Positions 1 through 64,000 of a stretch of 64,000 nt of DNA are shown here, piece by piece. The DNA is from Hassallia byssoidea VB512170. GTDB taxonomy: Bacteria; Cyanobacteriota; Cyanobacteriia; Cyanobacteriales; Nostocaceae. The position numbers and the translations under genes are program-made. The stretch is from NCBI RefSeq assembly GCF_000817785.2, contig NZ_JTCM02000023.1:1-64000 (forward strand), given 5' to 3'. Under the pieces are notes generated by a model that was not told the origin of the DNA, ran no database searches, and saw nothing but the letters and a program-made list of their open reading frames with translations. How positions within the stretch are numbered: the first letter of the stretch is position 1; every line of letters starts with the position of its first letter.

Positions 1-616
1 GACAAAACCGGACAGCCATATAGCTGAAATAGTCGTGGAGTTTTGAGGATCTTTAATACAAGGCTGTCCGGTAATGTCGGCGTTTTAGTGTAGGGGTACT
101 GCGATGCAGCGCGATCGCACCTGCGGAATGTCGGTTAAAATTCCGAAAAAAATCTCAAAAAGTCCTAAAAATAAAATTACACTTTTTTTGGCACTTCTGA
201 TATTAGTATTAATTCTCTATAAATCAATACGTAAACCTACTTAAAGAGTCTTGCTTTATCAATTAAATAACTGTATTGTTAAAAGTGGCTTTTCAAAAAA
301 AGCGCTAACAAAAGATAATTCCAGCGCATTGAAAAATGCGTTGCCTTGGTGAATTGAGAAATATCGATATCAAATTTATGTTTGTATTCGGTTGTCATTG
401 ACATCACCAGGAATTTTCGGTATGGATACTATAGATTTATGAGGATTGATACCACTGATGTGGAGTTTCTAAACAAAAAGAGTGCGATCGCGTATCTAAA
501 TAAATTTGACTAAACTCCACTTAACTACTAGCAGTTGAAAATTACAGTTGCCTTTAGACAACTAAATTTTCACTTGATGTCAATAAAAAATTAGTGAGTT
601 GTATTCAGTAAAAATC
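1..616. other. Leader region upstream of the tyrosinase cofactor gene
   Basis: No gene is supported here. The stretch is AT-rich and holds a short inverted-repeat element at its left edge (separate entry) and HIP1-type octamers near 110 and 485. Promoter elements for the downstream melC1-like gene must lie here, but no box is clear enough to call. Confidence 0.5.
8..71. repeat. Short inverted-repeat element, copy A
   Basis: CCGGACAGCC at 8-17 is perfectly inverted as GGCTGTCCGG at 62-71. The interior contains GTCGTGGAGTTTTGAGGATC, nearly matched in another element at 21342-21446, which also has inverted ends beginning GACAAAA. The two look like members of a small non-coding palindromic family; this one may continue left of the window. 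Confidence 0.5.
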
Positions 617-1018
617 ATGTTTTCTAGTTTTTCTCGTCGTCAATTTTTAAACCTAATCAGCTTCGTGGGTATTGGAACCGTAGTAGCGGGAAGTGTTCCA
701 TTCCTTGGCAACTTATTCGTTAGTAAAGCTGAAGCTCAAGAGATTTCTGAGGAAGTATACAAAGGTAGAAAATATAGGATCGTCACCAATCAAACGCAAG
801 ATCCGACTGGAAATATAGATAATACATTTGACACATCAAAACAGCTATTTCTTGATGACAAACAAATTAGAATTATCAGAAATAAGAAAACAGACAAATA
901 TATGACACCTGTTTTATTTGGGGAGTTTAACTCGCCCCATGAAATAGCGAGAAGGTTAATAGACCAGGGAATAAAGTTTCCTATTGGTGAGGTAAAGCTA
1001 GATCCTAATGTTGATTGA
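617..1018 (+). CDS. Tyrosinase cofactor, MelC1-like, with Tat signal
   Basis: This is a 133-residue protein resembling the MelC1 apotyrosinase chaperones of Streptomyces, which deliver copper to tyrosinase and carry it out of the cell. The N-terminus has a twin-arginine signal (SRRQFL, Arg7-Arg8), a hydrophobic segment and a likely cleavage site after AEA near residue 41. The mature part has the family pattern: YKGR, then a beta segment LFLDDKQIRIIRN, then a C-terminal helix containing SPHEIARRLID. The ATG at 617 is chosen over an upstream TTG at 599 because it places the signal at the normal distance. The tyrosinase gene starts 63 bases downstream, which supports the assignment. Family membership is inferred from pattern and context; the sequence is divergent from actinobacterial MelC1. 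Confidence 0.72.
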   Translation: MFSSFSRRQFLNLISFVGIGTVVAGSVPFLGNLFVSKAEAQEISEEVYKGRKYRIVTNQTQDPTGNIDNTFDTSKQLFLDDKQIRIIRNKKTDKYMTPVLFGEFNSPHEIARRLIDQGIKFPIGEVKLDPNVD

Positions 1019-1081
1019 AAATTATTGGCGTAAGCATTTAAGGAATTGAAAAAACTCGCCAGCAAAAAATTGAGGTGGAAG

Positions 1082-2029
1082 ATGAAGAATATTAGAAAAA
1101 ATTTCAGGTATCTGAGTAGCACTGAAAAACAAAACTACATTTCGGCAGTCAAAGCAGTCAAAGCTAGTATTAGTCGTACTACGGACCGTAGCATTTACGA
1201 TGAGTATGTGCTTTGGCATACTTTAGCAACCGCACACGAAGACCCAAGCGATCCCAGGCATTTCCGTAATGCTGCTCACGTGGGTCCGGCGTTTCTTCCT
1301 TGGCATCGCTATTATCTTTACAGATTTGAACGGCAACTACAAAAAAGAGTGCCTGGTGTGACAATTCCCTACTGGGACTGGACGCAAGATGCTGACGATC
1401 CTTTCAATTCACCACTTTGGGATGATGACTTTATGGGAGGTAATGGTGACCCTGAGGATAATAACTTAGTTAAGACTGGTCCATTTGCAACCGATCAATG
1501 GATAACCATTAATGTGGATGGCAATCCTAAGGGAGGCTTACAACGCGAGTTTGGTAAATTCAGTAAAGGACTACCAACTCGAACAAATGTGCAGACTGCG
1601 ATTGAGGAAACTCCTTACGATCAAGAACCATGGAACATAGATAGCAGTCCCAGCCATCGCAATCGGCTTGAAGGCTTCCTCCCTCCGGGCGGATCAATTA
1701 ATCCAGACGGATCGCTTATTATTAATCCAGACGGAACATTAGCTGTTGAATTACACAACCAAGCTCATACATGGATCGGGGGAGATATGTCAAATGTGAA
1801 TATTTCGCCAAACGATCCAGTTTTTTGGCTGCATCATTGCAACGTAGATCGGCTCTGGGCAATATGGCAAGAAAAGAACCCAAGCCAAGGATATCTACCC
1901 ACTGGTGACGGACCAGAGGGACACAATCTCTACGACCTAATGTATCCTTGGGATGGGAAAACTACCAGGCTAAAGGCTAGACCCGTAGAAGTTCTAAATT
2001 CTAGAAGACTCGGCATCTACTACGATTAG
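1082..2029 (+). CDS. Tyrosinase (type-3 copper monooxygenase)
   Basis: Tyrosinase hydroxylates monophenols and oxidises o-diphenols to quinones at a dinuclear copper centre. All six copper-ligand histidines can be placed: CuA His52, His66 and His75 (HVGPAFLPWH, nine-residue spacing as in Streptomyces enzymes) and CuB His225, His229 and His251 (HNQAH, then SPNDPVFWLHH). The 315-residue length is typical for bacterial tyrosinase plus a short insertion (about residues 195-220, proline- and glycine-rich). The ATG at 1082 follows a GAGGTGGAAG ribosome binding site; the open frame extends back to a TTG at 1046. The protein has no signal peptide of its own, so export would depend on the Tat signal of the upstream MelC1-like partner. 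Likely roles are melanin-like pigment formation or phenol oxidation. Confidence 0.9.
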   Translation: MKNIRKNFRYLSSTEKQNYISAVKAVKASISRTTDRSIYDEYVLWHTLATAHEDPSDPRHFRNAAHVGPAFLPWHRYYLYRFERQLQKRVPGVTIPYWDWTQDADDPFNSPLWDDDFMGGNGDPEDNNLVKTGPFATDQWITINVDGNPKGGLQREFGKFSKGLPTRTNVQTAIEETPYDQEPWNIDSSPSHRNRLEGFLPPGGSINPDGSLIINPDGTLAVELHNQAHTWIGGDMSNVNISPNDPVFWLHHCNVDRLWAIWQEKNPSQGYLPTGDGPEGHNLYDLMYPWDGKTTRLKARPVEVLNSRRLGIYYD

Positions 2030-2080
2030 TGGATCGGCGCAATAGAAAATCAAAACAATTTTTCTGTTTTCTACCAGATT

Positions 2081-2176
2081 TAGGACTTACGCACTTCCTT
2101 CGTCGTCACCATTGAATTGACCTAGGGGCAATTCATGAATTGCCCCTACAAGACTTTAGTTTTGCACTCATTCCTA
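2081..2176. mobile_element. MITE-like element, TA-flanked, copy 1
   Basis: A 96-bp non-coding element begins TA-GGACTTACGCAC and ends with a degraded inverted copy before TA. Its centre is a perfect palindrome around GGGGCAATTCATGAATTGCC. The copy at 17680-17776 is the same element in the opposite orientation with intact ends. TA at both borders suggests mobilisation by an IS630/Tc1-type transposase, which is not encoded here. Confidence 0.65.
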
Positions 2177-2259
2177 CAGATTATTAAAGCAGAAAGAAGC
2201 GCGATCGCGCTGCATCTTTGAATGGCATCTGTTGTCCAACATCTGTCAAGGATGCGCTG

Positions 2260-2550
2260 TCAGTGAGCAAATAATTCCCCAATTCCCGTATATGGCTGCA
2301 ACGGCAAAATTTCAAAGTTCAAAGCTTTTGCTTGCTTCATTGGGAACTTGTTAACAGCCTCTGTTAGTTCTTCTAAGCTGTTTGCCTCACAAAGTAAGAC
2401 GGCGCCACTCATATCAGCAATGTAATATATAGAACGTACTAAACCTGCGGCGTAGTACTCCCAAACCTTCGCCGCTTCATCTTTTACTAGAGGTAATACC
2501 TTCTCCATTGGTGTACCTTCAGCTACCCGCGCTATGACTAAAAACTGCAT
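2260..2550 (-). CDS. Small conserved protein, probable dimeric alpha/beta-barrel fold
   Basis: This is a 96-residue soluble protein with the layout of muconolactone-isomerase/YciI-like ferredoxin-fold proteins: an opening strand (MQFLVIARVAEG), a helix with VLPLVKDEAAKVWEYYAAG, a strand (VRSIYYIADMSGAVLLCEA), a helix and a closing strand (LNFEILPLQPY). It has no signal or membrane segment. It lies downstream of the quinone reductase on the same strand, separated by about 130 bp of tandem repeats. Its ATG is preceded by AAAGGAGATTGTC, a good ribosome binding site. The exact reaction, if any, is unknown. Confidence 0.7.
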   Translation of the reverse strand: MQFLVIARVAEGTPMEKVLPLVKDEAAKVWEYYAAGLVRSIYYIADMSGAVLLCEANSLEELTEAVNKFPMKQAKALNFEILPLQPYTGIGELFAH

Positions 2551-2562
2551 GACAATCTCCTT

Positions 2563-2673
2563 TTTGGGGAATGGGGAATGGGGAATGGGTAATGGGGAAT
2601 GGGTAATGGGGAATAAAAATAATTACCAATTACCTATTACCTATTCCCAATTACCTATTACCTATTCCCAATC
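2563..2673. repeat. Short tandem repeats (GGGGAAT / TACCTATT units)
   Basis: Seven-base units of the GGGGAAT/GGGTAAT type are followed by complementary ATTACC/ATTCCC units, so the tract can fold back on itself. Similar tracts recur at 9885-10025, 12178-12212 and 29744-29862. These are short tandemly repeated repetitive sequences common between cyanobacterial genes. Confidence 0.8.
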
Positions 2674-2680
2674 TTTTTTA

Positions 2681-3673
2681 TCACTTCATATTCAGCACTA
2701 ACTTACCACCTGCTTGAGCGTTAGCAACTGCCGCCAATGCCTCAGCAGCTTTTTCTAAAGGCATTGTTCGCGGTGGAACTGGCTTGATAAAACCTTCGTT
2801 ATACCAACTCAAAATTTCTCTCAGTGAATTCCGCACCCTTTCAATATCGCGGAGCGTATATGCTGCAAAGTCTGTACCCACAATCGAGCAGTTTTTCACC
2901 AGTGGCACGAGGATACTGACTTCCGGTATTTTGCCGCTAGCTGCACCAATCGGCAAAATCCGCCCTTCAAAGGCAATGCACTGCGTCGTTGCCGCAAATA
3001 AATCACCGCCAACGGTTTCAAATATTACATTTGCTCCCTTGCCATCAGTAATTTCTAGGACTTTTTCGGCGACGTTTTCAGTTTTGTAATCTATCGCATG
3101 TGCCCCCATATCCTGAAGCACTTTCAGCTTTTGGGCACCGCTAGTCGTGGCGATAACTGTTGCACCCATCTTTTTACCTACTTGGATAGCAGCAGAACCA
3201 GTACCGCCGGTGCCACCGGTAACTAACAATGTCTCTCCTGGTTGTAATTGGGCGCGATACCCCAATGCTATGTGTGCTGTGCCATAGATAACAGGTAACG
3301 CCGCTGCTTCCGAAAAATCAATATTGTCGGGAATCGCTAAAACGTTGGTAGCCAAAGCGACAAGCTCTTGGGCAAAAGCACCAAAATGAGGATTACCATC
3401 CTTGAAATAAGGCAATACGGCAAGTACGCGGCTACCCACTTTCACATCGCTGCTATTACTTTCTATCACCTCACCTGCTGCCTCAAATCCCGGACTAAAA
3501 GGTAATGTTGGCGGAAGTTGGAATTTACCTGCAATTGCAAGGATATCGGCAGGATTGATACCTGCTGCGTGTACTGCAATTCGCACTTCACCTTCTGTCA
3601 GGGGAACATTTGGCACGTCTTCTAGCACAAGGCTTGCTGGTTCTCCCCAAGATTTGCACAATGCTGCTTTCAT
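2681..3673 (-). CDS. NADPH:quinone oxidoreductase family protein (zinc-less MDR)
   Basis: A medium-chain dehydrogenase/reductase of 330 residues, the usual length for the quinone-oxidoreductase branch. The N-terminal GroES-like domain carries GINPADILAIAG and FSPGFEAAGEV. The central Rossmann fold has the nucleotide-binding loop VTGGTGGTGSAAIQ near residues 151-164. Structural and catalytic zinc cysteines are absent, as expected for this branch. The likely activity is NADPH-dependent reduction of quinones or activated double bonds in the cytoplasm; the substrate cannot be read from sequence. It is one of three oxidoreductase genes on the minus strand between 2.6 and 5.9 kb. Confidence 0.85.
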   Translation of the reverse strand: MKAALCKSWGEPASLVLEDVPNVPLTEGEVRIAVHAAGINPADILAIAGKFQLPPTLPFSPGFEAAGEVIESNSSDVKVGSRVLAVLPYFKDGNPHFGAFAQELVALATNVLAIPDNIDFSEAAALPVIYGTAHIALGYRAQLQPGETLLVTGGTGGTGSAAIQVGKKMGATVIATTSGAQKLKVLQDMGAHAIDYKTENVAEKVLEITDGKGANVIFETVGGDLFAATTQCIAFEGRILPIGAASGKIPEVSILVPLVKNCSIVGTDFAAYTLRDIERVRNSLREILSWYNEGFIKPVPPRTMPLEKAAEALAAVANAQAGGKLVLNMK

Positions 3674-4056
3674 AACTATACTATGCTGTGAATTGCCCTA
3701 ATTTTATTGAACGTTTACAACAATCTTGAGCCAGTGCCGTGCGGAGGTACACATACGGCAGCGCGTTGCGCGGGTTAAGCGCGCTATCTGCGACTGCCGT
3801 TCCGTTGAGGCATCTGCCGTGCCGTTCTGCTGATTGGACTTTATGTAGCGATGAGCTTCAGTAATATTATCCAAGGAGAAAATACGATCAATTACAGGTT
3901 TGAGCTTGCCGATTTGCAGCCATACTCGAAGATAGTTGCATTTTTGGCGGCAGCGTTTGCCAGAATTTCTAACATCAGTTTTGATTGGTTCGCAGTCAGC
4001 TTAGTTGAGGACTTCAGTCCTCACTACAAATTACGCCTACCCAACAGTGTTACTTG
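3674..4056. other. Intergenic region with palindromic repeats
   Basis: There is no convincing gene. GC-rich repeat matter lies near 3735-3830 (GTGCCGTGCGG, GCAGCGCGTTGCGCGGG, TGCCGTGCCGTTC), and GAGGACTTCAGTCCTCACTAC at 4011-4031 is a palindromic motif that recurs at 15051-15102. A 73-codon open frame at 3851-4072 runs into the antisense end of the SDR gene and is not credible. Confidence 0.5.
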
Positions 4057-4809
4057 CTACTGTACGGTATAGCCGCCATCAATTACTAAGTTTTGTCCTG
4101 TAATGTAAGAAGCTGCGTTTGAACATAAAAAGACAACGGCTTCTGCAACTTCTTCAGCTTCCCCTAACCGCTTGAGGGGAATAGTTGCTGTCATTTCCTG
4201 AAGGACTTCTTCTCGAAAATTTGCCAAAATATCAGTCGAAATAAGACCGGGACTTACTGCATTAATACGAATTCCCTGGCTAGCATATTCTAGTGCAGCT
4301 GAACGAGTTAGCCCAACAACTCCGCCTTTGGCTGCACTGTAGGCAGAAAGACCGGGTGCAGCGATAACAGTACCGCCCATAGATGCCATATTAACGATCG
4401 CTCCCCCACCTGTTTTCAGCATCGCCGGAATTTCATACTTTAAACAAAGCCAAACCCCTTTCAAATTGACATCAATCTCAGAATCCCAGTCTTCTTCGGT
4501 TCTTTCAGTTAACGGAATCGGTTTCCCAAAACCTGCGTTGTTAAAAGCACAATCCAAACGACCATAAATTTCTACTGTTTTCTTGACTAATGCTTCAATT
4601 TGTGCTGCGTTAGTGACATCTGTTTGTATAAATAAAGCTTCACTTCCGGCTTCTTTGACTAAGCGCACAGTTTCTTCACCTTCTTCGGTGCGACGAGCTG
4701 CAATGACAACTTTCGCGCCTTCTTTGGCAAAAGTAACTGCTGTTGCTCGACCAATCCCGGAACTACCACCAGTGACAATTGCAACTTTACCGTCTAATTT
4801 ACCAGCCAT
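4057..4809 (-). CDS. SDR family NAD(P)-dependent oxidoreductase
   Basis: A classical short-chain dehydrogenase of 250 residues. It has the cofactor motif TGGSSGIG near the N-terminus, the structural NNAG motif, the catalytic Ser in MASMGG, and the Tyr-x-x-x-Lys pair in YSAAKGG. The C-terminus ends GYITGQNLVIDGG-like, typical of the FabG/glucose-1-dehydrogenase branch. The ATG at 4809 is chosen because AGGAG lies eight bases upstream; an 11-residue in-frame extension to 4842 lacks support. Substrate is not determinable. It stands with the quinone reductases on either side. Confidence 0.88.
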   Translation of the reverse strand: MAGKLDGKVAIVTGGSSGIGRATAVTFAKEGAKVVIAARRTEEGEETVRLVKEAGSEALFIQTDVTNAAQIEALVKKTVEIYGRLDCAFNNAGFGKPIPLTERTEEDWDSEIDVNLKGVWLCLKYEIPAMLKTGGGAIVNMASMGGTVIAAPGLSAYSAAKGGVVGLTRSAALEYASQGIRINAVSPGLISTDILANFREEVLQEMTATIPLKRLGEAEEVAEAVVFLCSNAASYITGQNLVIDGGYTVQ

Positions 4810-4893
4810 AAATTCTCCTGAAATTGAATATGGAAACGCCAAGGTACATAGAGGTTATATTTAATTTATACAGTCTTTTCCCCAAATGTTTGT

Positions 4894-5841
4894 TCAATCC
4901 GAAATGTGCAAAACTGCTTTGCCAGTAAAGCGCCTATCTAAGAGTTGTTGTGCTAAATCTGCTACTTGCATCCAAGATGCTTCTAAATCGATGGGGGGAC
5001 GCAAGTGATTATCTGCTACTAGTCGCGCCAGCCGTGCTAAACCAATTGATGCAGGTTCGCTTTTTAACTCGTGGAATAAAATCAGACCGTACAAACTAGC
5101 GCCACCTGTACCGTAAAAGCGCCTAGCGTCAAATGTAATTTCATGCTGTTCGGATGTGCCAAATAGAACGCATGTTCCATCAGGTGCTAATAAACCTAGA
5201 GCGGCTGAAAGTATCTTTCCGCCAACGGATTCTAAAATTAAATCGTAGGGTGCATACTGAGTTGCGGATGTCAGGTCTTCACCAATAACTACATCTTGCG
5301 CTCCCGATTCTTTCACCAGCTTTTCTAATTCTGCTTTACGAATGTGTGCAACTACGTGCGCTCCTGAGTGGTTTGCCAATTGACACGCGATCATACCGAC
5401 TCCACCGGATGCCCCTGTAATTAAAACCGAGCGTCCTAACAAAGAACCACCACGCGCTAAAGCGTGCATTGCTGTCAAACCGGCGACGGGTAAAGTCGCT
5501 GCTTGAGCAAATGAGACTGATGACGGTAATTCTGCTAGAGAGTTAGTAGGAACTGCTACGAATTCCGCCCAAGCACCTTCTTTTACGAACCCAACTACAC
5601 GAGTTCCAGACGGAGGACTAGAACCATCCGCTGCCGCTACTTCAACTGTCCCTGCTAAGTCCCAACCCGGCTGCCAACCAGCTTCTGCCGTGGTGCTACG
5701 TTTAACCTCACCTCGGTTGAGAGAAATTGCAGCAACTTTTATTAGTGCTTGAGATGGGGTGGGTACAGGTGCATCAACTTCACTAATTGTCAAGCGTCCT
5801 GTAACATTTGGATCGACAACAACGGCACGCATTTTGTTCAT
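4894..5841 (-). CDS. Zinc-binding-dehydrogenase-type oxidoreductase (MDR)
   Basis: A second medium-chain reductase, 315 residues. The GroES-like N-terminal domain contains SLNRGEVKRS and GWDLAGTVE. The Rossmann segment has ITGASGGVGMIACQLA around residues 139-154, then a nucleotide-contact region AHIRKAELEKLVKESGA. As in quinone oxidoreductases, zinc ligands are missing. Two ATGs (5841 and 5832) are possible; the first is used. It is only distantly similar to the MDR protein at 2681-3673, so it is a paralog in the broad sense rather than a recent duplicate. Confidence 0.83.
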   Translation of the reverse strand: MNKMRAVVVDPNVTGRLTISEVDAPVPTPSQALIKVAAISLNRGEVKRSTTAEAGWQPGWDLAGTVEVAAADGSSPPSGTRVVGFVKEGAWAEFVAVPTNSLAELPSSVSFAQAATLPVAGLTAMHALARGGSLLGRSVLITGASGGVGMIACQLANHSGAHVVAHIRKAELEKLVKESGAQDVVIGEDLTSATQYAPYDLILESVGGKILSAALGLLAPDGTCVLFGTSEQHEITFDARRFYGTGGASLYGLILFHELKSEPASIGLARLARLVADNHLRPPIDLEASWMQVADLAQQLLDRRFTGKAVLHISD

Positions 5842-5912
5842 TTTTATATAGGGAATGGGGAAGAAGAAAGATTTTCACCTTCAGAATAAAATGTGCTGAA
5901 GGCTATAGTATT

Positions 5913-7709
5913 TCAGATTCTTGCTGGTTTTTGTAAGTTCTTGCTATTTTCTTTTATTTTTAATTCTTTGGAAGTGGCAAACTGCGGATAAAGCTTACTT
6001 AATAACTGTGCTATCTCTTCAGAGCTAGAAGAGTTGATTAAACTCAGGTTTAAAGGCGCTTTACTGATAAACTTGGCATAAGATTCACTTAAATAAGGAC
6101 GATAATTCGCTTTGTTGACAAGATGAGTTTCAAAAAAAGCCACACTGAGAGCTTTGACATAAGAGTAAGCTGGTGTGCGATTAGGACCAAGTAATCCATT
6201 TGGTACAGGTATCACTCTTTGACTGGGAGGTGGATCTGTTTCCACTGTGAAGTGAGTACCATTTTCAATTAATGCTAAATATTTATCTGGATTTGGTAGC
6301 CTGGTAAAAGGAAAAATCTGTTCTGGTACGGCTGGGGTAAAAATATCTTGACTACCAGCTAATAACATTGTGGGAATTTTAATTTGACTTACTCCTTTAG
6401 ATCCAAAAATTGTACTACCCAAAGGATTAAATGCCAAAATTGCTTTTACCCGCTCATCTTTAATCGGATAAATAGCTGGTTGTACTTCCAACGCTGCACA
6501 CTGTAAGAAAACTGATAAATTTAACGAACGGTTGGGACTACAATCTTTACGGACTTGCGGAAAATTTATTGTTGCACCTGCTAATGCTAAAGCAGTATAT
6601 CCGCCTAAAGAATGTCCGATTACTCCTACTTTTTGAAGATTTAATTTACTTTTGAGATTAACATCAGAATCGTTAAGGCGTTGAAGTTCATCTAATAAGT
6701 ATTTTACATCTAACGGACGGTTAATTAATTCTGTTGCTTGTGGGGGACCTGCAAATCCTGATAAGAATTGTTGAAACTCCTTAGAGTTAGTTTCTGGGTG
6801 TTCAATGACCGCAATTGCAAAGCCATAGGATACTAAATGTTTAGCTAAATAGACAAATGTATTGCGGTCTTCTGCCAAGCCGTGAGAAATTACAATTACG
6901 GGGAAAGGTGAAGAAAAGCTAGCTGTTTTATTCTGCCGTGATTGAGGTAAATATAAATCTGCGTCATACTTGCGTTCTAAGATAGATCCAGATTGTCCAT
7001 CACGCGATCGCTCGCGCAAATTTAAAGTGAATTTTTGGTAATTAAAATCACCTGGAAGTCGAATATCTGGTTGTTGCGAAAAATCAATTTGCGCTTGTGT
7101 TGTATCTTTATCTGCTATTTGTTGTAATGCCGCAACTACTGCATCTCTTTTTTTCAGTAAATCTGATAATTGCCCAAATGTATTTACCGTTTCCGAAAAG
7201 TTCAAACGAATACTAGGGCTAGGATATCGACGTATGATATTAACTAATGTTAAACCTTCTGAGTCAGCAGCAGATAAAATAAGTGCAGAACGTAAAGCGT
7301 AAAAACCATTTTGTCTAGTTTCCACTTGCACTAATTCTCCCAAACGTTGCAGTATTTTTTCGCCTATGGGGGAATAGGTAAACTGTGATACTAAGGTGGG
7401 GCTAGTATTAAATTTGGTTTGGAGAAATTCTCGTAGTTGTGCTAATTGTTCTGGTTTAGCACGTCGAGTATAAAAGGCAAAGTCGGAAGTAATTTTACCT
7501 TGTTTAGCAAACAGTTCTAAATCATTGGTGGAGATGGAAAAGTCACCAAATGGAGGGTAATAAAAATCAATGCGATCGGCTCCTAGTGCAGGTGTTGTAA
7601 TTGCTACACTGGATATAACTCCGAAAAAAGAACGGAGAATCGCTTTTCCTATCCAATGCTGCTTTTTGTGAAGTATCTTACTAAAATAATCTATATTGTG
7701 CTGTGTCAT
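5913..7709 (-). CDS. Secreted alpha/beta hydrolase with N-terminal DUF1400
   Basis: A 598-residue protein of a cyanobacterial type that joins an N-terminal DUF1400 region (about residues 45-175) to an alpha/beta-hydrolase domain (about 220-550). The N-terminus has a signal-peptide-like hydrophobic run ending ALGA. The hydrolase shows the nucleophile elbow GHSLGG, an acid in LLAGSQDIFTPA and a late His in ENGTHFTVE, giving a plausible Ser-Asp-His triad. Many such proteins are annotated as lipases or dienelactone hydrolases; the substrate is unknown. The ATG at 7709 is preferred over a GTG at 7736 because it shortens the signal to a normal length. Confidence 0.83.
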   Translation of the reverse strand: MTQHNIDYFSKILHKKQHWIGKAILRSFFGVISSVAITTPALGADRIDFYYPPFGDFSISTNDLELFAKQGKITSDFAFYTRRAKPEQLAQLREFLQTKFNTSPTLVSQFTYSPIGEKILQRLGELVQVETRQNGFYALRSALILSAADSEGLTLVNIIRRYPSPSIRLNFSETVNTFGQLSDLLKKRDAVVAALQQIADKDTTQAQIDFSQQPDIRLPGDFNYQKFTLNLRERSRDGQSGSILERKYDADLYLPQSRQNKTASFSSPFPVIVISHGLAEDRNTFVYLAKHLVSYGFAIAVIEHPETNSKEFQQFLSGFAGPPQATELINRPLDVKYLLDELQRLNDSDVNLKSKLNLQKVGVIGHSLGGYTALALAGATINFPQVRKDCSPNRSLNLSVFLQCAALEVQPAIYPIKDERVKAILAFNPLGSTIFGSKGVSQIKIPTMLLAGSQDIFTPAVPEQIFPFTRLPNPDKYLALIENGTHFTVETDPPPSQRVIPVPNGLLGPNRTPAYSYVKALSVAFFETHLVNKANYRPYLSESYAKFISKAPLNLSLINSSSSEEIAQLLSKLYPQFATSKELKIKENSKNLQKPARI

Positions 7710-7777
7710 TGCCACTACTGCAAGAGTGTCTGCCACAGTATGATATAACTTTTTGTTTGGTGAAAATATCTAGTTTC

Positions 7778-7811
7778 ATATCCCCGACTTCGCAGAACTT
7801 GTCGGGGATAT
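7778..7811. repeat. Hairpin between two minus-strand genes
   Basis: ATATCCCCGAC at 7778-7788 is perfectly inverted at 7801-7811 with a 12-base loop. It lies downstream of the 72-aa gene and upstream of the hydrolase gene, so it may end the former's transcript. The T-rich run is on the plus-strand side (TGTTTTTC), which leaves its direction uncertain. Confidence 0.5.
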
Positions 7812-7839
7812 TGTTTTTCACAATAGTAGATTTGGATAG

Positions 7840-8058
7840 CTATCCACTAGATTTTTCCAGTAGATTCTTTAATTGTAAATACGCTTCTTCTGGGCTTAGT
7901 GCTTGAGACTTACTCTCGTCGGGAATGTAAAATTCCCAACTATCAGGAAAGTGATGCACAACAAAGCTAGAGATTAGTCTCAATTTCAAAGCTTTTTTTC
8001 CTAAAGCTTCTGCTTGTTCTGCTAAAGTAATTTCGTCATGAAACTCAGAGTTATTCAT
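7840..8058 (-). CDS. Small conserved hypothetical protein
   Basis: A 72-residue soluble protein with no recognised domain. It has an N-terminal acidic helix (ITLAEQAEALGKKALKLRLISSF), a middle strand region (HHFPDSWEFYIPDESK) and a C-terminal helix (SPEEAYLQLKNLLEKS). The sequence reads as a real small protein rather than random ORF content, with balanced composition and helix-compatible patterning. It is not obviously linked to either neighbour. Confidence 0.55.
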   Translation of the reverse strand: MNNSEFHDEITLAEQAEALGKKALKLRLISSFVVHHFPDSWEFYIPDESKSQALSPEEAYLQLKNLLEKSSG

Positions 8059-8139
8059 GTTTGGTGCAAATTCGTTGCTAGTTGATAGGAATATTGTTAA
8101 TTATTAATCCTATACTCTTTTAGCTACCTTTAAAAATTA

Positions 8140-9063
8140 TTAAGTTGTGTGTAAAGTGTTGTCTGGCTTGTAGCGATTTTCTAGAACGGTTTTTGGGGTG
8201 ACACCGGTAAGGCGTTTAAAATGTAGGTTAAGATGACTTTGGTTCGCAAAGCCGCAAGCTAAAGCAATATCAATTATTGGCATTTGTCCTTGTAATAGCA
8301 GTTGTTTAGCTCGCTCAACTCGCTGCTGAATCACATATTGATGTACAGACATATTCATTGATTGCTTGAAAAGACGACAAAAGTAAAATTCACTTAATTG
8401 AGCGATCGCGGCAATTTCTGCTAGTCTCAAATTATACTGAAGATGAGCGTTGATATATTCAATTACTTTCTGTAATTTGTATTTTGGCAATCCATCTGAA
8501 GAAGTAGAAATCTGAGGAGTGAAAACAGAATATTTTCTCAGCAAATGCGTTATCAATGTTGTTTTTAGTTGCTCGATAAATAAGTTACCAGCGATACCAC
8601 CAGAAACTAGCTCATCTTTAAATGCTGAAAGAATGCCTTGAATTAGTGGGTCTTGCAATGTGGCAAAATGAGGCTTAAGTTCAATGTGATCGCTTTTCAC
8701 CAACTCTTGTCCCACCTTGTTAAACAAGCTTGGTTCAATTCCCACAAACATAAACTCAATATCCTTTAACCATTGACAGCGGTGCAGCACTCCAGCTGGC
8801 AAAATGAAGGTATTACCATGCACTAACTGCTGTAACTTTCCATCAATCCACTGTTCCAAAGGCGTTGGCGAGCAAATGTATGTCAAAATATGCAAGCAGT
8901 GAAGATGTTCTGTAGTATCGTGTGTCGGCTGTTGTTGCAGTTCAAAATGAATATCACTCCACTGAGCGTTTTTGCTAGAAACAATTGGCGATTTGGGCAA
9001 AATTAGATTCGATGCATCTGCTTGACGATAATCGATGATGGTAATTTGCTGTTGCTGCGCCAT
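8140..9063 (-). CDS. AraC family transcriptional regulator
   Basis: About 307 residues. The N-terminal half resembles a cupin-like sensing domain (HCLHILTYICSP, then TFILPAGVLHRCQW). The C-terminal 100 residues are a double helix-turn-helix: LRLAEIAAIAQLSEFYFCRLFKQSM, then MPIIDIALACGFANQSHLNLHFKRLTGVTP, the AraC signature. The start is set at the ATG at 9063; a TTG at 9090 would add nine residues. It is divergent from the Nif3-like gene with about 90 bp between them. Its target could be the oxidoreductase and hydrolase genes downstream on the same strand, but this is only a positional guess. Confidence 0.85.
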   Translation of the reverse strand: MAQQQQITIIDYRQADASNLILPKSPIVSSKNAQWSDIHFELQQQPTHDTTEHLHCLHILTYICSPTPLEQWIDGKLQQLVHGNTFILPAGVLHRCQWLKDIEFMFVGIEPSLFNKVGQELVKSDHIELKPHFATLQDPLIQGILSAFKDELVSGGIAGNLFIEQLKTTLITHLLRKYSVFTPQISTSSDGLPKYKLQKVIEYINAHLQYNLRLAEIAAIAQLSEFYFCRLFKQSMNMSVHQYVIQQRVERAKQLLLQGQMPIIDIALACGFANQSHLNLHFKRLTGVTPKTVLENRYKPDNTLHTT

Positions 9064-9114
9064 TTTTCTACTAGCAAGATGATTTGACAATTAACATCGA
9101 TAAATTAACATATC

Positions 9115-9144
9115 GTAGAGACGTTCGGTGTGGAACGTCTCTAC
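9115..9144. repeat. GTAGAGACGTTC palindromic repeat, copy 1
   Basis: GTAGAGACGTTC is followed after six bases by its exact inverse GAACGTCTCTAC. Further members of the same family lie at 11083, 12264, 56910, 61422, 61602 and 63917, all between genes. Confidence 0.85.
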
Positions 9145-9156
9145 AATACCAGGATT

Positions 9157-9867
9157 ATGCAACAGTTGATTTATTTATCAGAAATAGCAGAATTTCTCGA
9201 TCGCTTGTTTGCGGTTGAACGTTACACCGAAGCTGAAAGAGGTGGTGTATATTTGCCATCATCCCGTAGTATTAAACGTTTGGGTTTGGCGTTAGAACCT
9301 AAGACAGATTTATCGAAATGGGCGATCGCGCACTCTCTAGATGCGCTATTCTTACATCGACCCTGGAAACTTCAACCACAACAACTTACACCAGATGTCG
9401 GGGTAATTGCTTATCATCTACCATTTGATGAGTATTTGACGTTGAGTTACAATTCTCGCTTGGCGGAAGTTTTGGGAATTTCTTCTCTAGAAGTTTTGGG
9501 AAAAAAAGATTCGCGAGCGATCGGCATGATTGGAGAGATACCGAAGCAAAATTTTAATAATCTATGTAATTGTATCAATCAAGTCTTTGGAGGATACGAG
9601 CAAATACTGGCGGCAGAACAGAGTGAAGTATCACGAATTGCTGTTGTTGGCGCAATGACAGACTTGCTGGTACGTGAAGCAGCAGATAGAGGTGCTGAAG
9701 TTTATATAACAGGACAATTGCGACAGCCAGCCGAAGAAGCGATGCAGGAAACTAAAATTGCAGCGATCGCTATTGGGCACCGTCGTAGTGAAGTTTGGGG
9801 TTTACGTGTACTCGCAGGAATACTGCGTGAACGTTGGGCTAGTTTAGAGGTTTTAGTTGCTCCCTGA
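9157..9867 (+). CDS. Nif3-like dinuclear metal centre protein
   Basis: About 236 residues, belonging to the widespread Nif3/YbgI/DUF34 family, whose members form toroidal hexamers with two metals per subunit. Family features include the early HSLDALFLHRPWKL segment, the central VIAYHLPFDEY and the late AAIAIGHRRSEVWGLR, which supply His/Asp/Glu ligands. Database names such as GTP cyclohydrolase I type 2 rest on weak evidence, so the biochemical role is open. The ATG at 9157 is used; nine extra codons upstream would read from inside the palindromic repeat at 9115-9144. Confidence 0.8.
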   Translation: MQQLIYLSEIAEFLDRLFAVERYTEAERGGVYLPSSRSIKRLGLALEPKTDLSKWAIAHSLDALFLHRPWKLQPQQLTPDVGVIAYHLPFDEYLTLSYNSRLAEVLGISSLEVLGKKDSRAIGMIGEIPKQNFNNLCNCINQVFGGYEQILAAEQSEVSRIAVVGAMTDLLVREAADRGAEVYITGQLRQPAEEAMQETKIAAIAIGHRRSEVWGLRVLAGILRERWASLEVLVAP

Positions 9868-9884
9868 TGGGTTGGGCATTGGGC

Positions 9885-10025
9885 ATTGGTAATGGGTAAT
9901 TGGTAATTGGGAACGCGGTAATTGGGAACGCGGTAATTGGGAACGCGGTAATTTCCCCTTTTCCCTTTCCCCTTTTCCCCTCTTCAAAAACCCTTTTCCC
10001 TTTCCCCTTTCCCCTTTCCCCTTTT
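9885..10025. repeat. Tandem repeats, including three 15-bp units
   Basis: GAACGCGGTAATTGG is repeated perfectly at 9911-9925, 9926-9940 and 9941-9955. It is preceded by TGGGTAATTGG-type units and followed by a pyrimidine tract built of CCCCTTTTCC units. The tract separates two convergent genes. Confidence 0.85.
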
Positions 10026-10027
10026 CC

Positions 10028-10957
10028 TTAATGATTTGGTTGTTGAATCAAAGCCTGAAAGCGTCCATCTTCACGGATTTTGTCAAAATCTGAGTGAGTT
10101 GGAATCATTTGCAGATATTGTTCTGGACAAAGAATAATTGCTTGTTGTAAGTTCTCAATAGCTGCTTCAATGTTGTTTTGTAAGGCATAACAGCGGGCTT
10201 TGTTATATAAGATGACGTGATCGTTTGGTTGCAATTGTAGGGCGCGATTGTAAGAAGCGATCGCCTCAGAGTAATGCTGTAATTTTTCCCAAGTTATGCC
10301 TTTGTGTAACCAAGCTTTATAATAATCTGGTTGAATTGCTAAGGCGCGGTCAAAGCTGACGATCGCTTTTTCATAACGTCCCCAGTTGCTCAAACTTGCG
10401 CCTCGATTATGCCAAGCCATGACGTTGTTGGGGTCAAATTCAATAGCGCGATCGTAGCTGTTAACAGCTTCTTCATAGCGTCCTAGCTGTTTAAGGGCAT
10501 TACCTTTATTGTTCCATGCCCAATAAGCATCTGGTTGCAAGTTTATAGTGCGCTCAAAGCTGATAATTGCCTTTTCATAATGTCCCAAATCGCACAAGGT
10601 AATACCGCGATTGTGCCAAATAGTGGGGGAATTGAAGTTAAACTCAAGAGCGCGGTCGAAGCTATTGAGAGCTTCATCGTGACGTTCTAACTTTCCTAAA
10701 GCAATAGCGCGGTTGTGCCAAACCCAGCAAGCGTCTGCGCGTAATAAGAGCGTTAAGTCAAAACAAGCGATCGCATCCATGTGACGACCCAAGCAACCTA
10801 GGGCAAAGCCTTTTTGCGATAAAGCTTCCGGATAATCTGACTTACATTTAAGCGCTTTGTCGAAATTAGCGATCGCCTCAGAAAACTTTTCTGCTTTGTT
10901 TTGGCGCAATCCTTGCTGAAAATATAATTCCGCTTCTAGGTTGAGGATTATTTTCAT
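10028..10957 (-). CDS. Tetratricopeptide-repeat protein
   Basis: About 309 residues made almost entirely of 34-residue TPR units. At least seven consecutive repeats follow the pattern W-x-x-x-G-x-x-L-x-x-L-G-x-x-x-x-A-x-x-x-F-D-x-A-L, for example AWNNKGNALKQLGRYEEAV and AWHNRGASLSNWGRYEKAI. Such solenoids mediate protein-protein contacts; no catalytic domain is attached. The ATG at 10957 fits the start of the first TPR helix (EAELYFQQGL); a 29-residue extension upstream has unrelated composition. The partner is unknown. Confidence 0.85.
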   Translation of the reverse strand: MKIILNLEAELYFQQGLRQNKAEKFSEAIANFDKALKCKSDYPEALSQKGFALGCLGRHMDAIACFDLTLLLRADACWVWHNRAIALGKLERHDEALNSFDRALEFNFNSPTIWHNRGITLCDLGHYEKAIISFERTINLQPDAYWAWNNKGNALKQLGRYEEAVNSYDRAIEFDPNNVMAWHNRGASLSNWGRYEKAIVSFDRALAIQPDYYKAWLHKGITWEKLQHYSEAIASYNRALQLQPNDHVILYNKARCYALQNNIEAAIENLQQAIILCPEQYLQMIPTHSDFDKIREDGRFQALIQQPNH

Positions 10958-11082
10958 AGACCTGGCATCTTCCCTTAGTATGATATTTCTTTGAGATTTC
11001 CAATCAAGATAGCATAAGTAGAAAAAATATGTTTGTAAAAGCACTCAGCAAATTGCCAAAAACGCATCGTTCCGCCCCAGAT

Positions 11083-11138
11083 GTAGAGACGTTCCGCCAT
11101 TTCCAGATGTAGAGACGTAAGGAGTGGAACGTCTCTAC
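11083..11138. repeat. GTAGAGACGTTCC palindromic repeat, doubled copy
   Basis: Two arms beginning GTAGAGACG lie in tandem and the second is closed by GGAACGTCTCTAC. A third partial arm, ACGTTCC, follows at about 11140. It lies in the gap between the divergent TPR and por genes. Confidence 0.8.
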
Positions 11139-11141
11139 TAA

Positions 11142-12170
<1,029 letters not shown>

Positions 12171-12263
12171 TATATAGTTGGTAATTGGTAATTGGTAATG
12201 GGTAATGGGTAATGGAGAAAATCATTGCTTTGCCCAGTAACGAGAGAATAATATTCACATATT

Positions 12264-12292
12264 GTAGAGACGTTCCGGCGTCACGTCTCTAC
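12264..12292. repeat. GTAGAGACGTTCC palindromic repeat copy
   Basis: GTAGAGACGTTCC, a short loop and GACGTCTCTAC-type closing arm (one arm shortened: TCACGTCTCTAC). It lies between the convergent por and TauE-type genes. Confidence 0.75.
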
Positions 12293-12379
12293 GACTATTT
12301 TAATGTTTTTATTACTATTAATTCAACAGAGATAATATCAAATAAATATTTATGTAATTTATCTCAAATTTGCCGAGTT

Positions 12380-13132
12380 TTATTTATTCATAAAAAAGTA
12401 CACAGTCATACTCAAACCTACACCAGTAATAAAATACTGCACTAAAGAGGGAGGAAGTTTGCGGGCAATATCAGCACTTGCATAACCACCAATTACAGCC
12501 GCAATTGCCATCAGAATCGCCTCAAACCAAACAATTTTATCAGCGAAAATAAAATAAGCGATCGCTACAGCATTTATACAAGTCGCTAACCAACTTTTAA
12601 AGGCATTCATTTTATGGATATTTTCAATACCCATAATATTTAAAACTGCTAACATCAAAATACCGGCACCACCCCCGAAATAACCGCCATAAGTTGCTAT
12701 AACCAACTGCAACAACATAATTACAATTATTGGCAAGCGAATACTTTTTAAATTGCTGCTACCTTTTAACCACTTCATCACTGGTCGATTGACTGCAAAC
12801 AACAGTGTTGCAACTAACATTAAATATGGAATTAAAGCGGTAAAATTCTTACTAGATGTATGTAACAATAAATATGAGCCTAAAATTCCGCCAACAACGC
12901 TGGTGCTACTGAGTAAAAATAATTCTTGGCGTTTAGTTGAAAGTTCGCGACGATAAGCTATGCTACTTGCAACTGTTCCAAACCAGAGTGCGGCTGTACT
13001 TGTCGCGTTTGCATGAATGGGTTCTACTCCAACTAACAAAAGTGCCGGAAAGACGATTAAACCACCTCCGCCGGCAACACCATTCATAACTCCAGCGAGT
13101 AAAGCCGCAGTACACAAAAATAATATTTCCAC
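12380..13132 (-). CDS. Sulfite exporter TauE/SafE family membrane protein
   Basis: A 250-residue polytopic membrane protein with about eight hydrophobic segments arranged as two repeats. Each repeat opens with a glycine-rich motif: GVMNGVAGGGGLIVFPAL near the N-terminus and YGGYFGGGAGILMLAVLN in the middle. These duplicated motifs define the TauE/SafE (DUF81) family, which exports or imports organosulfur or other small anions. The substrate here is unknown. It begins 12 bases after the methyltransferase gene on the same strand, so the two are probably cotranscribed. Confidence 0.85.
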   Translation of the reverse strand: MEILFLCTAALLAGVMNGVAGGGGLIVFPALLLVGVEPIHANATSTAALWFGTVASSIAYRRELSTKRQELFLLSSTSVVGGILGSYLLLHTSSKNFTALIPYLMLVATLLFAVNRPVMKWLKGSSNLKSIRLPIIVIMLLQLVIATYGGYFGGGAGILMLAVLNIMGIENIHKMNAFKSWLATCINAVAIAYFIFADKIVWFEAILMAIAAVIGGYASADIARKLPPSLVQYFITGVGLSMTVYFFMNK

Positions 13133-13144
13133 AAGTTACAAAGC

Positions 13145-13909
13145 CTAAAGTTTAAAAGCAACAATGCGAATTCTGCGGTAATCTGCCATCCAAGTTTTAT
13201 CTTGATAAAGTGTTGATTTTAAGCTTTCTTCAACTTTACTAATTACTTGCATTTGTTGTTGATGAGAAAGTTCTGTAAAGTAGGCAGTTGCAAACATTTG
13301 TATCCAATTCGCCATCCCTGCGTCTGCATCTGCTAAAGGTGTAGGACGCGCAAATAAAACAGCATAATTGACATCAAAACCATGCTTTTCTAAGCGAGTC
13401 GCATACTCACCAATACTAGGATAATACCAAGGATTCAGTGCTTGAGGTTGGGAAATTCCTATCTCTTGTAAAGCAGTTTCTAAAGCTGTGGTAATTGCTT
13501 GCACATTTCCCTTACCACCAAATTCAGCTACAAAACGTCCCCCCGGTTTCAGGGCTTGATGAACACTACGAATTACCGCATCTGGTTCTTTAATCCAGTG
13601 CAGCGCTGCGTTAGAAAAAACTGCATCCAAAGGCTGTTCTACTTGAAAGTTTCTTGCATCAGCAACATCAAATCTCAGATGGGGATAGTTTTGTTTTGCC
13701 TTTGAAATCATCGCCGGCGCATTATCAATTCCCATAACAACAGAGCCAGATGTAGCAATTTTTTCTGTTAATTGCCCAGTACCACAACCTAAATCTAAAA
13801 TGCGTTCTTTTTGCTTGGGATTTAATAGTTGCAGCAAGTCTTCGCCATACTGCCACACAAATGCGTGTTTATCTTCATAAAGGGCAGCATTCCAATTATT
13901 TTTTATCAT
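13145..13909 (-). CDS. Class I SAM-dependent methyltransferase
   Basis: About 254 residues with the class I methyltransferase fold. Motif I is LDLGCGTGQ near residue 39, followed by an acidic motif II (VMGIDNAPAMISKAK), FDVADARNF and the post-motif FSNAALHWIKEPD. The HWIKEPD segment and the length are typical of the trans-aconitate methyltransferase-like group. The small-molecule acceptor is not known. The ATG at 13909 is used because the frame to 13957 adds a leader with no RBS. It is divergent from the LysR gene, which may regulate it and the downstream TauE-like transporter. Confidence 0.8.
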   Translation of the reverse strand: MIKNNWNAALYEDKHAFVWQYGEDLLQLLNPKQKERILDLGCGTGQLTEKIATSGSVVMGIDNAPAMISKAKQNYPHLRFDVADARNFQVEQPLDAVFSNAALHWIKEPDAVIRSVHQALKPGGRFVAEFGGKGNVQAITTALETALQEIGISQPQALNPWYYPSIGEYATRLEKHGFDVNYAVLFARPTPLADADAGMANWIQMFATAYFTELSHQQQMQVISKVEESLKSTLYQDKTWMADYRRIRIVAFKL

Positions 13910-14157
13910 CAAAAGATACTTTTTAAGTAGTGAAATTACAGAGTATGCTACGCACAATGAGGAAAAAACGTTCGCCCTTGGCGTTGCCGAAGGCTACCGC
14001 AGAGTACGCCGAGTTTGAGAGAGTTTGAGAGAGTTTTTGCCTAAGTCCTGACTAGGTTGATGACAGCTTAATCATTACGATAGAAAAAATTTTTAATTAT
14101 GTCCAATATATTTTTAAGCTTTAATTAATATTTAAAAGATATGAGTTATGGTGTGCA

Positions 14158-15087
14158 ATGGAACTACGGCATCTACGGTACTTTATGACTTTAGCGGAAG
14201 AACTCCACTTTGGACGCGCAGCAGAAAGGTTGCATATTGCCCAACCACCTTTAAGCCAACAAATTCGCCAGCTTGAGACAGAGTTAGGCTTTGAACTATT
14301 TCACCGCAGCAAACGAAAAGTGCAGTTAACTGAAGCTGGACAAGTTTTTCTTGACGAAGTGCAGCAAATATTCAAGCAATTAGAACAGGCAATTCAAGTT
14401 GGAAGGCAAACCAGTAGGGGGGAAATGGGACAACTGGTTATTGGCTTTGTTAGCTCTGCACCGTATAATATATTACCAAATATTTTACGGACATTTCGTA
14501 GCAGCGTTCCAGAAGTGAGGCTAGAGTTGCACGAATTAACGACAAATGAACAGTTACGATGGTTGCGGGAAAGTCGAATTGATGTGGGGTTTGTGCGTCC
14601 ACCTATAGAAGATGACACATTGAACTTTGAAATAATTTTTCAAGAGTCGTTGATAATAGCATTACCTGATACACATGAGTTAGCAAATCATAGTAATGTT
14701 TGTTTGCGATCGGTTAAAAATGAACCTTTCATTTTATTTCCGCGTTTGTTAGCACCTGGACTCTACGATTTAATTATCAGTCTTTGTCAGCAAGCGGGTT
14801 TTAGTCCCAACGTCACTCAAGAAGCGATTCAAATGCAAACAATTGTCAGCTTAGTCGCAGGTGGTTTGGGTATTGCGATTGTCCCAGAATCTCTGCAAAA
14901 TTTGCAACGAACTGGGGTAGTATATAAAGCTGTGCAAGAAGCGACTTTGAAAACAGCGATCGCCATAATTTGGCGACAAAACGATACATCTGCCACAGTG
15001 CAAAAGTTTTTGGAGATAGCTAGACTTGCAGTTACCTTAGAGTTTGTAGTAAGGACTTCAGTCCTTTTGTGTCCAGAGGAGGACTGA
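14158..15087 (+). CDS. LysR family transcriptional regulator
   Basis: The N-terminal winged helix-turn-helix is textbook LysR (MELRHLRYFMTLAEELHFGRAA start, then QPPLSQQIRQLE). A periplasmic-binding-like effector domain covers about residues 90-295. Most of the protein resembles CatR/BenM-type regulators, which often respond to aromatic compounds; this is a similarity, not proof. The last dozen residues (VVRTSVLLCPEED) are encoded by the palindromic repeat GGACTTCAGTCC, so the native stop seems to have been replaced by read-in to the repeat. It is divergent from the methyltransferase/TauE pair across about 250 bp. Confidence 0.87.
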   Translation: MELRHLRYFMTLAEELHFGRAAERLHIAQPPLSQQIRQLETELGFELFHRSKRKVQLTEAGQVFLDEVQQIFKQLEQAIQVGRQTSRGEMGQLVIGFVSSAPYNILPNILRTFRSSVPEVRLELHELTTNEQLRWLRESRIDVGFVRPPIEDDTLNFEIIFQESLIIALPDTHELANHSNVCLRSVKNEPFILFPRLLAPGLYDLIISLCQQAGFSPNVTQEAIQMQTIVSLVAGGLGIAIVPESLQNLQRTGVVYKAVQEATLKTAIAIIWRQNDTSATVQKFLEIARLAVTLEFVVRTSVLLCPEED

Positions 15088-15102
15088 AGTCCTCACTACG
15101 GT
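15051..15102. repeat. GGACTTCAGTCC palindromic repeat, overlapping a gene end
   Basis: AGTAAGGACTTCAGTCCTT is followed by AGGACTGAAGTCCTCACTAC, giving two mutually inverted arms. The same sequence occurs at 4011-4031. It encodes the C-terminus and stop of the LysR gene and separates it from the convergent map gene. Confidence 0.75.
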
Positions 15103-15110
15103 TAGAAAGA

Positions 15111-15884
15111 TTAGGTTTCGCCTTCGCGTAGAGTGAGGATTTCTACGCCGTCTTCAGTCACAGCTAGGGTATGCTCAAATTGAGCGGATAGTTTGCGATC
15201 GCGTGTGACAGCTGTCCATTTATCGCTGAGAACCTCAACTTCCCAAGTGCCTTCGTTAATCATTGGCTCGATAGTAAAAACCATTCCCGCTCTAAGACGC
15301 TTGCCTTTGCCCCGCGTGCCATAATGAAGAATTTCCGGTGCAGTGTGGAAAACATTACTTACACCATGTCCGGCAAAATCTCGCACTACAGAAAAGCCTT
15401 GCGCTTCCGCATATTCTTGAATTGCCGCACCAATATCGCCAACTCGTGCCCCTGGCTTAACCTCAGCAATACCTAGTCTCAGGCACTCTTGTGTTACCTC
15501 AACCAGCTTTTTCGCTTTTGGTGATGGTCTACCGACAAAGAATGTTTTCGATGTATCGCCGTGGTAGCCTTCTACTAGTGGTGTGACATCAATATTAATA
15601 ATGTCGCCTTCTTTGAGGATTTGTTTGGCGTTAGGTATGCCGTGACAAACTACTTCATTTACACTGGTGCAAATTGACTTGGGAAAACCTCTGTAACCCA
15701 AAGGTGCGCTTTTTGCTTTATGTGCCTGCGTCCAACGTTCCGCTTCATCATTGAGTTGCAAAGTGCTAACTCCCGGCTTGACCATTGGTTCAAGATGGTG
15801 TAGTAATTCAGCTGCCAAACGTCCGGCTTGACGCATTTTGTCTATTTCTCTGTGAGATAAAAGAACGATGGTTTCGCTTTTCAT
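15111..15884 (-). CDS. map: Type I methionine aminopeptidase
   Basis: This enzyme removes the initiator methionine from new proteins. The 257-residue length is usual for type Ib enzymes without an N-terminal zinc extension. The five metal ligands are all visible in order: Asp in INIDVTP, Asp in GYHGDTSKTF, His in FAGHGVSN, Glu in FTIEPMI and Glu in AQFEHT. The HGIPN motif precedes them. The ATG at 15884 follows a short leader after the BvdR gene, with a tandem repeat in between. Cyanobacteria often have several map copies, so this may not be the only one. Confidence 0.93.
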   Translation of the reverse strand: MKSETIVLLSHREIDKMRQAGRLAAELLHHLEPMVKPGVSTLQLNDEAERWTQAHKAKSAPLGYRGFPKSICTSVNEVVCHGIPNAKQILKEGDIINIDVTPLVEGYHGDTSKTFFVGRPSPKAKKLVEVTQECLRLGIAEVKPGARVGDIGAAIQEYAEAQGFSVVRDFAGHGVSNVFHTAPEILHYGTRGKGKRLRAGMVFTIEPMINEGTWEVEVLSDKWTAVTRDRKLSAQFEHTLAVTEDGVEILTLREGET

Positions 15885-15900
15885 ATAAATTTAATCTAAC

Positions 15901-15941
15901 TGGGGAGTGGGGAGTGGGGAGTGGGGAGTGGGGAGTGGGGA
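15901..15941. repeat. Tandem GGGGAGT heptamers
   Basis: About five to six copies of the seven-base unit GGGGAGT fill the short gap between bvdR and map. This is the heptamer type of cyanobacterial short tandem repeat. Confidence 0.85.
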
Positions 15942-16946
15942 TTAGAGATTTTTATCTCCCATATACATAGTTAAACCAGTCTCGGCTGCTTGCCTTGCGG
16001 CATCAGCAACCTTTAAACTGTACAAGCTTGCCTCTGGACGAAGGTACAAAGGAGTGCCGTTAAAAAGACGATCTAAGACCATGTTTGTGTCTTTGGCAAA
16101 TAAACCCCGCTTCGTACCAACCTCTATCGGCGTTGTTTTCCCCTTCTCTATTAAAACTCCTTTATCGCCCTCAAAAATTAATCCGCCATTTTCACCGTGA
16201 ACTTCAAACTTGCGTTCTGCTTGCCATAGAGTTTCACCTTTGCCATAAACTACTTGCGCTAAAAGTCCGCTGTTGAACGACAGTTGACTAATGCAAAAAC
16301 AGCTTTGGTAATATTCTGTTTCTATTTCCCAAAATCGTTGATGGCAGTTAACTAAGTTCACTTCACCAAACAAATCGGTTAATCGATGTAATCTAGACAA
16401 CGCACCCATTAAGGGAAAACCGAATAAATTATGGTTAAAAGTCCATTTACGCGGTGCGGGGTGTTCCGGCTTTATGGTGCTGTAGCGCACATAAAACAAT
16501 CCCCCAAGCTGCGGTAAGTATTGCTTTAAAGCTAAATGCAAACCGCCTAAAAGTTCGATATGTTCGACATGGAGAAGTTTATTTTGTGCTTTGGCTAAGG
16601 CAACAAGTTCTTCTGCTTCGACTACATCTAAAGAAAGGGGATATTCGACAATTACGTGTTTGCCAGCTTGCAGTGCTTTTCGTGCGATCGCTCCATGATC
16701 TCGATTTACATTACAAATTACCACCAAATCTATATCATCGCGCTCTATTAGCTGTTGCCAAGAACTCATCGCTTCTGCTTGGTAGTTTGAAGCTAAAGAT
16801 GCTGTTTTTTCTGGGGTGTTACCGACAATCGCAAGTAAGTGCGATCGCTCGTCATGAAGAAATGTCTCAGCCCTTAATTTTGCCACATACCCAGTACCAA
16901 TCAAACCCACGCCCACACTTGCTTTTTCCACAAAAGCCGCTCTCAT
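15942..16946 (-). CDS. bvdR: Biliverdin reductase (Gfo/Idh/MocA fold)
   Basis: BvdR reduces biliverdin IX-alpha to bilirubin with NAD(P)H and is needed for normal phycobilisome assembly in Synechocystis. The N-terminal Rossmann domain has GLIGTGYVAKLRAE; the EYPLSL motif follows near residue 95. The central stretch LLHVEHIELLGG, then RYSTI, then ALSRLHRLTDLFG, and the late RRGLF and ASLYSLKVAD motifs match the cyanobacterial BvdR type rather than general sugar dehydrogenases. The ATG at 16946 has GAGGA eight bases upstream; earlier TTG and GTG codons at 16964 and 16961 are less likely. Length is about 334 residues. Confidence 0.86.
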   Translation of the reverse strand: MRAAFVEKASVGVGLIGTGYVAKLRAETFLHDERSHLLAIVGNTPEKTASLASNYQAEAMSSWQQLIERDDIDLVVICNVNRDHGAIARKALQAGKHVIVEYPLSLDVVEAEELVALAKAQNKLLHVEHIELLGGLHLALKQYLPQLGGLFYVRYSTIKPEHPAPRKWTFNHNLFGFPLMGALSRLHRLTDLFGEVNLVNCHQRFWEIETEYYQSCFCISQLSFNSGLLAQVVYGKGETLWQAERKFEVHGENGGLIFEGDKGVLIEKGKTTPIEVGTKRGLFAKDTNMVLDRLFNGTPLYLRPEASLYSLKVADAARQAAETGLTMYMGDKNL

Positions 16947-17347
16947 CGTACATATCCTCACCAATTCTGTTTATCTTTCTCTATAGGACTGAGTTAATTG
17001 CTTCAGCCGTTTATAACGCTTTAGTGAACTTGTAAACCTCCAGCTAGGCTGAACCGCGAATGGGAATTTGCACAAAACCAAAGTGATTTGTTCATAAATT
17101 CCGGATTTTTCCAGATTATAGTCCTTTCTGGTAGCATCCATATAAGGATAAATATATATAAGTAAAACTCATCAGGATTAACTAACTAAATTTCATTACT
17201 AATCGCGTTCAAATTCCAGTTACATCGTTTAGTTTTTCTCGTAGTATCAGAATTGAAGCAAATTTGAATAAACGGCTGAACTTATTAGTTCAGCCGATAA
17301 TTTGCTTTAGGATAACTTATACGGTCTGCAAAAGAGAGGATTAAAAA
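16947..17347. promoter_or_regulatory. Divergent control region of bvdR and petF
   Basis: About 400 bp without a gene. It must hold promoters for both neighbours. A perfect inverted repeat at 17273-17296 (separate entry) sits 50 bases before the ferredoxin start, and an AGAGGA ribosome binding site precedes the petF ATG by nine bases. No NtcA or Fur box was clear. Confidence 0.5.
17273..17296 (+). promoter_or_regulatory. Hairpin in the ferredoxin leader
   Basis: CGGCTGAAC at 17273-17281 is perfectly inverted at 17288-17296 with a six-base loop. It lies 51 bases upstream of the petF start codon and could affect mRNA stability or be an operator. No T-run follows, so it is not a standard terminator. 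Related fragments (TTCAGCCG, GGCTGAACCG) occur at about 17003 and 17047. Confidence 0.5.
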
Positions 17348-17650
17348 ATGCCAACTTATAAAGTGACACTAGTCAGCGAAGCTGAAGGTCTTAACCAAAC
17401 CATCGACGTTGATGATGATACCTATATTCTAGACGCTGCTGAAGAAGCTGGTCTTGACCTACCTTATTCTTGTCGCGCTGGTGCTTGTTCTACCTGTGCA
17501 GGTCAACTGACATCAGGTTCAGCTCCAGACCAGTCTGACCAGTCTTTCTTAGACGACGAGCAAATTGAAGCTGGATATATTTTGACTTGTGTGGCTTACC
17601 CAACCGGAGACTGCACAATCCAAACCCACAAAGAAGAAGACCTTTACTAA
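17348..17650 (+). CDS. petF: Plant-type [2Fe-2S] ferredoxin
   Basis: Ferredoxin I accepts electrons from photosystem I and passes them to FNR, nitrite reductase, thioredoxin reductase and others in the cytoplasm. The 100-residue length and sequence are typical. The four cluster ligands are Cys42, Cys47 and Cys50 (CRAGACSTC) and Cys81 (LTCVAYP). The acidic N-terminal patch ([16 protein letters not shown]) and the C-terminal KEEDLY partner-binding end are present. An additional Cys89 is not a ligand. The start has a good AGAGGA ribosome binding site. Its form matches vegetative-cell ferredoxin rather than heterocyst FdxH. Confidence 0.95.
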
Positions 17651-17679
17651 GAGTTTGGCGCTTCAGTAATCAACGATAA

Positions 17680-17776
17680 TAGGACTTACGCACCCACTAA
17701 AGTCTTGTAGGGGCAATTCATGAATTGCCCCTACGTAAATTCAAGCTTTGACGACGACATGAGTGCGTAAGTCCTA
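17680..17776. mobile_element. MITE-like element, TA-flanked, copy 2
   Basis: A 97-bp element with perfect terminal inverted repeats (GGACTTACGCAC / GTGCGTAAGTCC) flanked by TA on both sides. The centre is a palindrome of GTAGGGGCAATTCATGAATT type. It matches the element at 2081-2176 in reverse orientation. It is non-coding and lies between petF and its likely terminator. Confidence 0.75.
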
Positions 17777-17827
17777 GATAAAAACATTCATCGATCGCAC
17801 ACGCTGTAAAGACTGGTAAATAAAAGA

Positions 17828-17877
17828 AGCAGACACATTAGAGGAAAAATAATTCCTCTATTGTGTCTGCTTTTTTT
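17828..17877 (+). terminator. Rho-independent terminator downstream of petF
   Basis: An 18-base arm, AAGCAGACACATTAGAGGAA, pairs with TTCCTCTATTGTGTCTGCTT around a short A-rich loop, and a run of seven T follows. It is placed to end petF transcription, although a MITE-like element now lies between gene and terminator. Confidence 0.88.
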
Positions 17878-17924
17878 GCGTAGTCAGCGTAGAGAGCGCT
17901 CTCTGCGCTGACGCAAACTCGAAC

Positions 17925-19517
17925 TTACGGCTTAATGTTGTTGCTCAGAATTTGAATTTGCGTGTCGGGATAGTAGAACTGGAGAATTTTTGCACTTGCC
18001 CAACCGAGTTTAGCTAAACTTTGAGCGCCAGTTTGACTCAAACCAACTCCATGTCCTAAACCACCGCCAATAAAAGCATATCCCCACAGTTTAGATTCGC
18101 CTTTACTCAAGGGTTGCAGATAAAAAAGTGTACTTCTGGGTGCGGCAAAGGCGCTGCGAACTTCATCTTTATATAAACTAAAAGTGCCAATATCTGTTTT
18201 GACGTTTAGTTTGAGTATGCGTCCGCTTTTACTGCGCTCTACTACCGTCATCTCTTTAATGGTTTTAAACTTGGCAAAGGGACTCTTTTTCACTGTGAGA
18301 AATTTCTGCAAGCCTTTGGTAATGTCTTGGAGGCTGCTTTCTTTACGCCAGCGAAACAGTTCGCGATCGCTTTCGTTAAATCCTTCTTTGCGATTGATAA
18401 ACCGCTGAAAGTTCTCTTCTGAAGCTAAACTCTCATCCGATAAACTCCAAAAATTAACTGCCGCATCCAGCACCGGTCGTAAATATGGGCGATCGTCACC
18501 ATTCCAAACATCGCTAAACGAAGCTGTCACACCGCCTGTGGTGGAAGAATATAATGCATCCACTAGCTGATTATTATAAGTTAGTACCATCCCCCTTGTG
18601 GAAGCGATCGCTTTATCTGTGGCGGGAGAAACGTCATTCAGCCCATAATAAACTTGGCAGTGAGTGTCCGCACATAATTGATACCCATCTACTTCAAATC
18701 TGCGTACATTCCGCAAAACGTAAGTCCGCGCCAAAATCGCTTGTGCTTCTAGCGAGGCTACAGGCGCCGAATTGCCAATTTCATAAGGCACAACCCCGCG
18801 CAAATAAGTTTCTAAAGGCACTTCATTGACTAAAGTGTAAGTACCATAGGCGTTTGACTGTAACTCCAACCGACCTGGATAAAGACGAGCATTGTCTGGT
18901 TTTTTACCTTCATTCACCCGAATCAAGTTTTTCTCAGTGCTAATTTCCAGCTTAGTTGGACTGTAGCGGTTGCCATTTACTACCCAACTCACTCGCGGCA
19001 CTTGTTTGATAATTTGGGTGTCAATAAATACAGTTGTTGTCTTTGTATTTTTTTGTACGCTTTGCAATAGCAAGCGCCGCAATAACGGAGTCTTGTATAC
19101 ATCACGTTTCGCCCAAACTTGCCAGCGTTCTGGCTGGGCTATTTCCACTTGTATTCCCTTTTTACGCCAGCTTTGGGCGTTGTCTTCCGCAGTTTCAAAG
19201 GTACGGAAAGTGCCTAAAACTACTTTCTCCTCAACTATCGGTTGAGGTAAAGGTTGCATAACTGTTTCCAGTTTTACCGGGTTAGTGGTAACTAGAGTTT
19301 GCTCTGTTTTGTTTGTCGTAAATTTCAGTTTTAAGCGATCGCCTTTTGTCGGCTCTAGTTGCAGCTGCTCTGTGGGTTTATCCCCAAATCGCTGCACAAT
19401 CCCAATTCTTAGTTCTACATCTTTTGCTTTGCTCCCAGGACTTGATGCGCCGGTCAGCCCCAATAAGCAAAATGTCGTCAGTACTGCGTAAGAAAAACGC
19501 CATAAGCTGATTTTCAT
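17925..19517 (-). CDS. SpoIID/LytB domain protein
   Basis: A large exported protein with a SpoIID domain, the fold that in Bacillus cleaves denuded glycan strands during engulfment and that cyanobacteria use in cell-wall maintenance. From the ATG at 19517 it has 530 residues: a signal peptide (FSYAVLTTFCLLGLTGASS), a region of about 200 residues including a SPOR-like segment, then the SpoIID core with GVVPYEIGNS, LEAQAILARTYVLRN and HCQVYYG, and a C-terminal GLGHGVGLSQTGAQSLAKLG typical of the family. An in-frame ATG at 19598 would add 27 residues before the signal peptide and is less likely. The catalytic Glu is plausibly that in VPYEIGN. Confidence 0.87.
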   Translation of the reverse strand: MKISLWRFSYAVLTTFCLLGLTGASSPGSKAKDVELRIGIVQRFGDKPTEQLQLEPTKGDRLKLKFTTNKTEQTLVTTNPVKLETVMQPLPQPIVEEKVVLGTFRTFETAEDNAQSWRKKGIQVEIAQPERWQVWAKRDVYKTPLLRRLLLQSVQKNTKTTTVFIDTQIIKQVPRVSWVVNGNRYSPTKLEISTEKNLIRVNEGKKPDNARLYPGRLELQSNAYGTYTLVNEVPLETYLRGVVPYEIGNSAPVASLEAQAILARTYVLRNVRRFEVDGYQLCADTHCQVYYGLNDVSPATDKAIASTRGMVLTYNNQLVDALYSSTTGGVTASFSDVWNGDDRPYLRPVLDAAVNFWSLSDESLASEENFQRFINRKEGFNESDRELFRWRKESSLQDITKGLQKFLTVKKSPFAKFKTIKEMTVVERSKSGRILKLNVKTDIGTFSLYKDEVRSAFAAPRSTLFYLQPLSKGESKLWGYAFIGGGLGHGVGLSQTGAQSLAKLGWASAKILQFYYPDTQIQILSNNIKP

Positions 19518-19711
19518 CGTTACTGACTTGATTGTGCCCCCAGTCTGACTTTGGGATGGATGATCGATTTGCTTTACAGCGTAGTGGTTTTGTCGCATGA
19601 GCTACCTAATGATATCATTGCTTGTTTTGCATGAAAAACTTGCAAAACGAAGTCATAACGATTATGATTTATGTAGAAACACAAAAAAAGAACTAGACAA
19701 GGATATCCCTT

Positions 19712-19975
19712 ATGGTTAGGGTACAAGAAATTCCACTAAATCAGATAAAACGTCCTTTACCCCGTGCCAACGATCCGCAAAAAGTGCAAGCCTTAATGGA
19801 ATCAATTGGTGCGATCGGGCAGCAAGAACCGATAGATGTCCTAGAAGTAGATGGACAGTATTATGGCTTTTCAGGTTGCCATCGTTACGAAGCTTGCCAG
19901 CGCTTAGGCAAAGAAACAGTCTTAGCTAGAGTCCGCAAAGCACCCAAGAGTGTTTTGAAGATGCATTTGGCATAA
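19712..19975 (+). CDS. srxA: Sulfiredoxin
   Basis: Sulfiredoxin reactivates hyperoxidised (sulfinic) 2-Cys peroxiredoxins using ATP. This 87-residue protein has the ParB/Srx fold with the Srx-specific catalytic motif FSGCHRYEA, in which the Cys attacks the sulfinyl phosphate; ParB proteins lack this Cys. The segments IPLNQIKRPLPR and ESIGAIGQQEPIDVLEV match cyanobacterial Srx closely. It precedes a Dps gene on the same strand by about 107 bases, consistent with a shared oxidative-stress context, though co-transcription is not shown. Confidence 0.92.
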   Translation: MVRVQEIPLNQIKRPLPRANDPQKVQALMESIGAIGQQEPIDVLEVDGQYYGFSGCHRYEACQRLGKETVLARVRKAPKSVLKMHLA

Positions 19976-20082
19976 AGTTTGTCAATTAATGCTTGTCAAA
20001 AAAGACACATTTCAATTAGTACCGACGGGGAAACCCCACCCCTACTAACCCCTAACAACCAACTAATAATCCGGAGAATTTT

Positions 20083-20574
20083 ATGCAAACGCAAGAAACA
20101 GCCAAAAACGTAAATATCGGCATTGATGATACCAGTCGGGCTAAAATTGCTGATGGATTATCGCACCTATTAGCTGACACTTATACGCTGTATTTGAAAA
20201 CTCACAATTTCCATTGGAATGTCAAAGGGCCGATGTTTCAAACTTTGCATATCATGTTTGAGACACAGTATACAGAGTTAGCTCTAGCAGTAGATTTAAT
20301 TGCCGAACGCATTAGAGCGCTGGGTTATCCTGCACCAGGAACTTATAGCGAATATGCCAAACTGAGTTCGATCGCAGAAACTCCCGGAGTTCCTAAAGCT
20401 ACCGACATGATTCAGTTGTTAGTGGAAGGACAAGAAGCTGTAGTGCGAACTGCACGTTCTATTTTTCCTGTGGTGGAAGAAGTGAATGATGAACCTACAG
20501 CGGATTTATTGACTCAGCGGATGCAAGTACATGAAAAGACTGCTTGGATGTTGAGAAGTTTGCTGGAAGAGTAA
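20083..20574 (+). CDS. dps: Dps-family mini-ferritin
   Basis: Dps proteins form 12-subunit shells that oxidise iron with hydrogen peroxide and protect DNA. This one has 163 residues. The intersubunit ferroxidase ligands fit exactly: His44, His56, Asp71 and Glu75, in the H-x11-H-x14-D-x3-E spacing ([10 protein letters not shown] and [13 protein letters not shown]). The N-terminal tail is short with few basic residues, so DNA binding by the tail is not evident. A CCGGAGAA ribosome binding site precedes the ATG. Heterocystous cyanobacteria typically have several Dps paralogs; which one this is cannot be decided. Confidence 0.92.
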
Positions 20575-20650
20575 GAATGGTAATGGGGAATGGGTTAATA
20601 TTAAGCGCTGTTAGCGGAGCTTTCCCGTAGGGTAGCGCTTACTACGAACC

Positions 20651-21310
20651 ATGAATGAGGCATTTTCGTTAAACTTCACCCATGCGTTGCAAAACTTAAT
20701 GCAACGTGTGGGTGTTTCTAGTTTTAAAGCTTTGAGTCAAGCTGCTGGTGTTTCAGAGCGGCAAATTTTGCGGTTGCGACGGGGAGAAGTTCAGCAGATG
20801 CGAGTAGATGTACTGCTCAAACTATCGCAAGTGTTACAGATGCCGTTGAGTGAATTGATCGCAACTTTTTCTCAGGTGGAGTTGGTGAAAGAGAATGCAT
20901 CAAATCAAGAATTGTTACAACAAATAACGAATTTAAAAACAGAGTATCAGCGATCGCTTCTGCAATTAGAACAACAGCGCGAAGTATTGCAGCAAGAGTT
21001 TCAGCAAACAAGTTTGCAATTGCTAGAGTCTTTGTTATTGCAATTTCCCACCGCAGCACAGAAAGCGCAAGAGAATCCGCAGCTTGCAGCGGTAAAAATA
21101 TTGCCTTTAGTACAAAAACCTTTAGAAAAATTATTACAACAATGGAAAGTGGAAGCGATCGCACCCGTGGGAGCTGAATTATCCTACGATCCGCAGATAC
21201 ATCAATTGATCGAAGGCACAGCACAAATCGGCGAAAAAGTCAAGATACGTTATACAGGCTACCGTCAAGGTGATAAGCTGCTTTATCGAGCGAAAGTCAG
21301 CCCAGTTTGA
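20651..21310 (+). CDS. HTH and GrpE-like head fusion protein
   Basis: A 219-residue protein in three parts. Residues 1-75 resemble a Xre/Cro-type helix-turn-helix (FKALSQAAGVSERQILRLRRGEVQQMRVDVLLKLSQVL start and end). Residues 80-140 are a glutamine-rich coiled coil. Residues 155-219 resemble the beta-domain of GrpE (EAIAPVGAELSYDPQIHQL, then GEKVKIRYTGYRQGDKLLYRAKV), which in GrpE contacts DnaK and drives nucleotide exchange. GrpE also has an N-terminal coiled coil, so this looks like a GrpE paralog joined to a DNA-binding domain. It could couple chaperone state to transcription; that is inference. Confidence 0.72.
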   Translation: MNEAFSLNFTHALQNLMQRVGVSSFKALSQAAGVSERQILRLRRGEVQQMRVDVLLKLSQVLQMPLSELIATFSQVELVKENASNQELLQQITNLKTEYQRSLLQLEQQREVLQQEFQQTSLQLLESLLLQFPTAAQKAQENPQLAAVKILPLVQKPLEKLLQQWKVEAIAPVGAELSYDPQIHQLIEGTAQIGEKVKIRYTGYRQGDKLLYRAKVSPV

Positions 21311-21341
21311 GAGAGGGGGAGGGGGGGTTTCACAAACAATT

Positions 21342-21446
21342 GACAAAAATGGACAGCCTTCTCCTTCGGAGACGCTAGCGCGAACATCCGAAAATGTCGT
21401 GGGGTGTTGAGGATCTAGTAAACGAACTATGAGTGCCATTTTTGTC
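21342..21446. repeat. Short inverted-repeat element, copy B
   Basis: GACAAAAATGG at 21342-21352 is perfectly inverted at 21436-21446. The inner segment GTCGTGGGGTGTTGAGGATC corresponds to the element at 8-71. A CTTCTCCTTCGGAGACGC repeat is nested inside at about 21359-21378, so one repeat seems to have inserted into another. Confidence 0.55.
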
Positions 21447-21486
21447 CAGCATCGGACTTAGGGCAGGGGGGGCTGTTCTTGAGCAT

Positions 21487-21550
21487 ATTTTTCATACGGT
21501 GAACCCGTTTAAGTACTTGTTTAGCATCGGCACGCTCTGGTACACTTGCA
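21487..21550 (-). mobile_element. Fragment of IS5-type transposase sequence
   Basis: About 64 bases match 23007-23070 inside the transposase remnant with a single visible difference (ATCGG against ACCGG). The fragment lies just before the ScyD/ScyE-like gene. It shows that a second, now mostly deleted copy of the IS sat here, or that part of the IS was copied. Confidence 0.7.
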
Positions 21551-21598
21551 TCTGATTCATGTGTTGCAAAGATTAAATTTAATTTTTGGACAGGTTTG

Positions 21599-22804
21599 AT
21601 GAAACTAAAGCAATTTGGTATTACATTTTTGAGTGTTTGTATTGCTGCTTTTACAGGAACGAAAGCAGCAGAGGCGGCATCGTTTTCGGTAATTGCCGAT
21701 GGTCTTGATAATGCACGGGGTCTAACTTTTAGTCCTGACGGCAGCCTCTACGTTACAGAAGCAGGAACGGGGGGAAGTGGAGCTTGCGTTCCTTCACCGA
21801 GTGCCCAAGGGCAATCTTTATGTTATGGCACAACTGGTGCTGTGACAAAAATCGGAAATGGTACGCAGGAGCGTATACTTACAGGACTCCCTTCTTTAGC
21901 ATTACCAGATGGTACTGATACATCTGGGCCTCAAGATATCAAATTTGATGCCAGTGGCAAACCTTATATTGCAGTTGGGTATGGTTCTAATCCCACATTT
22001 CGCACCACATTGGGTAACACTGACTTAGGAAAAATTATCACCGCTAATTTCAATACAAATTCGTGGACTAGTGTAGCTGATTTAGCTAATTATGAACTTG
22101 CAAATAATCCAGACAAAGGTGATGTAATCAGCAATCCTTTTTCTCTGCTCGTAGAAGGAAATAAAATTGTTGTAGTTGATGCGGGTGCGAATGAGTTACT
22201 CAGCGCAGGTACTGATGGAAGTAATTTAAACGCGATCGCCACAATTAAGCGCCAGACATTAACTAATCCAGTCTTCCCCTCTGGTATATCGTCATCACCA
22301 TTTGAAATCCAAGCAGTACCTACAAATGTTGCATTAGGACTGGATGGTGCTTACTATATCAGCCAATTAACTGGTTTTCCTTTTCCCGAAGGTGAAGCAA
22401 AAATCTATCGAGTTGGTTCTGATGGTCAACCAACAGTCTATGCCGATGGCTTTACCCAACTTACTGACTTAGCTTTTGATACTGAGGGTAATTTGTATGC
22501 TTTGCAGTACGCTAATCAGTCACTCTGGAAAGGTAATCTAGATGGTTCGGTAATTAAAATAGCACCTGATGGCACTCGCACAACTATCCTCAGTGGTAAT
22601 GGATTAGAGTCGCCTACTGCTTTGACTATTGGTGCTGATGGTGCTATCTACGTGACAAATCGAGGCGATCGCCCTGGACTTGGACAAGTTATTAAAATTG
22701 AGAATCCCAAGTCTGTTCCTGAATCTACTTCTACTTTCAGCTTATTAGTGCTTGGCACTGTGAGCGTCATTTTGTTGCGTCAGGGTAAAGCTAAGATGCC
22801 TTAA
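21599..22804 (+). CDS. ScyD/ScyE-family PEP-CTERM protein
   Basis: A 401-residue exported protein of the ScyD/ScyE type, named after two scytonemin-cluster proteins of Nostoc. It has a signal peptide (residues 1-27, ending AAEAA), an NHL/beta-propeller body with repeated blades (GLTFSPDGSLYVTEAG, DIKFDASGKPYIAVGYG, DLAFDTEGNLYALQYA, ALTIGADGAIYVTNRG) and a C-terminal PEP-CTERM-like sorting signal (SVPESTSTFSLLVLG, hydrophobic segment, Arg). Such proteins are widespread outside scytonemin clusters, so pigment function is not implied. The ATG at 21599 follows a TTG at 21596. Confidence 0.82.
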   Translation: MKLKQFGITFLSVCIAAFTGTKAAEAASFSVIADGLDNARGLTFSPDGSLYVTEAGTGGSGACVPSPSAQGQSLCYGTTGAVTKIGNGTQERILTGLPSLALPDGTDTSGPQDIKFDASGKPYIAVGYGSNPTFRTTLGNTDLGKIITANFNTNSWTSVADLANYELANNPDKGDVISNPFSLLVEGNKIVVVDAGANELLSAGTDGSNLNAIATIKRQTLTNPVFPSGISSSPFEIQAVPTNVALGLDGAYYISQLTGFPFPEGEAKIYRVGSDGQPTVYADGFTQLTDLAFDTEGNLYALQYANQSLWKGNLDGSVIKIAPDGTRTTILSGNGLESPTALTIGADGAIYVTNRGDRPGLGQVIKIENPKSVPESTSTFSLLVLGTVSVILLRQGKAKMP

Positions 22805-22863
22805 TTCTCCCGGTTCGCTCATTTTTTCAGGAGTTAAAAGAAAGGCTACTCAGGAGTCAAAGA

Positions 22864-23606
22864 CTAACCACCAAGTTGAGTATAAATAGTGGAGGGAAAG
22901 CCAAGTAGAACAAGAATACGCTGCTGTAAAGGTGAAAGAGCGGTCAAATGAGCATAAACTTCGTTTTTCACCTCAATCAATAGCATCGTATGTAGGCGCC
23001 GAACCTTATTTTTCATACGGTGAACCCGTTTAAGTACTTGTTTAGCACCGGCACGCTCTGGTACACTTGCAGCAGTCACAAAAACACGTAAAACTAGTCC
23101 TAACAAGTCCACGGTCATAAAACGTTTACGCCCGTGCGTTTGCTTAAGAGCATCGTAACCAACATCAATCGAAATCATCGTTGGCGTCTCAACTAATTGG
23201 CTGTCAACTGCGGCTTCCGACGGACTTAGGTCTCGCCGAGCAGCAACAAAGAACCCATTGGTAAAGCTTATCGTGTACCTTCAACCAAGTGCCATCTTTA
23301 CGCCATCTACGGAAATAACCATAAACTGTAGACCAAGCTGGAAAATCCCCTGGCAATGCCCGCCACGTACACCCAAAGCATAATACATACATAATTGCGT
23401 TAATAACGGCATACATCACTACAGTACGGGGGCGTCCACCAGTTTTTGCTTCAAGAAAGAGTTCCGCCATCAGTTCCCACTGCTCCCACGTCAAGTTGCG
23501 AGGATATGTTTTAGTCATTTGCCCACATGCTGGTTTCAACAAATTTCAGCATCAGCTTTGTGGGCTTTCTTACAATAGACCCCCACTTTTAAAACATCCT
23601 CTCACA
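22864..23606 (-). pseudogene. Degraded IS5-type transposase
   Basis: The N-terminal half (23542 to 23204) encodes YPRNLTWEQWELMAELF, GGRPRTVVMYAVINAI and GCTWRALPGDFPAWSTVYGYFRRW, typical of IS5-family Orf1. The frame then shifts by one base near TARRDLS, and the reading continues as PSEAAVDSQLVETP (catalytic Asp region) and DVGYDALKQTHGRKRF (23178 to 22864). The part carrying the second Asp and the final Glu of the DDE triad is missing, replaced by unrelated C-terminal sequence. A terminal repeat-like sequence (GAGAGGATGTTTTAAAAGTG on the minus strand) remains at 23585-23604; no matching left end was found. The element is inactive. Confidence 0.8.
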
Positions 23607-23690
23607 ACCATCAACTAACAACCATCAACTAACAACCATCAACTAACAACGCTCCCACCAACAACGCTCCCACCAACAACGCTCCCACAA
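23604..23690. repeat. Two adjoining tandem repeat arrays
   Basis: ACAACCATCAACTA is repeated three times (23604-23645, 14-bp units), directly followed by three units of ACAACGCTCCCACCA (23646-23690, 15 bp, last unit with one change). They sit just outside the IS end and before the histidine kinase gene. There is no spacer pattern, so this is not a CRISPR array. Confidence 0.88.
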
Positions 23691-23785
23691 TGTTGATAAA
23701 TCGAAAATATTGGGAATACTAAAAAATGTAAAGGCGATCGCCTTGTCATCGTTACAACAATGGTGTATCTAATTTTCTTCTATCG

Positions 23786-26700
23786 GTGGATGAAACGCTA
23801 ACACAAGGGACTTCGGGTATGCAAAAGGACAACAACAGAAATGAGTCTGTGTCTCAACTAGAGGTACTCAGCGATAATTGTCCACCGAGACAACAATTAA
23901 ATGAGGAATTAGAAGCCAGAGTAGAAGAACGCACTGCCGAACTCAACCGCGTGGTTGTTCAGTTGCAGGAAGAAGTTAAGAAACGCATCGAGATAGAAAA
24001 TAAACTGCGATCGTCAGAACAGTTTTTGCAGTTGGTCATCGATAGCATCCCCCAGTTAATTTTTTGGAAAGACAGAAATTCTGTATATCTTGGCTGCAAC
24101 CAGAAATTTGCCAGAAAAGCGGGTGTAGGTTTGCCAGAAAATATTATTGGCAAGACTGACTATGATTTGCCTTGGAAAAAAGAAGAAACTGAGTGGTTTC
24201 GAGAGTGCGATGGGCGTGTTATGGAATCTGACATCCCAGAATTACATATCATTGAGCCACAAAAGACGGCTGATGGCAAGCAGACTTGGGTAGATACTAA
24301 TAAAATTCCTCTGCGGGATGCTGACGGTAATGTGGTAGGTATCCTTGGTACTGCCGAAGACATCAGCGAGCGCAAACAAATTGAGGAAGCTTTACGCCAA
24401 AGTGAAGCTAAATTGCAAAAGCTATCAGCAAATGTTCCCGGAATGTTGTATCAATTTATGCTAGATCCTGATGGCTCTTTTTCTTTTCCTTTTATTAGTT
24501 CTGGTTCTTATCAAGTGTACGGGTTGACACCAGAAGAAATTCAAGCAGATCCAAACAGAATATTGTCTCTGTTCGATTTAATTCAACGTGAGAAGTATGA
24601 GCAATCTATCACCGTTTCTGCTCAGACTTTGCAACCTTGGCACTGGGAAGGACAAATTGTCATGCCCAGAGGACAAGTAAAATGGCTACAAGCTGCATCC
24701 CGTCCCGAATTGCAAGCGGATCGATCAATTATCTGGGATGGCTTGGTGATGGATGTTACCCATATTAAACAGACAGAAGAGGCACTTCAGCAAGCTTATG
24801 CAGAACTGGAAAGACGTGTAGAAGAGCGAACTCAAGAATTAGTACAAAGCAACCAAGCGCTACAAGCAGAAATTGCCGATCGCCAACAAATAGAAGCAGC
24901 CTTGATGCTTTACAAGCAAGCAGTAGAAAGCTCTTATGATGCTATTGGTATAGCGGATGCAAATGGCAATCATATTTACCAGAATCCGGCATTTAGCAAA
25001 CTTTACGAATGCGAAACACCGCAAGCATTCATTGAATTTGGTGGCATTCCGAGTGTAATTACAGATCCAAAAATTGTTGAGGAGATACAGCAAACCATCA
25101 TTTCTGGTGAATCTTGGATTGGTGAGGTTCAGCAAAAATCTGTTAGTGGTCGGATGATGCAGACTTTGTTAAAGTCATATCCGATTAAAGATTTTACAGG
25201 CAAAAACATCGGTTTCGTTGGCGCTATTACCGACATTACAGAGCGCAAACGAGCTTTATCAGCCCTACGAGAGCAAGAACAGTTTTTGCGTAGTATGTAT
25301 GATGGCGTTGAACATGTAATTTTTTTAGTTGACGTTCTGGAAAATAATGACTTCTATTATGCAGGTTGGAACACAGCCGCAGAAAACGTCACGGGTATGA
25401 GCAGTGCAGAAATAGCCGGTAAAACACTAGAGTATGTACATGGTGCAGTTGAAGGTGCAAAAGTGCGCCAGCGCTATACTAAATGTCTGGAAATCAAGGT
25501 GTCAATTAGCTATGAAGAATGCCTAACTTTTGAAGGTAAAGAAACTTGGTGGTTGACTACGATTAATCCCCTTCAAGATAGCGAAGGGAGAATTTACCGA
25601 TTGGTGGGGACAACATTTAATATAAGCGATCGCAAAAGAGCAGAAACTCAACTGCAACAGCAAGAAGAATTCCTTCGCACAGTCTTCGATGGCTCGGAAA
25701 ATCCTATATTTGTAGTGGATGTTCAAGAAGACGGTGAATTTTGCCATGTAGCTTATAATAGCGCCGCAGAGCGTGCCACGGGTTTGAGCAGTGCAGAAGT
25801 AATCGGTAAAACTCCAGAACAATTGCATGGTGCAGTTCCAGGTGCAGCAGTGCGTCGGAATTTCGCAAGCTGCCAAGAAACACGTAAGTCTATTACCTAC
25901 GAAGAATGCTTGACTTTCTACGGTGAAGAAACTTGGTGGTTGACTACGATTAATCCGCTTCAACACAGCGAAGGTAAAATTTACCGATTGGTGGGGACAA
26001 CATTTAATATAAGCGAGCGCAAACGAGCCGAAGCAACTTTATTAGAGCAAGAGCAATTCCTCCGCAGTGTCTTCCAGGGATCGGAAAATCCCATATTTGT
26101 GATAGACGTTCTCTTTGACGGTGACTTCCGCTATGTTGGTTGGAACACAGCTACAGAACGTGTGACTGGTCTAAGTAGCGCTCTTGTAATTGGTAAAACA
26201 CCTGAGTATGTACATGGTGCAATTGAAGGTGCAGCAGTGCGTCAGCGATATACAAATTGCTTAAAAGCAGGTATACCAATAAGCTATGAAGAATGCTTGA
26301 CTCTTCAGGGTGAAGAAACTTTTTGGTTGACTACGATTAATCCCCTTCAAGACAGTGAAGGGAGAATTTACCGATTGGTGGGGACAACATTAAATATAAG
26401 CGATCGCAAACGAGCCGAAGCAACTTTACTAGAGCAAGAGCAATTTCTTCGCTGCGTCTATGATGGGTCGGAAAATTCCCTGTTTGTAGTGGATGTTCTC
26501 TTTGACGGTGATTTCCGCTATGCTGGTTGGAATGCAGCTACAGAGCGTAACACTGGTTTGTTGAGTGCAGAAATAGTCGGTAAAACTCCAGAAGAATCGC
26601 TTGGTGAAGTTCAAGGTGTACAAGCTCGTCAGCAATACCTAAAATGTTTGCAAGCAAATGCACCTTATACCTCTGAAGAATGTCACACTTTTTTAGGTAA

Positions 26701-27694
26701 ACAATTTTGGTCGCTAGTAACAGTCAATCCCTTAAAAAATAGCGAAGGTAGAATTTACCGATTGGTGGGAACAGTCTTTGATATCACCGAGCGCAAACTA
26801 GCAGAAACTCAGTTAAAGCAACAAGCAGAAGATTTAGAAAAAACTCTCACTGAACTCCAACGCACACAAATGCAACTTATTCAGAGCGAGAAAATGTCTG
26901 GTTTAGGTCAACTTGTAGCAGGTGTTGCTCACGAAATCAATAACCCTGTAAATTTTATTTACGGCAACCTTACTTATGCTAACGACTACATCGAAGATTT
27001 ATTAAGATTAGTACAGTTATATGAGCAACATTATCCCGATCCGGTTTTGTCAATTCAAGAATTAGCTGAAGATATAGACTTAAATTTCTTGATAGATGAC
27101 TTACGCAAACTTCTCAAATCAATGAAAGTTGGTGCAGAGCGCATTCGGGAAATTGTCTTATCTCTACGCACCTTTTCCCGCATGGATGAAGCGGAGATGA
27201 AAGAAGTAGATATCCATGAAGGTCTTGATAGCACGCTGATGATTTTAGAACATCGCATCAAAGCTAAACCTGACCGTATAGCTATTGAAGTGATCAAAGA
27301 ATATGGTAACTTGCCTTTGGTGGAATGTTATGCCGGACAACTCAACCAAGTATTTATGAATATTTTGGCGAATGCGATCGATGCTTTGGAAGAGTCATTA
27401 GTAAATGAGTCGGAAAAATTGACAACTCCGCAGATTCGTATTTGTACGGAACTTATTTCCGGCGATCGCGTCAAAATTAGCATTGCCGATAATGGATTGG
27501 GAATATCATCAGCCATAAAACCGCGATTATTTGACCCTTTCTTTACCACCAAAGCGATTGGTAAAGGCACTGGTATGGGGCTTTCGATTAGCTACCAAAT
27601 TATCAGCGATCGGCACGGCGGCTCTTTGGAATGTATTTCACAGCCACGAGCCGGTGCTGAGTTCGCGATCGCAATTCCTTTATGCCAACGATAA
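23786..27694 (+). CDS. Multi-PAS sensor histidine kinase
   Basis: A cytoplasmic kinase of 1302 residues from the GTG at 23786 (an ATG at 23819 would remove 11). After a short coiled coil there is a PAS domain (about 76-198), a second PAS with PAC (203-330), another coiled coil, a third PAS (375-490), then four successive PAS-PAC units of exactly 129 residues each (496-624, 625-753, 754-882, 883-1011). A HisKA-type dimerisation segment follows with phosphoacceptor His1049 in GVAHEINNPVNFI, then the ATPase with its N box (NQVFMNILANAIDAL), DNGLGI and GKGTGMGLSI. No membrane segment is seen. A STAS protein and a REC-PP2C phosphatase follow, suggesting one signalling locus; no cognate receiver is fused. 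Confidence 0.9.
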   Translation: MDETLTQGTSGMQKDNNRNESVSQLEVLSDNCPPRQQLNEELEARVEERTAELNRVVVQLQEEVKKRIEIENKLRSSEQFLQLVIDSIPQLIFWKDRNSVYLGCNQKFARKAGVGLPENIIGKTDYDLPWKKEETEWFRECDGRVMESDIPELHIIEPQKTADGKQTWVDTNKIPLRDADGNVVGILGTAEDISERKQIEEALRQSEAKLQKLSANVPGMLYQFMLDPDGSFSFPFISSGSYQVYGLTPEEIQADPNRILSLFDLIQREKYEQSITVSAQTLQPWHWEGQIVMPRGQVKWLQAASRPELQADRSIIWDGLVMDVTHIKQTEEALQQAYAELERRVEERTQELVQSNQALQAEIADRQQIEAALMLYKQAVESSYDAIGIADANGNHIYQNPAFSKLYECETPQAFIEFGGIPSVITDPKIVEEIQQTIISGESWIGEVQQKSVSGRMMQTLLKSYPIKDFTGKNIGFVGAITDITERKRALSALREQEQFLRSMYDGVEHVIFLVDVLENNDFYYAGWNTAAENVTGMSSAEIAGKTLEYVHGAVEGAKVRQRYTKCLEIKVSISYEECLTFEGKETWWLTTINPLQDSEGRIYRLVGTTFNISDRKRAETQLQQQEEFLRTVFDGSENPIFVVDVQEDGEFCHVAYNSAAERATGLSSAEVIGKTPEQLHGAVPGAAVRRNFASCQETRKSITYEECLTFYGEETWWLTTINPLQHSEGKIYRLVGTTFNISERKRAEATLLEQEQFLRSVFQGSENPIFVIDVLFDGDFRYVGWNTATERVTGLSSALVIGKTPEYVHGAIEGAAVRQRYTNCLKAGIPISYEECLTLQGEETFWLTTINPLQDSEGRIYRLVGTTLNISDRKRAEATLLEQEQFLRCVYDGSENSLFVVDVLFDGDFRYAGWNAATERNTGLLSAEIVGKTPEESLGEVQGVQARQQYLKCLQANAPYTSEECHTFLGKQFWSLVTVNPLKNSEGRIYRLVGTVFDITERKLAETQLKQQAEDLEKTLTELQRTQMQLIQSEKMSGLGQLVAGVAHEINNPVNFIYGNLTYANDYIEDLLRLVQLYEQHYPDPVLSIQELAEDIDLNFLIDDLRKLLKSMKVGAERIREIVLSLRTFSRMDEAEMKEVDIHEGLDSTLMILEHRIKAKPDRIAIEVIKEYGNLPLVECYAGQLNQVFMNILANAIDALEESLVNESEKLTTPQIRICTELISGDRVKISIADNGLGISSAIKPRLFDPFFTTKAIGKGTGMGLSISYQIISDRHGGSLECISQPRAGAEFAIAIPLCQR
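25271..26818 (+). repeat. Four tandem 387-bp PAS-coding repeats
   Basis: Units start at 25271, 25658, 26045 and 26432, each beginning with a GAGCAAGARCARTT-like sequence and each 387 bp long. The ends of units 1-3 share almost identical DNA (TTACCGATTGGTGGGGACAA). The uniform length without any indel and the conserved junctions show recent internal duplication within the kinase gene. Confidence 0.9.
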
Positions 27695-28229
27695 ATTATT
27701 ACCATTATCTTGCCAAATTACTTAATCTGAAGATAACATTGCGCTAATAACATCAAGCTTCTCTATGAAGTTCCTTAACCGTGACATAACTTTAAATTAA
27801 AAATATCATACCTAGCAAGTTAAGTAAGTCGGCGCTAATATGTCAAGCTATGTTAAGAAATTTCAATGTAGGACTTGAAATTAAAAATATCATACCTAGC
27901 AGGTAGTAGTTATCAGTTAATATTTTCTCATTTTTAATTAGATGAATGTAATGAAATATTTAGGCTTAGAGTTGAGTTGTTTTCTATTGCCTATTATTAA
28001 GTCATCCAACCTGACTTCAAAATAACAGCTCGGAAAAATGAGATTTTCATGCGTGCTGAGAAAACGCACTTCACGAGGGCAACTTGATTATTTATTATCT
28101 AAAATTCCTTTCCGTTAATTAATCATTAATTATTTTTATTTGGCAACATTTCTTCAAATGAATTATGATTGGTACATACATGCCGATCCAAAAGCTGTAT
28201 CATTTATACCAACAACTGCCTGAGATATT
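27695..28229. other. Gap between kinase and STAS genes, with a direct repeat
   Basis: About 535 AT-rich bases with no credible gene. A 24-base sequence beginning AAATTAAAAATATCATACCT occurs identically at 27794-27817 and 27878-27901, 84 bases apart. The rest shows no recognisable feature; the STAS gene promoter should lie in its right part. Confidence 0.6.
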
Positions 28230-28556
28230 ATGAGTCCTTTAATCAAAGTTTTTCAACCCAGTGGAATTTTAGACGCCAGTGAATCCCAAGAATTTCGCCA
28301 AGAAATTACTGAAATTGCAGACAGCGGTGCGAAAATTGTCTTAGTTGATTTTCAAAATGTGACTTTTATGGATAGTTCCGGACTGGGGGCTTTAGTGTTA
28401 GCTTTCAAAGCTTTACGAGCTGCGGACATTAAACTTGTTATCTGCTCGATTAATGAACAAGTCAGGATATTATTTGAACTGACTGGTATGGATAAGGTAT
28501 TTGAAATATTTCCCAGCCAAGAAGAATTTAATCAGAATGTACTCTCGATAATTTAA
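28230..28556 (+). CDS. STAS-domain anti-sigma factor antagonist
   Basis: A 108-residue single-domain protein of the SpoIIAA/RsbV type. It has the core VLVDFQNVTFMDSSGLGALVLAF, in which a serine of DSSG (residues 48-51) is the expected phosphorylation site for a partner-switching kinase, followed by the LVICSINEQVRILFELTGMDKVFEIF segment. Unphosphorylated forms normally bind an anti-sigma/kinase. It converges with the REC-PP2C gene, and the two stop codons abut exactly (28556 and 28557). That gene encodes the phosphatase expected to act on such a protein. Confidence 0.9.
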   Translation: MSPLIKVFQPSGILDASESQEFRQEITEIADSGAKIVLVDFQNVTFMDSSGLGALVLAFKALRAADIKLVICSINEQVRILFELTGMDKVFEIFPSQEEFNQNVLSII

Positions 28557-29693
28557 TTAGTCAAATTTTATCTGGAGGATAGATAAATCATCATCAAAAG
28601 CCTCTTTGGAGTTTAAATCGGTTAGGTAATTTAGTACCTCGTCGAGTTGCCTTTCACCGGCATGTTCTAACTCGATCAGCATCTGAATGAAAGCGTCTAA
28701 ACTCCAAAGTGTTCCATCTGATTTAGTGATTTCGTAAACGCCATCACTAAAGATATAAAGAGTGCTGCACTCTTCAATATTGCAAAATCCATCAACATAT
28801 TTTGCTTCCGGAAACATTCCAACTGGCATTCCGGGAGTTCTTAATTGTTTGACTTCGGTAACGTTAAGAGATTTGCTCGTTATTAAGATTGCTGGAGGAT
28901 GACCAGCACTAGAGTAAATTAACTGACGCTTGATGCGGTTGTAAACTCCATACCAGATTGTGAAATATTTGTCATTTTGATAATTCATCTGAAAAGTGTC
29001 GTTTAACGCTCTAAGTACCTCACTAGGTTGATAGTAATTGAGACTTTTGAGAGCGCGGGAACGAAGCAAATTCAGCACAGATATAGAGGGAAGAGTGGCT
29101 TTAAGTCCATGTCCGGCGGTATCAAGTAGATAAATTGCCATATAATCAGGATCGAGCCAGTAGTAATCGAAACAATCGCCGCCGAGTTGTCGTGAGGGAA
29201 TAAAGCGAGAATTGATGGTGAGGAGTTCTGACATCGGCTGAGGCAAAAGAGAACGCACATATTCGGCAGCTTCTGCCATTTCCGCTTCTAAAAGTAGCTT
29301 TTGAGATTGCAAATCTCGACTTAATTGATGCAGACGCAATCCTGCTCTTACTCGCGCTTGCAATTCATTCTGCTCGATGGGTTTGGTGATAAAATCATCA
29401 GCACCTGCATCTAATCCCTTGACGCGATCGGCTACGGAATCTAAAGATGTTAATAAAATAAAGAATGTTGTCGATAAATTCGGATCTGTCTTGATGTAAT
29501 GGCAGACTTCCAGCCCATTTAATCCTGGCATAATCCAATCACAAATAATTAATGCCGGCTGGCAAGCAAGTACTTTTGCGATTCCTTCAGAACCATTGCT
29601 GGCAGCGATTACCTCATAACCCTGTTTTTCCAACATCCTTTTCAGCAGGATTTGTACTGAACGGTCATCATCAATTACTACGATTTGAAACAT
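28557..29693 (-). CDS. Response regulator with PP2C/SpoIIE phosphatase domain
   Basis: An RsbU/RssB-like protein of 378 residues. The receiver domain (about 1-120) has the acidic pocket VIDDD (residues 6-10), phosphoacceptor Asp52 in IICDWIMPG and Lys in FITKPIE. A linker helix (about 125-170) leads to a SpoIIE-type PP2C domain with GGDCFDYYWLD and YLLDTAGHG near the metal site, and FSDGVYE and DDDLSILQI at its end. Such proteins dephosphorylate STAS antagonists when their receiver is phosphorylated. The ATG at 29693 is chosen; the frame upstream reads through tandem repeats and is not coding. Confidence 0.9.
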   Translation of the reverse strand: MFQIVVIDDDRSVQILLKRMLEKQGYEVIAASNGSEGIAKVLACQPALIICDWIMPGLNGLEVCHYIKTDPNLSTTFFILLTSLDSVADRVKGLDAGADDFITKPIEQNELQARVRAGLRLHQLSRDLQSQKLLLEAEMAEAAEYVRSLLPQPMSELLTINSRFIPSRQLGGDCFDYYWLDPDYMAIYLLDTAGHGLKATLPSISVLNLLRSRALKSLNYYQPSEVLRALNDTFQMNYQNDKYFTIWYGVYNRIKRQLIYSSAGHPPAILITSKSLNVTEVKQLRTPGMPVGMFPEAKYVDGFCNIEECSTLYIFSDGVYEITKSDGTLWSLDAFIQMLIELEHAGERQLDEVLNYLTDLNSKEAFDDDLSILQIKFD

Positions 29694-29743
29694 GGGAAAT
29701 GACGGGTAAGAATAAATAATAATTTTTGTAAAATAAAATGTGG

Positions 29744-29862
29744 TAATGGGGAATGGGGAATGGGGAATGGGGTAATGGAGAATGGGTAATGGGGAATTAG
29801 TTTTCGTCAATCACCAATTACCAATTACCAATTCTCAATTCCCAATTCCCAATTCCCAATTT
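29744..29862. repeat. Tandem GGGGAAT-type repeats with complementary second half
   Basis: Seven-base GGGGAAT/GGGTAAT units are followed about 30 bases later by CAATTACC/CAATTCC units, so the two halves can pair. Same family as 2563-2673. Confidence 0.8.
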
Positions 29863-29879
29863 TTTCCAGTCATAAAACA

Positions 29880-30647
29880 TTATGGCGGTGAAAGGGGATT
29901 CAGCCACAAGAGCATTGCGCGTTTTAGTTGATTTAAGTCGCGGTAAACTTCTTGTTTAAACCACTGTCCCAAAGCATCAATGGGAGTGAATGATGCTCCA
30001 GGTTGCCATTTAACATCTTGACCCAAGGGTGTAACATGACTTCCAGGCAGGGTTTGTGCTGTCACCATCTCCGGAAAGCGTTGTTGTAATATTTCCTTTA
30101 AAGCTGCTGATTGGTCAAGAGTGTCGTTACTAAATTTTATTAACAAGTTGCGACGGACGTTGTAGCGCTCTTGCACAAGTTTGTTAGTTTCCAACGGTGA
30201 AGGAGTAAACTCGATCGCAAAGGTTGTGTTAAATTGTTCGACTAAAGGGATAGCATCCCGTGCAGCGTAGTTGTTAAAGGATATAAGAATATTACCTGCG
30301 CGTTCTACACTCAAGGTACTGCCGATGAGTAAGTGGAGTTTGCAACCCATGCTGTGTCCCAATCCGTAGATGGGGAGGTAGCGCTTGCGTAATGCTGAGG
30401 AATCGTGTAGACGTTCGATAACGCGATCGAAGTTTAACTGTACAGATTTAGCGATCGCTATATGATCCAGCGTGTTGACAAATGGCGTGGCAATGATAAC
30501 ATAGCCTTTTTCCGCCAGCTGTTCTAACAACCAACGGTAAGTCAGGTGAGGTGCTGTAGCGACGAATGCACCACCCAGGAAATGGATGATACCGATGGGA
30601 TTTCGGGGAATTAACACCCAATTGCCTTGAATTTCTTTCCAGTCCAT
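29880..30647 (-). CDS. DUF1350 family protein (alpha/beta-hydrolase-like)
   Basis: A 255-residue protein of a family found in cyanobacteria and plastids. The opening WVLIPRNPIGIIHFLGGAFVATAP and the elbow GHSMGCKLHLL are characteristic. The second has the G-x-S-x-G form of a serine hydrolase nucleophile; a late SHVTPLGQD may carry the His. No enzymatic activity is established for the family to my knowledge. The gene is on the same strand as, and downstream of, a G-rich repeat tract. Confidence 0.82.
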   Translation of the reverse strand: MDWKEIQGNWVLIPRNPIGIIHFLGGAFVATAPHLTYRWLLEQLAEKGYVIIATPFVNTLDHIAIAKSVQLNFDRVIERLHDSSALRKRYLPIYGLGHSMGCKLHLLIGSTLSVERAGNILISFNNYAARDAIPLVEQFNTTFAIEFTPSPLETNKLVQERYNVRRNLLIKFSNDTLDQSAALKEILQQRFPEMVTAQTLPGSHVTPLGQDVKWQPGASFTPIDALGQWFKQEVYRDLNQLKRAMLLWLNPLSPP

Positions 30648-30701
30648 ACCGATGAGCGATCGCTCTAATTTAATGTTTCTTTATATTAGACTGTGCGCGA
30701 C

Positions 30702-30846
30702 TGGAGTGGGGGAGAGGGGGGGATGGGGAGATGGGGAGAGGGGGGGATGGGGGGACAAGGAAGACAAGGGAGACAAGGAAGACGAAAAGACAAACTCCCC
30801 TGCCCCCTGCCCCCTGCCCCCTGCCCCCTGCCCCTTGTCTCCTAAT
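30702..30846. repeat. Low-complexity purine tract with mirrored pyrimidine tract
   Basis: Units of GGGGGAGA, GATGGGGAGAG and ACAAGGAAGACAAGGGAG are followed by five GCCCCCT units. Similar repeats occur at 53375-53562. The strand asymmetry makes long open frames by chance (for example 30652-30936), which are not genes. Confidence 0.85.
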
Positions 30847-30847
30847 C

Positions 30848-31567
30848 TTACCCCTGACTCTGCAACCTTCTCATTTCAAGCTGCACGTCTAACGCAATTT
30901 CCAATGCTTCATTTAGTAACCTTCCATGTTCAGTAGCTTGTTCGCTAACTTGCATTGCCGATAGAGTCGGTAAATTGTTTGCAAATAAATCTGTATTTTT
31001 GATAATAAAATTTTTATTCTCTCTTAAAATTCTTTCTGTTTTCAAAGCGCGAATTAAATCATTTTTTGTTAATTTAAGTGCGTCAAGTACTTTTTCTCTT
31101 TCCTTTAAAGTTACTCCCGGATTGCCAGCTTCTTCTATTTGATCGTTGATATCTATTGCTTTAATTACAGCATTATATCTTTCAACATCATTTAAAAGAA
31201 TTTCCAAAGATGGTGTAATATGTTTTTTGAGGATTTTAATTTGTCTTTTCCACCAAAAGTATAATATACTTTGCGTTATCCCACCTCCAATTAAACTTAA
31301 TATTATTAACAATATCCATGAGGGAATTGTTACCCATGTAGCAAATACCTTAAGCATTACATCCAATATCAGATAGCTAAAAACAAATATAGAAAATCCA
31401 ATAAATACTACAGTAGCACCTTCAGAACCTTTGATTTTTTCTATAAATATCTCTCCCAATCTTTTGATAGGGTTAACAATTATCCTTAGTTCGTCTTTCA
31501 CAGGTAGATTTGTTAATTTTTGTAGTTGCTTTTGGCTAATCTCCAAGCCTTGTAAATCATCCCTCAC
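30848..31567 (-). CDS. Hypothetical two-TM membrane protein
   Basis: A 239-residue protein with no recognised domain. After about 50 residues of amphipathic helix, two hydrophobic segments (about 52-75, GATVVFIGFSIFVFSYLIL start, and 82-105, SWILLIILSLIGGGITQSI) form a hairpin. The C-terminal half is charged helical sequence with heptad-like spacing (about 110-235), probably cytoplasmic. Codon content and composition suggest a real gene. The last few codons enter the adjacent repeat region. Function unknown. Confidence 0.6.
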   Translation of the reverse strand: MRDDLQGLEISQKQLQKLTNLPVKDELRIIVNPIKRLGEIFIEKIKGSEGATVVFIGFSIFVFSYLILDVMLKVFATWVTIPSWILLIILSLIGGGITQSILYFWWKRQIKILKKHITPSLEILLNDVERYNAVIKAIDINDQIEEAGNPGVTLKEREKVLDALKLTKNDLIRALKTERILRENKNFIIKNTDLFANNLPTLSAMQVSEQATEHGRLLNEALEIALDVQLEMRRLQSQG

Positions 31568-32110
31568 AGCTTTCCTATCCTCGCGAAAAGAGTTGTTTAG
31601 TATTATATAACAATCGTCATTATGTAAAATCCGCTAATTTTGCATTTTGTCAAGCTTTATCAATAAAACTTATTTTATGTCAATTAGTATACATTCATTT
31701 TGTAATAAAATGAAACAGGAAATATTCTTGTTTGGACAAACAGCTTATCTGATTGAAGAGATAATGGTAAAAAGTATACCTAACTAGTGTGATGTCATAT
31801 AGCTTTAAAGGCTGCGCCGTGAAAAAATAGACAAAAATATGAGATTTCGTTAAATAGACTTACTTTATTGCCCATTTTCTTAGCTTAGAAGCATGACTAG
31901 ACAAGTCCTCCAGATTAACTCGTTACTATTGTAGCCAGACTTATGAAGCAAGAGCTACGCTGTTAGATATTTAATTGACACGTCTGGGTTGATAGAGAAG
32001 CTGAGTTAGTACTACTGACGAATTTCTTTAATAAACTCAGTTCTTGCTTCAAGTATTGAGGGCATTAAAACACAAGTTGCGAATAAATTTACATTTAATT
32101 CTGGTAGCAA
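31568..32110. other. AT-rich gap of about 540 bp
   Basis: No gene, repeat or structured RNA is evident. Upstream of the membrane-protein gene the sequence has many stop codons in all frames. A short minus-strand frame at about 32018-32068 (MPSILEARTEFIKEIRQ) may be a remnant of a toxin/antitoxin or transposase gene, but is too short to name. Confidence 0.4.
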
Positions 32111-32602
32111 TTAACTACCGGAAATCTGTTCATAATTATCATCGCGGAGTCGATAGAAAGATAACTGGTTATTTTCCCAAAACCAAACTTCGGTGATTTG
32201 AAAGCGTTTGTATTTTTCTAGTTTATCTATGCTGCCACTGGTAATATTAATTTCAATTGCTAAATCGGGATTTTCTTTCTTTTGTCCTAAATAATAAGAT
32301 TCATCAGGTTCAAATGAAGCACCTTTTTCTTGAGAACGACGAATAGCGCTACCTACAGGGATAAAATTTATACCCATTTCGCACAAATAGAGTTCTAGCA
32401 AAAAACCAATAATGGTTTTCAGCATTTCATGTTCTTCACCCAAAGTCATAAACTGTATATATCCATCCACGTAAGTTATGCTTAAACTAGGCGATGTCAT
32501 TAAGGCTTCTATTTTCTCAAGTTCTTGCCAAGTATAATAACCAGGTAGGAGAAACTGCTGTTCTTTGAGTGTGGTGGCTTTATCTGCGAGTTGTGGAGTC
32601 AT
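32111..32602 (-). CDS. Uma2 family PD-(D/E)xK protein
   Basis: A 163-residue member of the Uma2/DUF820 family, abundant in cyanobacteria and related to PD-(D/E)xK nucleases. It has the opening YTWQELEKIEAL, EEHEMLKTIIGFLLE, the motif PDLAIEINITSGS (Asp and Glu of the active site), and KLEKYKRFQITEVWFW, where the Lys and the final W-x-W are typical. Length is somewhat short of the common 185-190 residues. The biological role of the family remains unclear; some copies are carried by mobile elements. An unrelated-length paralog lies at 61645. Confidence 0.83.
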   Translation of the reverse strand: MTPQLADKATTLKEQQFLLPGYYTWQELEKIEALMTSPSLSITYVDGYIQFMTLGEEHEMLKTIIGFLLELYLCEMGINFIPVGSAIRRSQEKGASFEPDESYYLGQKKENPDLAIEINITSGSIDKLEKYKRFQITEVWFWENNQLSFYRLRDDNYEQISGS

Positions 32603-32755
32603 AGCGATGCCTGCGGCGGTAAACTATGCACTTTCTATTGCTACTGTTTTTATTGTGCCTGATAAAGCAACTGATTTATAGTTTCTGCTGCATCCACAGC
32701 TTTGACGTGATTAAAGCGATCGCCTAAAATAGCGAATAGCGCAACTTCAGATGAA

Positions 32756-33274
32756 CTACCTCTTAATCAGGGTGAATAGAGAATAGCCACCGACAGCAAA
32801 AATAAAAACGGAAGCGGCAGAAAAGATTACTACATCCCTTAAAATAAATAAAATCCAATCTTTTCTTAGTTCCTGTTTAGACTTGAGTTCCCGCAGCTTT
32901 CGCTCAAGCACTACATCTTCTTGTGACTGGGAGTTTGCAATACTACGGCTGTCATATATATCTTTGATGATATTTTCTGTAGTGCGTTTGTCTTCCCAAG
33001 TGCCAAATTTTTCTATCAATGTTTCCAGAGGATGTATTTTTGGTGATGCTTCAGAAGGCATTATTATTTCATTTGCAATCAATTGATCTGCTTCAGCAAT
33101 CCCTAATTTCTTAGTTTGCTCTTTAGCTATCACCATGACTTGCATTAAGGTTATAGCTTGACGCAGAACATCGCTTTTACTTCCGCCAATCTTATTCGCT
33201 AGTTCTTCTAATATCTCGTTAAGTTCAGGTGACAAATCTAAGTTTAAGCGAACCATATCTTCAGCTTCATTCAT
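32756..33274 (-). CDS. Ribbon-helix-helix protein with C-terminal membrane anchor
   Basis: A 172-residue protein of unusual architecture. Residues 7-48 look like a CopG/MetJ-type ribbon-helix-helix domain (MVRLNLDLSPELNEILEELANKIGG, then SKSDVLRQAITLM). A charged linker of about 85 residues follows. Residues 145-170 form one transmembrane helix (VVIFSAASVFIFAVGGYSLF) just before the C-terminus (TLIKR). This suggests a DNA-binding or oligomerising domain tethered to the inner membrane from the cytoplasmic side. No partner toxin is visible alongside. Function unknown. Confidence 0.65.
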   Translation of the reverse strand: MNEAEDMVRLNLDLSPELNEILEELANKIGGSKSDVLRQAITLMQVMVIAKEQTKKLGIAEADQLIANEIIMPSEASPKIHPLETLIEKFGTWEDKRTTENIIKDIYDSRSIANSQSQEDVVLERKLRELKSKQELRKDWILFILRDVVIFSAASVFIFAVGGYSLFTLIKR

Positions 33275-33344
33275 GGTTCCATCTTTATCTAAAATATTAA
33301 ATACATTATAGTTCGCAGGCGCGGCAATATTTAGGGCGATCGCG

Positions 33345-33432
33345 CTTCGTTAAATCATAAATTTGTGTAGCCCCAGACTTCCAGTCTGAGGGGTAGAAGT
33401 TTTGTATAAATTTGTAAAATGAGTTAACGAAG
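33345..33432. repeat. Nested palindromic element
   Basis: CTTCGTTAA at 33345-33353 is inverted as TTAACGAAG at 33424-33432. Inside is a second palindrome, CCCCAGACT-TCC-AGTCTG-A-GGGG. The nested arrangement resembles a small non-autonomous insertion. Confidence 0.6.
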
Positions 33433-33465
33433 TAACGTACCGACATTATTGTAATACTGAATATT

Positions 33466-34320
33466 TCAAGTATATAAAAATAATAAAAGGTTTACTTTGT
33501 CATCGTAAATAGCATCTTTTAATCGATTGAGAATATTAATAATATCGCATCTAAGCCTTAACTTTAAATTGATGACGGAACTTTTCATTTCAAGGTAGTC
33601 CCAGTCTAAGCCAGTTAAATCTGATAAACTAATTTTAAACTCGTGGAATCGATAAGAGTCTCCCTGACTATAATATTTATCTTCATCTTCATCATCGCTA
33701 CATTTGAGAGCATCATAAAACGACTCATAACCAATATCAATGATAGCATCACAAAATGAATCAAAACTCCTTGCTATTTTTAGATATTGAATATGGTCAC
33801 ACCTAACAAAAGTTTGATCGTCATACCAAAAACCCATATAGAATTCAGGATCAAAATCTTCAGTCCAAATAGTAGAACTGTTATAATGAGCATATTCTAA
33901 GTTAGCTCCTCGTAAGTCCGCATTTCGGAAATCGGCTGACTCTAAATAAGCACTAGACAAGTTAGCATTACGTAAATTTGCTTGATAGAGATTAGCTCCT
34001 GTCAATTGGGCATATTCTAAGTTAGCTTGACTAAGATTTGCTGAGTTTAAATTAGCCTCATCGCAATAAGCATTATTAAGATTTGCCGCAAAAAGATTTG
34101 CGGCAAAAAGATTAGCACCCGTAAAGTCAGTATCACTCAAATCACATTGACTCAGATTTACTTGGGACAAATTAGCACCACTTAAGTTAACGCAACTTAA
34201 GTTAACGCAACTTAGGTCAACTCCTTGCAAGTTAGCTCTACTCAGGTCAACGTCATCTTTAAGACCGTTAAAATCCCTCTCGCCAGCAGCATACCGTTTT
34301 AAAAGTTCTTCAACATTCAT
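33466..34320 (-). CDS. Pentapeptide-repeat protein with unique C-terminal domain
   Basis: A 284-residue protein. After a short helix (MNVEELLKRYAAGERDF, a frequent cyanobacterial pentapeptide leader) about 22 repeats of A(N/D)LxX form a right-handed beta-helix up to residue about 150. The C-terminal 130 residues are not repeats and include an acidic stretch (CSDDEDEDKYY) and a phenylalanine-rich segment (SFDSFCDAIIDIGYESFYDAL). Pentapeptide solenoids act in protein interactions or DNA mimicry; function here is unknown. The ATG at 34320 replaces a 14-residue upstream extension. Confidence 0.8.
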   Translation of the reverse strand: MNVEELLKRYAAGERDFNGLKDDVDLSRANLQGVDLSCVNLSCVNLSGANLSQVNLSQCDLSDTDFTGANLFAANLFAANLNNAYCDEANLNSANLSQANLEYAQLTGANLYQANLRNANLSSAYLESADFRNADLRGANLEYAHYNSSTIWTEDFDPEFYMGFWYDDQTFVRCDHIQYLKIARSFDSFCDAIIDIGYESFYDALKCSDDEDEDKYYSQGDSYRFHEFKISLSDLTGLDWDYLEMKSSVINLKLRLRCDIINILNRLKDAIYDDKVNLLLFLYT

Positions 34321-34479
34321 ATTTATCCTACTGAAAATGACATAAAAAACGCAGATACACAAGTTTCAAATCTAACTAATTGCGTGTATCTGCGTCAAAC
34401 GCAAATGTACGGACATCAACGCAATTTTTTAGCGTTTGTATACGTATAAATGCAATAAAATGCAGAAATAATTTTAGCT

Positions 34480-36705
34480 TTAATGCACTAACTCAATTCC
34501 CCGCTTCGCTAAAGCTTGCGCTGTCAATCCATTAAACGCCATCAACTCACCAGCACTCGCAGTAGTTTCCCCACGCTTCCATGCGAAAGTATCGCGCTTG
34601 CAGGTACTTCTTAACATAATTGGTTCCAGCATCGCACTCGCACCACCAGTAACACCAATTAACGCATCACCTGCAAATAATTCCGCAAATTTTTCATCAT
34701 CCAAAAACCCACCATCAGCTTCAGAACAAGTATCCCAAGCTGTATCATCAGGACGATATAAACGACGGGGGTTAATAACAGAAATTATCTTCACACCAAG
34801 ACCTTCAGTTTCTAAGAAAGCAGCGGCTTCAAATACTGGCATTAATGTCATATCACCAATCACAGCAAAGACAATTTTCTTACTTCCACCTTGATTAGAT
34901 TCAACTTCATGCAACACTACCGCACCATCGCGTAACCCTTTGTGAGTTTGTTCAAATGTGGTTCTAATTGGTAAAGGTGACTTACTTGCAGTAATTACAA
35001 TTCCCTTATTTTTCGTTTTCAATGCCCAGTCATAACAAACTTGGATACTGTTAGCATCGGGTGGAAAAACTGGGAATACATTGCCATTTCGCATCATCGA
35101 AGCAAAATAAGCTTCAATTTCTGGACGTTGGTGAGTCCAACCGTTGCGTCCTTGCTCTAAAGCACCTGCTGTATATAAAGTAATTGTTGAGGGAGTAGGA
35201 CGGCGCAATTCTGCCATTGCTTGAGTTACTGTTTGGAAAATTGGTAATCCGTTGATGGCAAAAGATTCATAAGAACACCACAAAGTTCTCGCACCCATCA
35301 ACGATAAACCAACCGCTAAACCTGCACAAGCATCTTCACTTAAAGGTTCATAAACTTGTCCGTTTGGTGCTTGGTTGTATAAGTCATCTGTTGTCGGGTG
35401 GATAATCTTTAATGCTTGATTTATGTTGGCAATTCCTGATGCTTCATTTCCATCTGCGTTGGTGACGAGGAAATTTTTATCTTTCTGTCCAACTATTCCT
35501 ACTAATCTTCCCATCGCAGTTGTGGAAATTTTTGATTCGCCACCTACTGCATATTCTTCTAAAGGCAATTCGCCTAATTCTGGCAATTCTAATTCAAATT
35601 CTGTGACAACTGTTTTCGCAGCGGGTCCACCACCTGCGCGTTCCGCATTTGTTCGCACTAATTGCCAAGCTTCTGCTGATAATGCACGCCCTTGCAATGC
35701 ACTTATAATATGAGGAGCGTCTAGCGTATCTTTAGGATATAAATTGTGTGATTTTGCACCTCTAGCGTGAACTCCTGCACCTTTCAATTGTTTAATAATA
35801 AACACGGTAAGTTTTCCGCCAAGTGCAGATTTAGCAGCTTTATCTATACCAGTTAATACGGCTTTGGTAAAAGCTAATCTTTGTTCAAAGGAAAAGGCGG
35901 TACTATCAACATAATCGCCTGTTTGATTTTGGTCGTCAAAGTCTTTGGCATCGACTAATACAACTTCGGCAAAACCGTTACCTTGCCAGTATGCGATCAT
36001 CTGTTCGTTGGTTTTCAGGGAAACCATGCTATGATGCTCCTGGCTGTAACCGTTCCATACCAACACTGGCAAGAAGTTGGTGACGCTGGGAAAAGCAGTA
36101 TTGAAGTGTCCCATCGAACTGATGATGTAGGGTTCACCCAATCCACCGTCACCAACAGTGAAGGGAAACAGCTTATCTTGATGCAGCTTTGCAGCTGACA
36201 TGGCAAAGTGTTGTCCTTGTCCCAAAGGACCGGCGGGTGCGAGAATACCGGGAATGTAGCCGGAAAGATGTCCTAAGAGTCCGTGCTTTTCGCGGAAGCG
36301 ATCGCGCAATTCCTGCACCGTATAAATCCCCATGTCCTCTAACGACCGATCCAAGAACATGGCACTATAAAATCCAGGGGCGTGGTGTCCCACTTCCGTG
36401 ATAATGTTCTTATGACCCAGCATGACCAACGCTGCATAAGCTTCCGCTTGCGAAGCAAATCCACCTGGGTGTCCGGAAGCTTTAGAACCAGTAATTTGTA
36501 ACGTTAAATAACGTAAGGCATCAGCTGCAAGCAAAGTTTGATATACTGCTGCTGCATCTTCAGGATTGGCGATCGCTACTTTACCAGACTCTACAGCAGG
36601 TGTTCCCCCATAAGTTTCAAAATCTGGCAACGCTTCCCCAAAATATTGAATTCCCTCGCAAAAATCTGGAGACGCTGAAGTTGCCTTTGGTGTTGTTGCA
36701 GTCAT
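34480..36705 (-). CDS. Phosphoketolase-like thiamine diphosphate enzyme
   Basis: A 741-residue ThDP enzyme of the transketolase/phosphoketolase superfamily. The N-terminal half carries SGHPGGF (transketolase-like), the ThDP motif VGDGGLGEPY and a later Asn in WNGYSQEHHSM, which is phosphoketolase-like in order. The C-terminal half has GLSLMGARTLWCSYESF, NGWTHQRPEIEAY and PPDANSIQVCYDWAL, again matching phosphoketolases (which have LPPDAN). True phosphoketolases are nearer 790-800 residues and have a GHWGT-type N-terminus, so this is a divergent branch common in cyanobacteria. Likely activity is phosphate-dependent cleavage of a ketose phosphate to acetyl phosphate, but that is inferred. The downstream neighbour is a pentapeptide gene on the same strand. 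Confidence 0.72.
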   Translation of the reverse strand: MTATTPKATSASPDFCEGIQYFGEALPDFETYGGTPAVESGKVAIANPEDAAAVYQTLLAADALRYLTLQITGSKASGHPGGFASQAEAYAALVMLGHKNIITEVGHHAPGFYSAMFLDRSLEDMGIYTVQELRDRFREKHGLLGHLSGYIPGILAPAGPLGQGQHFAMSAAKLHQDKLFPFTVGDGGLGEPYIISSMGHFNTAFPSVTNFLPVLVWNGYSQEHHSMVSLKTNEQMIAYWQGNGFAEVVLVDAKDFDDQNQTGDYVDSTAFSFEQRLAFTKAVLTGIDKAAKSALGGKLTVFIIKQLKGAGVHARGAKSHNLYPKDTLDAPHIISALQGRALSAEAWQLVRTNAERAGGGPAAKTVVTEFELELPELGELPLEEYAVGGESKISTTAMGRLVGIVGQKDKNFLVTNADGNEASGIANINQALKIIHPTTDDLYNQAPNGQVYEPLSEDACAGLAVGLSLMGARTLWCSYESFAINGLPIFQTVTQAMAELRRPTPSTITLYTAGALEQGRNGWTHQRPEIEAYFASMMRNGNVFPVFPPDANSIQVCYDWALKTKNKGIVITASKSPLPIRTTFEQTHKGLRDGAVVLHEVESNQGGSKKIVFAVIGDMTLMPVFEAAAFLETEGLGVKIISVINPRRLYRPDDTAWDTCSEADGGFLDDEKFAELFAGDALIGVTGGASAMLEPIMLRSTCKRDTFAWKRGETTASAGELMAFNGLTAQALAKRGIELVH

Positions 36706-36901
36706 GCTGAGTACCCTATAAATAAAAGGAGACGCTGTAAATCCACGTCCAAGTTAACAAGAATTTTACAACTTTCGTGTTGTCACAGTTTATTGCTATT
36801 TCGCAACACAAATATAATCAGATTCAATATAAACTTAAACAAAATTAATTATTCCAGTTTGTTAGAGTGGCAGAACAGAATAAAAGCAGCAAACAAAATA
36901 A

Positions 36902-38278
36902 ATGAAACTACCAAAAGGTCCACAAAGCCCAAAGTTTTTACAGACGCTTAAGTTCATTCTCAATCCTATGTCGTTTATGGAAACCTGTGCTAAACGCTAC
37001 GGAGATATCTTTACATTGCGGTTGAATACTCCCGTAGTTATTGTTAGCAATCCCCAAGCAATACAGCAGATATTGACTGGCGATACAAAAGATTTTACAG
37101 CCCCATCGACGGGAAACAAGCCTTTTGAACCATTGATGGGCAAGCATTCTGTAATTATGGCAAGCGGTGATGCACACCGTCGTCAACGTCAATTATTGAT
37201 GCCGCCGTTTCACGGTGATAGAATGCGAGTTTATGCCAATATCATCAGTAAAATCACTGATGAGGTAATGAGTCAGCAAGAAGTAGGCAAAGCCTTCTGT
37301 GTGCGGGAGGCGATGCAAACGATTACCATGCGGATTATAATGCAAGCTGTATTTGGATTGTATGAAGGCGATCGCGCCGCCGAAGTAGAAAGACTTCTCG
37401 GTTTAATTTTGGAAGCGGGAGGAAGTTCCCCCCTAAATGCTGCTTTTCTGATTTTCCCGTTTTTGCAACGCGATTTGGGTCCTTTTAGTCATTGGGGAAA
37501 ATTTCTCCGCGATCGTTTGCTTGTTAACCAACTACTCTATGCCGAAATCAACGAACGGCGAGAACAACCAGATACTTCGCGTACAGATGTTCTTAGCTTG
37601 CTGATGGCGGCACGGGACGAGGCGGGACAACCCATGACCAATGAAGAGTTACGCGATGAGTTGATGACGCTGTTGGTAGCCGGTCACGAAACAACGGCGA
37701 CCGCTTTAACTTGGGCGCTGTATTGGATTCACAAGCTACCAGCAGTGCGGGAAAAATTGCTGGCAGAACTGGATAGCTTGGGTGAAAATCCGGACACTAA
37801 TGCAATTATTAAGTTACCATATCTTAACGCTGTTTGCTGCGAAACTTTGCGGATTTACCCCGTGGCAATATTCACTTTTCCTCGAGAGGTAAAAACACCC
37901 GTCTCTTTGTGCGGGCAGGAACTTGAACCTGGTACATCGGTGAGGGGTTCAATTTATTTGACGCACCAGCGCGAGGATTTGTACCCAGAACCGAAGCAGT
38001 TTAAGCCAGAGCGGTTTTTGGAAAGGCAATTTTCGGCTTATGAATATCTGCCTTTTGGGGGTGGTGCTAGGCGCTGTATTGGTATGGCTTTTGCTCAGTT
38101 TGAAATGAAGGTGGTATTGGCGAAGATTCTTTCTAATTTGGATTTGGCGCTAATTGATGATGGTGATGTGCGACCTAAGCGCCGTGGTTTGGTGACTGGT
38201 CTTGATCGCCCGATTCAAATGGTTGTTAAGGGTAAGCGTGAGGTTCAATATCCTGCTTTGACATCTATCTCTGGTTGA
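36902..38278 (+). CDS. Cytochrome P450, CYP110-like
   Basis: A soluble P450 of 458 residues. The opening LPKGPQSPKFLQTLKFILNP is a proline-rich hinge without membrane anchor, as in the cyanobacterial CYP110 family. The oxygen-binding I-helix has AGHETTATAL, the K-helix has ETLR, and the heme loop is FGGGARRCIGMAF with Cys392 as ligand. CYP110 enzymes have been linked to fatty-acid and terpene oxidation; the substrate here is not determinable. It is divergent from the phosphoketolase-like gene and followed by a second P450 on the same strand. Confidence 0.93.
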   Translation: MKLPKGPQSPKFLQTLKFILNPMSFMETCAKRYGDIFTLRLNTPVVIVSNPQAIQQILTGDTKDFTAPSTGNKPFEPLMGKHSVIMASGDAHRRQRQLLMPPFHGDRMRVYANIISKITDEVMSQQEVGKAFCVREAMQTITMRIIMQAVFGLYEGDRAAEVERLLGLILEAGGSSPLNAAFLIFPFLQRDLGPFSHWGKFLRDRLLVNQLLYAEINERREQPDTSRTDVLSLLMAARDEAGQPMTNEELRDELMTLLVAGHETTATALTWALYWIHKLPAVREKLLAELDSLGENPDTNAIIKLPYLNAVCCETLRIYPVAIFTFPREVKTPVSLCGQELEPGTSVRGSIYLTHQREDLYPEPKQFKPERFLERQFSAYEYLPFGGGARRCIGMAFAQFEMKVVLAKILSNLDLALIDDGDVRPKRRGLVTGLDRPIQMVVKGKREVQYPALTSISG

Positions 38279-38384
38279 GTTTTTAGTTGAGGGGATTTTT
38301 GATATATTTTTAAGGCTTTGTTGGGGTGGGCTGTGCCTGCATAGCCCTGTTAAACTAACAGCGTAAAATAAGGTTTTTCTTTCT

Positions 38385-38520
38385 TTGCGCTCTTCGTGTC
38401 TTCTCCTTCGGAGACGCCAAGGGCGAACGCGGTTTAAATATATTATTTAACCACGAAGACGCAAAGGACACGAAGGGGAATTTCTAGAAAACGAACCGCA
38501 GAGGCGCAGAGGGCACAGAG
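38385..38520. repeat. Composite of dispersed repeats between the P450 genes
   Basis: Includes CTTTGCGCTCTTCGTGTC with a complementary ACGCAAAGGACACGAAG near 38459-38476, the CTTCTCCTTCGGAGACGCC repeat with AAGGGCGAACG at 38400-38430, and the ACCGCAGAGGCGCAGAGGG repeat at 38494-38512. Related sequences occur at 13971-14020, 58428-58452 and 63101-63152. Confidence 0.7.
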
Positions 38521-38548
38521 GTAAGAGAAGAGAGAGTAAAGTTTTATT

Positions 38549-39880
38549 ATGAGGTTTTTGTTACAAACGCTGCAATTAATTGCTAATCCGACGCGGTTTT
38601 TGGATCAGTGTGCTGTTAAGTATGGGGATGTTTTTAGTGTCAGGGTTTTGGGGATAAATTCGCCGCCGGTGGTGTTTTTTAGTCATCCGGATGCAATTTC
38701 TGAATGTTTTGCGGTGCCGGCGAAGGAGTTGGATTTTCAGAAAGCGACTCATGTTTTTAAGCCGCTGTTTGGGGAAAAATCGATTGTTTTGCAGGAGACG
38801 CGATCGCACAATCGTCAAAGACAGTTATTGATGCCGCCTTTTCATGGCGATCGCCTAAAATCTTACGGTGAATTAATTTGTCAAATTACTGAAGAAGTTA
38901 TCAAAAATTGGACTTTTGGTGAAGTGATATCTATGCAGAAAGTTATGCCAGATATTACCTTGCAAATTATCTTACAAGTAGTATTTGGTATTAGTCCGGG
39001 TGTACGTTATCAACAATTAAAAGAACAACTGACTTCTTTATTAGAAGATGTCACGAAACCTTTATATTCTAGCTTATTTTTCTTTCCGCCATTGCAAAAT
39101 AATTTAGGCGCGTGGAGTCCTTGGGGAAATTATATCAGAAGGCGAGAAGAAATAGACAAACTCATATATGCAGAAATTTCGGAAAGACGCATCGAAAATG
39201 ATGCTTCGCGTACAGATATTCTCAGTTTGCTAATGTCAGCGCGTGACGAAAACGGGCAGCAGATGACAGATGAAGAATTACGCGATCAATTAGTTTCATT
39301 GTTGCTATTAGGTTATGAAACAACAGCAGCAGTGTTGGCTTGGGTATTTTATTTGATTCACGCGCACCCAGAAGTAAAAGATAAGTTAATCCAGGAATTA
39401 GATGTAGCTGATGCAGGAAATCCAGAAGTTTTAGCGCAACTTCCTTACCTGACTGCTGTTTGTCAAGAAACACTGCGAATTTTTCCTATTGCCTTAATAT
39501 GTACACCGCGAATGGTAAAAGATAAAGTCGAAATTGCCGGGGAAAAATATACATCCGGAACAATTTTAGTACCCTGCATTTATTTAGCACATCGCCGCAG
39601 TGATACTTACCCAGAACCAGAGAAATTTCAACCCGAAAGATTTCTCAATTCTAAATTTTCAGCTTATGAATATCTACCTTTTGGCGGTGGTTATCGCGGT
39701 TGCATAGGTGCAGCATTTTCCATGTATGAAATGAAGTTAATAGTAGCTACAATCTTGTCAAATTTTCAGCTAGCACTCACTAATAATCGTCCGGTACATC
39801 CAACACGCCGAGGTATTACCATAGTCCCTAGTGGTGGTGTGCGGATGGTTGTTAAAGACAAGTTAAAAGTTAGGAATTAG
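38549..39880 (+). CDS. Cytochrome P450, CYP110-like, short N-terminus
   Basis: A 443-residue P450 clearly related to the upstream gene (matching LLMPPFHGDRL and EYLPFGGG segments). The I-helix motif is GYETTAAVL rather than GHETT, the ExxR motif is ETLR, and the heme ligand is Cys385 in GGYRGCIGAAF. The protein begins MRFLLQTLQLIANPTRF, so it lacks the LPxGP proline-rich hinge present in its neighbour; the hinge may have been lost when the repeats upstream were inserted. The gene end and stop are encoded at the edge of a heptamer repeat (39878-39911). Confidence 0.9.
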   Translation: MRFLLQTLQLIANPTRFLDQCAVKYGDVFSVRVLGINSPPVVFFSHPDAISECFAVPAKELDFQKATHVFKPLFGEKSIVLQETRSHNRQRQLLMPPFHGDRLKSYGELICQITEEVIKNWTFGEVISMQKVMPDITLQIILQVVFGISPGVRYQQLKEQLTSLLEDVTKPLYSSLFFFPPLQNNLGAWSPWGNYIRRREEIDKLIYAEISERRIENDASRTDILSLLMSARDENGQQMTDEELRDQLVSLLLLGYETTAAVLAWVFYLIHAHPEVKDKLIQELDVADAGNPEVLAQLPYLTAVCQETLRIFPIALICTPRMVKDKVEIAGEKYTSGTILVPCIYLAHRRSDTYPEPEKFQPERFLNSKFSAYEYLPFGGGYRGCIGAAFSMYEMKLIVATILSNFQLALTNNRPVHPTRRGITIVPSGGVRMVVKDKLKVRN

Positions 39881-39912
39881 GAGTTAGGAGTTAGGAGTTA
39901 GGAGTTAGGAAT
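39876..39912. repeat. Tandem GAGTTAG heptamers
   Basis: Five near-perfect copies of GGAGTTA follow the second P450 directly and include its stop codon TAG. Heptamer repeats of this type recur in the window. Confidence 0.85.
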
Positions 39913-40054
39913 AACTACTCCCTCATCTCCCTCATCTCCCCCACTTTCTCATCTCCCCCCATCCGCCAAGTTGAATATTCCCTATTACAGATACGCTTTT
40001 AGCTCGCCAACGTCTAGATTAACGAGTAACAGCATACAAGGAGATTGGCAAGCC

Positions 40055-40795
40055 ATGCACCAAGAGCAACGCTTGGAAGAACAAGCGGTTAGCAAAGCAG
40101 CAGAAATGCAGATGTCTAGCCAATTGGATCAAGCAGATAAAATAGAAGTAGATGTGCAAAGCGATCTGTGGAAACTACTTCAAGGACAAGCGGATGGAGT
40201 TTCTTTTTCAGGTAAAGGACTCGTGGTGCAAAAAGATGTCCGTCTAGAAGAATTAGTACTGCAAACAGATAAAGTTGATATCAATCTCTTCAGTGCTATT
40301 TTTGGCGAAGTTGAACTGAACCAACCAGTAAAAAGTATAGCTCGCGTTGTATTAAAAGAAGCAGATATTAATCGCGCCTTGACATCAAACTACATTCGCA
40401 GCAAAATCCCAACTTTTGATTTGAATGTAGATGGCGAAATTGTCAGTTTGAAGCCGCAAGAAATACAAATATTTTTACCTGGCGATGGCAAAATTAAATT
40501 TAATGGAACGGTATCAATACACGAAAAAGGTAATACAAATCAGTTAAGTTTCACGGCGTTGATTCGCCCACGCACGCAGACGCAACCAATAATGCTGGAA
40601 AGTTTCACTTGCACTGAAGGAGATGGCATTTCACTGGAAATAGTTACGGCATTAATGCAGAAGGTAAAAGAACTTGTGAATTTACCATATATTCAATTTG
40701 ATGGTATGGCGTTCCAAATCAAAAATATGGAAGTGCAAAAGGAAAGCATAAAAACTTTGGTAGAAACTTATATCAAGCAAATACCGAAAATGTGA
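40055..40795 (+). CDS. LmeA/DUF2993 family protein
   Basis: A 246-residue protein of the DUF2993 family, whose mycobacterial member LmeA binds phospholipids. The body has repeated beta segments (VSFSGKGLVVQKDVRLEELVLQ part, VDINLFSAIFGEVELNQPV, ARVVLKEADINRALTSNYI, then IKFNGTVSIHE). No clear signal peptide is seen from the ATG at 40055. That start is preceded by AAGGAG, but at 14 bases; a TTG at 39971 would add 28 residues. It may act in lipid or pigment handling, given the crtO gene downstream, but this is positional only. Confidence 0.75.
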   Translation: MHQEQRLEEQAVSKAAEMQMSSQLDQADKIEVDVQSDLWKLLQGQADGVSFSGKGLVVQKDVRLEELVLQTDKVDINLFSAIFGEVELNQPVKSIARVVLKEADINRALTSNYIRSKIPTFDLNVDGEIVSLKPQEIQIFLPGDGKIKFNGTVSIHEKGNTNQLSFTALIRPRTQTQPIMLESFTCTEGDGISLEIVTALMQKVKELVNLPYIQFDGMAFQIKNMEVQKESIKTLVETYIKQIPKM

Positions 40796-40821
40796 AATAG
40801 AGACTTAATCCGCATAGACTG

Positions 40822-40863
40822 AACGCAGAAGAATGTATTATACATTTACTTCTGCGTTTTTTT
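40822..40863 (+). terminator. Rho-independent terminator after the DUF2993 gene
   Basis: AACGCAGAAG pairs with CTTCTGCGTT, with an inner ATGTATTATACAT stem, and is followed by a run of T. It separates the gene from crtO. Confidence 0.85.
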
Positions 40864-40987
40864 ATGCTTTTATATTGATACTTTGTTTTTGTTTACAATA
40901 AAATGTGATTTATATAACTGCCGATTGATGTAATTTTTTTTTACCTTTTGTAATATTAAAAGAGTTACTTAACTCAATATTGCAATT

Positions 40988-42667
40988 ATGGAAACTTATG
41001 ATGTAGTTATTATCGGTGCAGGACATAATGGGCTGGTTTGTGCAGCTTATCTGTTAAAAGCTGGTTATAGCGTATTGCTACTAGAAAAGCGTTCTGTTCC
41101 TGGTGGTGCAGCGACAACTGAAGAATGTATACCAGAAGCACCGGGTTTTAAATTTAATCTCTGCGCGATCGATCACGAATTTATTCACCTCGGTCCGGTT
41201 GTTCAAGAATTAGAATTAGAAAAATATGGCTTGGAATATTTAGAATGCGATCCAGTTACATTTTGTCCCCATCCCGATGGCAAGTATTTCTTAGGACATA
41301 AGTCTTTAGAAAAGACTTGTGCAGAAATTGCCCGTTATAGTGAAAGAGATGCCAAAAAGTACGCAGAATATACAAAATACTGGCAGCACGCGCTAGGGGC
41401 AATGATTCCCATGTTCAATGCACCACCAAAGTCAGTTTTAGATATTCTGGGCAACTATGATATCGCCAAGTTGAAAGATTTATTTTCTGTCATTGGTTCC
41501 CCATCGAAAACGCTGGACTTTGTTCGCACCATGCTAACCAGCGCTGAGGATATCCTCAACGAGTGGTTTGATTCAGAATTTCTCAAAGCACCCCTAGCAA
41601 GACTTGCGGCAGAACTCGGTGCCCCACCATCACAAAAAACGATCGCCATTGGTGCAATTATGATGGCAATGCGTCACGACCCAGGTATGGCTAGACCTCG
41701 CGGTGGTACTGGCGCACTCGTGCAAGCTTTGGTTAATTTAGTTACCAGCAAAGGCGGCGTTATCCTCACAGATCAGCACGTTGATAAAGTGATGATTGAT
41801 GATAAAAAAGCTGTTGGTGTACGGGTTGCCGGTGGCAAAGAATATCGCGCTAAACACGGCGTAATTTCTAACATCGATGCCAAACGGTTATTTTTACAAA
41901 TGACCGATAAAAGCGATATTGATGCAGTCGATCCAGATTTATGGGAAAGATTAGAACGTCGTATTGTTAATAATAATGAAACTATCCTGAAGATAGATTT
42001 GGCTTTAGATGAACCGCTACGTTTTGAACACCATGAACACAAAGATGAATATTTGATTGGTTCTATCTTAATTGCAGATTCCGTGAGACACGTTGAACAA
42101 GCTCATAGTAAATGTACCTTGGGAGAGATTCCCGATTCTGACCCATCGATGTATGTAGTAATGCCTAGCGCGTTAGATCCATCATTAGCACCACCGGGCA
42201 AACATACAGTATGGATTGAGTTTTTCGCACCCTATCAAATCGCCGGCGCAGAAGGCACAGGTTTGAAAGGTACCGGTTGGACTGATGAATTGAAAAACAA
42301 AGTCGCAGATAAAGTAGTTGACAAATTGGCGCAGTATTCACCTAATGTGAAAAATTCAATTATCGCCCGTCGCGTCGAAAGTCCAGCCGAATTAGGTGAA
42401 AGATTGGGCGCGTACAAAGGGAATTATTACCACGTTGATATGACCCTAGATCAAATGATATTTTTCCGTCCCTTGCCAGAAATAGCGAATTACAAAACGC
42501 CAATTGATAATCTCTTTTTGACTGGTGCGGGAACTCATCCAGGTGGTTCAATTTCTGGGATGCCGGGACGCAATTGTGCGCGGGTATTTTTGCAGGCAAA
42601 GCATCCAATTACTCAGACTTTGAAGGATGCGCGGGATTCGATTCTGTCAACGTTTAAGATTAATTAG
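40988..42667 (+). CDS. crtO: CrtO-type carotenoid ketolase, copy 1
   Basis: CrtO is the FAD-dependent beta-carotene ketolase of the phytoene-desaturase-like family, making echinenone in cyanobacteria. The 559-residue length agrees. The N-terminal dinucleotide motif is VVIIGAGHNGLVCAAYLL followed by VPGGAATTEE; the downstream CAIDHEFI, SPRD-like and NEWFDSEFLKAPLARL segments match Synechocystis CrtO; the C-terminal motif is LTGAGTHPGGSISGMPGRN. A closely related copy lies at 49812. The leader TTGCAATTATGGAA is shared by both copies. A terminator follows immediately. Confidence 0.9.
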   Translation: METYDVVIIGAGHNGLVCAAYLLKAGYSVLLLEKRSVPGGAATTEECIPEAPGFKFNLCAIDHEFIHLGPVVQELELEKYGLEYLECDPVTFCPHPDGKYFLGHKSLEKTCAEIARYSERDAKKYAEYTKYWQHALGAMIPMFNAPPKSVLDILGNYDIAKLKDLFSVIGSPSKTLDFVRTMLTSAEDILNEWFDSEFLKAPLARLAAELGAPPSQKTIAIGAIMMAMRHDPGMARPRGGTGALVQALVNLVTSKGGVILTDQHVDKVMIDDKKAVGVRVAGGKEYRAKHGVISNIDAKRLFLQMTDKSDIDAVDPDLWERLERRIVNNNETILKIDLALDEPLRFEHHEHKDEYLIGSILIADSVRHVEQAHSKCTLGEIPDSDPSMYVVMPSALDPSLAPPGKHTVWIEFFAPYQIAGAEGTGLKGTGWTDELKNKVADKVVDKLAQYSPNVKNSIIARRVESPAELGERLGAYKGNYYHVDMTLDQMIFFRPLPEIANYKTPIDNLFLTGAGTHPGGSISGMPGRNCARVFLQAKHPITQTLKDARDSILSTFKIN

Positions 42668-42689
42668 GATTTCGCTAAAATTTGGCACT

Positions 42690-42721
42690 AAGCAGCCCTA
42701 AAAAATTATGGGCTGCTTTTT
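42690..42721 (+). terminator. Rho-independent terminator of crtO copy 1
   Basis: AAGCAGCCC and GGGCTGCTT form a nine-base stem around an 11-base A/T loop, followed by a T run. Confidence 0.88.
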
Positions 42722-42810
42722 CATTTCTTTACATTGATTGATACAAAATAATTGCCAACTTTATATTTAAAATCTTATTATTTAAATAATAAATAAACAA
42801 TGATTTAAAA

Positions 42811-43149
42811 ATGATTGGACGCAAAGGCTTTATATATATTTTTTCCAATCCGGCTTTTCCCAATGAGTTAAAAATTGGGAAGACAACAAGAACTCCAGAA
42901 GAAAGAGCAAAAGAATTATCAGGCACTGGTTTGCCAGAAAGATTTATTGTAGAGTATTACGAATATGTTTTTGATTGTCATTTCTGTGAAAAAATTATAC
43001 ACAAAAATATTGATGAATATCGTCATAATAAAAGACGAGAATTTTTTAAATTACCTCTTCAAGAGGCAATATTAAAAGTTCAAGAAGTAACTCAGGGTAA
43101 AATATATCCTCAAAGGAAAATTAATAAATATATACATAGATTAAATTAA
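42811..43149 (+). CDS. GIY-YIG nuclease family protein (T5orf172-like)
   Basis: A 112-residue single-domain protein. GFIYIFSNPAFPNELKIGKTTRTPEERAKEL contains the family's paired I-Y-x(10-13)-K-I-G-x-T core, the diverged GIY-YIG form of the T5orf172/Mug113 group, followed by EYYEYVFDCHFCEKIIH and RREFFKL. Proteins of this group occur in phages, plasmids and mobile islands; activity is assumed to be nucleolytic. The next gene starts four bases after the stop, so they form an operon. AT-rich codon use fits a recently acquired segment. Confidence 0.8.
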   Translation: MIGRKGFIYIFSNPAFPNELKIGKTTRTPEERAKELSGTGLPERFIVEYYEYVFDCHFCEKIIHKNIDEYRHNKRREFFKLPLQEAILKVQEVTQGKIYPQRKINKYIHRLN

Positions 43150-43152
43150 AAT

Positions 43153-43680
43153 ATGTTACTTAGATGGGCATGTCAGAATAATGATTATATTCTTCGTTTT
43201 AGGCATAAAAATTTATTATCAATTTTTTGTAATGAAATACCCAGTGTTAATGTATGGCAATGTAGAGAAGGTGATCGGCTGATGATAAAAAGCAAGTTTG
43301 ATGATTATGATGATTTAATTAACTATGAAAATTTGGTTGATTTCGGTTTAAATATTTTAGAGAAAAATCGTTCTTTAACTGAAATTATTGATATATATCC
43401 GGGTGATAGGCTAGTATGGGTTGCTAAAAAAAATAAAACTTATTTAAATAATTATCCTAACGAATCTTATTCTGTAAAATCTATAATAGATTGCCTAGAA
43501 TATGCTAAAATAATAGTCTCTTCGCAAGAAGAATTACTCATTGCCAAAGAAGGGTATCGATTGCCATTTGGCTCACCATTAAATAAAATACCTAAGACAA
43601 TTATATTACAAGCATACTTTAAAATAAAGGAACTAGGTATTCCCAATGAATGGGGTCCAGCAACAATGGATTTACCGTAA
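43153..43680 (+). CDS. Hypothetical protein cotranscribed with the GIY-YIG gene
   Basis: A 175-residue protein without recognised domain. It is AT-rich in codon use and rich in Asn, Ile and Tyr. It starts four bases after the GIY-YIG stop codon, so the two are almost certainly cotranscribed. Features include a hydrophobic core segment (YPGDRLVWVAKK) and a C-terminal IPNEWGPATMDLP. No signal peptide or TM. It could be a partner or immunity protein of the nuclease; there is no direct evidence. Confidence 0.6.
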   Translation: MLLRWACQNNDYILRFRHKNLLSIFCNEIPSVNVWQCREGDRLMIKSKFDDYDDLINYENLVDFGLNILEKNRSLTEIIDIYPGDRLVWVAKKNKTYLNNYPNESYSVKSIIDCLEYAKIIVSSQEELLIAKEGYRLPFGSPLNKIPKTIILQAYFKIKELGIPNEWGPATMDLP

Positions 43681-43723
43681 AGCATATATATATTTATATG
43701 TGAGATAGACATCAGTAAAGTAG

Positions 43724-43827
43724 TGGACTGTTTCAGCTAAAATAGGGCAATAGAGAAAGTTCGTAGTTGCACTTCATAGCGCTAAAAAACCGAAAACCTA
43801 ATGCACCAAATTAGCTGAAACAGTCCA
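43724..43827. mobile_element. 104-bp MITE with 17-bp terminal inverted repeats
   Basis: TGGACTGTTTCAGCTAA at 43724-43740 is perfectly inverted at 43811-43827. Identical GTAG tetranucleotides flank it on both sides (43720-43723 and 43828-43831), a likely target-site duplication. The 70-bp interior is non-coding. No matching transposase is in the window. Confidence 0.8.
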
Positions 43828-43831
43828 GTAG

Positions 43832-43859
43832 GGTGCGTTACACTTCGTTAACGCACCAT
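43832..43859. repeat. GGTGCGTTA palindrome, possible terminator of the RHH gene
   Basis: GGTGCGTTA and TAACGCACC form a nine-base stem just downstream of the minus-strand ribbon-helix-helix gene. It is a widespread cyanobacterial repeat and may end that transcript; no strong T run was seen. Confidence 0.55.
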
Positions 43860-43865
43860 TATTTC

Positions 43866-44081
43866 TCACTTCCCCTCAGCTTTTTTTGGCGCTGGGGGGA
43901 TTTTGTTTTCTGCCTCGGCTTGTTTAACTCCTGTCTCCACAATAAACGCAGCCAAGTTAGCGGTAGGTCTTCCTTCAGCATCTGCCCAGCGCTCTAATGC
44001 ATAAAAAACTGCATCAGGCAAGGTTAGATTAAGTCGTTTGCTCACGGTTTCTTGTGCATTATGGTCGATTCTATCGTACAT
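43866..44081 (-). CDS. Ribbon-helix-helix (CopG-like) protein
   Basis: From the ATG at 44081 this is a 71-residue basic protein. KRLNLTLPDAVFYALERWADAEGRP followed by TANLAAFIVETGVKQA fits a strand, helix and helix as in CopG/Arc-type dimeric DNA-binding proteins. The tail is Pro/Lys-rich. It is divergent from the 59-aa gene at 44244. Three 11-bp direct repeats lie immediately upstream at 44111-44143, the expected arrangement for self-regulation. The start may also be a GTG at 44111, but that would overlap the repeats. Confidence 0.72.
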   Translation of the reverse strand: MYDRIDHNAQETVSKRLNLTLPDAVFYALERWADAEGRPTANLAAFIVETGVKQAEAENKIPPAPKKAEGK

Positions 44082-44101
44082 TTGTGTGCCTTTTTGGTTA
44101 T

Positions 44102-44143
44102 CATTAGTCACATATTAGTATCATATTAGTGTCATATTAGTGT
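44102..44143. promoter_or_regulatory. Three 11-bp direct repeats, probable RHH operator
   Basis: CATATTAGTAT, CATATTAGTGT and CATATTAGTGT follow each other without gaps (44111-44143), and a partial unit, CATTAGTCA, precedes them. An 11-bp period places each copy on the same face of the helix, as seen in operators of ribbon-helix-helix repressors. They sit in the 162-bp divergent gap between the RHH gene and the 59-aa gene and may control both. Confidence 0.7.
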
Positions 44144-44243
44144 TATTTTATAAAAACCACCAAAAAGTCAAAGCCAGCACTCCAAGTTTCTCAGGCTCCG
44201 GTGTGCTGGCTCTGGCTCCACTAAAAATGGAGACAACTAAATT

Positions 44244-44423
44244 ATGTCTTACAGAAAGCGCTTGAACAACTGGGCGATCGCTCGTCTATTGGACAGTAAT
44301 CAATGGGTTATTATTGCCAGATTCCGCATTCGGTCTGATGCAGACGGACATCTTCTGTTTCTTCGTCGCACCATGCCCGATATACAGTTAAAAGTCGTGT
44401 TTGATGTGACAGAGGATGCTTAA
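44244..44423 (+). CDS. Small hypothetical protein of 59 residues
   Basis: ATG at 44244 follows GGAG at a suitable distance, and the frame ends TAA at 44421. The 59-residue product (opening MSYRKRLNNWAIARLLDSNQ) has a patterned core (WVIIARFRIRSDADG, LLFLRRTMPD, LKVVFDVTED) that looks like folded protein. It is rich in Arg. The divergent RHH gene and shared upstream repeats suggest common regulation. Function unknown. Confidence 0.6.
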   Translation: MSYRKRLNNWAIARLLDSNQWVIIARFRIRSDADGHLLFLRRTMPDIQLKVVFDVTEDA

Positions 44424-44474
44424 GGTGGAAAAGCGATCGCATGGGATAAAATTATCTTAATAAGAGAAATTTAA

Positions 44475-44891
44475 ATGCCTTCACGCGATATTTACCACAA
44501 CACTGTCAAAAATGCTCTACTCAAGGATGGATGGACGATTACTCACGATCCTCTAAGACTTGAGTGGGGCAAAAAAGATTTATATGTAGACTTGGGTGCA
44601 GAGCAACTCATCGCTGCCGAAAACGCAGAACGCAAGATAGCAGTCGAAATCAAAAGTTTTGTTGGTCGTTCTGATATCGATGACTTAGAAAAAGCACTGG
44701 GACAGTACATTCTTTATTATGATATTCTCTCAGAAAGAGAGCCAGAACGAGTGTTATACCTTGCTATCCGCAATTCAGTTTACACCGATCTGTTTGAATA
44801 ACCGATTGGTAAACTATTATTAAATAAAGGTCGTGTCAAGTTAATTGTATTTGACCCTCACACAGAGGTTATTCTCAAATGGATACCCTAG
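44475..44891 (+). pseudogene. xisH: xisH with an in-frame stop codon
   Basis: XisH is one of the proteins needed for excision of the fdxN element in Anabaena; XisHI pairs are also common without that element. The first 108 codons give a good XisH sequence (SRDIYHNTVKNALLKDGWTIT, then the PD-(D/E)xK-like LYVDLGAEQLIAAE and IAVEIKSFVG, then VLYLAIRN). A TAA at 44799-44801 interrupts it after DLFE. Reading on in the same frame gives PIGKLLLNKGRVKLIVFD and EVILKWIP, the normal XisH end, up to TAG at 44889. One substitution (probably GAA to TAA) explains the stop. The restored end overlaps the xisI start by 13 bases, the usual coupled arrangement. Confidence 0.85.
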
Positions 44892-45214
44892 AAAGTTATC
44901 GGCAAATTATCGAGAAGATACTAGCTGAGTATGCTGCTATTCCCTATGCATACGGTGACATTAAAAGTGAAGTTGTTTTTGATAGTACAAATAACCGTTA
45001 TTTACTGATAAATGTGGGATGGGATGGAGAACGCAGGGTTCATGGTTGTATAGTTCATATTGACATCATCAATGGCAAAATCTGGATTCAGCGCGATGGA
45101 ACTGAACATGGTATAGCCGATGACTTGACAAAAGCTGGAATTCCTAAAGACCACATTGTATTAGGTTTTAGAGAACCTGAACTTAGGCAGTATACAGGAT
45201 ACGCTGTGGCATAA
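44879..45214 (+). CDS. xisI: XisI family protein
   Basis: A 111-residue protein, the normal length for XisI, with the family segments YRQIIEKILAEYAAIPYAYG, VVFDSTNNRYLLINVGWDG, RVHGCIVHIDIINGKIWIQRDGTEH (as pieces) and GIPKDHIVLGFREPE. XisI is thought to be a regulatory partner of XisH. Its ATG lies inside the last codons of full-length xisH, so translation would normally be coupled; the premature stop in xisH, 78 bases earlier, may lower its expression. No fdxN element or xisF was found here. Confidence 0.9.
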   Translation: MDTLESYRQIIEKILAEYAAIPYAYGDIKSEVVFDSTNNRYLLINVGWDGERRVHGCIVHIDIINGKIWIQRDGTEHGIADDLTKAGIPKDHIVLGFREPELRQYTGYAVA

Positions 45215-45269
45215 GGGTACTTTCGATCTTGATATGGGAATACTTTTAAATAGGGCTACTGCCTTTTTG

Positions 45270-45474
45270 TTTACCACAATACTTTTAAAAATGCCCTACT
45301 CAAGGATAGATGTACGATTACCCACGACCCATTTAAACTTGAGTTAGGCAAAAAAAATTTATATGTTGACCTGCAAGCAGAGCAACTCATAGCTGCTGAA
45401 AATGCATAACCCAAAATAGCAGTTTAAATTAAAAGTTTGGTTGATCGTTTTAATATTGACGACTTGGAATAAAT
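45270..45474 (+). pseudogene. Decayed second xisH copy
   Basis: The DNA from TTTACCACAA at 45270 to GACTTGGAAT near 45470 aligns with xisH bases from about 44490 to 44690: for example AAAAATGCCCTACTCAAGGA, ATTTATATGTTGACCT, GCAGAGCAACTCATAGCTGC and ATTGACGACTTGGA. It carries several stop codons and lacks both ends. It is a tandem duplicate relic. Confidence 0.85.
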
Positions 45475-45647
45475 TATATCAACTTCGGAGATTGCCGCGC
45501 AACGCTTGCAACATGCGATCGCTCTACGCTCGTTGTGTGAGCAAGAATGTTTTATAAGTGATTAACCTGACTTGATATTACAAAATCATTTTAAGTGCGG
45601 ATGCTTTAAATTATTCTACTTATTAGTAACTTTAAAGTCTTGATGCG

Positions 45648-46559
45648 ATGAAAACACTACTAACACTTTTTAGCGAAGAACGCAACCAACTCCAGACAGA
45701 TATTGACAAAATAATCAGTGTCGAGCAGGTAGTTAAGCTGGTTCAGAACCGACTCGATAATTTTGAAAGAATTTACATCAGCGAGTTAAATGTCGCTCAA
45801 GTACGTTTGGCTTCCTTTTTTTTGGATACGCTGCGGCAGTCCATTGCCACTCTTGCTGCGGCTAACTTTCCTCAAGTTGCTCCCACAGAGCAAAAGCAAA
45901 TTATTAACCAAACTACTAAGTTTTCCCCTAACAGGTTAATCCTAAAACTGCTAAAGGGACTAATTTATATAGGCATTTTAGGTTCGTTGTTTTCCTTAAC
46001 TAAAATTAGCCCTTTTGCATGGATGGCTATCTTGCTAACCTCTGTGCTTCTAGGGCTGGAAGTTGTGCTTCAACTCGACAAAGACAACCAGGAAAATAAT
46101 TCATCTGAGCTATTAAAATTACCCCAACCTATTCTACGGGTTGATAGCAAAGTCCTTCTAGATAACCTTGCCGATGCTCTCAACACGATTGACCTAGCAG
46201 TCGCTAGAGTTAAAGAAGAAAACAAAAATGAAGACGATCGCAGCATAGAAGAACTGCCAGAGTTATTGAATTTTATTCAAAGGCTAATGGGTGCATCAAA
46301 ACTTGATAAACCAGAAATGACGATCGCACTAACGAAACTTCTGCCACAAATTTTAATGGAGCAGGGAATTTTTGCTCAGATTTACCGACCAAACGAACCC
46401 GATAGCGATCGCGAGTATTTTGACTTCGAGCCAAGTATCGACCCTGACAGCAAAGATTACGTGACTATAACTCCCGCTTTATTGAAAGGCGATCGCTTGC
46501 TCAGACGCGGACGGGTAATTGAGCCAGCGTCCACGCCAATAACCGAGAATAACAAATAA
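45648..46559 (+). CDS. Hypothetical two-TM protein paired with an Hsp70-like ATPase
   Basis: A 303-residue protein with no recognised domain. Residues 1-75 are helical (LTLFSEERNQLQTDIDKII). Two hydrophobic segments (about 103-118 and 123-142) form a membrane hairpin, with FSLTKISPFAW between them. The remaining 160 residues are charged and cytoplasmic in character, ending in a Pro/Thr-rich tail (VIEPASTPITENNK). Its stop is seven bases before the next start, so it forms an operon with the Hsp70-like gene. The constant pairing of a membrane-hairpin protein with an ATPase that also has a membrane hairpin suggests a membrane complex. Function unknown. Confidence 0.65.
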   Translation: MKTLLTLFSEERNQLQTDIDKIISVEQVVKLVQNRLDNFERIYISELNVAQVRLASFFLDTLRQSIATLAAANFPQVAPTEQKQIINQTTKFSPNRLILKLLKGLIYIGILGSLFSLTKISPFAWMAILLTSVLLGLEVVLQLDKDNQENNSSELLKLPQPILRVDSKVLLDNLADALNTIDLAVARVKEENKNEDDRSIEELPELLNFIQRLMGASKLDKPEMTIALTKLLPQILMEQGIFAQIYRPNEPDSDREYFDFEPSIDPDSKDYVTITPALLKGDRLLRRGRVIEPASTPITENNK

Positions 46560-46566
46560 TAAGAGT

Positions 46567-48498
46567 ATGTCTATTTTAAAAACATTAGAAATAATCGGTT
46601 TTGATTTGGGACACGGTGAAACAGCTGTAGCTAAAGCTATAGTGGAAAGCATCGAACCCCCAGAGATGCTTGAGATTAATAATAAGAAGAACCAAATTAC
46701 CGCTCTTGGTTGGCATCCCCAACTCGGTTATCTTGTTGGAGAACAAGCATTAATTCAAGCTGGTGTTACAAGCTTGAAAATTTCTTTCAAGCAAAAACCA
46801 AACAACGATCCAAAATATCGAGAAACAATTACCACTTTTTTAGCAACCTACTACCACCTTTTGAAAGAAAGCAAACAAATTGAAGGTGGAGAAAGTAACT
46901 ATTTTTACGTTGGTTGCCCTTCCGGATGGTCTGTTAGCGAACGAGAAGAATACCAAAAGTTACTTCAAGAAGCTGGCATTCCCCATCTGAATGTTGTACC
47001 CGAATCGCGGGCTGCTTTCATGCAAGCCAAGGAAGCCGGTAAGCTGGAGTATGACAAACTCAAATCATCAGTACTAATTGTCGATATTGGCTCTTCGACC
47101 ACAGATTTTACCCTGGTTAAGAGCTTACATGAAGTCCCGATAGATTTCGGAAGTAACGCTTTGGGAGCATCTTTAATTGACAAGGCTATTTTTGCCCGCA
47201 CTGTTGCCAAACACGAGCAATCATCCTTACTAGAAAAAGTATTTGCCCAATATCCACATCACCAAGCTCGTTGTGAACTTGCTTGCCGCAAAGCTAAGGA
47301 AGATTACTTTTCTAATGAACAGCTATACAGCGATCCTGAATCTTTTGCGCGTGGCTTTGAATCTATTAACGAACAAATTTATTTTATTCCCCAAGTTAAT
47401 AAATTGATTATGGAGGAAATATTGAACCAACCTTTACCCCAATTAAGGGAAAAAAGTTGGATTCAATCATTTAAAGAAGCTGTCACCGAGGCAAAAGAAA
47501 AGCTGGACAAACAAGACATCGTGCCGAAACTTGTGCTGATGACTGGGGGTGCATCTCGCATGAAGTTTACGCACCAAATTTGTCAAGAAATGTTTAGCGA
47601 ACCAGAAACGCTTCTTCGACCCGATCCGGAACCAGAACGGTGTATTGCGCTGGGTTTAGCGCGAGTAGGACGATGGGATCTGCGTGCCACTGCTTTCAAA
47701 CAAGAAGTCAACAAATTATTTGACGAAAACTTGCTCAAAAATCTGATTGAGAAACATATCCCGGAGTTAATTCAATCGTTAACTAAACCGTTAGCAGATG
47801 ATTTGATTGAAAACGCAGTTAAACAAAATTTAAAAGACTGGCAGAAAAACAAAATACGAACTTTAGCCGATTTGGAAATATCTATGAAGAGTCGGGCAGA
47901 GCAGTGGTTAATAAGCGATCGCGTTCAGCAGATAATTAACAATCAATGCACTTCTTGGTTTAACAATAAAATCCAACCCGACTTAGCCGCAGAAACCGAC
48001 CCAATATGTCGAAAATATCAGATACCTAGAAGCAGTTTAAGATTTGAAGATAGTATTGATCCAACTTTTGTCAACCCAGAATTACGAATTGGAGATGCTA
48101 TCCTTGCCGACACAGTGGCGTTTATCGTTAATGTAGTAATTGGTGGAGGCACTATCGCTAGCATCATCACTCTAATACTAACCGGACACTTGACTTTGCC
48201 TATTGCACTGGTGTATGGAGCTTCAGTAATGGCAGCAGGAATGGAGCTAAATCGCAAAAGTGTCAAAGAGGCAATTAAGACAAATATTGATGTCCCCAGT
48301 TGGATGCGTTCTACTTTTTTGAGCGACAGGAAAATTGACGATATGTGCGTTTCAATAAAGCCTGAATTAGAGAAGGTTTTTCGAGAACAACTGACAGCTA
48401 ATCAAGAGGCTTTTGACCAACTGATTGAGAAAGTTGGGCAAGGACTGCAAAAAGCTCTTTCCACGAAGGTTGAAGAGGCAATAATTCTGATTCAATAG
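46567..48498 (+). CDS. Hsp70/actin-fold ATPase with C-terminal membrane hairpin
   Basis: A 643-residue protein. Residues 5-370 form an Hsp70-like ATPase: phosphate-1 loop GFDLGHGETA (11-20), connect segment VVPESRAAF (143-151), phosphate-2 loop IVDIGSSTTDF (171-181) and adenosine motif LVLMTGGASRM (322-332), followed by RCIALGLARVG. No normal substrate-binding beta domain follows. Instead there is a helical region (about 375-510) and two hydrophobic segments (515-539, 542-559, rich in Gly and Ile), then a charged C-terminal tail. This resembles neither DnaK nor HscA; related uncharacterised Hsp70-type proteins occur in cyanobacteria. The membrane hairpin and the membrane partner upstream point to an ATP-driven membrane process. 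Confidence 0.78.
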   Translation: MSILKTLEIIGFDLGHGETAVAKAIVESIEPPEMLEINNKKNQITALGWHPQLGYLVGEQALIQAGVTSLKISFKQKPNNDPKYRETITTFLATYYHLLKESKQIEGGESNYFYVGCPSGWSVSEREEYQKLLQEAGIPHLNVVPESRAAFMQAKEAGKLEYDKLKSSVLIVDIGSSTTDFTLVKSLHEVPIDFGSNALGASLIDKAIFARTVAKHEQSSLLEKVFAQYPHHQARCELACRKAKEDYFSNEQLYSDPESFARGFESINEQIYFIPQVNKLIMEEILNQPLPQLREKSWIQSFKEAVTEAKEKLDKQDIVPKLVLMTGGASRMKFTHQICQEMFSEPETLLRPDPEPERCIALGLARVGRWDLRATAFKQEVNKLFDENLLKNLIEKHIPELIQSLTKPLADDLIENAVKQNLKDWQKNKIRTLADLEISMKSRAEQWLISDRVQQIINNQCTSWFNNKIQPDLAAETDPICRKYQIPRSSLRFEDSIDPTFVNPELRIGDAILADTVAFIVNVVIGGGTIASIITLILTGHLTLPIALVYGASVMAAGMELNRKSVKEAIKTNIDVPSWMRSTFLSDRKIDDMCVSIKPELEKVFREQLTANQEAFDQLIEKVGQGLQKALSTKVEEAIILIQ

Positions 48499-48935
48499 CG
48501 GTCATACCTCACCTCTAGCGAACTTGTTACAAGGTGTAGAGTAAATGCGGAAGATAAATAAGGGGCGATTTTACAAAAGCTCAAATTTTGATAAATATAA
48601 CGGTTATTTCTCTGTCTTTATTTAAAAGTTTAGTTAGGGATGAGTGGAATAATAGAAGCGGTGACAATAAATATGAGCGCGTTGCCAAAACAAGGTGCAA
48701 AGAATGAGTTAGATTTTGGTAAATAATAGTTTAATGATAAATCTCAACTAAATCTTCTTGAAAGAGTTTGTTACTCTTAAAACAGGATTTGATCTACCAT
48801 CTACTAAAAGAGTTAATGGCGAATATTCTGTCGCTGCTTCTACATAATAAATAGTTCTGCGGCTACGCACAGCTTTAACAGCGGCACAACATTGAATCGT
48901 GTAAAATAATTGTTGCAACCTCAATCGCTTTAATT
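48499..48935. other. Intergenic region between the Hsp70-like and methyltransferase genes
   Basis: About 437 bp. No repeat family is obvious. The only possible coding signal is a minus-strand frame at its right end (separate entry). The rest shows nothing identifiable. Confidence 0.5.
48749..48925 (-). pseudogene. Possible protein fragment on the minus strand
   Basis: A 58-codon frame (TTG start, or GTG at 48871 for 40 codons) reads like folded protein: QCCAAVKAVRSRRTIYYVEA, then EYSPLTLLVDGRSNPVLR, then VTNSFKKI. The VEA-x-x-EY and DGR pattern is loosely like a LytTR-type DNA-binding domain, but it is incomplete. No RBS is seen. It may be the remains of a gene displaced by the acquired methyltransferase. 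Confidence 0.3.
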
Positions 48936-49643
48936 ATGCAAAATCAAAAATCATCCATTGTTTTTGATAAAGAACGCGCTTCTTCCTACGATAAAAGATT
49001 CGCTAAATTGGCTCCCATGCGTGACGCGCTTCATCTGCTCATCCGCGTGATACTTTCTGAGCTTCCTGCCGAGGCACGCATCCTCTGTGTCGGTGTGGGA
49101 ACCGGTTCGGAGTTGATTGACCTCGCCCAAGCATTTCCGCAGTGGCAGTTCACCGCAGTCGAGCCTGCCAAGCCTATGCTCGACATTTGCCGACAGCGCA
49201 CCGAAGAGTGTGGCATCGCCTCACGCTGCACTTTTCATGAAGGTTATCTCGATTCACTGCCCGCATCAGATCCTTTCGATGCAGCGACTTGCCTTTTGGT
49301 TTCTCACTTTTTTATGCAGCTAGAAGCGCGGCGTAACTTTTTCCGTGAAATCGCTTCACGACTTCGCCCTGATGGATATTTGGTCAGTGCTGATCTGGCT
49401 TCCGATATGTCCACTGCTGCTTACCAAAGTCTTCTTGACGTTTGGCTACGAATGCTGAGGCAATCTGATATACCCGCTGAGGAAGTCGAAAAATTTCATG
49501 CTTCTTATGGTCGGGATGCTGCTGTGCTACCGCCGCTTGAAGTCGAGTCAATCATTGCATCAAGCGGCTTTTATACGCCTGTATTGTTCTTACAGACCCT
49601 TCTCATTCATGCCTGGTATGCTAAACGAACACCACTGAGTTAA
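48936..49643 (+). CDS. Class I SAM-dependent methyltransferase, GC-richer
   Basis: A 235-residue methyltransferase with motif I ILCVGVGTGSE (about 47-57), motif II FTAVEPAKPMLDI, and a post-I region FDAATCLLVSHF. It is similar in layout to UbiE/Tam-like small-molecule methyltransferases; the acceptor is unknown. Its codons prefer C and G at third positions (for example GACGCGCTTCATCTGCTCAT), clearly unlike the AT-rich neighbours, so it is probably a recent acquisition from a GC-richer bacterium. No operon partners; the crtO copy 2 gene follows after about 170 bases. Confidence 0.82.
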   Translation: MQNQKSSIVFDKERASSYDKRFAKLAPMRDALHLLIRVILSELPAEARILCVGVGTGSELIDLAQAFPQWQFTAVEPAKPMLDICRQRTEECGIASRCTFHEGYLDSLPASDPFDAATCLLVSHFFMQLEARRNFFREIASRLRPDGYLVSADLASDMSTAAYQSLLDVWLRMLRQSDIPAEEVEKFHASYGRDAAVLPPLEVESIIASSGFYTPVLFLQTLLIHAWYAKRTPLS

Positions 49644-49811
49644 AAGTTATCAACAGCCGTCAAACAGCGGGTGGCATCCTCCTACAGACTGATAGCTAAA
49701 AAAAGTTAAATTAAAAAAATGTCTAAGCTGTGATTATAACTAGCGAAAGATTAAGATTTCTTAACCGCTTTCTAATATCGGGGAATATACCCTATTCCCC
49801 AAGTTGCAATT

Positions 49812-51506
49812 ATGGAAGCGTATGATGTTGTAATTATTGGTGCCGGACATAACGGTTTAGTTTGCGCCGCATATCTACTTCAAGAAGGATACAGCGTTTT
49901 GCTACTGGAATCTCGTTCAATTCCCGGTGGTGGTGCGACAACTGAAGAACTTATGCCTCAAGAAGCGCCTGGTTTTAAATTTAACCCCTGCGCGATTAAT
50001 CACCTATTTATTTTCCTAGGACCAGTAATTCAAGAATTAGAATTGCACAAATACGGATTGGAATATTTGGAATGCGATCCGGTGGCATTTTGTCCTCATC
50101 CCGATGGCAAGTATTTCTTAGCACATAAATCTGTAGAAAAGACTTGTGCAGAAATTGCCCGTTATAGCGAGAGAGATGCTCAAAAATATGCAGAATACAC
50201 TGAATTTTGGCAAAGATTTATAAAAGCGGTTAGACCGTTTTTCAGTGCAGCACCCAAATCAATTGTAGACATTGTTGGTAGCTACGGTCTGAAAAATTTG
50301 CCAGATTTGTTTTCAATTCTTGGCGGTACTAACACCACCCTAGATTTAATTCGCACGCTTCTCGGCAGTCCGATAGATAATATCAACGAATACTTTGATT
50401 CTGAGTTTGTCAAAGCACCCCTTGCTAGACTATCCGCAGAACTAAGTTCCCCTCCCTCGCAAAAAGCCATGTCTTTCGGGGCGATGATGATGGCGTTGCG
50501 TCATAACCCAGGTATGGCACGTCCTCGCGGCGGTACGGGCGCACTCACGAAAGCTTTGGTTAAATGCGTGACAAGTAAAGGCGGCGTTATTCTTACCGAC
50601 CAAAAGGTGGAAAAAGTCTTAGTAGATAACGGTAAAGCTGTCGGTGTAAGGGTTGCTGGTGGCAAGGAATATCGCGCTAACAAAGGTGTAATTTCCAGTC
50701 TTGATGCCAAGCGGTTATTTTTGCAACACATTGATCCAGGTGATGTGGATACTGCTGATGCAAATCTGCGAGAAAGATTAGACCGTCGCATTGTCAACAA
50801 CAATGAAACCATCCTGAAAATTGATTGTGCTTTATCTGAACCGCTGCACTTTGAACATCACCAACACAAAGATGAATACCTGATTGGTTCGATTTTGATT
50901 GCAGATTCGGTTAACCATGTGGAACAGGCACATAGCGAGATTACTCTGGGCAAAATTCCCGATGAAGATCCATCGATGTATGTGGTGATGCCTACAGGAC
51001 TCGACCCTTCAATGGCACCTGAAGGCAAACATACGCTGTGGATTGAGTTTTTTGCCCCTTATCAAATCGCCGGTGCAGAAGGGACGGGATTAAAGGGTAC
51101 CGGTTGGACGGATGAATTGAAAAACAAAGTTGCAGACAAAGTGTTGGATAAACTGGCGCAGTATTCGCCCAATTTGAAACATTCAATTATTGCCCGTCAT
51201 GTGGAAAGCCCTGCTGAATTGGCGCAACGTCTGGGGACTTACGGAGGAAACTATTACCACATCGACATGACTTTAGAACAGATGCTGTGCTTCCGTCCGC
51301 TGCCGGAAATAGCTAATTATAAAACACCGATTGATAATTTATATCTGACTGGTGCGGGAACTCATCCAGGGGGTTCGATTTCTGGTTTACCGGGACGCAA
51401 CTGTGCGCGGATGTTTTTGCACGATCGCCAACCTGTGTCACAGTCTCTCAAAGATGCAGGAGATTCTCTCAAGTCTACTGTTGCATCTGTCTTGGGGCGG
51501 GGATAA
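49812..51506 (+). CDS. CrtO-type carotenoid ketolase, copy 2
   Basis: A 564-residue paralog of crtO copy 1, closely similar along the full length, with the same VVIIGAGHNGLVCAAYLL start, VRVAGGKEYRA and YLTGAGTHPGGSISGLPGRN segments. Differences fall at otherwise conserved places: IPGGGATTEE where copy 1 has VPGGAATTEE, and CAINHLFIFLGP where copy 1 and Synechocystis CrtO have CAIDHEFI. An extra 10-residue C-terminal tail is present. It may be a ketolase with altered substrate range, or a desaturase-like enzyme. A large palindromic repeat follows the stop directly. Confidence 0.88.
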   Translation: MEAYDVVIIGAGHNGLVCAAYLLQEGYSVLLLESRSIPGGGATTEELMPQEAPGFKFNPCAINHLFIFLGPVIQELELHKYGLEYLECDPVAFCPHPDGKYFLAHKSVEKTCAEIARYSERDAQKYAEYTEFWQRFIKAVRPFFSAAPKSIVDIVGSYGLKNLPDLFSILGGTNTTLDLIRTLLGSPIDNINEYFDSEFVKAPLARLSAELSSPPSQKAMSFGAMMMALRHNPGMARPRGGTGALTKALVKCVTSKGGVILTDQKVEKVLVDNGKAVGVRVAGGKEYRANKGVISSLDAKRLFLQHIDPGDVDTADANLRERLDRRIVNNNETILKIDCALSEPLHFEHHQHKDEYLIGSILIADSVNHVEQAHSEITLGKIPDEDPSMYVVMPTGLDPSMAPEGKHTLWIEFFAPYQIAGAEGTGLKGTGWTDELKNKVADKVLDKLAQYSPNLKHSIIARHVESPAELAQRLGTYGGNYYHIDMTLEQMLCFRPLPEIANYKTPIDNLYLTGAGTHPGGSISGLPGRNCARMFLHDRQPVSQSLKDAGDSLKSTVASVLGRG

Positions 51507-51510
51507 TTTT

Positions 51511-51675
51511 TTAAATCTCACGCCAAGACGAGGACACTTCCGTGGGCGGCTCTGCCACGCCAGTCGCCACAACGGGGGGAACCCCCGCAAGGCGCTGGCT
51601 CGACTTGAGGAATGTGTCCGTCGCACTCGTAGCAAAGAAAGATTTAGTATTTTGGTGTCTTGGTGTGAGATTTAA
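51511..51675. repeat. 165-bp imperfect palindromic element after crtO copy 2
   Basis: TTAAATCTCACGCCAAGAC at 51511-51529 pairs with GTCTTGGTGTGAGATTTAA at 51657-51675 with one mismatch. Inside, ACGAGGACACTTCC pairs loosely with GGAATGTGTCCGTC. The GC-rich core (GGGCGGCTCTGCCACGCC to GGCGCTGGCTCG) is a common cyanobacterial repeat. It starts four bases after the crtO stop and could end its transcript. Confidence 0.7.
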
Positions 51676-51774
51676 ATATCTTCCTTCTTGAGTAGGCGAT
51701 ATCCATACTTGTTGCTGATGACAAAGATAAGTGAAAATTGATGTAATAAAAACAGTGTTGCCAATGCTAGATCG

Positions 51775-52866
51775 ATGACACAAAGGGTTTTAATTCTTGG
51801 AGGACGGGGGCGGATCGGCAGTAGTGTTGCCCAGGATTTAGCCACCCACACGCAGGCGGAAATTACCATTACCGGGCGATCGCCTGAGATTCAAATTAGC
51901 GATCCGCGATGGAAATTTCTGGTTTTAGACTTAGCGGAGGTTGACAAATTGCAAAGTGCGATCGCCTCTGCCGATTTAGTCGTCCACTGTGCCGGTCCAT
52001 TTCACTACCGCGATGCTAATGTTCTGAAAATTTGCATCGAACAAGGTGTCAACTATGTAGATGTTAGCGATCACCGTTCATATACCAGCAAGGCTTTAAA
52101 ATATCATGAACAAGCCGCTGCCGCTGGTGTCACGGCAATTGTTAATACTGGTATTTTTCCCGGCATTTCTAACAGCATGGTACGTCAAGGTGTCGAGCAA
52201 TTCGATACAGCCGAAAAAATACATTTGAGTTATTTAGTATCTGGTTCTGGTGGTGCTGGTGTCACTGTGATGCGGACAACATTTCTAGGGTTGCAACATC
52301 CTTTTGATGCTTGGATAGACGGCAAATGGCAAACAGTTAAGCCTTATAGCCAACGGGAAGCTGTTAACTTTCTCCCCCCCTACGGACGCACTGGAGTTTA
52401 CTGGTTTGATATGCCAGAAACCTTCACATTACCCCACGCTTTCCCATCAATCAAAACTGTAATAACTAAGTTTGGCTCAGTTCCCGATTTTTACAATCAC
52501 ATGACTTGGATCACTGCTCATGTGTTTCCTAAATGGTTGATGCACAAGCGTGGAACTATCGAATTTTTGGCTCATGTAAGTCATTTTCTGACGGATGTGA
52601 CTAATAACTTTACTGGTATTGGGGTAGCAGTTCGCGCAGAAGTTACAGGGCAAAAAAACGGTGAGACAAGTATTTTTTGCTCAGACTTATTGCATCAAAA
52701 TACGGCAATGGCTTCGGGTTCTGGGACAGGTAGTATTGCTCAATTATTATTAGAAGGCAAACTTAATAAACCAGGCGTTTTTCCTGTAGAAGAAGCACTA
52801 CCAACAGATTTATTTGAATATATAGTGCAAAGCCGAGGAATTAAGATATATCACAATTGGTTATAG
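51775..52866 (+). CDS. Saccharopine dehydrogenase-like NAD(P)-binding protein
   Basis: A 363-residue protein with an N-terminal Rossmann fold (RVLILGGRGRIGSSVAQDLA) and the family segments VVHCAGPFHYRDANVLKICIEQGVNYVD (as pieces) and YHEQAAAAGVTAIVNTGIFPG. The last phrase is typical of the trans-acting saccharopine dehydrogenase/reductase-like group, not of the true lysine-pathway enzyme. The C-terminal half contains hydrophobic patches (FLAHVSHFLTDV) and may associate with membranes. In some cyanobacteria such genes sit near carotenoid genes, which the neighbouring crtO copy fits, but the reaction is unknown. Confidence 0.75.
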   Translation: MTQRVLILGGRGRIGSSVAQDLATHTQAEITITGRSPEIQISDPRWKFLVLDLAEVDKLQSAIASADLVVHCAGPFHYRDANVLKICIEQGVNYVDVSDHRSYTSKALKYHEQAAAAGVTAIVNTGIFPGISNSMVRQGVEQFDTAEKIHLSYLVSGSGGAGVTVMRTTFLGLQHPFDAWIDGKWQTVKPYSQREAVNFLPPYGRTGVYWFDMPETFTLPHAFPSIKTVITKFGSVPDFYNHMTWITAHVFPKWLMHKRGTIEFLAHVSHFLTDVTNNFTGIGVAVRAEVTGQKNGETSIFCSDLLHQNTAMASGSGTGSIAQLLLEGKLNKPGVFPVEEALPTDLFEYIVQSRGIKIYHNWL

Positions 52867-52982
52867 CCAAAAATTAATGTATCCTCCGATAGAAGAAGAA
52901 TTGTCATGAAACATTTAGGATGCCTGTGAGCCTTATTTACGCAAAACAAAGGCTCAAAACAGAAAATTAGGAGGGTTTTTTC

Positions 52983-53372
52983 ATGCGAAGAATTTTATTA
53001 ACTTTAAAGCAAGCACTACTTTCAAGCATTTTAGTTTTTGGTTTGATGATTTTTATTAGCCTGTCCGGTTTATTCATGGTGGTTCAGCAGCCTAGTTATG
53101 CAACCACACTTGAAGAATTGAAGCTGATACCTCCAGAGTATAAACCAACGCCACAAGAAAAGATTGACCGCGCTTACGAACGCAACGAAGCCGCAGGTTT
53201 TCGCGAAGAACAGCGAGAAGAGGCTTACGAACAAGCAATAAAAGACGGTAAAAGCCTTAATACAATGGAGAAGGCTTACGAAAGAAATGTAAAAGCTGAA
53301 AAAGCACAAAATCCCCCAGAGAGTTTCGGTGAAAAAGCTAAAGAAGTGATTGAAAAGGTGACAGGGAAGTAG
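52983..53372 (+). CDS. Small exported charged protein
   Basis: A 129-residue protein. Residues 10-41 are a signal peptide or membrane anchor (SSILVFGLMIFISLSGLFMVV, then a cleavage-like SYA-TT). The rest is very charged and helical, with two related repeats: DRAYERNEAAGFREEQREEAYEQ and MEKAYERNVKAEKAQ. An AGGAGG ribosome binding site precedes the ATG. Such proteins occur widely in cyanobacteria without known function; a stress-related role would be a guess. Confidence 0.65.
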   Translation: MRRILLTLKQALLSSILVFGLMIFISLSGLFMVVQQPSYATTLEELKLIPPEYKPTPQEKIDRAYERNEAAGFREEQREEAYEQAIKDGKSLNTMEKAYERNVKAEKAQNPPESFGEKAKEVIEKVTGK

Positions 53373-53374
53373 AG

Positions 53375-53562
53375 GTGTAAGGGAGAAGGGGGACAGGGGG
53401 GACAAGGGGGACAGGGGGGACAAGGGGGAGTTTGTCTTTTCGTCTTCCTTGTCTCCCCCCTCTCCCTTGTCTCCCCCATCTCCCTTGTCTTCCTTGTCTC
53501 CCCCCTCTCCCTTGTCTCCCTTGTCTCCCCCCTCTCCCCATCCCCCCCTCTCCCCCTCCCCC
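53375..53562. repeat. Tandem purine/pyrimidine repeats between convergent genes
   Basis: GGGGGACAAGG-type units are followed by CCTTGTCTCCC-type units, giving large stretches that can pair. The tract fills the whole gap between the exported protein and the antiporter gene and may serve as a bidirectional terminator. It opens several false reading frames on both strands. Confidence 0.85.
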
Positions 53563-54861
53563 TCACTCAAATTCATCAACTGTAGCGGGGGGAGTTGCAT
53601 TTTCGTGGTTGGCAATTCTGCGCTCGTACCAATTCATTAATGGAGTTGAACTAATTCCATGTACAATTACTGAAACAACAATAGTTGTGTAGGTAATCCA
53701 GCCAATTTGCTCGCCAAGTTTGTCTTTTAAACCATTACCAAATGCGTAAGCCAAATAATATAAAGAGCCAACACCGCGAATACCAAACCAACCAAATAGC
53801 CAGCGAGTTCGTGAGTCCATTTTCCGGTGACGCGACTCTGGCGATCGCTTACCAATTGTACTAATCCAAGCTCCCACAGGTCGAATCACAAAGAACAAAA
53901 CTACTATCACTAACAAAGATTGACCAGCATAATCAAGCATCGGCTTAAATAATAATATCGACCCCAATATTAAAATTGTTCCGACTTCCGATAGCTTTTC
54001 AATTCGCTCTACAAATTTTAATTCTTGCAATGGTTTTTCCGGATTTCTGTAACTACGCTCTACAACTAGTCCAGCAACAAAGACTGCCAAAAATCCATAG
54101 CCATTAACAATTTCTGTCAATGAATAAGTTAGCAAAATCGTGCTGATGGCTACAAAATCTTCCATCGTCTCATCAACACGACGGCGTTTTTGAACTTTTT
54201 TATCGAACCAAACTACTACTTTGGCAACGATAATTCCCATAACGATACCAGCAGCGATCGCCCAAATTAAATCAACTGCAACCCATTGTTTCAACCAGTT
54301 GTTCCAATTATCATCTTTTAACGAATGAATGCCAAAATAAACAAAGGGAAAAGCTAGAGCATCATTTAAACCACCTTCAGAAGTTAAACCGAAGCGCAAC
54401 TCATCTTGGTCATTTGTATCTGTCAGTTGTACTTCTGATGCTAAAACAGGGTCAGTTGGTGCTAAAATTGCTCCTAATAAAATTGCCTCTCCCCAATTCA
54501 TACCTAAAAAGAATTTGCCCACCACAGCTAGCGCAAAAATGGAAATTGGCATCAAAAATACAATCAACCGCGTCGTTATATCCCAAGCTTTTAAACGTAG
54601 CGGACGAACGATTTTTAAGCCGCAGCCAAATACGGAAACAATCACCACAAATTCGGTTATTTTTTCTAGTATCTCAGCATTAAATGCTCCCTCTTGACGC
54701 AATTTAATTAGCCCTAAACCATAAGGTCCCACTAAAATACCTACCACTAGATAGATGAGGGCAAAGGAAAGAGGTAAGCGGGAAATGAAGCCTGAACCTA
54801 GCGTCACCAATAGCAAAAGTAGACCAATGAAAAGTAGTTTGAGAATATAAATATCTACCAT
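53563..54861 (-). CDS. Cation:proton antiporter (NhaP/CPA1-like)
   Basis: A 432-residue polytopic inner-membrane protein with about 12 hydrophobic segments. The motifs ILAPTDPVLASEVQ and TSEGGLNDALAFPFVY are those of CPA1 antiporters, in which two adjacent acidic residues carry the cation and proton (here Asp in APTDP and NDA). The C-terminus is short and lacks the long regulatory tail of many NhaP proteins. It would exchange Na+ or K+ for protons for pH and salt homeostasis. It starts with MVDIYILKLL and is divergent from the pentapeptide gene. Confidence 0.88.
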   Translation of the reverse strand: MVDIYILKLLFIGLLLLLVTLGSGFISRLPLSFALIYLVVGILVGPYGLGLIKLRQEGAFNAEILEKITEFVVIVSVFGCGLKIVRPLRLKAWDITTRLIVFLMPISIFALAVVGKFFLGMNWGEAILLGAILAPTDPVLASEVQLTDTNDQDELRFGLTSEGGLNDALAFPFVYFGIHSLKDDNWNNWLKQWVAVDLIWAIAAGIVMGIIVAKVVVWFDKKVQKRRRVDETMEDFVAISTILLTYSLTEIVNGYGFLAVFVAGLVVERSYRNPEKPLQELKFVERIEKLSEVGTILILGSILLFKPMLDYAGQSLLVIVVLFFVIRPVGAWISTIGKRSPESRHRKMDSRTRWLFGWFGIRGVGSLYYLAYAFGNGLKDKLGEQIGWITYTTIVVSVIVHGISSTPLMNWYERRIANHENATPPATVDEFE

Positions 54862-55344
54862 AACGATTTGTATAAAAAATAAGCTTCGTCTTGTAAGTTT
54901 AGAGGCGATCGCTTTTAGTTATAAATACCTTGTGGTAGATTTCTGACAAGTATATAAATCTTATTTTTACCTCTGGTAGAACATTAAATTTGGGTGCGTG
55001 AAATCATAAACGACAATCTCCTCTACATTGAGATTTATGAACGCAGAGATAACCCGGATTTATAAGAGTGCAGATATCCTCTGTTGCTGCCGATAATCAA
55101 CTCGTCAAATTAGTGCGTCGTGGTGCGATCGCACTTTATGAGGGTAAAACTGTAGTGGCACTCGTGCGATCGCACCCATGTAAAGTTGCCTGTGGGGGTG
55201 TAATTGTATTTAATATATACTGCACAAAATAACAAAGTTGTAAAGAGTAAATATTGTTACTTTGGGCATGATTTAGGGCAACTTAAATACAGAGTTGCAT
55301 ACAAATAAACTCAGTATTACTAAGTACACCACAGTTAACGATAG
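54862..55344. other. Divergent promoter region, no gene
   Basis: About 483 AT-rich bases between the antiporter and the pentapeptide gene. HIP1-like octamers lie near 54905 and 55125-55170. No repeat family or structured element stands out; it must hold promoters for both genes. Confidence 0.5.
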
Positions 55345-56871
55345 ATGAATTACTCAGATTCTCAACTAGATGTAAATTCCCTAATTTCCAAAATGGAACA
55401 GTTAGAACAAAATTATAAAGCTCTACATAAATATTTTGTAGGCTTTAAAAGCCAGTTAGAAGATTTAAAACAACAACTTCATCAGCATTCAGAAATTGAC
55501 TCTTTGCAAGTTTTGCAGTCGCAAGTTTCCGCTTTACAAAGGCAGTTGCAGGATTCAGAGACTGTGACTGATGTTGTGGATACAGCAACTACAGAAATGA
55601 TTCTTGATAATGCAGAAATAGCGACACCGATTTTTGAACAAGATATTGATACAAAAGCGCAAGAAGAGAGAATAGTTACAGCTTTAAGTGATGAGGAATT
55701 CAAACTAGAGAGAATGATATGGTTGGTAGATATAACTTATGCGAAAGAGGAAGAGAAGTTAGGTAAAGCTGTTAGTGCTGAGGAGTTTTGGAAGCGTCGT
55801 AACGCAGGTGAAAGAGATTTTACAGGGATTAACTTAATAAAAGTCAATTTAAGTAAGAGTTCCTTAGGTACTAATGTCAATTTGAGCAGAGCCAACTTGA
55901 GTGGTGCAAATCTCTGTGATGTCGCTTGGGAGTCAATCAACCTAAGTGGTGCAAATTTAACAAGAGCTAATTTGAGTGGTGCTAACTTGAGAGGAGCAAA
56001 GCTGATGAAAGCAGACTTAAGTAATGCGAATCTCAGCAAGGTAAAGCTAATTGAAGCAAATCTCGAAAGCGCAAACCTTGAAGGAGTAAACCTGCAACAC
56101 GCTTATTACGACATAGCAACTGTCTTTCCTACAAATTTTAATGCTGCTGAAGCAGGAGCCTATTTAATTGCTCCAGGTGTGTCACTGCAAAATGCTAATT
56201 TGGCAGGGGCTAATCTGAATAACGTTAACTTAGCTGGGGCTGACTTGCAAGGAGCAGACTTGAGCTTAACTAATTTAGTAAGTGCAAACTTAAGTGAAGC
56301 CAACTTGAGTCAAGCAAATTTATCTCAAGCAGATTTGAACCATGCAAAGCTTCTTGAAGCAAATTTGAGTAAAGCTAATTTGTTTGAAGCAAAACTTCAT
56401 TGGGCAGATTTAACTGGGGCTAATTTAAATGAAGTTAACTTGAATAAAGCAAAACTTGGTAGTGTAAAGTTAGCAGCTGCCAGCCTCAAGAAAGCAAATT
56501 TAATGCAAGCAGACTTAAGTAATGCAAACTTAAGAGGAGCAGATTTGAGTGAAGCCAATTTGAAAAATGCCCAATTGAATTCCCAGCCAAATTTTACAGA
56601 TGCTAACCTGACTAAAGTTAATTTACTTGGTGTTAGCTTGAGTGGAGAATTCAGTGGAGCTAATTTTACTGAAGCCAACCTCTGTGGCGCAAACATAAGT
56701 AGCATAAACTTAAGCGAGGCAAACTTTACTTCAGCTAATTTGCGTGGAGCCAATTTGTATAGAGCTAACTTAGAAAAAGCTAACCTCAAAGATGCTGACT
56801 TAACTGGTGTAAATTTTCAAGAAACAAAGCTTAGTGGTGCTATCATGCCCGATGGCAAAACTGACGAATAG
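55345..56871 (+). CDS. Long pentapeptide-repeat protein with coiled-coil N-terminus
   Basis: A 508-residue protein. Residues 1-75 are a coiled coil with Gln- and Leu-rich heptads (ISKMEQLEQNYKALHKYFV). After an acidic linker, the cyanobacterial leader GKAVSAEEFWKRRNAGERDFTGINL precedes two long blocks of A(N/D)LxX pentapeptides (about 170-255 and 285-500), divided by a 25-residue loop with HAYYDIATVFPTNFNAAEAG. This gives about 55 repeats. The coiled coil suggests oligomerisation; it lacks a signal or TM. Function unknown. Confidence 0.85.
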   Translation: MNYSDSQLDVNSLISKMEQLEQNYKALHKYFVGFKSQLEDLKQQLHQHSEIDSLQVLQSQVSALQRQLQDSETVTDVVDTATTEMILDNAEIATPIFEQDIDTKAQEERIVTALSDEEFKLERMIWLVDITYAKEEEKLGKAVSAEEFWKRRNAGERDFTGINLIKVNLSKSSLGTNVNLSRANLSGANLCDVAWESINLSGANLTRANLSGANLRGAKLMKADLSNANLSKVKLIEANLESANLEGVNLQHAYYDIATVFPTNFNAAEAGAYLIAPGVSLQNANLAGANLNNVNLAGADLQGADLSLTNLVSANLSEANLSQANLSQADLNHAKLLEANLSKANLFEAKLHWADLTGANLNEVNLNKAKLGSVKLAAASLKKANLMQADLSNANLRGADLSEANLKNAQLNSQPNFTDANLTKVNLLGVSLSGEFSGANFTEANLCGANISSINLSEANFTSANLRGANLYRANLEKANLKDADLTGVNFQETKLSGAIMPDGKTDE

Positions 56872-56894
56872 AATTTTTGGCATTGCTGAATTGA

Positions 56895-56985
56895 TGCATG
56901 AATCCGGATGTAGAGACGTTCCACTGGAACGTCTCTACAAGGATTTTGGTATTGTGTAAAATAATTTTCATACCCGGATTCAGCA
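56895..56985. repeat. Composite palindromic repeat with GTAGAGACGTTCC core
   Basis: The core GTAGAGACGTTCCACTGGAACGTCTCTAC type palindrome lies at 56910-56938 (given here only as its arms GTAGAGACGTTCC and GGAACGTCTCTAC). Outer arms TGAATCCGG near 56899 and CCGGATTCA near 56972 enclose it, and AGCAACGCCGA follows, which also occurs inverted at 61562-61575 beside another copy. Confidence 0.75.
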
Positions 56986-57010
56986 ACGCCGAATTTTCTT
57001 ATTTTCGTAA

Positions 57011-57036
57011 AAATAAGCCCGCATAGGCGGGCTTTT
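57011..57036. terminator. Bidirectional terminator after glcF
   Basis: AAGCCCGC and GCGGGCTT form a perfect eight-base stem with a four-base loop. A T run lies on one side and an A-rich run on the other, so it can stop transcripts from both directions. It follows the glcF stop at 57041 on the minus strand. Confidence 0.8.
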
Positions 57037-57040
57037 GATA

Positions 57041-58408
57041 TTAAAACCGCAACTTCTCACCCCTTATCGAATAATCCAACAATTCCATCGGATGTATCAC
57101 CGAAATCTCCTTACCCTGCAACTTTAAATGCTTAGTAATTTGCAACGTACAACCAGGATTTGCAGAAGTAATTAAATCAGCATTAGTATTCAATAAATTC
57201 TGCACCTTTTGCTTGCCCAATTCATCAGCAACATCCGGTTGCAGCATATTGTAAACTCCCGCACTACCACAACACAAAGCCGCGTCTATTGGTTCCCTTA
57301 ACTTCACTCCTGGAATTTGCCGTAATAACTGACGCGGTTGCACGCTAATCTTTTGTCCGTGCAATAAATGACAAGCATCTTGATAAACTAAATTCAATGG
57401 TTTCTCAGCAATTGGTAATAGTTTCGCCGTTAAACCAATTGTTGCCAAAAACTCTTGTGCATCCTTTACCTTACTAGCAAATTCCTTTGCCTTTTCGCGA
57501 TATTCTGGGTCATCTTCTAATATATGACCGTATTCTTTTAAAGTATGACCGCAACCAGCCGCATTGATAATTACCGCATCCACATTAGTGTCAGCAAAAC
57601 TATCAATCATCTGTCTCGCTAAAGCCTTCGCTTGTTCAGTTTGTCCTTGATGTTCCGGAAGCGCTGCACAACAACCTTGAGATTTAGGAATCACAACCTC
57701 ACAACCATTTGCCGTTAAAACTCGCACCGTAGCTTCATTTACAGGTGAGAAAAATAAGCGTTGTACACAACCCAAAATCACGCCCACACGATAACGTTTT
57801 TCACCTTTTGCCTTAATAACAGTAGGCAAATTATCTTGAAAAGATTTTAAAGTAACTTCCGGCAAAATTGATTCCATTGCAGCCAAGCGGGGAGAAATGC
57901 GTTCAAGTAAACCAGTAAAACGCACAACTTTTGGCAAACCCAACTTTTGATAGACAAATAATGGAACCAGTAAAAATCTTAAACGGTTCGGATAAGGAAA
58001 CAGAGAAAATATCAATTGGCGAAATAACCTATCAGGCAAACTGCGCGGATAATTCCTTTCAACTTGCGGACGAGTTGCCGAAAGTAACTTGTCATACTGC
58101 ACACCAGAAGGACAAGTAGTCACACAAGCAAGACACCCCAAACAAGAATCAAAATGTTGCGCTGTTGCTTCATTTAGCGCAATTTCACCCTCATTAATTG
58201 CATCCATCAAATAGATTCTTCCTCGCGGAGAATCCATCTCCTTACCAAGCACCCTATAACTAGGGCAAGTTGACAAACAAAACCCACAATGCACACAACT
58301 ATCAATCAACTTCGGCTCAGGCGGATTGTTTTCATCAAACCCTTTCAAATTCTTCAAACTAGCCGTATTATTATTTAAATTTGTATCTGTATTATCTGAA
58401 ATCTGCAT
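57041..58408 (-). CDS. glcF: Glycolate oxidase/dehydrogenase iron-sulfur subunit
   Basis: GlcF passes electrons from glycolate oxidation into the respiratory or photosynthetic chain as part of a complex with GlcD and GlcE. The 455-residue protein has two [4Fe-4S] motifs near the N-terminus (CVHCGFCLSTCP and CLGCLACVTTCP) and two CCG domains toward the C-terminus (GCVQRLFF with GCCAALPEHQG, and DACHLLHGQ with ALCCGSAGVYN). The ATG at 58408 follows GGGGAGAGGT. A further 18 residues would be encoded by an ACCGCAGAGG repeat and are excluded. It lies 50 bases downstream of glcE on the same strand; glcD is not present in the window. Confidence 0.92.
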   Translation of the reverse strand: MQISDNTDTNLNNNTASLKNLKGFDENNPPEPKLIDSCVHCGFCLSTCPSYRVLGKEMDSPRGRIYLMDAINEGEIALNEATAQHFDSCLGCLACVTTCPSGVQYDKLLSATRPQVERNYPRSLPDRLFRQLIFSLFPYPNRLRFLLVPLFVYQKLGLPKVVRFTGLLERISPRLAAMESILPEVTLKSFQDNLPTVIKAKGEKRYRVGVILGCVQRLFFSPVNEATVRVLTANGCEVVIPKSQGCCAALPEHQGQTEQAKALARQMIDSFADTNVDAVIINAAGCGHTLKEYGHILEDDPEYREKAKEFASKVKDAQEFLATIGLTAKLLPIAEKPLNLVYQDACHLLHGQKISVQPRQLLRQIPGVKLREPIDAALCCGSAGVYNMLQPDVADELGKQKVQNLLNTNADLITSANPGCTLQITKHLKLQGKEISVIHPMELLDYSIRGEKLRF

Positions 58409-58427
58409 ACCTCTCCCCTCTCTATCT

Positions 58428-58458
58428 CTGTGTCCTCTGCCCCTCTGCGGTTCGTTTT
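58428..58458. repeat. CGCAGAGG-type repeat between glcE and glcF
   Basis: On the minus strand this reads ACCGCAGAGGGGCAGAGGAC, matching the repeat at 38494-38512 upstream of the second P450 gene. It occupies most of the 50-base gap and supplies a false N-terminal extension for glcF. Confidence 0.6.
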
Positions 58459-59739
58459 TCAAATCCCCGCCACAAAACGACCAGGACTTAAAATATTCTT
58501 CCCATCAAACTGTTCCTTAATACCCCGCATAATCTGCAAAGCATTACCCCTATATCCCCACACATCTACTTTTTGTTTTACCGCAATCGGTGCAGACAAA
58601 ATAGTGAGGAAACCACTATTACCTTCACAGAGCGATCGCATCTTGACAACCTCACCTTCACCCTCAAACCGCAACACCCCTAAACCACTACCAACATGAA
58701 CCAACCCCATCTCCACCGAAGTCAAAACTTCCACCGCAGCAGTAGGTAACACTCCGATTTTGCAAATAATTACATCCCTAACACCAGAATGCATTTGCTC
58801 TCGTAATTTCTGCCATAAATCAACTTCATCTGCCGCAGAATAAATCGTTCCTTCTAAACCCAACTTTTCCCCTACTGACAAAAGTCGGTTTGACTGTTCC
58901 TTCACACTCTCAACTATACTTTGAAAGCGAGCAATTAAACCCAAACCCTTACCCAAACCTAAATTAGACACAACTTGACTTGAAAGCAAATCAGCCTCAG
59001 TTGGTGTCAGTGCCGAACCTCGCAGAGTTTCCGCAGCTTGAGATATAGCCTCAGCCCTACCACTTAGCACCACCGTCCCCGATATCTCCGGCAACGGATA
59101 AACTCGAAAAGTTGCTTGACTTATAATCCCAAGTGTGCTATATGAACCCGCAAACAACTTCATCAAATCGTAGCCGGCAACATTTTTCACCACACGTCCC
59201 CCAGCTTTGGCAATTTGTCCATCAGCACGGACAAAGGTAATACCCAAAAGTTGATCGCGTACACCACCGTAGCGTTGTCGCAAAGAATTTGTATCAGCCG
59301 TGGCGATAATTCCACCAATAGTTGCTGATTCTGGTACGGTAGGGTCAAGGGCGAGAAATTGCAGACGATCTGCTAAAATAGCCTGGAGCTTTGAGAATTT
59401 CATTCCCGCTTCTACGGTGACAGTCAAATCCCCAACTGCATGTTCAATTAGTTGGTTAATGCGTTCGGTACTGATGACAACATCAACGCAAGTTGCTAAA
59501 CCGCCCCAACTGATTTTACTACAATTACCGCAAGTTAAAATGCGCCAGTTATTTTGGTGAGCGTGTGCGATCGCTTGTGCTAATTCTTCGGTAGTGCGAG
59601 GATAGACAATGCAACTAGGAACGCTTCCAGGCATTATCGCCTGTAGAATACGCTCTTGGCGACTAAATTCGATATTTTCCCAACATACAGCATTATCTTC
59701 CCCTACGATAGATGCAAAACTAGAAGCGTTTGCTTTCAT
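58459..59739 (-). CDS. glcE: Glycolate oxidase subunit GlcE (FAD-binding)
   Basis: A 426-residue PCMH-type FAD-binding protein. The N-terminal FAD site has YPRTTEELAQAIAHAHQN and CGNCSKISWGG; TVPESATIGGIIAT with YGGVRDQLLGITFVRADG and GGRVVKNVAGYDLMKL are the core of the family. The protein is shorter than GlcD (about 490) and lacks the GlcD C-terminal metal-binding part, which supports GlcE. It precedes glcF on the same strand, in the order found in cyanobacteria. Together with a GlcD elsewhere it oxidises photorespiratory glycolate to glyoxylate. Confidence 0.88.
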   Translation of the reverse strand: MKANASSFASIVGEDNAVCWENIEFSRQERILQAIMPGSVPSCIVYPRTTEELAQAIAHAHQNNWRILTCGNCSKISWGGLATCVDVVISTERINQLIEHAVGDLTVTVEAGMKFSKLQAILADRLQFLALDPTVPESATIGGIIATADTNSLRQRYGGVRDQLLGITFVRADGQIAKAGGRVVKNVAGYDLMKLFAGSYSTLGIISQATFRVYPLPEISGTVVLSGRAEAISQAAETLRGSALTPTEADLLSSQVVSNLGLGKGLGLIARFQSIVESVKEQSNRLLSVGEKLGLEGTIYSAADEVDLWQKLREQMHSGVRDVIICKIGVLPTAAVEVLTSVEMGLVHVGSGLGVLRFEGEGEVVKMRSLCEGNSGFLTILSAPIAVKQKVDVWGYRGNALQIMRGIKEQFDGKNILSPGRFVAGI

Positions 59740-59860
59740 CAGTTTATTTTTGAATCCCTAAATCTAATGTACTGGTTTTCACCAAATAAATAAGTAATAT
59801 CTTAAAAGACAGCATTGGGCATATGGTCTAAAATATAGCAAAGAGAATCCCGAAACAAAG

Positions 59861-59893
59861 AGAATCCCGGTTTCTTGAAGAAACCGGGATTCT
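59861..59893. repeat. Perfect hairpin between the NDH-2 gene and glcE
   Basis: AGAATCCCGGTTTCTT and AAGAAACCGGGATTCT form a near-perfect stem with almost no loop. A partial copy (GAGAATCCCG) lies just left. It is a known kind of cyanobacterial dispersed repeat and may end the NDH-2 transcript, but no T run follows on the minus strand. Confidence 0.65.
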
Positions 59894-59915
59894 GACAAAA
59901 AAACTTTATTGTTCT

Positions 59916-61274
59916 CTAAACGTTAACTGCCTGTTTATTTTTCAGTGATTTGTAATAACCGTTATTGTCTTCAACTTCTATTTCCTGGAGCATTTCTTTA
60001 CCTGTAATCAATCTTGCGCCGCGATTGCGAGTAAAATAGTTCCAGCCCCACTGAATCATCACTACTAATTTGTTGTCAAACTCAATTAAGAAGTAGATGT
60101 GAATCAATAACCAAAATAGCCAAGCTAAGAAACCTGTAAGTTTAATAAAACCTAAATCCACAACGGCTAAATTTTGCCCAATCATCGCTAAACTACCGCG
60201 ATCAATGTAGTGAAACGGTGGTAAAGTTTTACCTTTAAGTTTTTGTTGAATCAGTGAAGCTACGTATTCTCCTTCTTGCTTGGCTACCGGTGCGACACCG
60301 GGTAAAGGTTTACCATTTTGATCGGAAAAATTCGCTAAATCGCCAACTACAAAAATATTCGGATATTTTTTGATACTTAAGTCGGGTTCAACAATCACTC
60401 GTCCAGCGCGATCGCATTCCGCAAAAGTGCGTTCTGTCAAAACTTTTCCCATTGCCGACGCTTTCACACCTGCTGCCCATAATACCGTTTTTGCGGCAAT
60501 CTCTGTTACCCCATCGTTTTGTTTGATGGTAACGACATCATCTTCTATATTCGTTACCAATGCTTTTGTCTGTACTGTGACACCCATCTGCGTTAAAGAT
60601 GCTTCCGCTTCAACTGATAATTCGGGTGCGAAGGGTGGGAGAATGCGATCCATACCTTCGAGAAGCAAAACTTGCGCTTCTCTGGTGTCAATGTTGCGAA
60701 AATCTTCTTTCAGCGTGTGGTATGCTAATTCGGCGATCGCCCCTGCTAATTCTACACCGGTTGGACCACCACCAACTATTACAAATGTTAACCAAGCACG
60801 CCGCACTTCTGGATCTATTTCCTTTTCAGCAGCTTCAAATGCCGTAAAGATGCGACGACGCATTAACAACGCATCTTCCACAGTTTTCAAACCGGGTGCG
60901 AATTCTTCCCAGTCGTCTTTACCAAAGTAAGAATGCTTTGCACCTGTAGCGACAATTAACGTATCGTAAGGTACTACTTCATCACCCAAAATCACTTTTT
61001 GCGCTTCTGGATCGATATCATTCACTTCACCTAGCAGCACTTTTGTATTTTTACTCTTACTCAACACCGATCGCAATGGCGAAGAAATATCAGCCGGAGA
61101 TAACGCACCTGTCGCAACTTGATACAACAGCGGTTGAAATAGATGAAAGTTCCGTTTATCAATCAGCGTAACGTTTACTGAAGCTTTGGCTAAGGCTTTC
61201 GCGGCATAAAGTCCACCAAAACCACCACCAACGATTACTACCTGATGGGGTGGCTGATTGTCAAGTGATGTCAT
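59916..61274 (-). CDS. Type II NADH dehydrogenase (NDH-2)
   Basis: A single-subunit FAD enzyme that passes electrons from NADH to quinone without proton pumping. It has 452 residues from the ATG at 61274, which follows AAAGGAAAC. The first dinucleotide fold is QVVIVGGGFGGLYAAKAL, followed by RNFHLFQPLLYQVATGAL (an NDH-2 signature) and TLIVATGA. The second fold is FVIVGGGPTGVELAGAI, followed by VLWAAGVKA and the second FAD contact NIFVVGDLA. A hydrophobic C-terminal segment (GFLAWLFWLLIHIYFLIEF) probably attaches it to the membrane. Which of the cyanobacterial ndb genes it corresponds to is not certain. Confidence 0.9.
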   Translation of the reverse strand: MTSLDNQPPHQVVIVGGGFGGLYAAKALAKASVNVTLIDKRNFHLFQPLLYQVATGALSPADISSPLRSVLSKSKNTKVLLGEVNDIDPEAQKVILGDEVVPYDTLIVATGAKHSYFGKDDWEEFAPGLKTVEDALLMRRRIFTAFEAAEKEIDPEVRRAWLTFVIVGGGPTGVELAGAIAELAYHTLKEDFRNIDTREAQVLLLEGMDRILPPFAPELSVEAEASLTQMGVTVQTKALVTNIEDDVVTIKQNDGVTEIAAKTVLWAAGVKASAMGKVLTERTFAECDRAGRVIVEPDLSIKKYPNIFVVGDLANFSDQNGKPLPGVAPVAKQEGEYVASLIQQKLKGKTLPPFHYIDRGSLAMIGQNLAVVDLGFIKLTGFLAWLFWLLIHIYFLIEFDNKLVVMIQWGWNYFTRNRGARLITGKEMLQEIEVEDNNGYYKSLKNKQAVNV

Positions 61275-61421
61275 AAGAAATGTTTCCTTTTTCAAACTGT
61301 TGTTATTATTCTTAACAAATTTATTTGTATCAAGTTTGTCACATTTGTTGCTGTTTGGCTTGAACAGATGAAGATATGATGAAGGTGCATTTAATAGCGT
61401 GTCCGGCAAATCATGCATATT

Positions 61422-61450
61422 GTAGAGACGTTCCGTTGGAACATCTCCAC
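61422..61450. repeat. GTAGAGACGTTCC palindromic repeat copy
   Basis: GTAGAGACGTTCC is followed by GGAACATCTCCAC, a closing arm with two changes. It lies just upstream of the NDH-2 gene region. Confidence 0.75.
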
Positions 61451-61601
61451 CACAGTTGGGATGTTTTTATTAGATTAATAATGGCGGACATGATATGATT
61501 GCTTAATTTGGGATAAATACGAGTTTGCCTATTTATTGTTCCCAATTAGATATGAAAATATCGGCGTTGCTGAATATAAAGGTTAAAATTTCTAATTTCT
61601 G

Positions 61602-61630
61602 GTAGAGACGTTCCACCGGAACGTCTCTAC
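61602..61630. repeat. GTAGAGACGTTCC palindromic repeat copy
   Basis: Perfect arms GTAGAGACGTTCC and GGAACGTCTCTAC with a three-base loop, beside a TCGGCGTTGCTGAAT segment that also accompanies the copy at 56910. It sits 14 bases after the end of the Uma2-type gene. Confidence 0.85.
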
Positions 61631-61644
61631 AAATCGGGTTTTAC

Positions 61645-62400
61645 TTACAAGGAATCAGGATTTACACCCAAAGCGCGTAATTGTTCGCGTAAACGCGCAT
61701 TTTCTGCTTCAGCTTGTTCAGCGCGTTGGTGTTGTTGTTCAGCGCGTTGATGTTCTTGTTCAGCGCGTTCATCACCAGTCAGCAAAAGATTTCCTTGGTC
61801 ATCCCACCAACGCAACCAGGGTAAATTGGCATTGAGATACTCACCAAGCCATATACCTAACTCTACTTTTAAAGGAGCGATCGCATAATGTCCTCTTTCA
61901 TTAGCAGCCATCAACTGGTAATTACCCGCAACCATTTGATAAACTTCTACTGCTGCCTTTTTCACTTCGTAAATACCGTAGAAAGCAGGACGAATAACTT
62001 GTTCGTAAATCCAAAATTTGCCTTCAAAAGGTGTATTATCTCGCTCTTGTTCTCCGTTACCAGAGACAAATTCCAAAACAATCAACGGTGCGATCAATTC
62101 TTGCCATAATACATAAGAACGTCGCAACTCACCGTTAAGAGTTGGGGGGACATTCGCAACATAAAACCAATCTGGTGCTTCGGCGCCTCGTTCTGGAGGA
62201 GTAGTCATCCGCCAGTATATACCGCAATCTTGCCCAATGCAGTATTGCCCATCTGCGTGAATTTGTTGCAAACGCGGTTGAATTGAGTCTGTCAGCAGGA
62301 TACTCTGGGGATGCTCCTGAAAATTTTTCACAAAACTTCCATCTGATTCTGGTAGCTGCGTGTGGTCTGGTAGGACAAGGCTGACAGGTTCAATGGTCAT
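61645..62400 (-). CDS. Uma2 family protein with C-terminal coiled coil
   Basis: A 251-residue member of the Uma2/DUF820 family. The core has CGIYWRMTTPPERGAEAPDW, PLIVLEFVSGNGEQERD (Glu of the active site) and KFWIYEQVIRPAFYGIY; the usual PD motif is replaced by APDWFYV. The C-terminal 45 residues are a coiled coil built from repeated ERAEQEHQRAEQQ units and ending ARLREQLRALGVNPD, a tail common among cyanobacterial Uma2 proteins. It is longer than the Uma2 protein at 32111 and only distantly related to it. Role unknown. Confidence 0.83.
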   Translation of the reverse strand: MTIEPVSLVLPDHTQLPESDGSFVKNFQEHPQSILLTDSIQPRLQQIHADGQYCIGQDCGIYWRMTTPPERGAEAPDWFYVANVPPTLNGELRRSYVLWQELIAPLIVLEFVSGNGEQERDNTPFEGKFWIYEQVIRPAFYGIYEVKKAAVEVYQMVAGNYQLMAANERGHYAIAPLKVELGIWLGEYLNANLPWLRWWDDQGNLLLTGDERAEQEHQRAEQQHQRAEQAEAENARLREQLRALGVNPDSL

Positions 62401-62442
62401 CGCTTTTTCTCACCAAAGATGATTAAATCACTTCAGGTAAGT

Positions 62443-63708
62443 CTAGTCTACCAACTGGATGACACCCCATTGTCCATTTGTGAGCCAATCAGAGTCAGAT
62501 TTTGCTACTTCCTGAATAACTTCCGGTTTTAACCCAGCGACGACTTCCGACTTGAGAGTGCGTAAAGCGACGATGGGGACGCTTAGGTAAGATACGATAT
62601 CTGCGAAATTGGTGGTAAAATTCCAATGGCGATCGCCTAATAATCGGCGATAATTCGCATCACCTTTAATTACAATCAAATTCGCGGCTGATAAATCACT
62701 TTTGAGTGTGTCGGGTATTTCCCAAAAAGCTAAAGGTGATGTCCAAAAGTAATCTTCAGATAAAACTAAGCGATTTGAGGCAATATTTTCTTGCGATCGC
62801 TTGGCAAATAATGTAACATCTTCATGGCTGGAAGCTGCTAAAAAGTCGATTGTATGCAGCACATCTTTAATCATGGCATCCGAGACAAAAGTCGGGTGAG
62901 GCTTTAAATGCAGCTTCACTTGATTTGCTACACCACTACCCAAGAGAAAATCTACTAAACATAAGTCGCAAACAAGTTCAAAACCAGCATTATCTATCAC
63001 AAAGTCAATGCGTTTATCTTTAGTCGCTAACAATTCTGTGACTTTGGCGGCATCATCCACTAAAATGTGAGATTGTTGACTTTGAATATCAAAACGACTG
63101 CGTTCGCCCTTGGCGTTGGCGTTCGCGGAGCGTCTCGAAGAGAAGCCATCGCTTTCCAACGCTGACCACAAACTTAAGTCTACACGATTTCCCCACAGCG
63201 CGAAATATAACAAAGCAATCAAAGCTGTTTGATTTAATTCCTCTTTTTGTGCATCAGCCAACCATTGATTAAGTTGAATGCACAAAGGGATTATCGAGTC
63301 AAGAGATGTTTCTAAATCTTTATTTTTCTGTAATTGAAATGGATCGACACCTTGGAATTCACTTTTGCGAAAGTAATTAGTAATTTCCAGAATTAGACGA
63401 TAAAAATAAGTTTCTGCTAAGAACCAGGGAACATCAATCCAACGCTGACCTTTGAATGGTTGTAGATATTTCATCCAATCTGAAAAATCAACACCAGTGT
63501 CATGTAAAAGAGGTGACAAAGATTCTGAGGGTAACTCACTAGCTAGTTGTTTTAGGCAATCATTAATGTTTTGCGGGTAATTATTTTCAGCGATAACTCG
63601 GCGTGCGATCGCAGGCATTTGTTGAGTTACTGTATACTCAGTAAAAGTACCAACTTCAGACCCCAAAAGTGCAGATGGTAGGGGCAATTTGGGAATGTCG
63701 GGTGTCAT
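62443..63708 (-). CDS. Damage-control phosphatase ARMT1-like protein (DUF89)
   Basis: About 421 residues. The metal-binding DUF89 core has FVIDNAGFELVCDLCLVDFLL (Asp and Asn in DNAGFE), VIKGDANYRRLLGDRHW and LRTLKSEVVAGL, the motif set of the family that removes phosphate from damaged sugar-phosphate metabolites. The N-terminal half is helical. Residues about 188-202 (GFSSRRSANANAKGE) are encoded by a dispersed repeat (63101-63152) and interrupt the path from the helical region to SRFDIQSQQSHILVDD; this looks like an in-frame insertion. The ATG at 63708 is preferred to GTG at 63714. Confidence 0.82.
   Translation of the reverse strand: MTPDIPKLPLPSALLGSEVGTFTEYTVTQQMPAIARRVIAENNYPQNINDCLKQLASELPSESLSPLLHDTGVDFSDWMKYLQPFKGQRWIDVPWFLAETYFYRLILEITNYFRKSEFQGVDPFQLQKNKDLETSLDSIIPLCIQLNQWLADAQKEELNQTALIALLYFALWGNRVDLSLWSALESDGFSSRRSANANAKGERSRFDIQSQQSHILVDDAAKVTELLATKDKRIDFVIDNAGFELVCDLCLVDFLLGSGVANQVKLHLKPHPTFVSDAMIKDVLHTIDFLAASSHEDVTLFAKRSQENIASNRLVLSEDYFWTSPLAFWEIPDTLKSDLSAANLIVIKGDANYRRLLGDRHWNFTTNFADIVSYLSVPIVALRTLKSEVVAGLKPEVIQEVAKSDSDWLTNGQWGVIQLVD
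63101..63152. repeat. Dispersed repeat inserted in a coding region
   Basis: On the minus strand it reads CTTCTCTTCGAGACGC, then GCGAACGCCAACGCC, then AAGGGCGAACG. Related copies lie between genes at 13971-14000, 21359-21390 and 38400-38430. Here it falls inside the ARMT1-like gene and keeps the frame open. Confidence 0.75.
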
Positions 63709-63714
63709 CACCAC

Positions 63715-64000
63715 AAGTTCTTTTTCCCTCTTAATTTTTAGTTATTCTATCCTTGTTTTGATAATTCGCGCCGGAAAATTATAAAATCTACCTAATAGTT
63801 AAAAAGTTATTAAGCTATACTCTGTTAATTGTTAGTTGTTATTTGTTAGTTGTCAAAAAATGCTCCTACGCACCGATCGCTATCAAAATATTGCTCATTT
63901 ACAACTCCTAACTATTGTACAGACGTTCCGGACCGAACGTCTCTACCCAAATCTTTCTTACGGTACAAGACAAATATCAAACAGTAGTGCAAATATTATA
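63715..64000. other. Intergenic end of window, with a palindromic repeat
   Basis: No gene is seen. A GTACAGACGTTCCGGACCGAA-type palindrome (arms GTACAGACGTTC and GAACGTCTCTAC) lies at 63917-63946, another member of the GTAGAGACG family. A short AT-rich segment with GTTAGTTGTTATTTGTTAGTTG repeats is near 63828. Confidence 0.55.

Follow-up and report, generated by a model that had tools for sequence, protein, structure and literature searches.

Two adjacent cyanobacterial genes, here called A and B, on balance probably encode a dedicated, ATP-switched membrane device assembled from Hsp70–GrpE parts, in which protein A would be a membrane-anchored exchange factor for protein B. Computation supports the Hsp70 fold of the B ATPase domain, the lack of a recognizable substrate-binding domain in B, a remote likeness to GrpE in part of A, a hydrophobic hairpin in each protein, and near-perfect co-occurrence of the two genes; from these features we infer binding, nucleotide exchange, and the output of the device. 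The genes lie on the same strand, A first and 7 nt ahead of B, in the window, by which we mean the whole stretch of 64,000 nucleotides of Hassallia byssoidea VB512170 DNA that was analyzed, and their features are as follows.

45648 to 46559, plus strand: gene A, an ORF of 303 aa with a helical N-terminal part, two hydrophobic segments, and a GrpE-like C-terminal part
45936 to 46070, plus strand: A residues 97–141, predicted membrane hairpin (97–115 and 123–141; Kyte-Doolittle 1.91 and 2.21)
46140 to 46535, plus strand: A residues 165–296, GrpE-like helices and beta-wing (Foldseek, VIA, hhalign)
46567 to 48498, plus strand: gene B, an ORF of 643 aa, an Hsp70-type ATPase with a helical membrane arm
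46567 to 47700, plus strand: B residues 1–378, Hsp70-fold nucleotide-binding domain (Foldseek, VIA, hhalign)
47701 to 48093, plus strand: B residues 379–509, stalk, helical in the model, replacing linker and substrate-binding domain (linker pattern in 0 of 80 homologues)
48094 to 48285, plus strand: B residues 510–573, hydrophobic hairpin (Kyte-Doolittle; model confidence low)
48325 to 48495, plus strand: B residues 587–643, returning helices (587–611 and 613–642; pLDDT blocks of 78 to 88 from residue 591)

The initial annotation had claimed much of this layout, namely, a 303-aa ORF with two predicted membrane segments, 7 bases ahead of a 643-aa ORF with three Hsp70/actin nucleotide motifs in its first 370 residues and with a helical region and hairpin in place of a substrate-binding domain. 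The ORF coordinates, the hydropathy of A, the recurrence of the motifs in 80 of 80 homologues, and the model of B, in which pLDDT is low at the hairpin, all bear it out.

Conservation of the gene pair

A gene neighborhood survey, as the initial annotation had proposed, found the pair to be conserved: in 78 of 80 loci A precedes B, at a median gap of 14 nt (20 nt or less in 49 of the 78, with one overlap). Of the 217 genomes of the window's own family, 128 gave a match to B; 127 of those 128 had A as well, and no other family genome did. A sample of 386 genomes from the phylum gave 15 B matches, one of which was a DnaK (G185), and A was found in 14 genomes, identical to the 14 that retained B. 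Homologues occurring singly had been named beforehand as evidence against a partnership; no genome in either large sample carried A without B (these searches scored first-look candidates only, so a missing match does not prove that a gene is lacking), and the sole case of B on its own was G003, whose genome is 54% complete and in which B reaches the contig end. In two genomes, G426 and G529, B is intact and the adjacent A is disrupted. Both genes were retained where they lay on separate contigs (G541) or were separated by 2,776 nt (L067). A divergent group (B 36 to 38% and A 26 to 37% identical) is also paired, as are the genes at L130, L131, and L132. The pair is carried by many Nostoc species and, more widely, by many filamentous cyanobacteria, and the family counts show it to be common in one bacterial family. 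No description of it was found among the literature matches listed.

As had been supposed, the pair sits in an accessory segment: in a genome of the same genus, the flanking genes are present but A and B are missing from the site, and a search of that genome found no B match elsewhere.

The ATPase domain of protein B

Computation supports an Hsp70 fold for B up to about residue 378 (for the model of B as a whole, mean pLDDT 82.5 and pTM 0.74). Foldseek returned 549 matches to the ATPase domain at E ≤ 0.001, with DnaK the best, VIA comparisons with Hsp70s gave Z scores of 28 to 31, and hhalign matched residues 8 to 385 to a set of 30 DnaKs (probability 94; P = 1.3e-7). The nucleotide motifs are FDLGHGE at 12–18, DIGSSTTD at 173–180, and TGGAS at 326–330, and all three patterns were present in every one of the 80 B homologues (loci L031 to L110). 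Residues D13, E146, D173, and T178 are invariant in 44 of 44 aligned members, and hhalign matches them to DnaK positions taken to be catalytic; the phosphate-1 loop reads GHGE in B versus GTTN in Hsp70. The window's B had no PF00012 (HSP70) Pfam row at E ≤ 1, and 11 of 44 B relatives had an HSP70 Pfam match at that threshold (best, 1.4e-7).

The GrpE-like part of protein A

The C-terminal part of A, comprising a beta-wing and the helices preceding it, is remotely GrpE-like, a conclusion that is supported by computation and is new relative to the initial annotation. The top Foldseek match of A was the GrpE structure 3a6m (probability 0.98; E = 0.086), and VIA aligned 91 residues with GrpE at a Z score of 7.1 and an rmsd of 2.9. 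At the sequence level, the outcome depended on the comparison set. Against 29 ordinary cyanobacterial GrpEs, A gave no significant match (P = 0.057, with 8 of 200 shuffles scoring equally high), and its C-terminal part gave P = 0.032. A significant match was obtained only with a broader set that took in atypical GrpE-like proteins; its 34 rows comprised 10 of the 29 ordinary GrpEs plus 24 others. Against this set, A scored 32.5, above 59 of 59 control families (P = 1.8e-4); removal of two ORFs that were not GrpE-like, leaving 32 rows, weakened the match to P = 4.7e-4, and the score of 30.1 still exceeded 200 of 200 block shuffles (maximum, 28.9). The wing alone scored 22.7 against the cleaned set and no longer cleared its null maximum of 22.8.

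The window's A had no Pfam match, and GrpE was absent among the 25 families listed, out of 67, for 43 aligned A members. PDB sequence searches with A2 and A3 returned only weak, unrelated-looking matches. Fourteen of the 25 invariant A residues fall in 232–296 (hypergeometric P = 8e-5, for a region picked after the match was known). The structural model of A is poor (mean pLDDT, 59.3), and within the C-terminal part only residues 241–290 reach 73 to 79.

The hydrophobic segments recur: among the 78 A proteins of L031 to L110, Kyte-Doolittle scores never fell below 1.74 for the best segment or below 1.55 for the second, and the segments of the divergent group are weaker and glycine rich (1.1 to 1.75). 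The earlier reading of a conserved pair, consisting of an Hsp70-type ATPase and a two-segment protein, stands, but it had missed the GrpE-like part of A, and with that part the picture changes from two membrane proteins to an ATPase with a probable exchange factor.

Some other comparisons of A were also recorded. Its similarity to dynamin stalks (VIA Z scores of 6.8 and 6.4) was taken as generic helical similarity. Separately, its N-terminal part scored 25.2 over 20 columns against one dynamin-like group (controls, up to 16.8), and its hairpin matched the B arm with P = 7.7e-4.

The arm of protein B and the function of the pair

Past its ATPase domain, B is predicted to have no recognizable substrate-binding domain and to carry instead an arm of helices that includes a hydrophobic hairpin, a conclusion supported by computation. 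An ordinary Hsp70 substrate-binding domain, the finding that the initial annotation had said would contradict it, was not seen in the B model, which has no strand of three or more residues past residue 352, and hhalign found no similarity between the arm and the DnaK substrate-binding domain (probability 0.2). The hydrophobic interdomain linker pattern of Hsp70 was found in 0 of 80 B homologues, although, with 19 of 30 DnaK controls matching, the pattern misses about a third. The first hairpin segment of B (520–538) scores 2.22, and the second (541–559) is only moderately hydrophobic at 1.42 (Kyte-Doolittle, 19 residues); the hairpin is where model confidence is lowest, with pLDDT below 50 at 528–532, 536–538, and 540–562. 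Hairpins are not uniform among homologues, as the B protein of L132 has none. To judge from hydropathy, both the A and the B hairpins are predicted to lie in the membrane.

In the arrangement that we favor, both hairpins would insert, with the B ATPase and the A wing facing the cytoplasm. A would bind B, its C-terminal wing opening the nucleotide-binding domain so that ADP is released, and the ATP/ADP switch of B would drive the helical, membrane-inserted arm rather than a peptide-binding domain. The output would then be a nucleotide-gated membrane change (assembly, tethering, or shaping), not the folding of soluble clients. The pair resembles DnaK–GrpE in its Hsp70-fold ATPase with the catalytic residues kept and in its GrpE-like helices and wing; it differs in lacking the linker pattern and a recognizable substrate-binding domain, in having the helical arm and predicted membrane hairpin, in the hydrophobic segments that accompany the GrpE-like part of A, and in being encoded as a dedicated pair.

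An Hsp70 fold with a GrpE-like partner would also suit a membrane-bound chaperone serving membrane protein clients, with the arm in place of the client-binding domain and perhaps a separate J-protein. There is precedent for Hsp70s at membranes in cyanobacteria, since DnaK3 is reported to bind thylakoid membranes (PMC7281324) and DnaK1, with DnaJ3 and GrpE as its partners, to work at the motors of type IV pili (PMC9239167); these, unlike B, are DnaK-type chaperones. An arm modeled without strands of at least three residues, the missing linker pattern, and the lack of similarity to the DnaK substrate-binding domain all speak against such a chaperone, as does the fact that no other gene family occurs in more than 24 of the 80 loci, and we regard it as unlikely, though it is the foremost of the alternatives.

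The arm is also similar to the trunk and paddle found in bacterial dynamin-like proteins, with homology putative. B has its parts in the order given for BDLP in PMC2862293 (head, helical trunk, membrane tip), again with a nucleotide-driven head and with returning helices, but its head is an Hsp70-type ATPase and that of BDLP is a GTPase. By hhalign, the C-terminal part of B gave P = 2.8e-4 with one dynamin-like group and 3.9e-6 with another, exceeding 60 of 60 column shuffles each time, and a wider C-terminal profile scored 42.8 and 51.5, whereas the highest of 59 control families reached 23.6 and reversed profiles 24.3. Furthermore, the 25 best non-dynamin matches listed for a profile of 31 dynamin-like proteins were A or B proteins, and with the full profile 26 real arms averaged 14.0 bits versus a shuffled 95th percentile of 10.1. 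This early signal was, however, largely lost under more stringent controls: shuffling in 10-column blocks reached 47.1 versus 50.8 (100 shuffles), and with a trunk-only HMM the real arms averaged 7.0 bits versus a shuffled 95th percentile of 9.1, whereas unrelated neighborhood ORFs reached 12.4. Five other dynamin-like groups (nine proteins) gave no match, arm profile searches of 59 genomes (five weak, short rows left out) and of the PDB returned no recognizable dynamin, and B has no dynamin Pfam row, its Hsp70-fold ATPase occupying the place of the GTPase domain. We therefore retain only as a rival, and an improbable one, a dynamin-like remodeler whose trunk and paddle would use ATP turnover to deform or tether membranes; a history in which an Hsp70-type ATPase replaced the GTPase on a dynamin-like arm and a GrpE-like factor became its membrane-anchored partner, with ATP turnover shaping or tethering cyanobacterial membranes, is doubtful to the same degree.

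GrpE serves Hsp70s and is not known to serve actins, and the GrpE-like nature of A, together with a fold search that puts Hsp70 first for B, makes a membrane-tied actin-like filament ATPase of the MreB, ParM, or FtsA type very unlikely. B shares the ATPase superfamily of these proteins and matches MreB (1.4e-5) and the phage partition family phrog_691 (7.2e-9) weakly in sequence; among 44 members at E ≤ 1, MreB_Mbl rows occur in 25 and ParM_N rows in 40, with HSP70 in 11, and an Mbl model stands at Foldseek rank 44 with a similar E-value. The 50 entries listed by VIA Z score nevertheless look Hsp70-type, and others may lie beyond those 50.

The link to nuclease and Xis genes or to defense that the initial annotation had drawn found no support, since XisH or XisI matches occur in only 3 of 80 loci. 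We set aside as highly improbable a role in a defense island or in mobile-element maintenance, for although presence is patchy at the same site within the genus and one B copy lies on a predicted conjugative plasmid, PADLOC models matched neither A nor B at E ≤ 1, B was not found in the phages or viral contigs searched, neighbors vary between loci (the most frequent family after A and B occurs in 24 of 80), and more than half of the family genomes carry B.

The membrane device built from Hsp70–GrpE parts, which remains our preferred reading, makes direct predictions, namely, that the A wing binds B, that A has exchange activity, and that the proteins localize to the membrane. The usual view of Hsp70 and GrpE is of a machine for protein folding that grips its clients with a dedicated domain. 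If the reading is correct, an Hsp70 switch can power something besides client folding, the ATPase and its exchange factor having been kept, the grip dropped, and both proteins sited at the membrane.

A linked gene pair and its surroundings

The two genes lie on one strand, A first, and are separated by 7 nt:

45648–46559, + strand, gene A, an ORF of 303 aa
46567–48498, + strand, gene B, an ORF of 643 aa (an Hsp70-type ATPase with a helical membrane arm)

Pfam held no above-cut-off family for either protein, their NCBIfam rows fell far below cut-off, and PADLOC gave no row for A or B. We found A upstream of B at 78 of 80 genome loci; in one exception (locus L093) the contig ends 217 nt from the start of B, and in the other (L070), where the B coordinates are those of contig C162 of genome G541, A sits on contig C19 of the same genome. 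The 78 A–B gaps had a median of 14 nt (at most 20 nt in 49, 21–100 nt in 10, 101–500 nt in 18), and the single gap of 2776 nt contains two unrelated ORFs.

A sample of 386 genomes from the phylum gave 15 B matches, 14 of which remained once the match in G185 was recognized as DnaK, and A was matched in precisely those 14 genomes. Among 217 genomes of the window's family (Nostocaceae, to go by its named relatives), B was matched in 128 and A in 127, all of them within the 128. Such tallies track lineages and should not be read as separate events. These matches include fragments (A in G006 and G546; B in G003, G006, G546 and G556), a B in two pieces (G554) and a broken A (G426 and G529), and the one genome with a B match but no A match, the 54%-complete G003, has a stretch of 44 B residues at the edge of a contig. 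The B proteins of the family were of the window type in 87 genomes, divergent in 35 and other or partial in 6, and none of the B-bearing genomes carried both main types at full length.

Several loci carry variants of the pair. Locus L131 (2274-5507, −) encodes a 1078-aa B with two tandem Hsp70-type ATPase domains followed by one membrane arm, and L130 has a hydrophobic 185-aa ORF between A and B (2623-3177, +) that is without an NCBIfam match. At L134 (3287-6197, +) a 277-aa ORF interrupts B, and A is reduced to a 32-residue match in that genome; this pair is a decaying copy. The most divergent pair, at L132 (1732-4705, +), has a B without the hydrophobic hairpin and an A that retains glycine-rich segments. 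At L081 (7021-7892, +), on a Calothrix plasmid, A falls into two overlapping matches, probably because of a frameshift, next to a B that is intact.

In the window, A and B lie in a variable segment bounded by two related genes, which we take to encode carotenoid-type oxidoreductases:

40988-42667, + strand, presumed carotenoid-type oxidoreductase gene
49812-51506, + strand, presumed carotenoid-type oxidoreductase gene

The two share about 76% DNA identity, as judged from cross-genome matches. Of two genomes of the same genus, G001 has A and B between the two oxidoreductase genes; in G002 both flanks are kept, A, B, a methyltransferase and the second oxidoreductase gene are absent, and a 339-aa ORF stands in their place. 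The commonest gene family near the pair, besides A and B themselves, was present at 24 of the 80 loci, and the XisH/XisI neighbors seen in the window were matched at 3. The window also encodes a stand-alone T5orf172 (GIY-YIG-type) protein (42811-43149, +) with PADLOC matches to PDC-S57 models. Searches with B gave one match in plasmids and none in phages or viral contigs.

The ATPase domain and helical arm of B

A structure model of B built from a 44-sequence alignment (mean pLDDT, 82.5; pTM, 0.74) has an ATPase domain reaching about residue 378. Foldseek returned 549 PDB matches at an E value of ≤0.001; ATPase domains of DnaK and other Hsp70s led the list, and a model of Mbl stood at rank 44 with a comparable E value. 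The 50 matches listed by VIA-align, Hsp70-type in appearance, had Z scores of 28–31 over 327–342 residues. In hhalign, residues 8–385 of B aligned with 30 cyanobacterial DnaKs (probability, 94; P = 1.3e-7). Residues D13, E146, D173 and T178, aligned with DnaK positions that we presume to be catalytic, were invariant in 44 of 44 sequences. The phosphate-1 loop, GTTN in DnaK, reads GHGE in B. None of 80 B proteins bore the Hsp70 linker pattern, which was present in 19 of the 30 DnaKs used as the positive control, and hhalign found no similarity between the C-terminal part of B and the DnaK substrate-binding domain. Beyond the ATPase domain the model is helical, with no strand of three or more residues:

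Residues 387–483, helices (model)
Residues around 510–573, hydrophobic stretch (model, low confidence)
Residues 587–642, returning helices (model)

The arm is laid out like the trunk and paddle of the bacterial dynamin-like protein BDLP. With hhalign, the arm scored 39.2 and 52.9 against two dynamin-like groups, each above 60 column shuffles, and a broader profile of the arm reached 42.8 and 51.5, exceeding 59 control families and reversed profiles. Block shuffles that kept local composition reached 47.1, compared with 50.8 for the real match, and five further dynamin-like groups gave no match. A full-profile dynamin HMM scored B arms at 14.0 (shuffled 95th percentile, 10.1); with a trunk-only HMM, the scores of the arms fell among those of the shuffles, and unrelated ORFs gave equally high values. 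The likeness in layout and composition is real, and the two arms may or may not be of common descent.

A GrpE-like part in A

The model of A was poor overall (mean pLDDT, 59.3), with blocks of 73–79 from residue 241 to 290, which bear most of the strands, and 59 for block 291–300. Its top Foldseek match was Thermus thermophilus GrpE (probability, 0.98; E = 0.086), onto which VIA placed residues 202–297 (91 residues; rmsd, 2.9) with a Z score of 7.1, a value that, being under 8, is unconvincing by itself according to VIA's own guidance. Against a profile of 29 ordinary cyanobacterial GrpEs, A gave a P value of 0.057, with 8 of 200 column shuffles doing as well. When the set was widened with atypical GrpE-like proteins from the same genomes, the C-terminal part of A aligned over residues 169–291 with a score of 32.5 (P = 1.8e-4), unreached by 200 ten-column block shuffles (maximum, 24.7), 59 control families (maximum, 18.9) or the reversed profile (17.1). 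That set included two non-GrpE-like rows; the cleaned set of 32 rows gave a score of 30.1 over residues 200–291 (P = 4.7e-4), again unreached in 200 block shuffles (highest, 28.9; second, 20.7). The beta-wing alone scored 22.7 against the cleaned set, level with one shuffle (22.8). A has 25 invariant residues, 14 of which fall within residues 232–296, a region picked after the GrpE match. Combined, the structural and profile matches and the setting of the genes make a good but not conclusive case that A is related to GrpE.

Another window gene (20651-21310, +) encodes 219 aa in which a helix-turn-helix part is combined with one resembling GrpE, with rows for both; its score of 27.5 bits lies above the GrpE cut-off of 25.8, and relatives carry similar proteins. 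Might it be a GrpE-like regulator?

Membrane segments and a possible mode of action

Kyte-Doolittle maxima were 1.91 and 2.21 for A and 2.22 and 1.42 for B. Across L031–L110, the best and second segments scored at least 1.74 and 1.55 in 78 A proteins and at least 2.02 and 1.09 in 78 B proteins (2 short ones of the 80 left out); in the divergent group, the A segments were weaker and glycine-rich. The hairpin of each protein would place both of its ends on one side of the membrane, presumably that of the cytoplasm.

The domain content of A and B and the linkage of the pair are supported, and among the papers listed in our literature searches none reported such a pair. A 2022 study lists, for its Nostoc punctiforme strain, five annotated DnaK homologues and one GrpE homologue (PMC9239167). 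The solved complexes described in PMC12987570 have the wing of GrpE opening the Hsp70 ATPase domain. The nearest rival to the mechanism that we propose is that A and B act as a membrane-protein chaperone. In our proposal, the wing of A would open the ATPase domain of B, ATP rebinding would reset the helical arm of B in the membrane, and the output there may be assembly, tethering or shaping.
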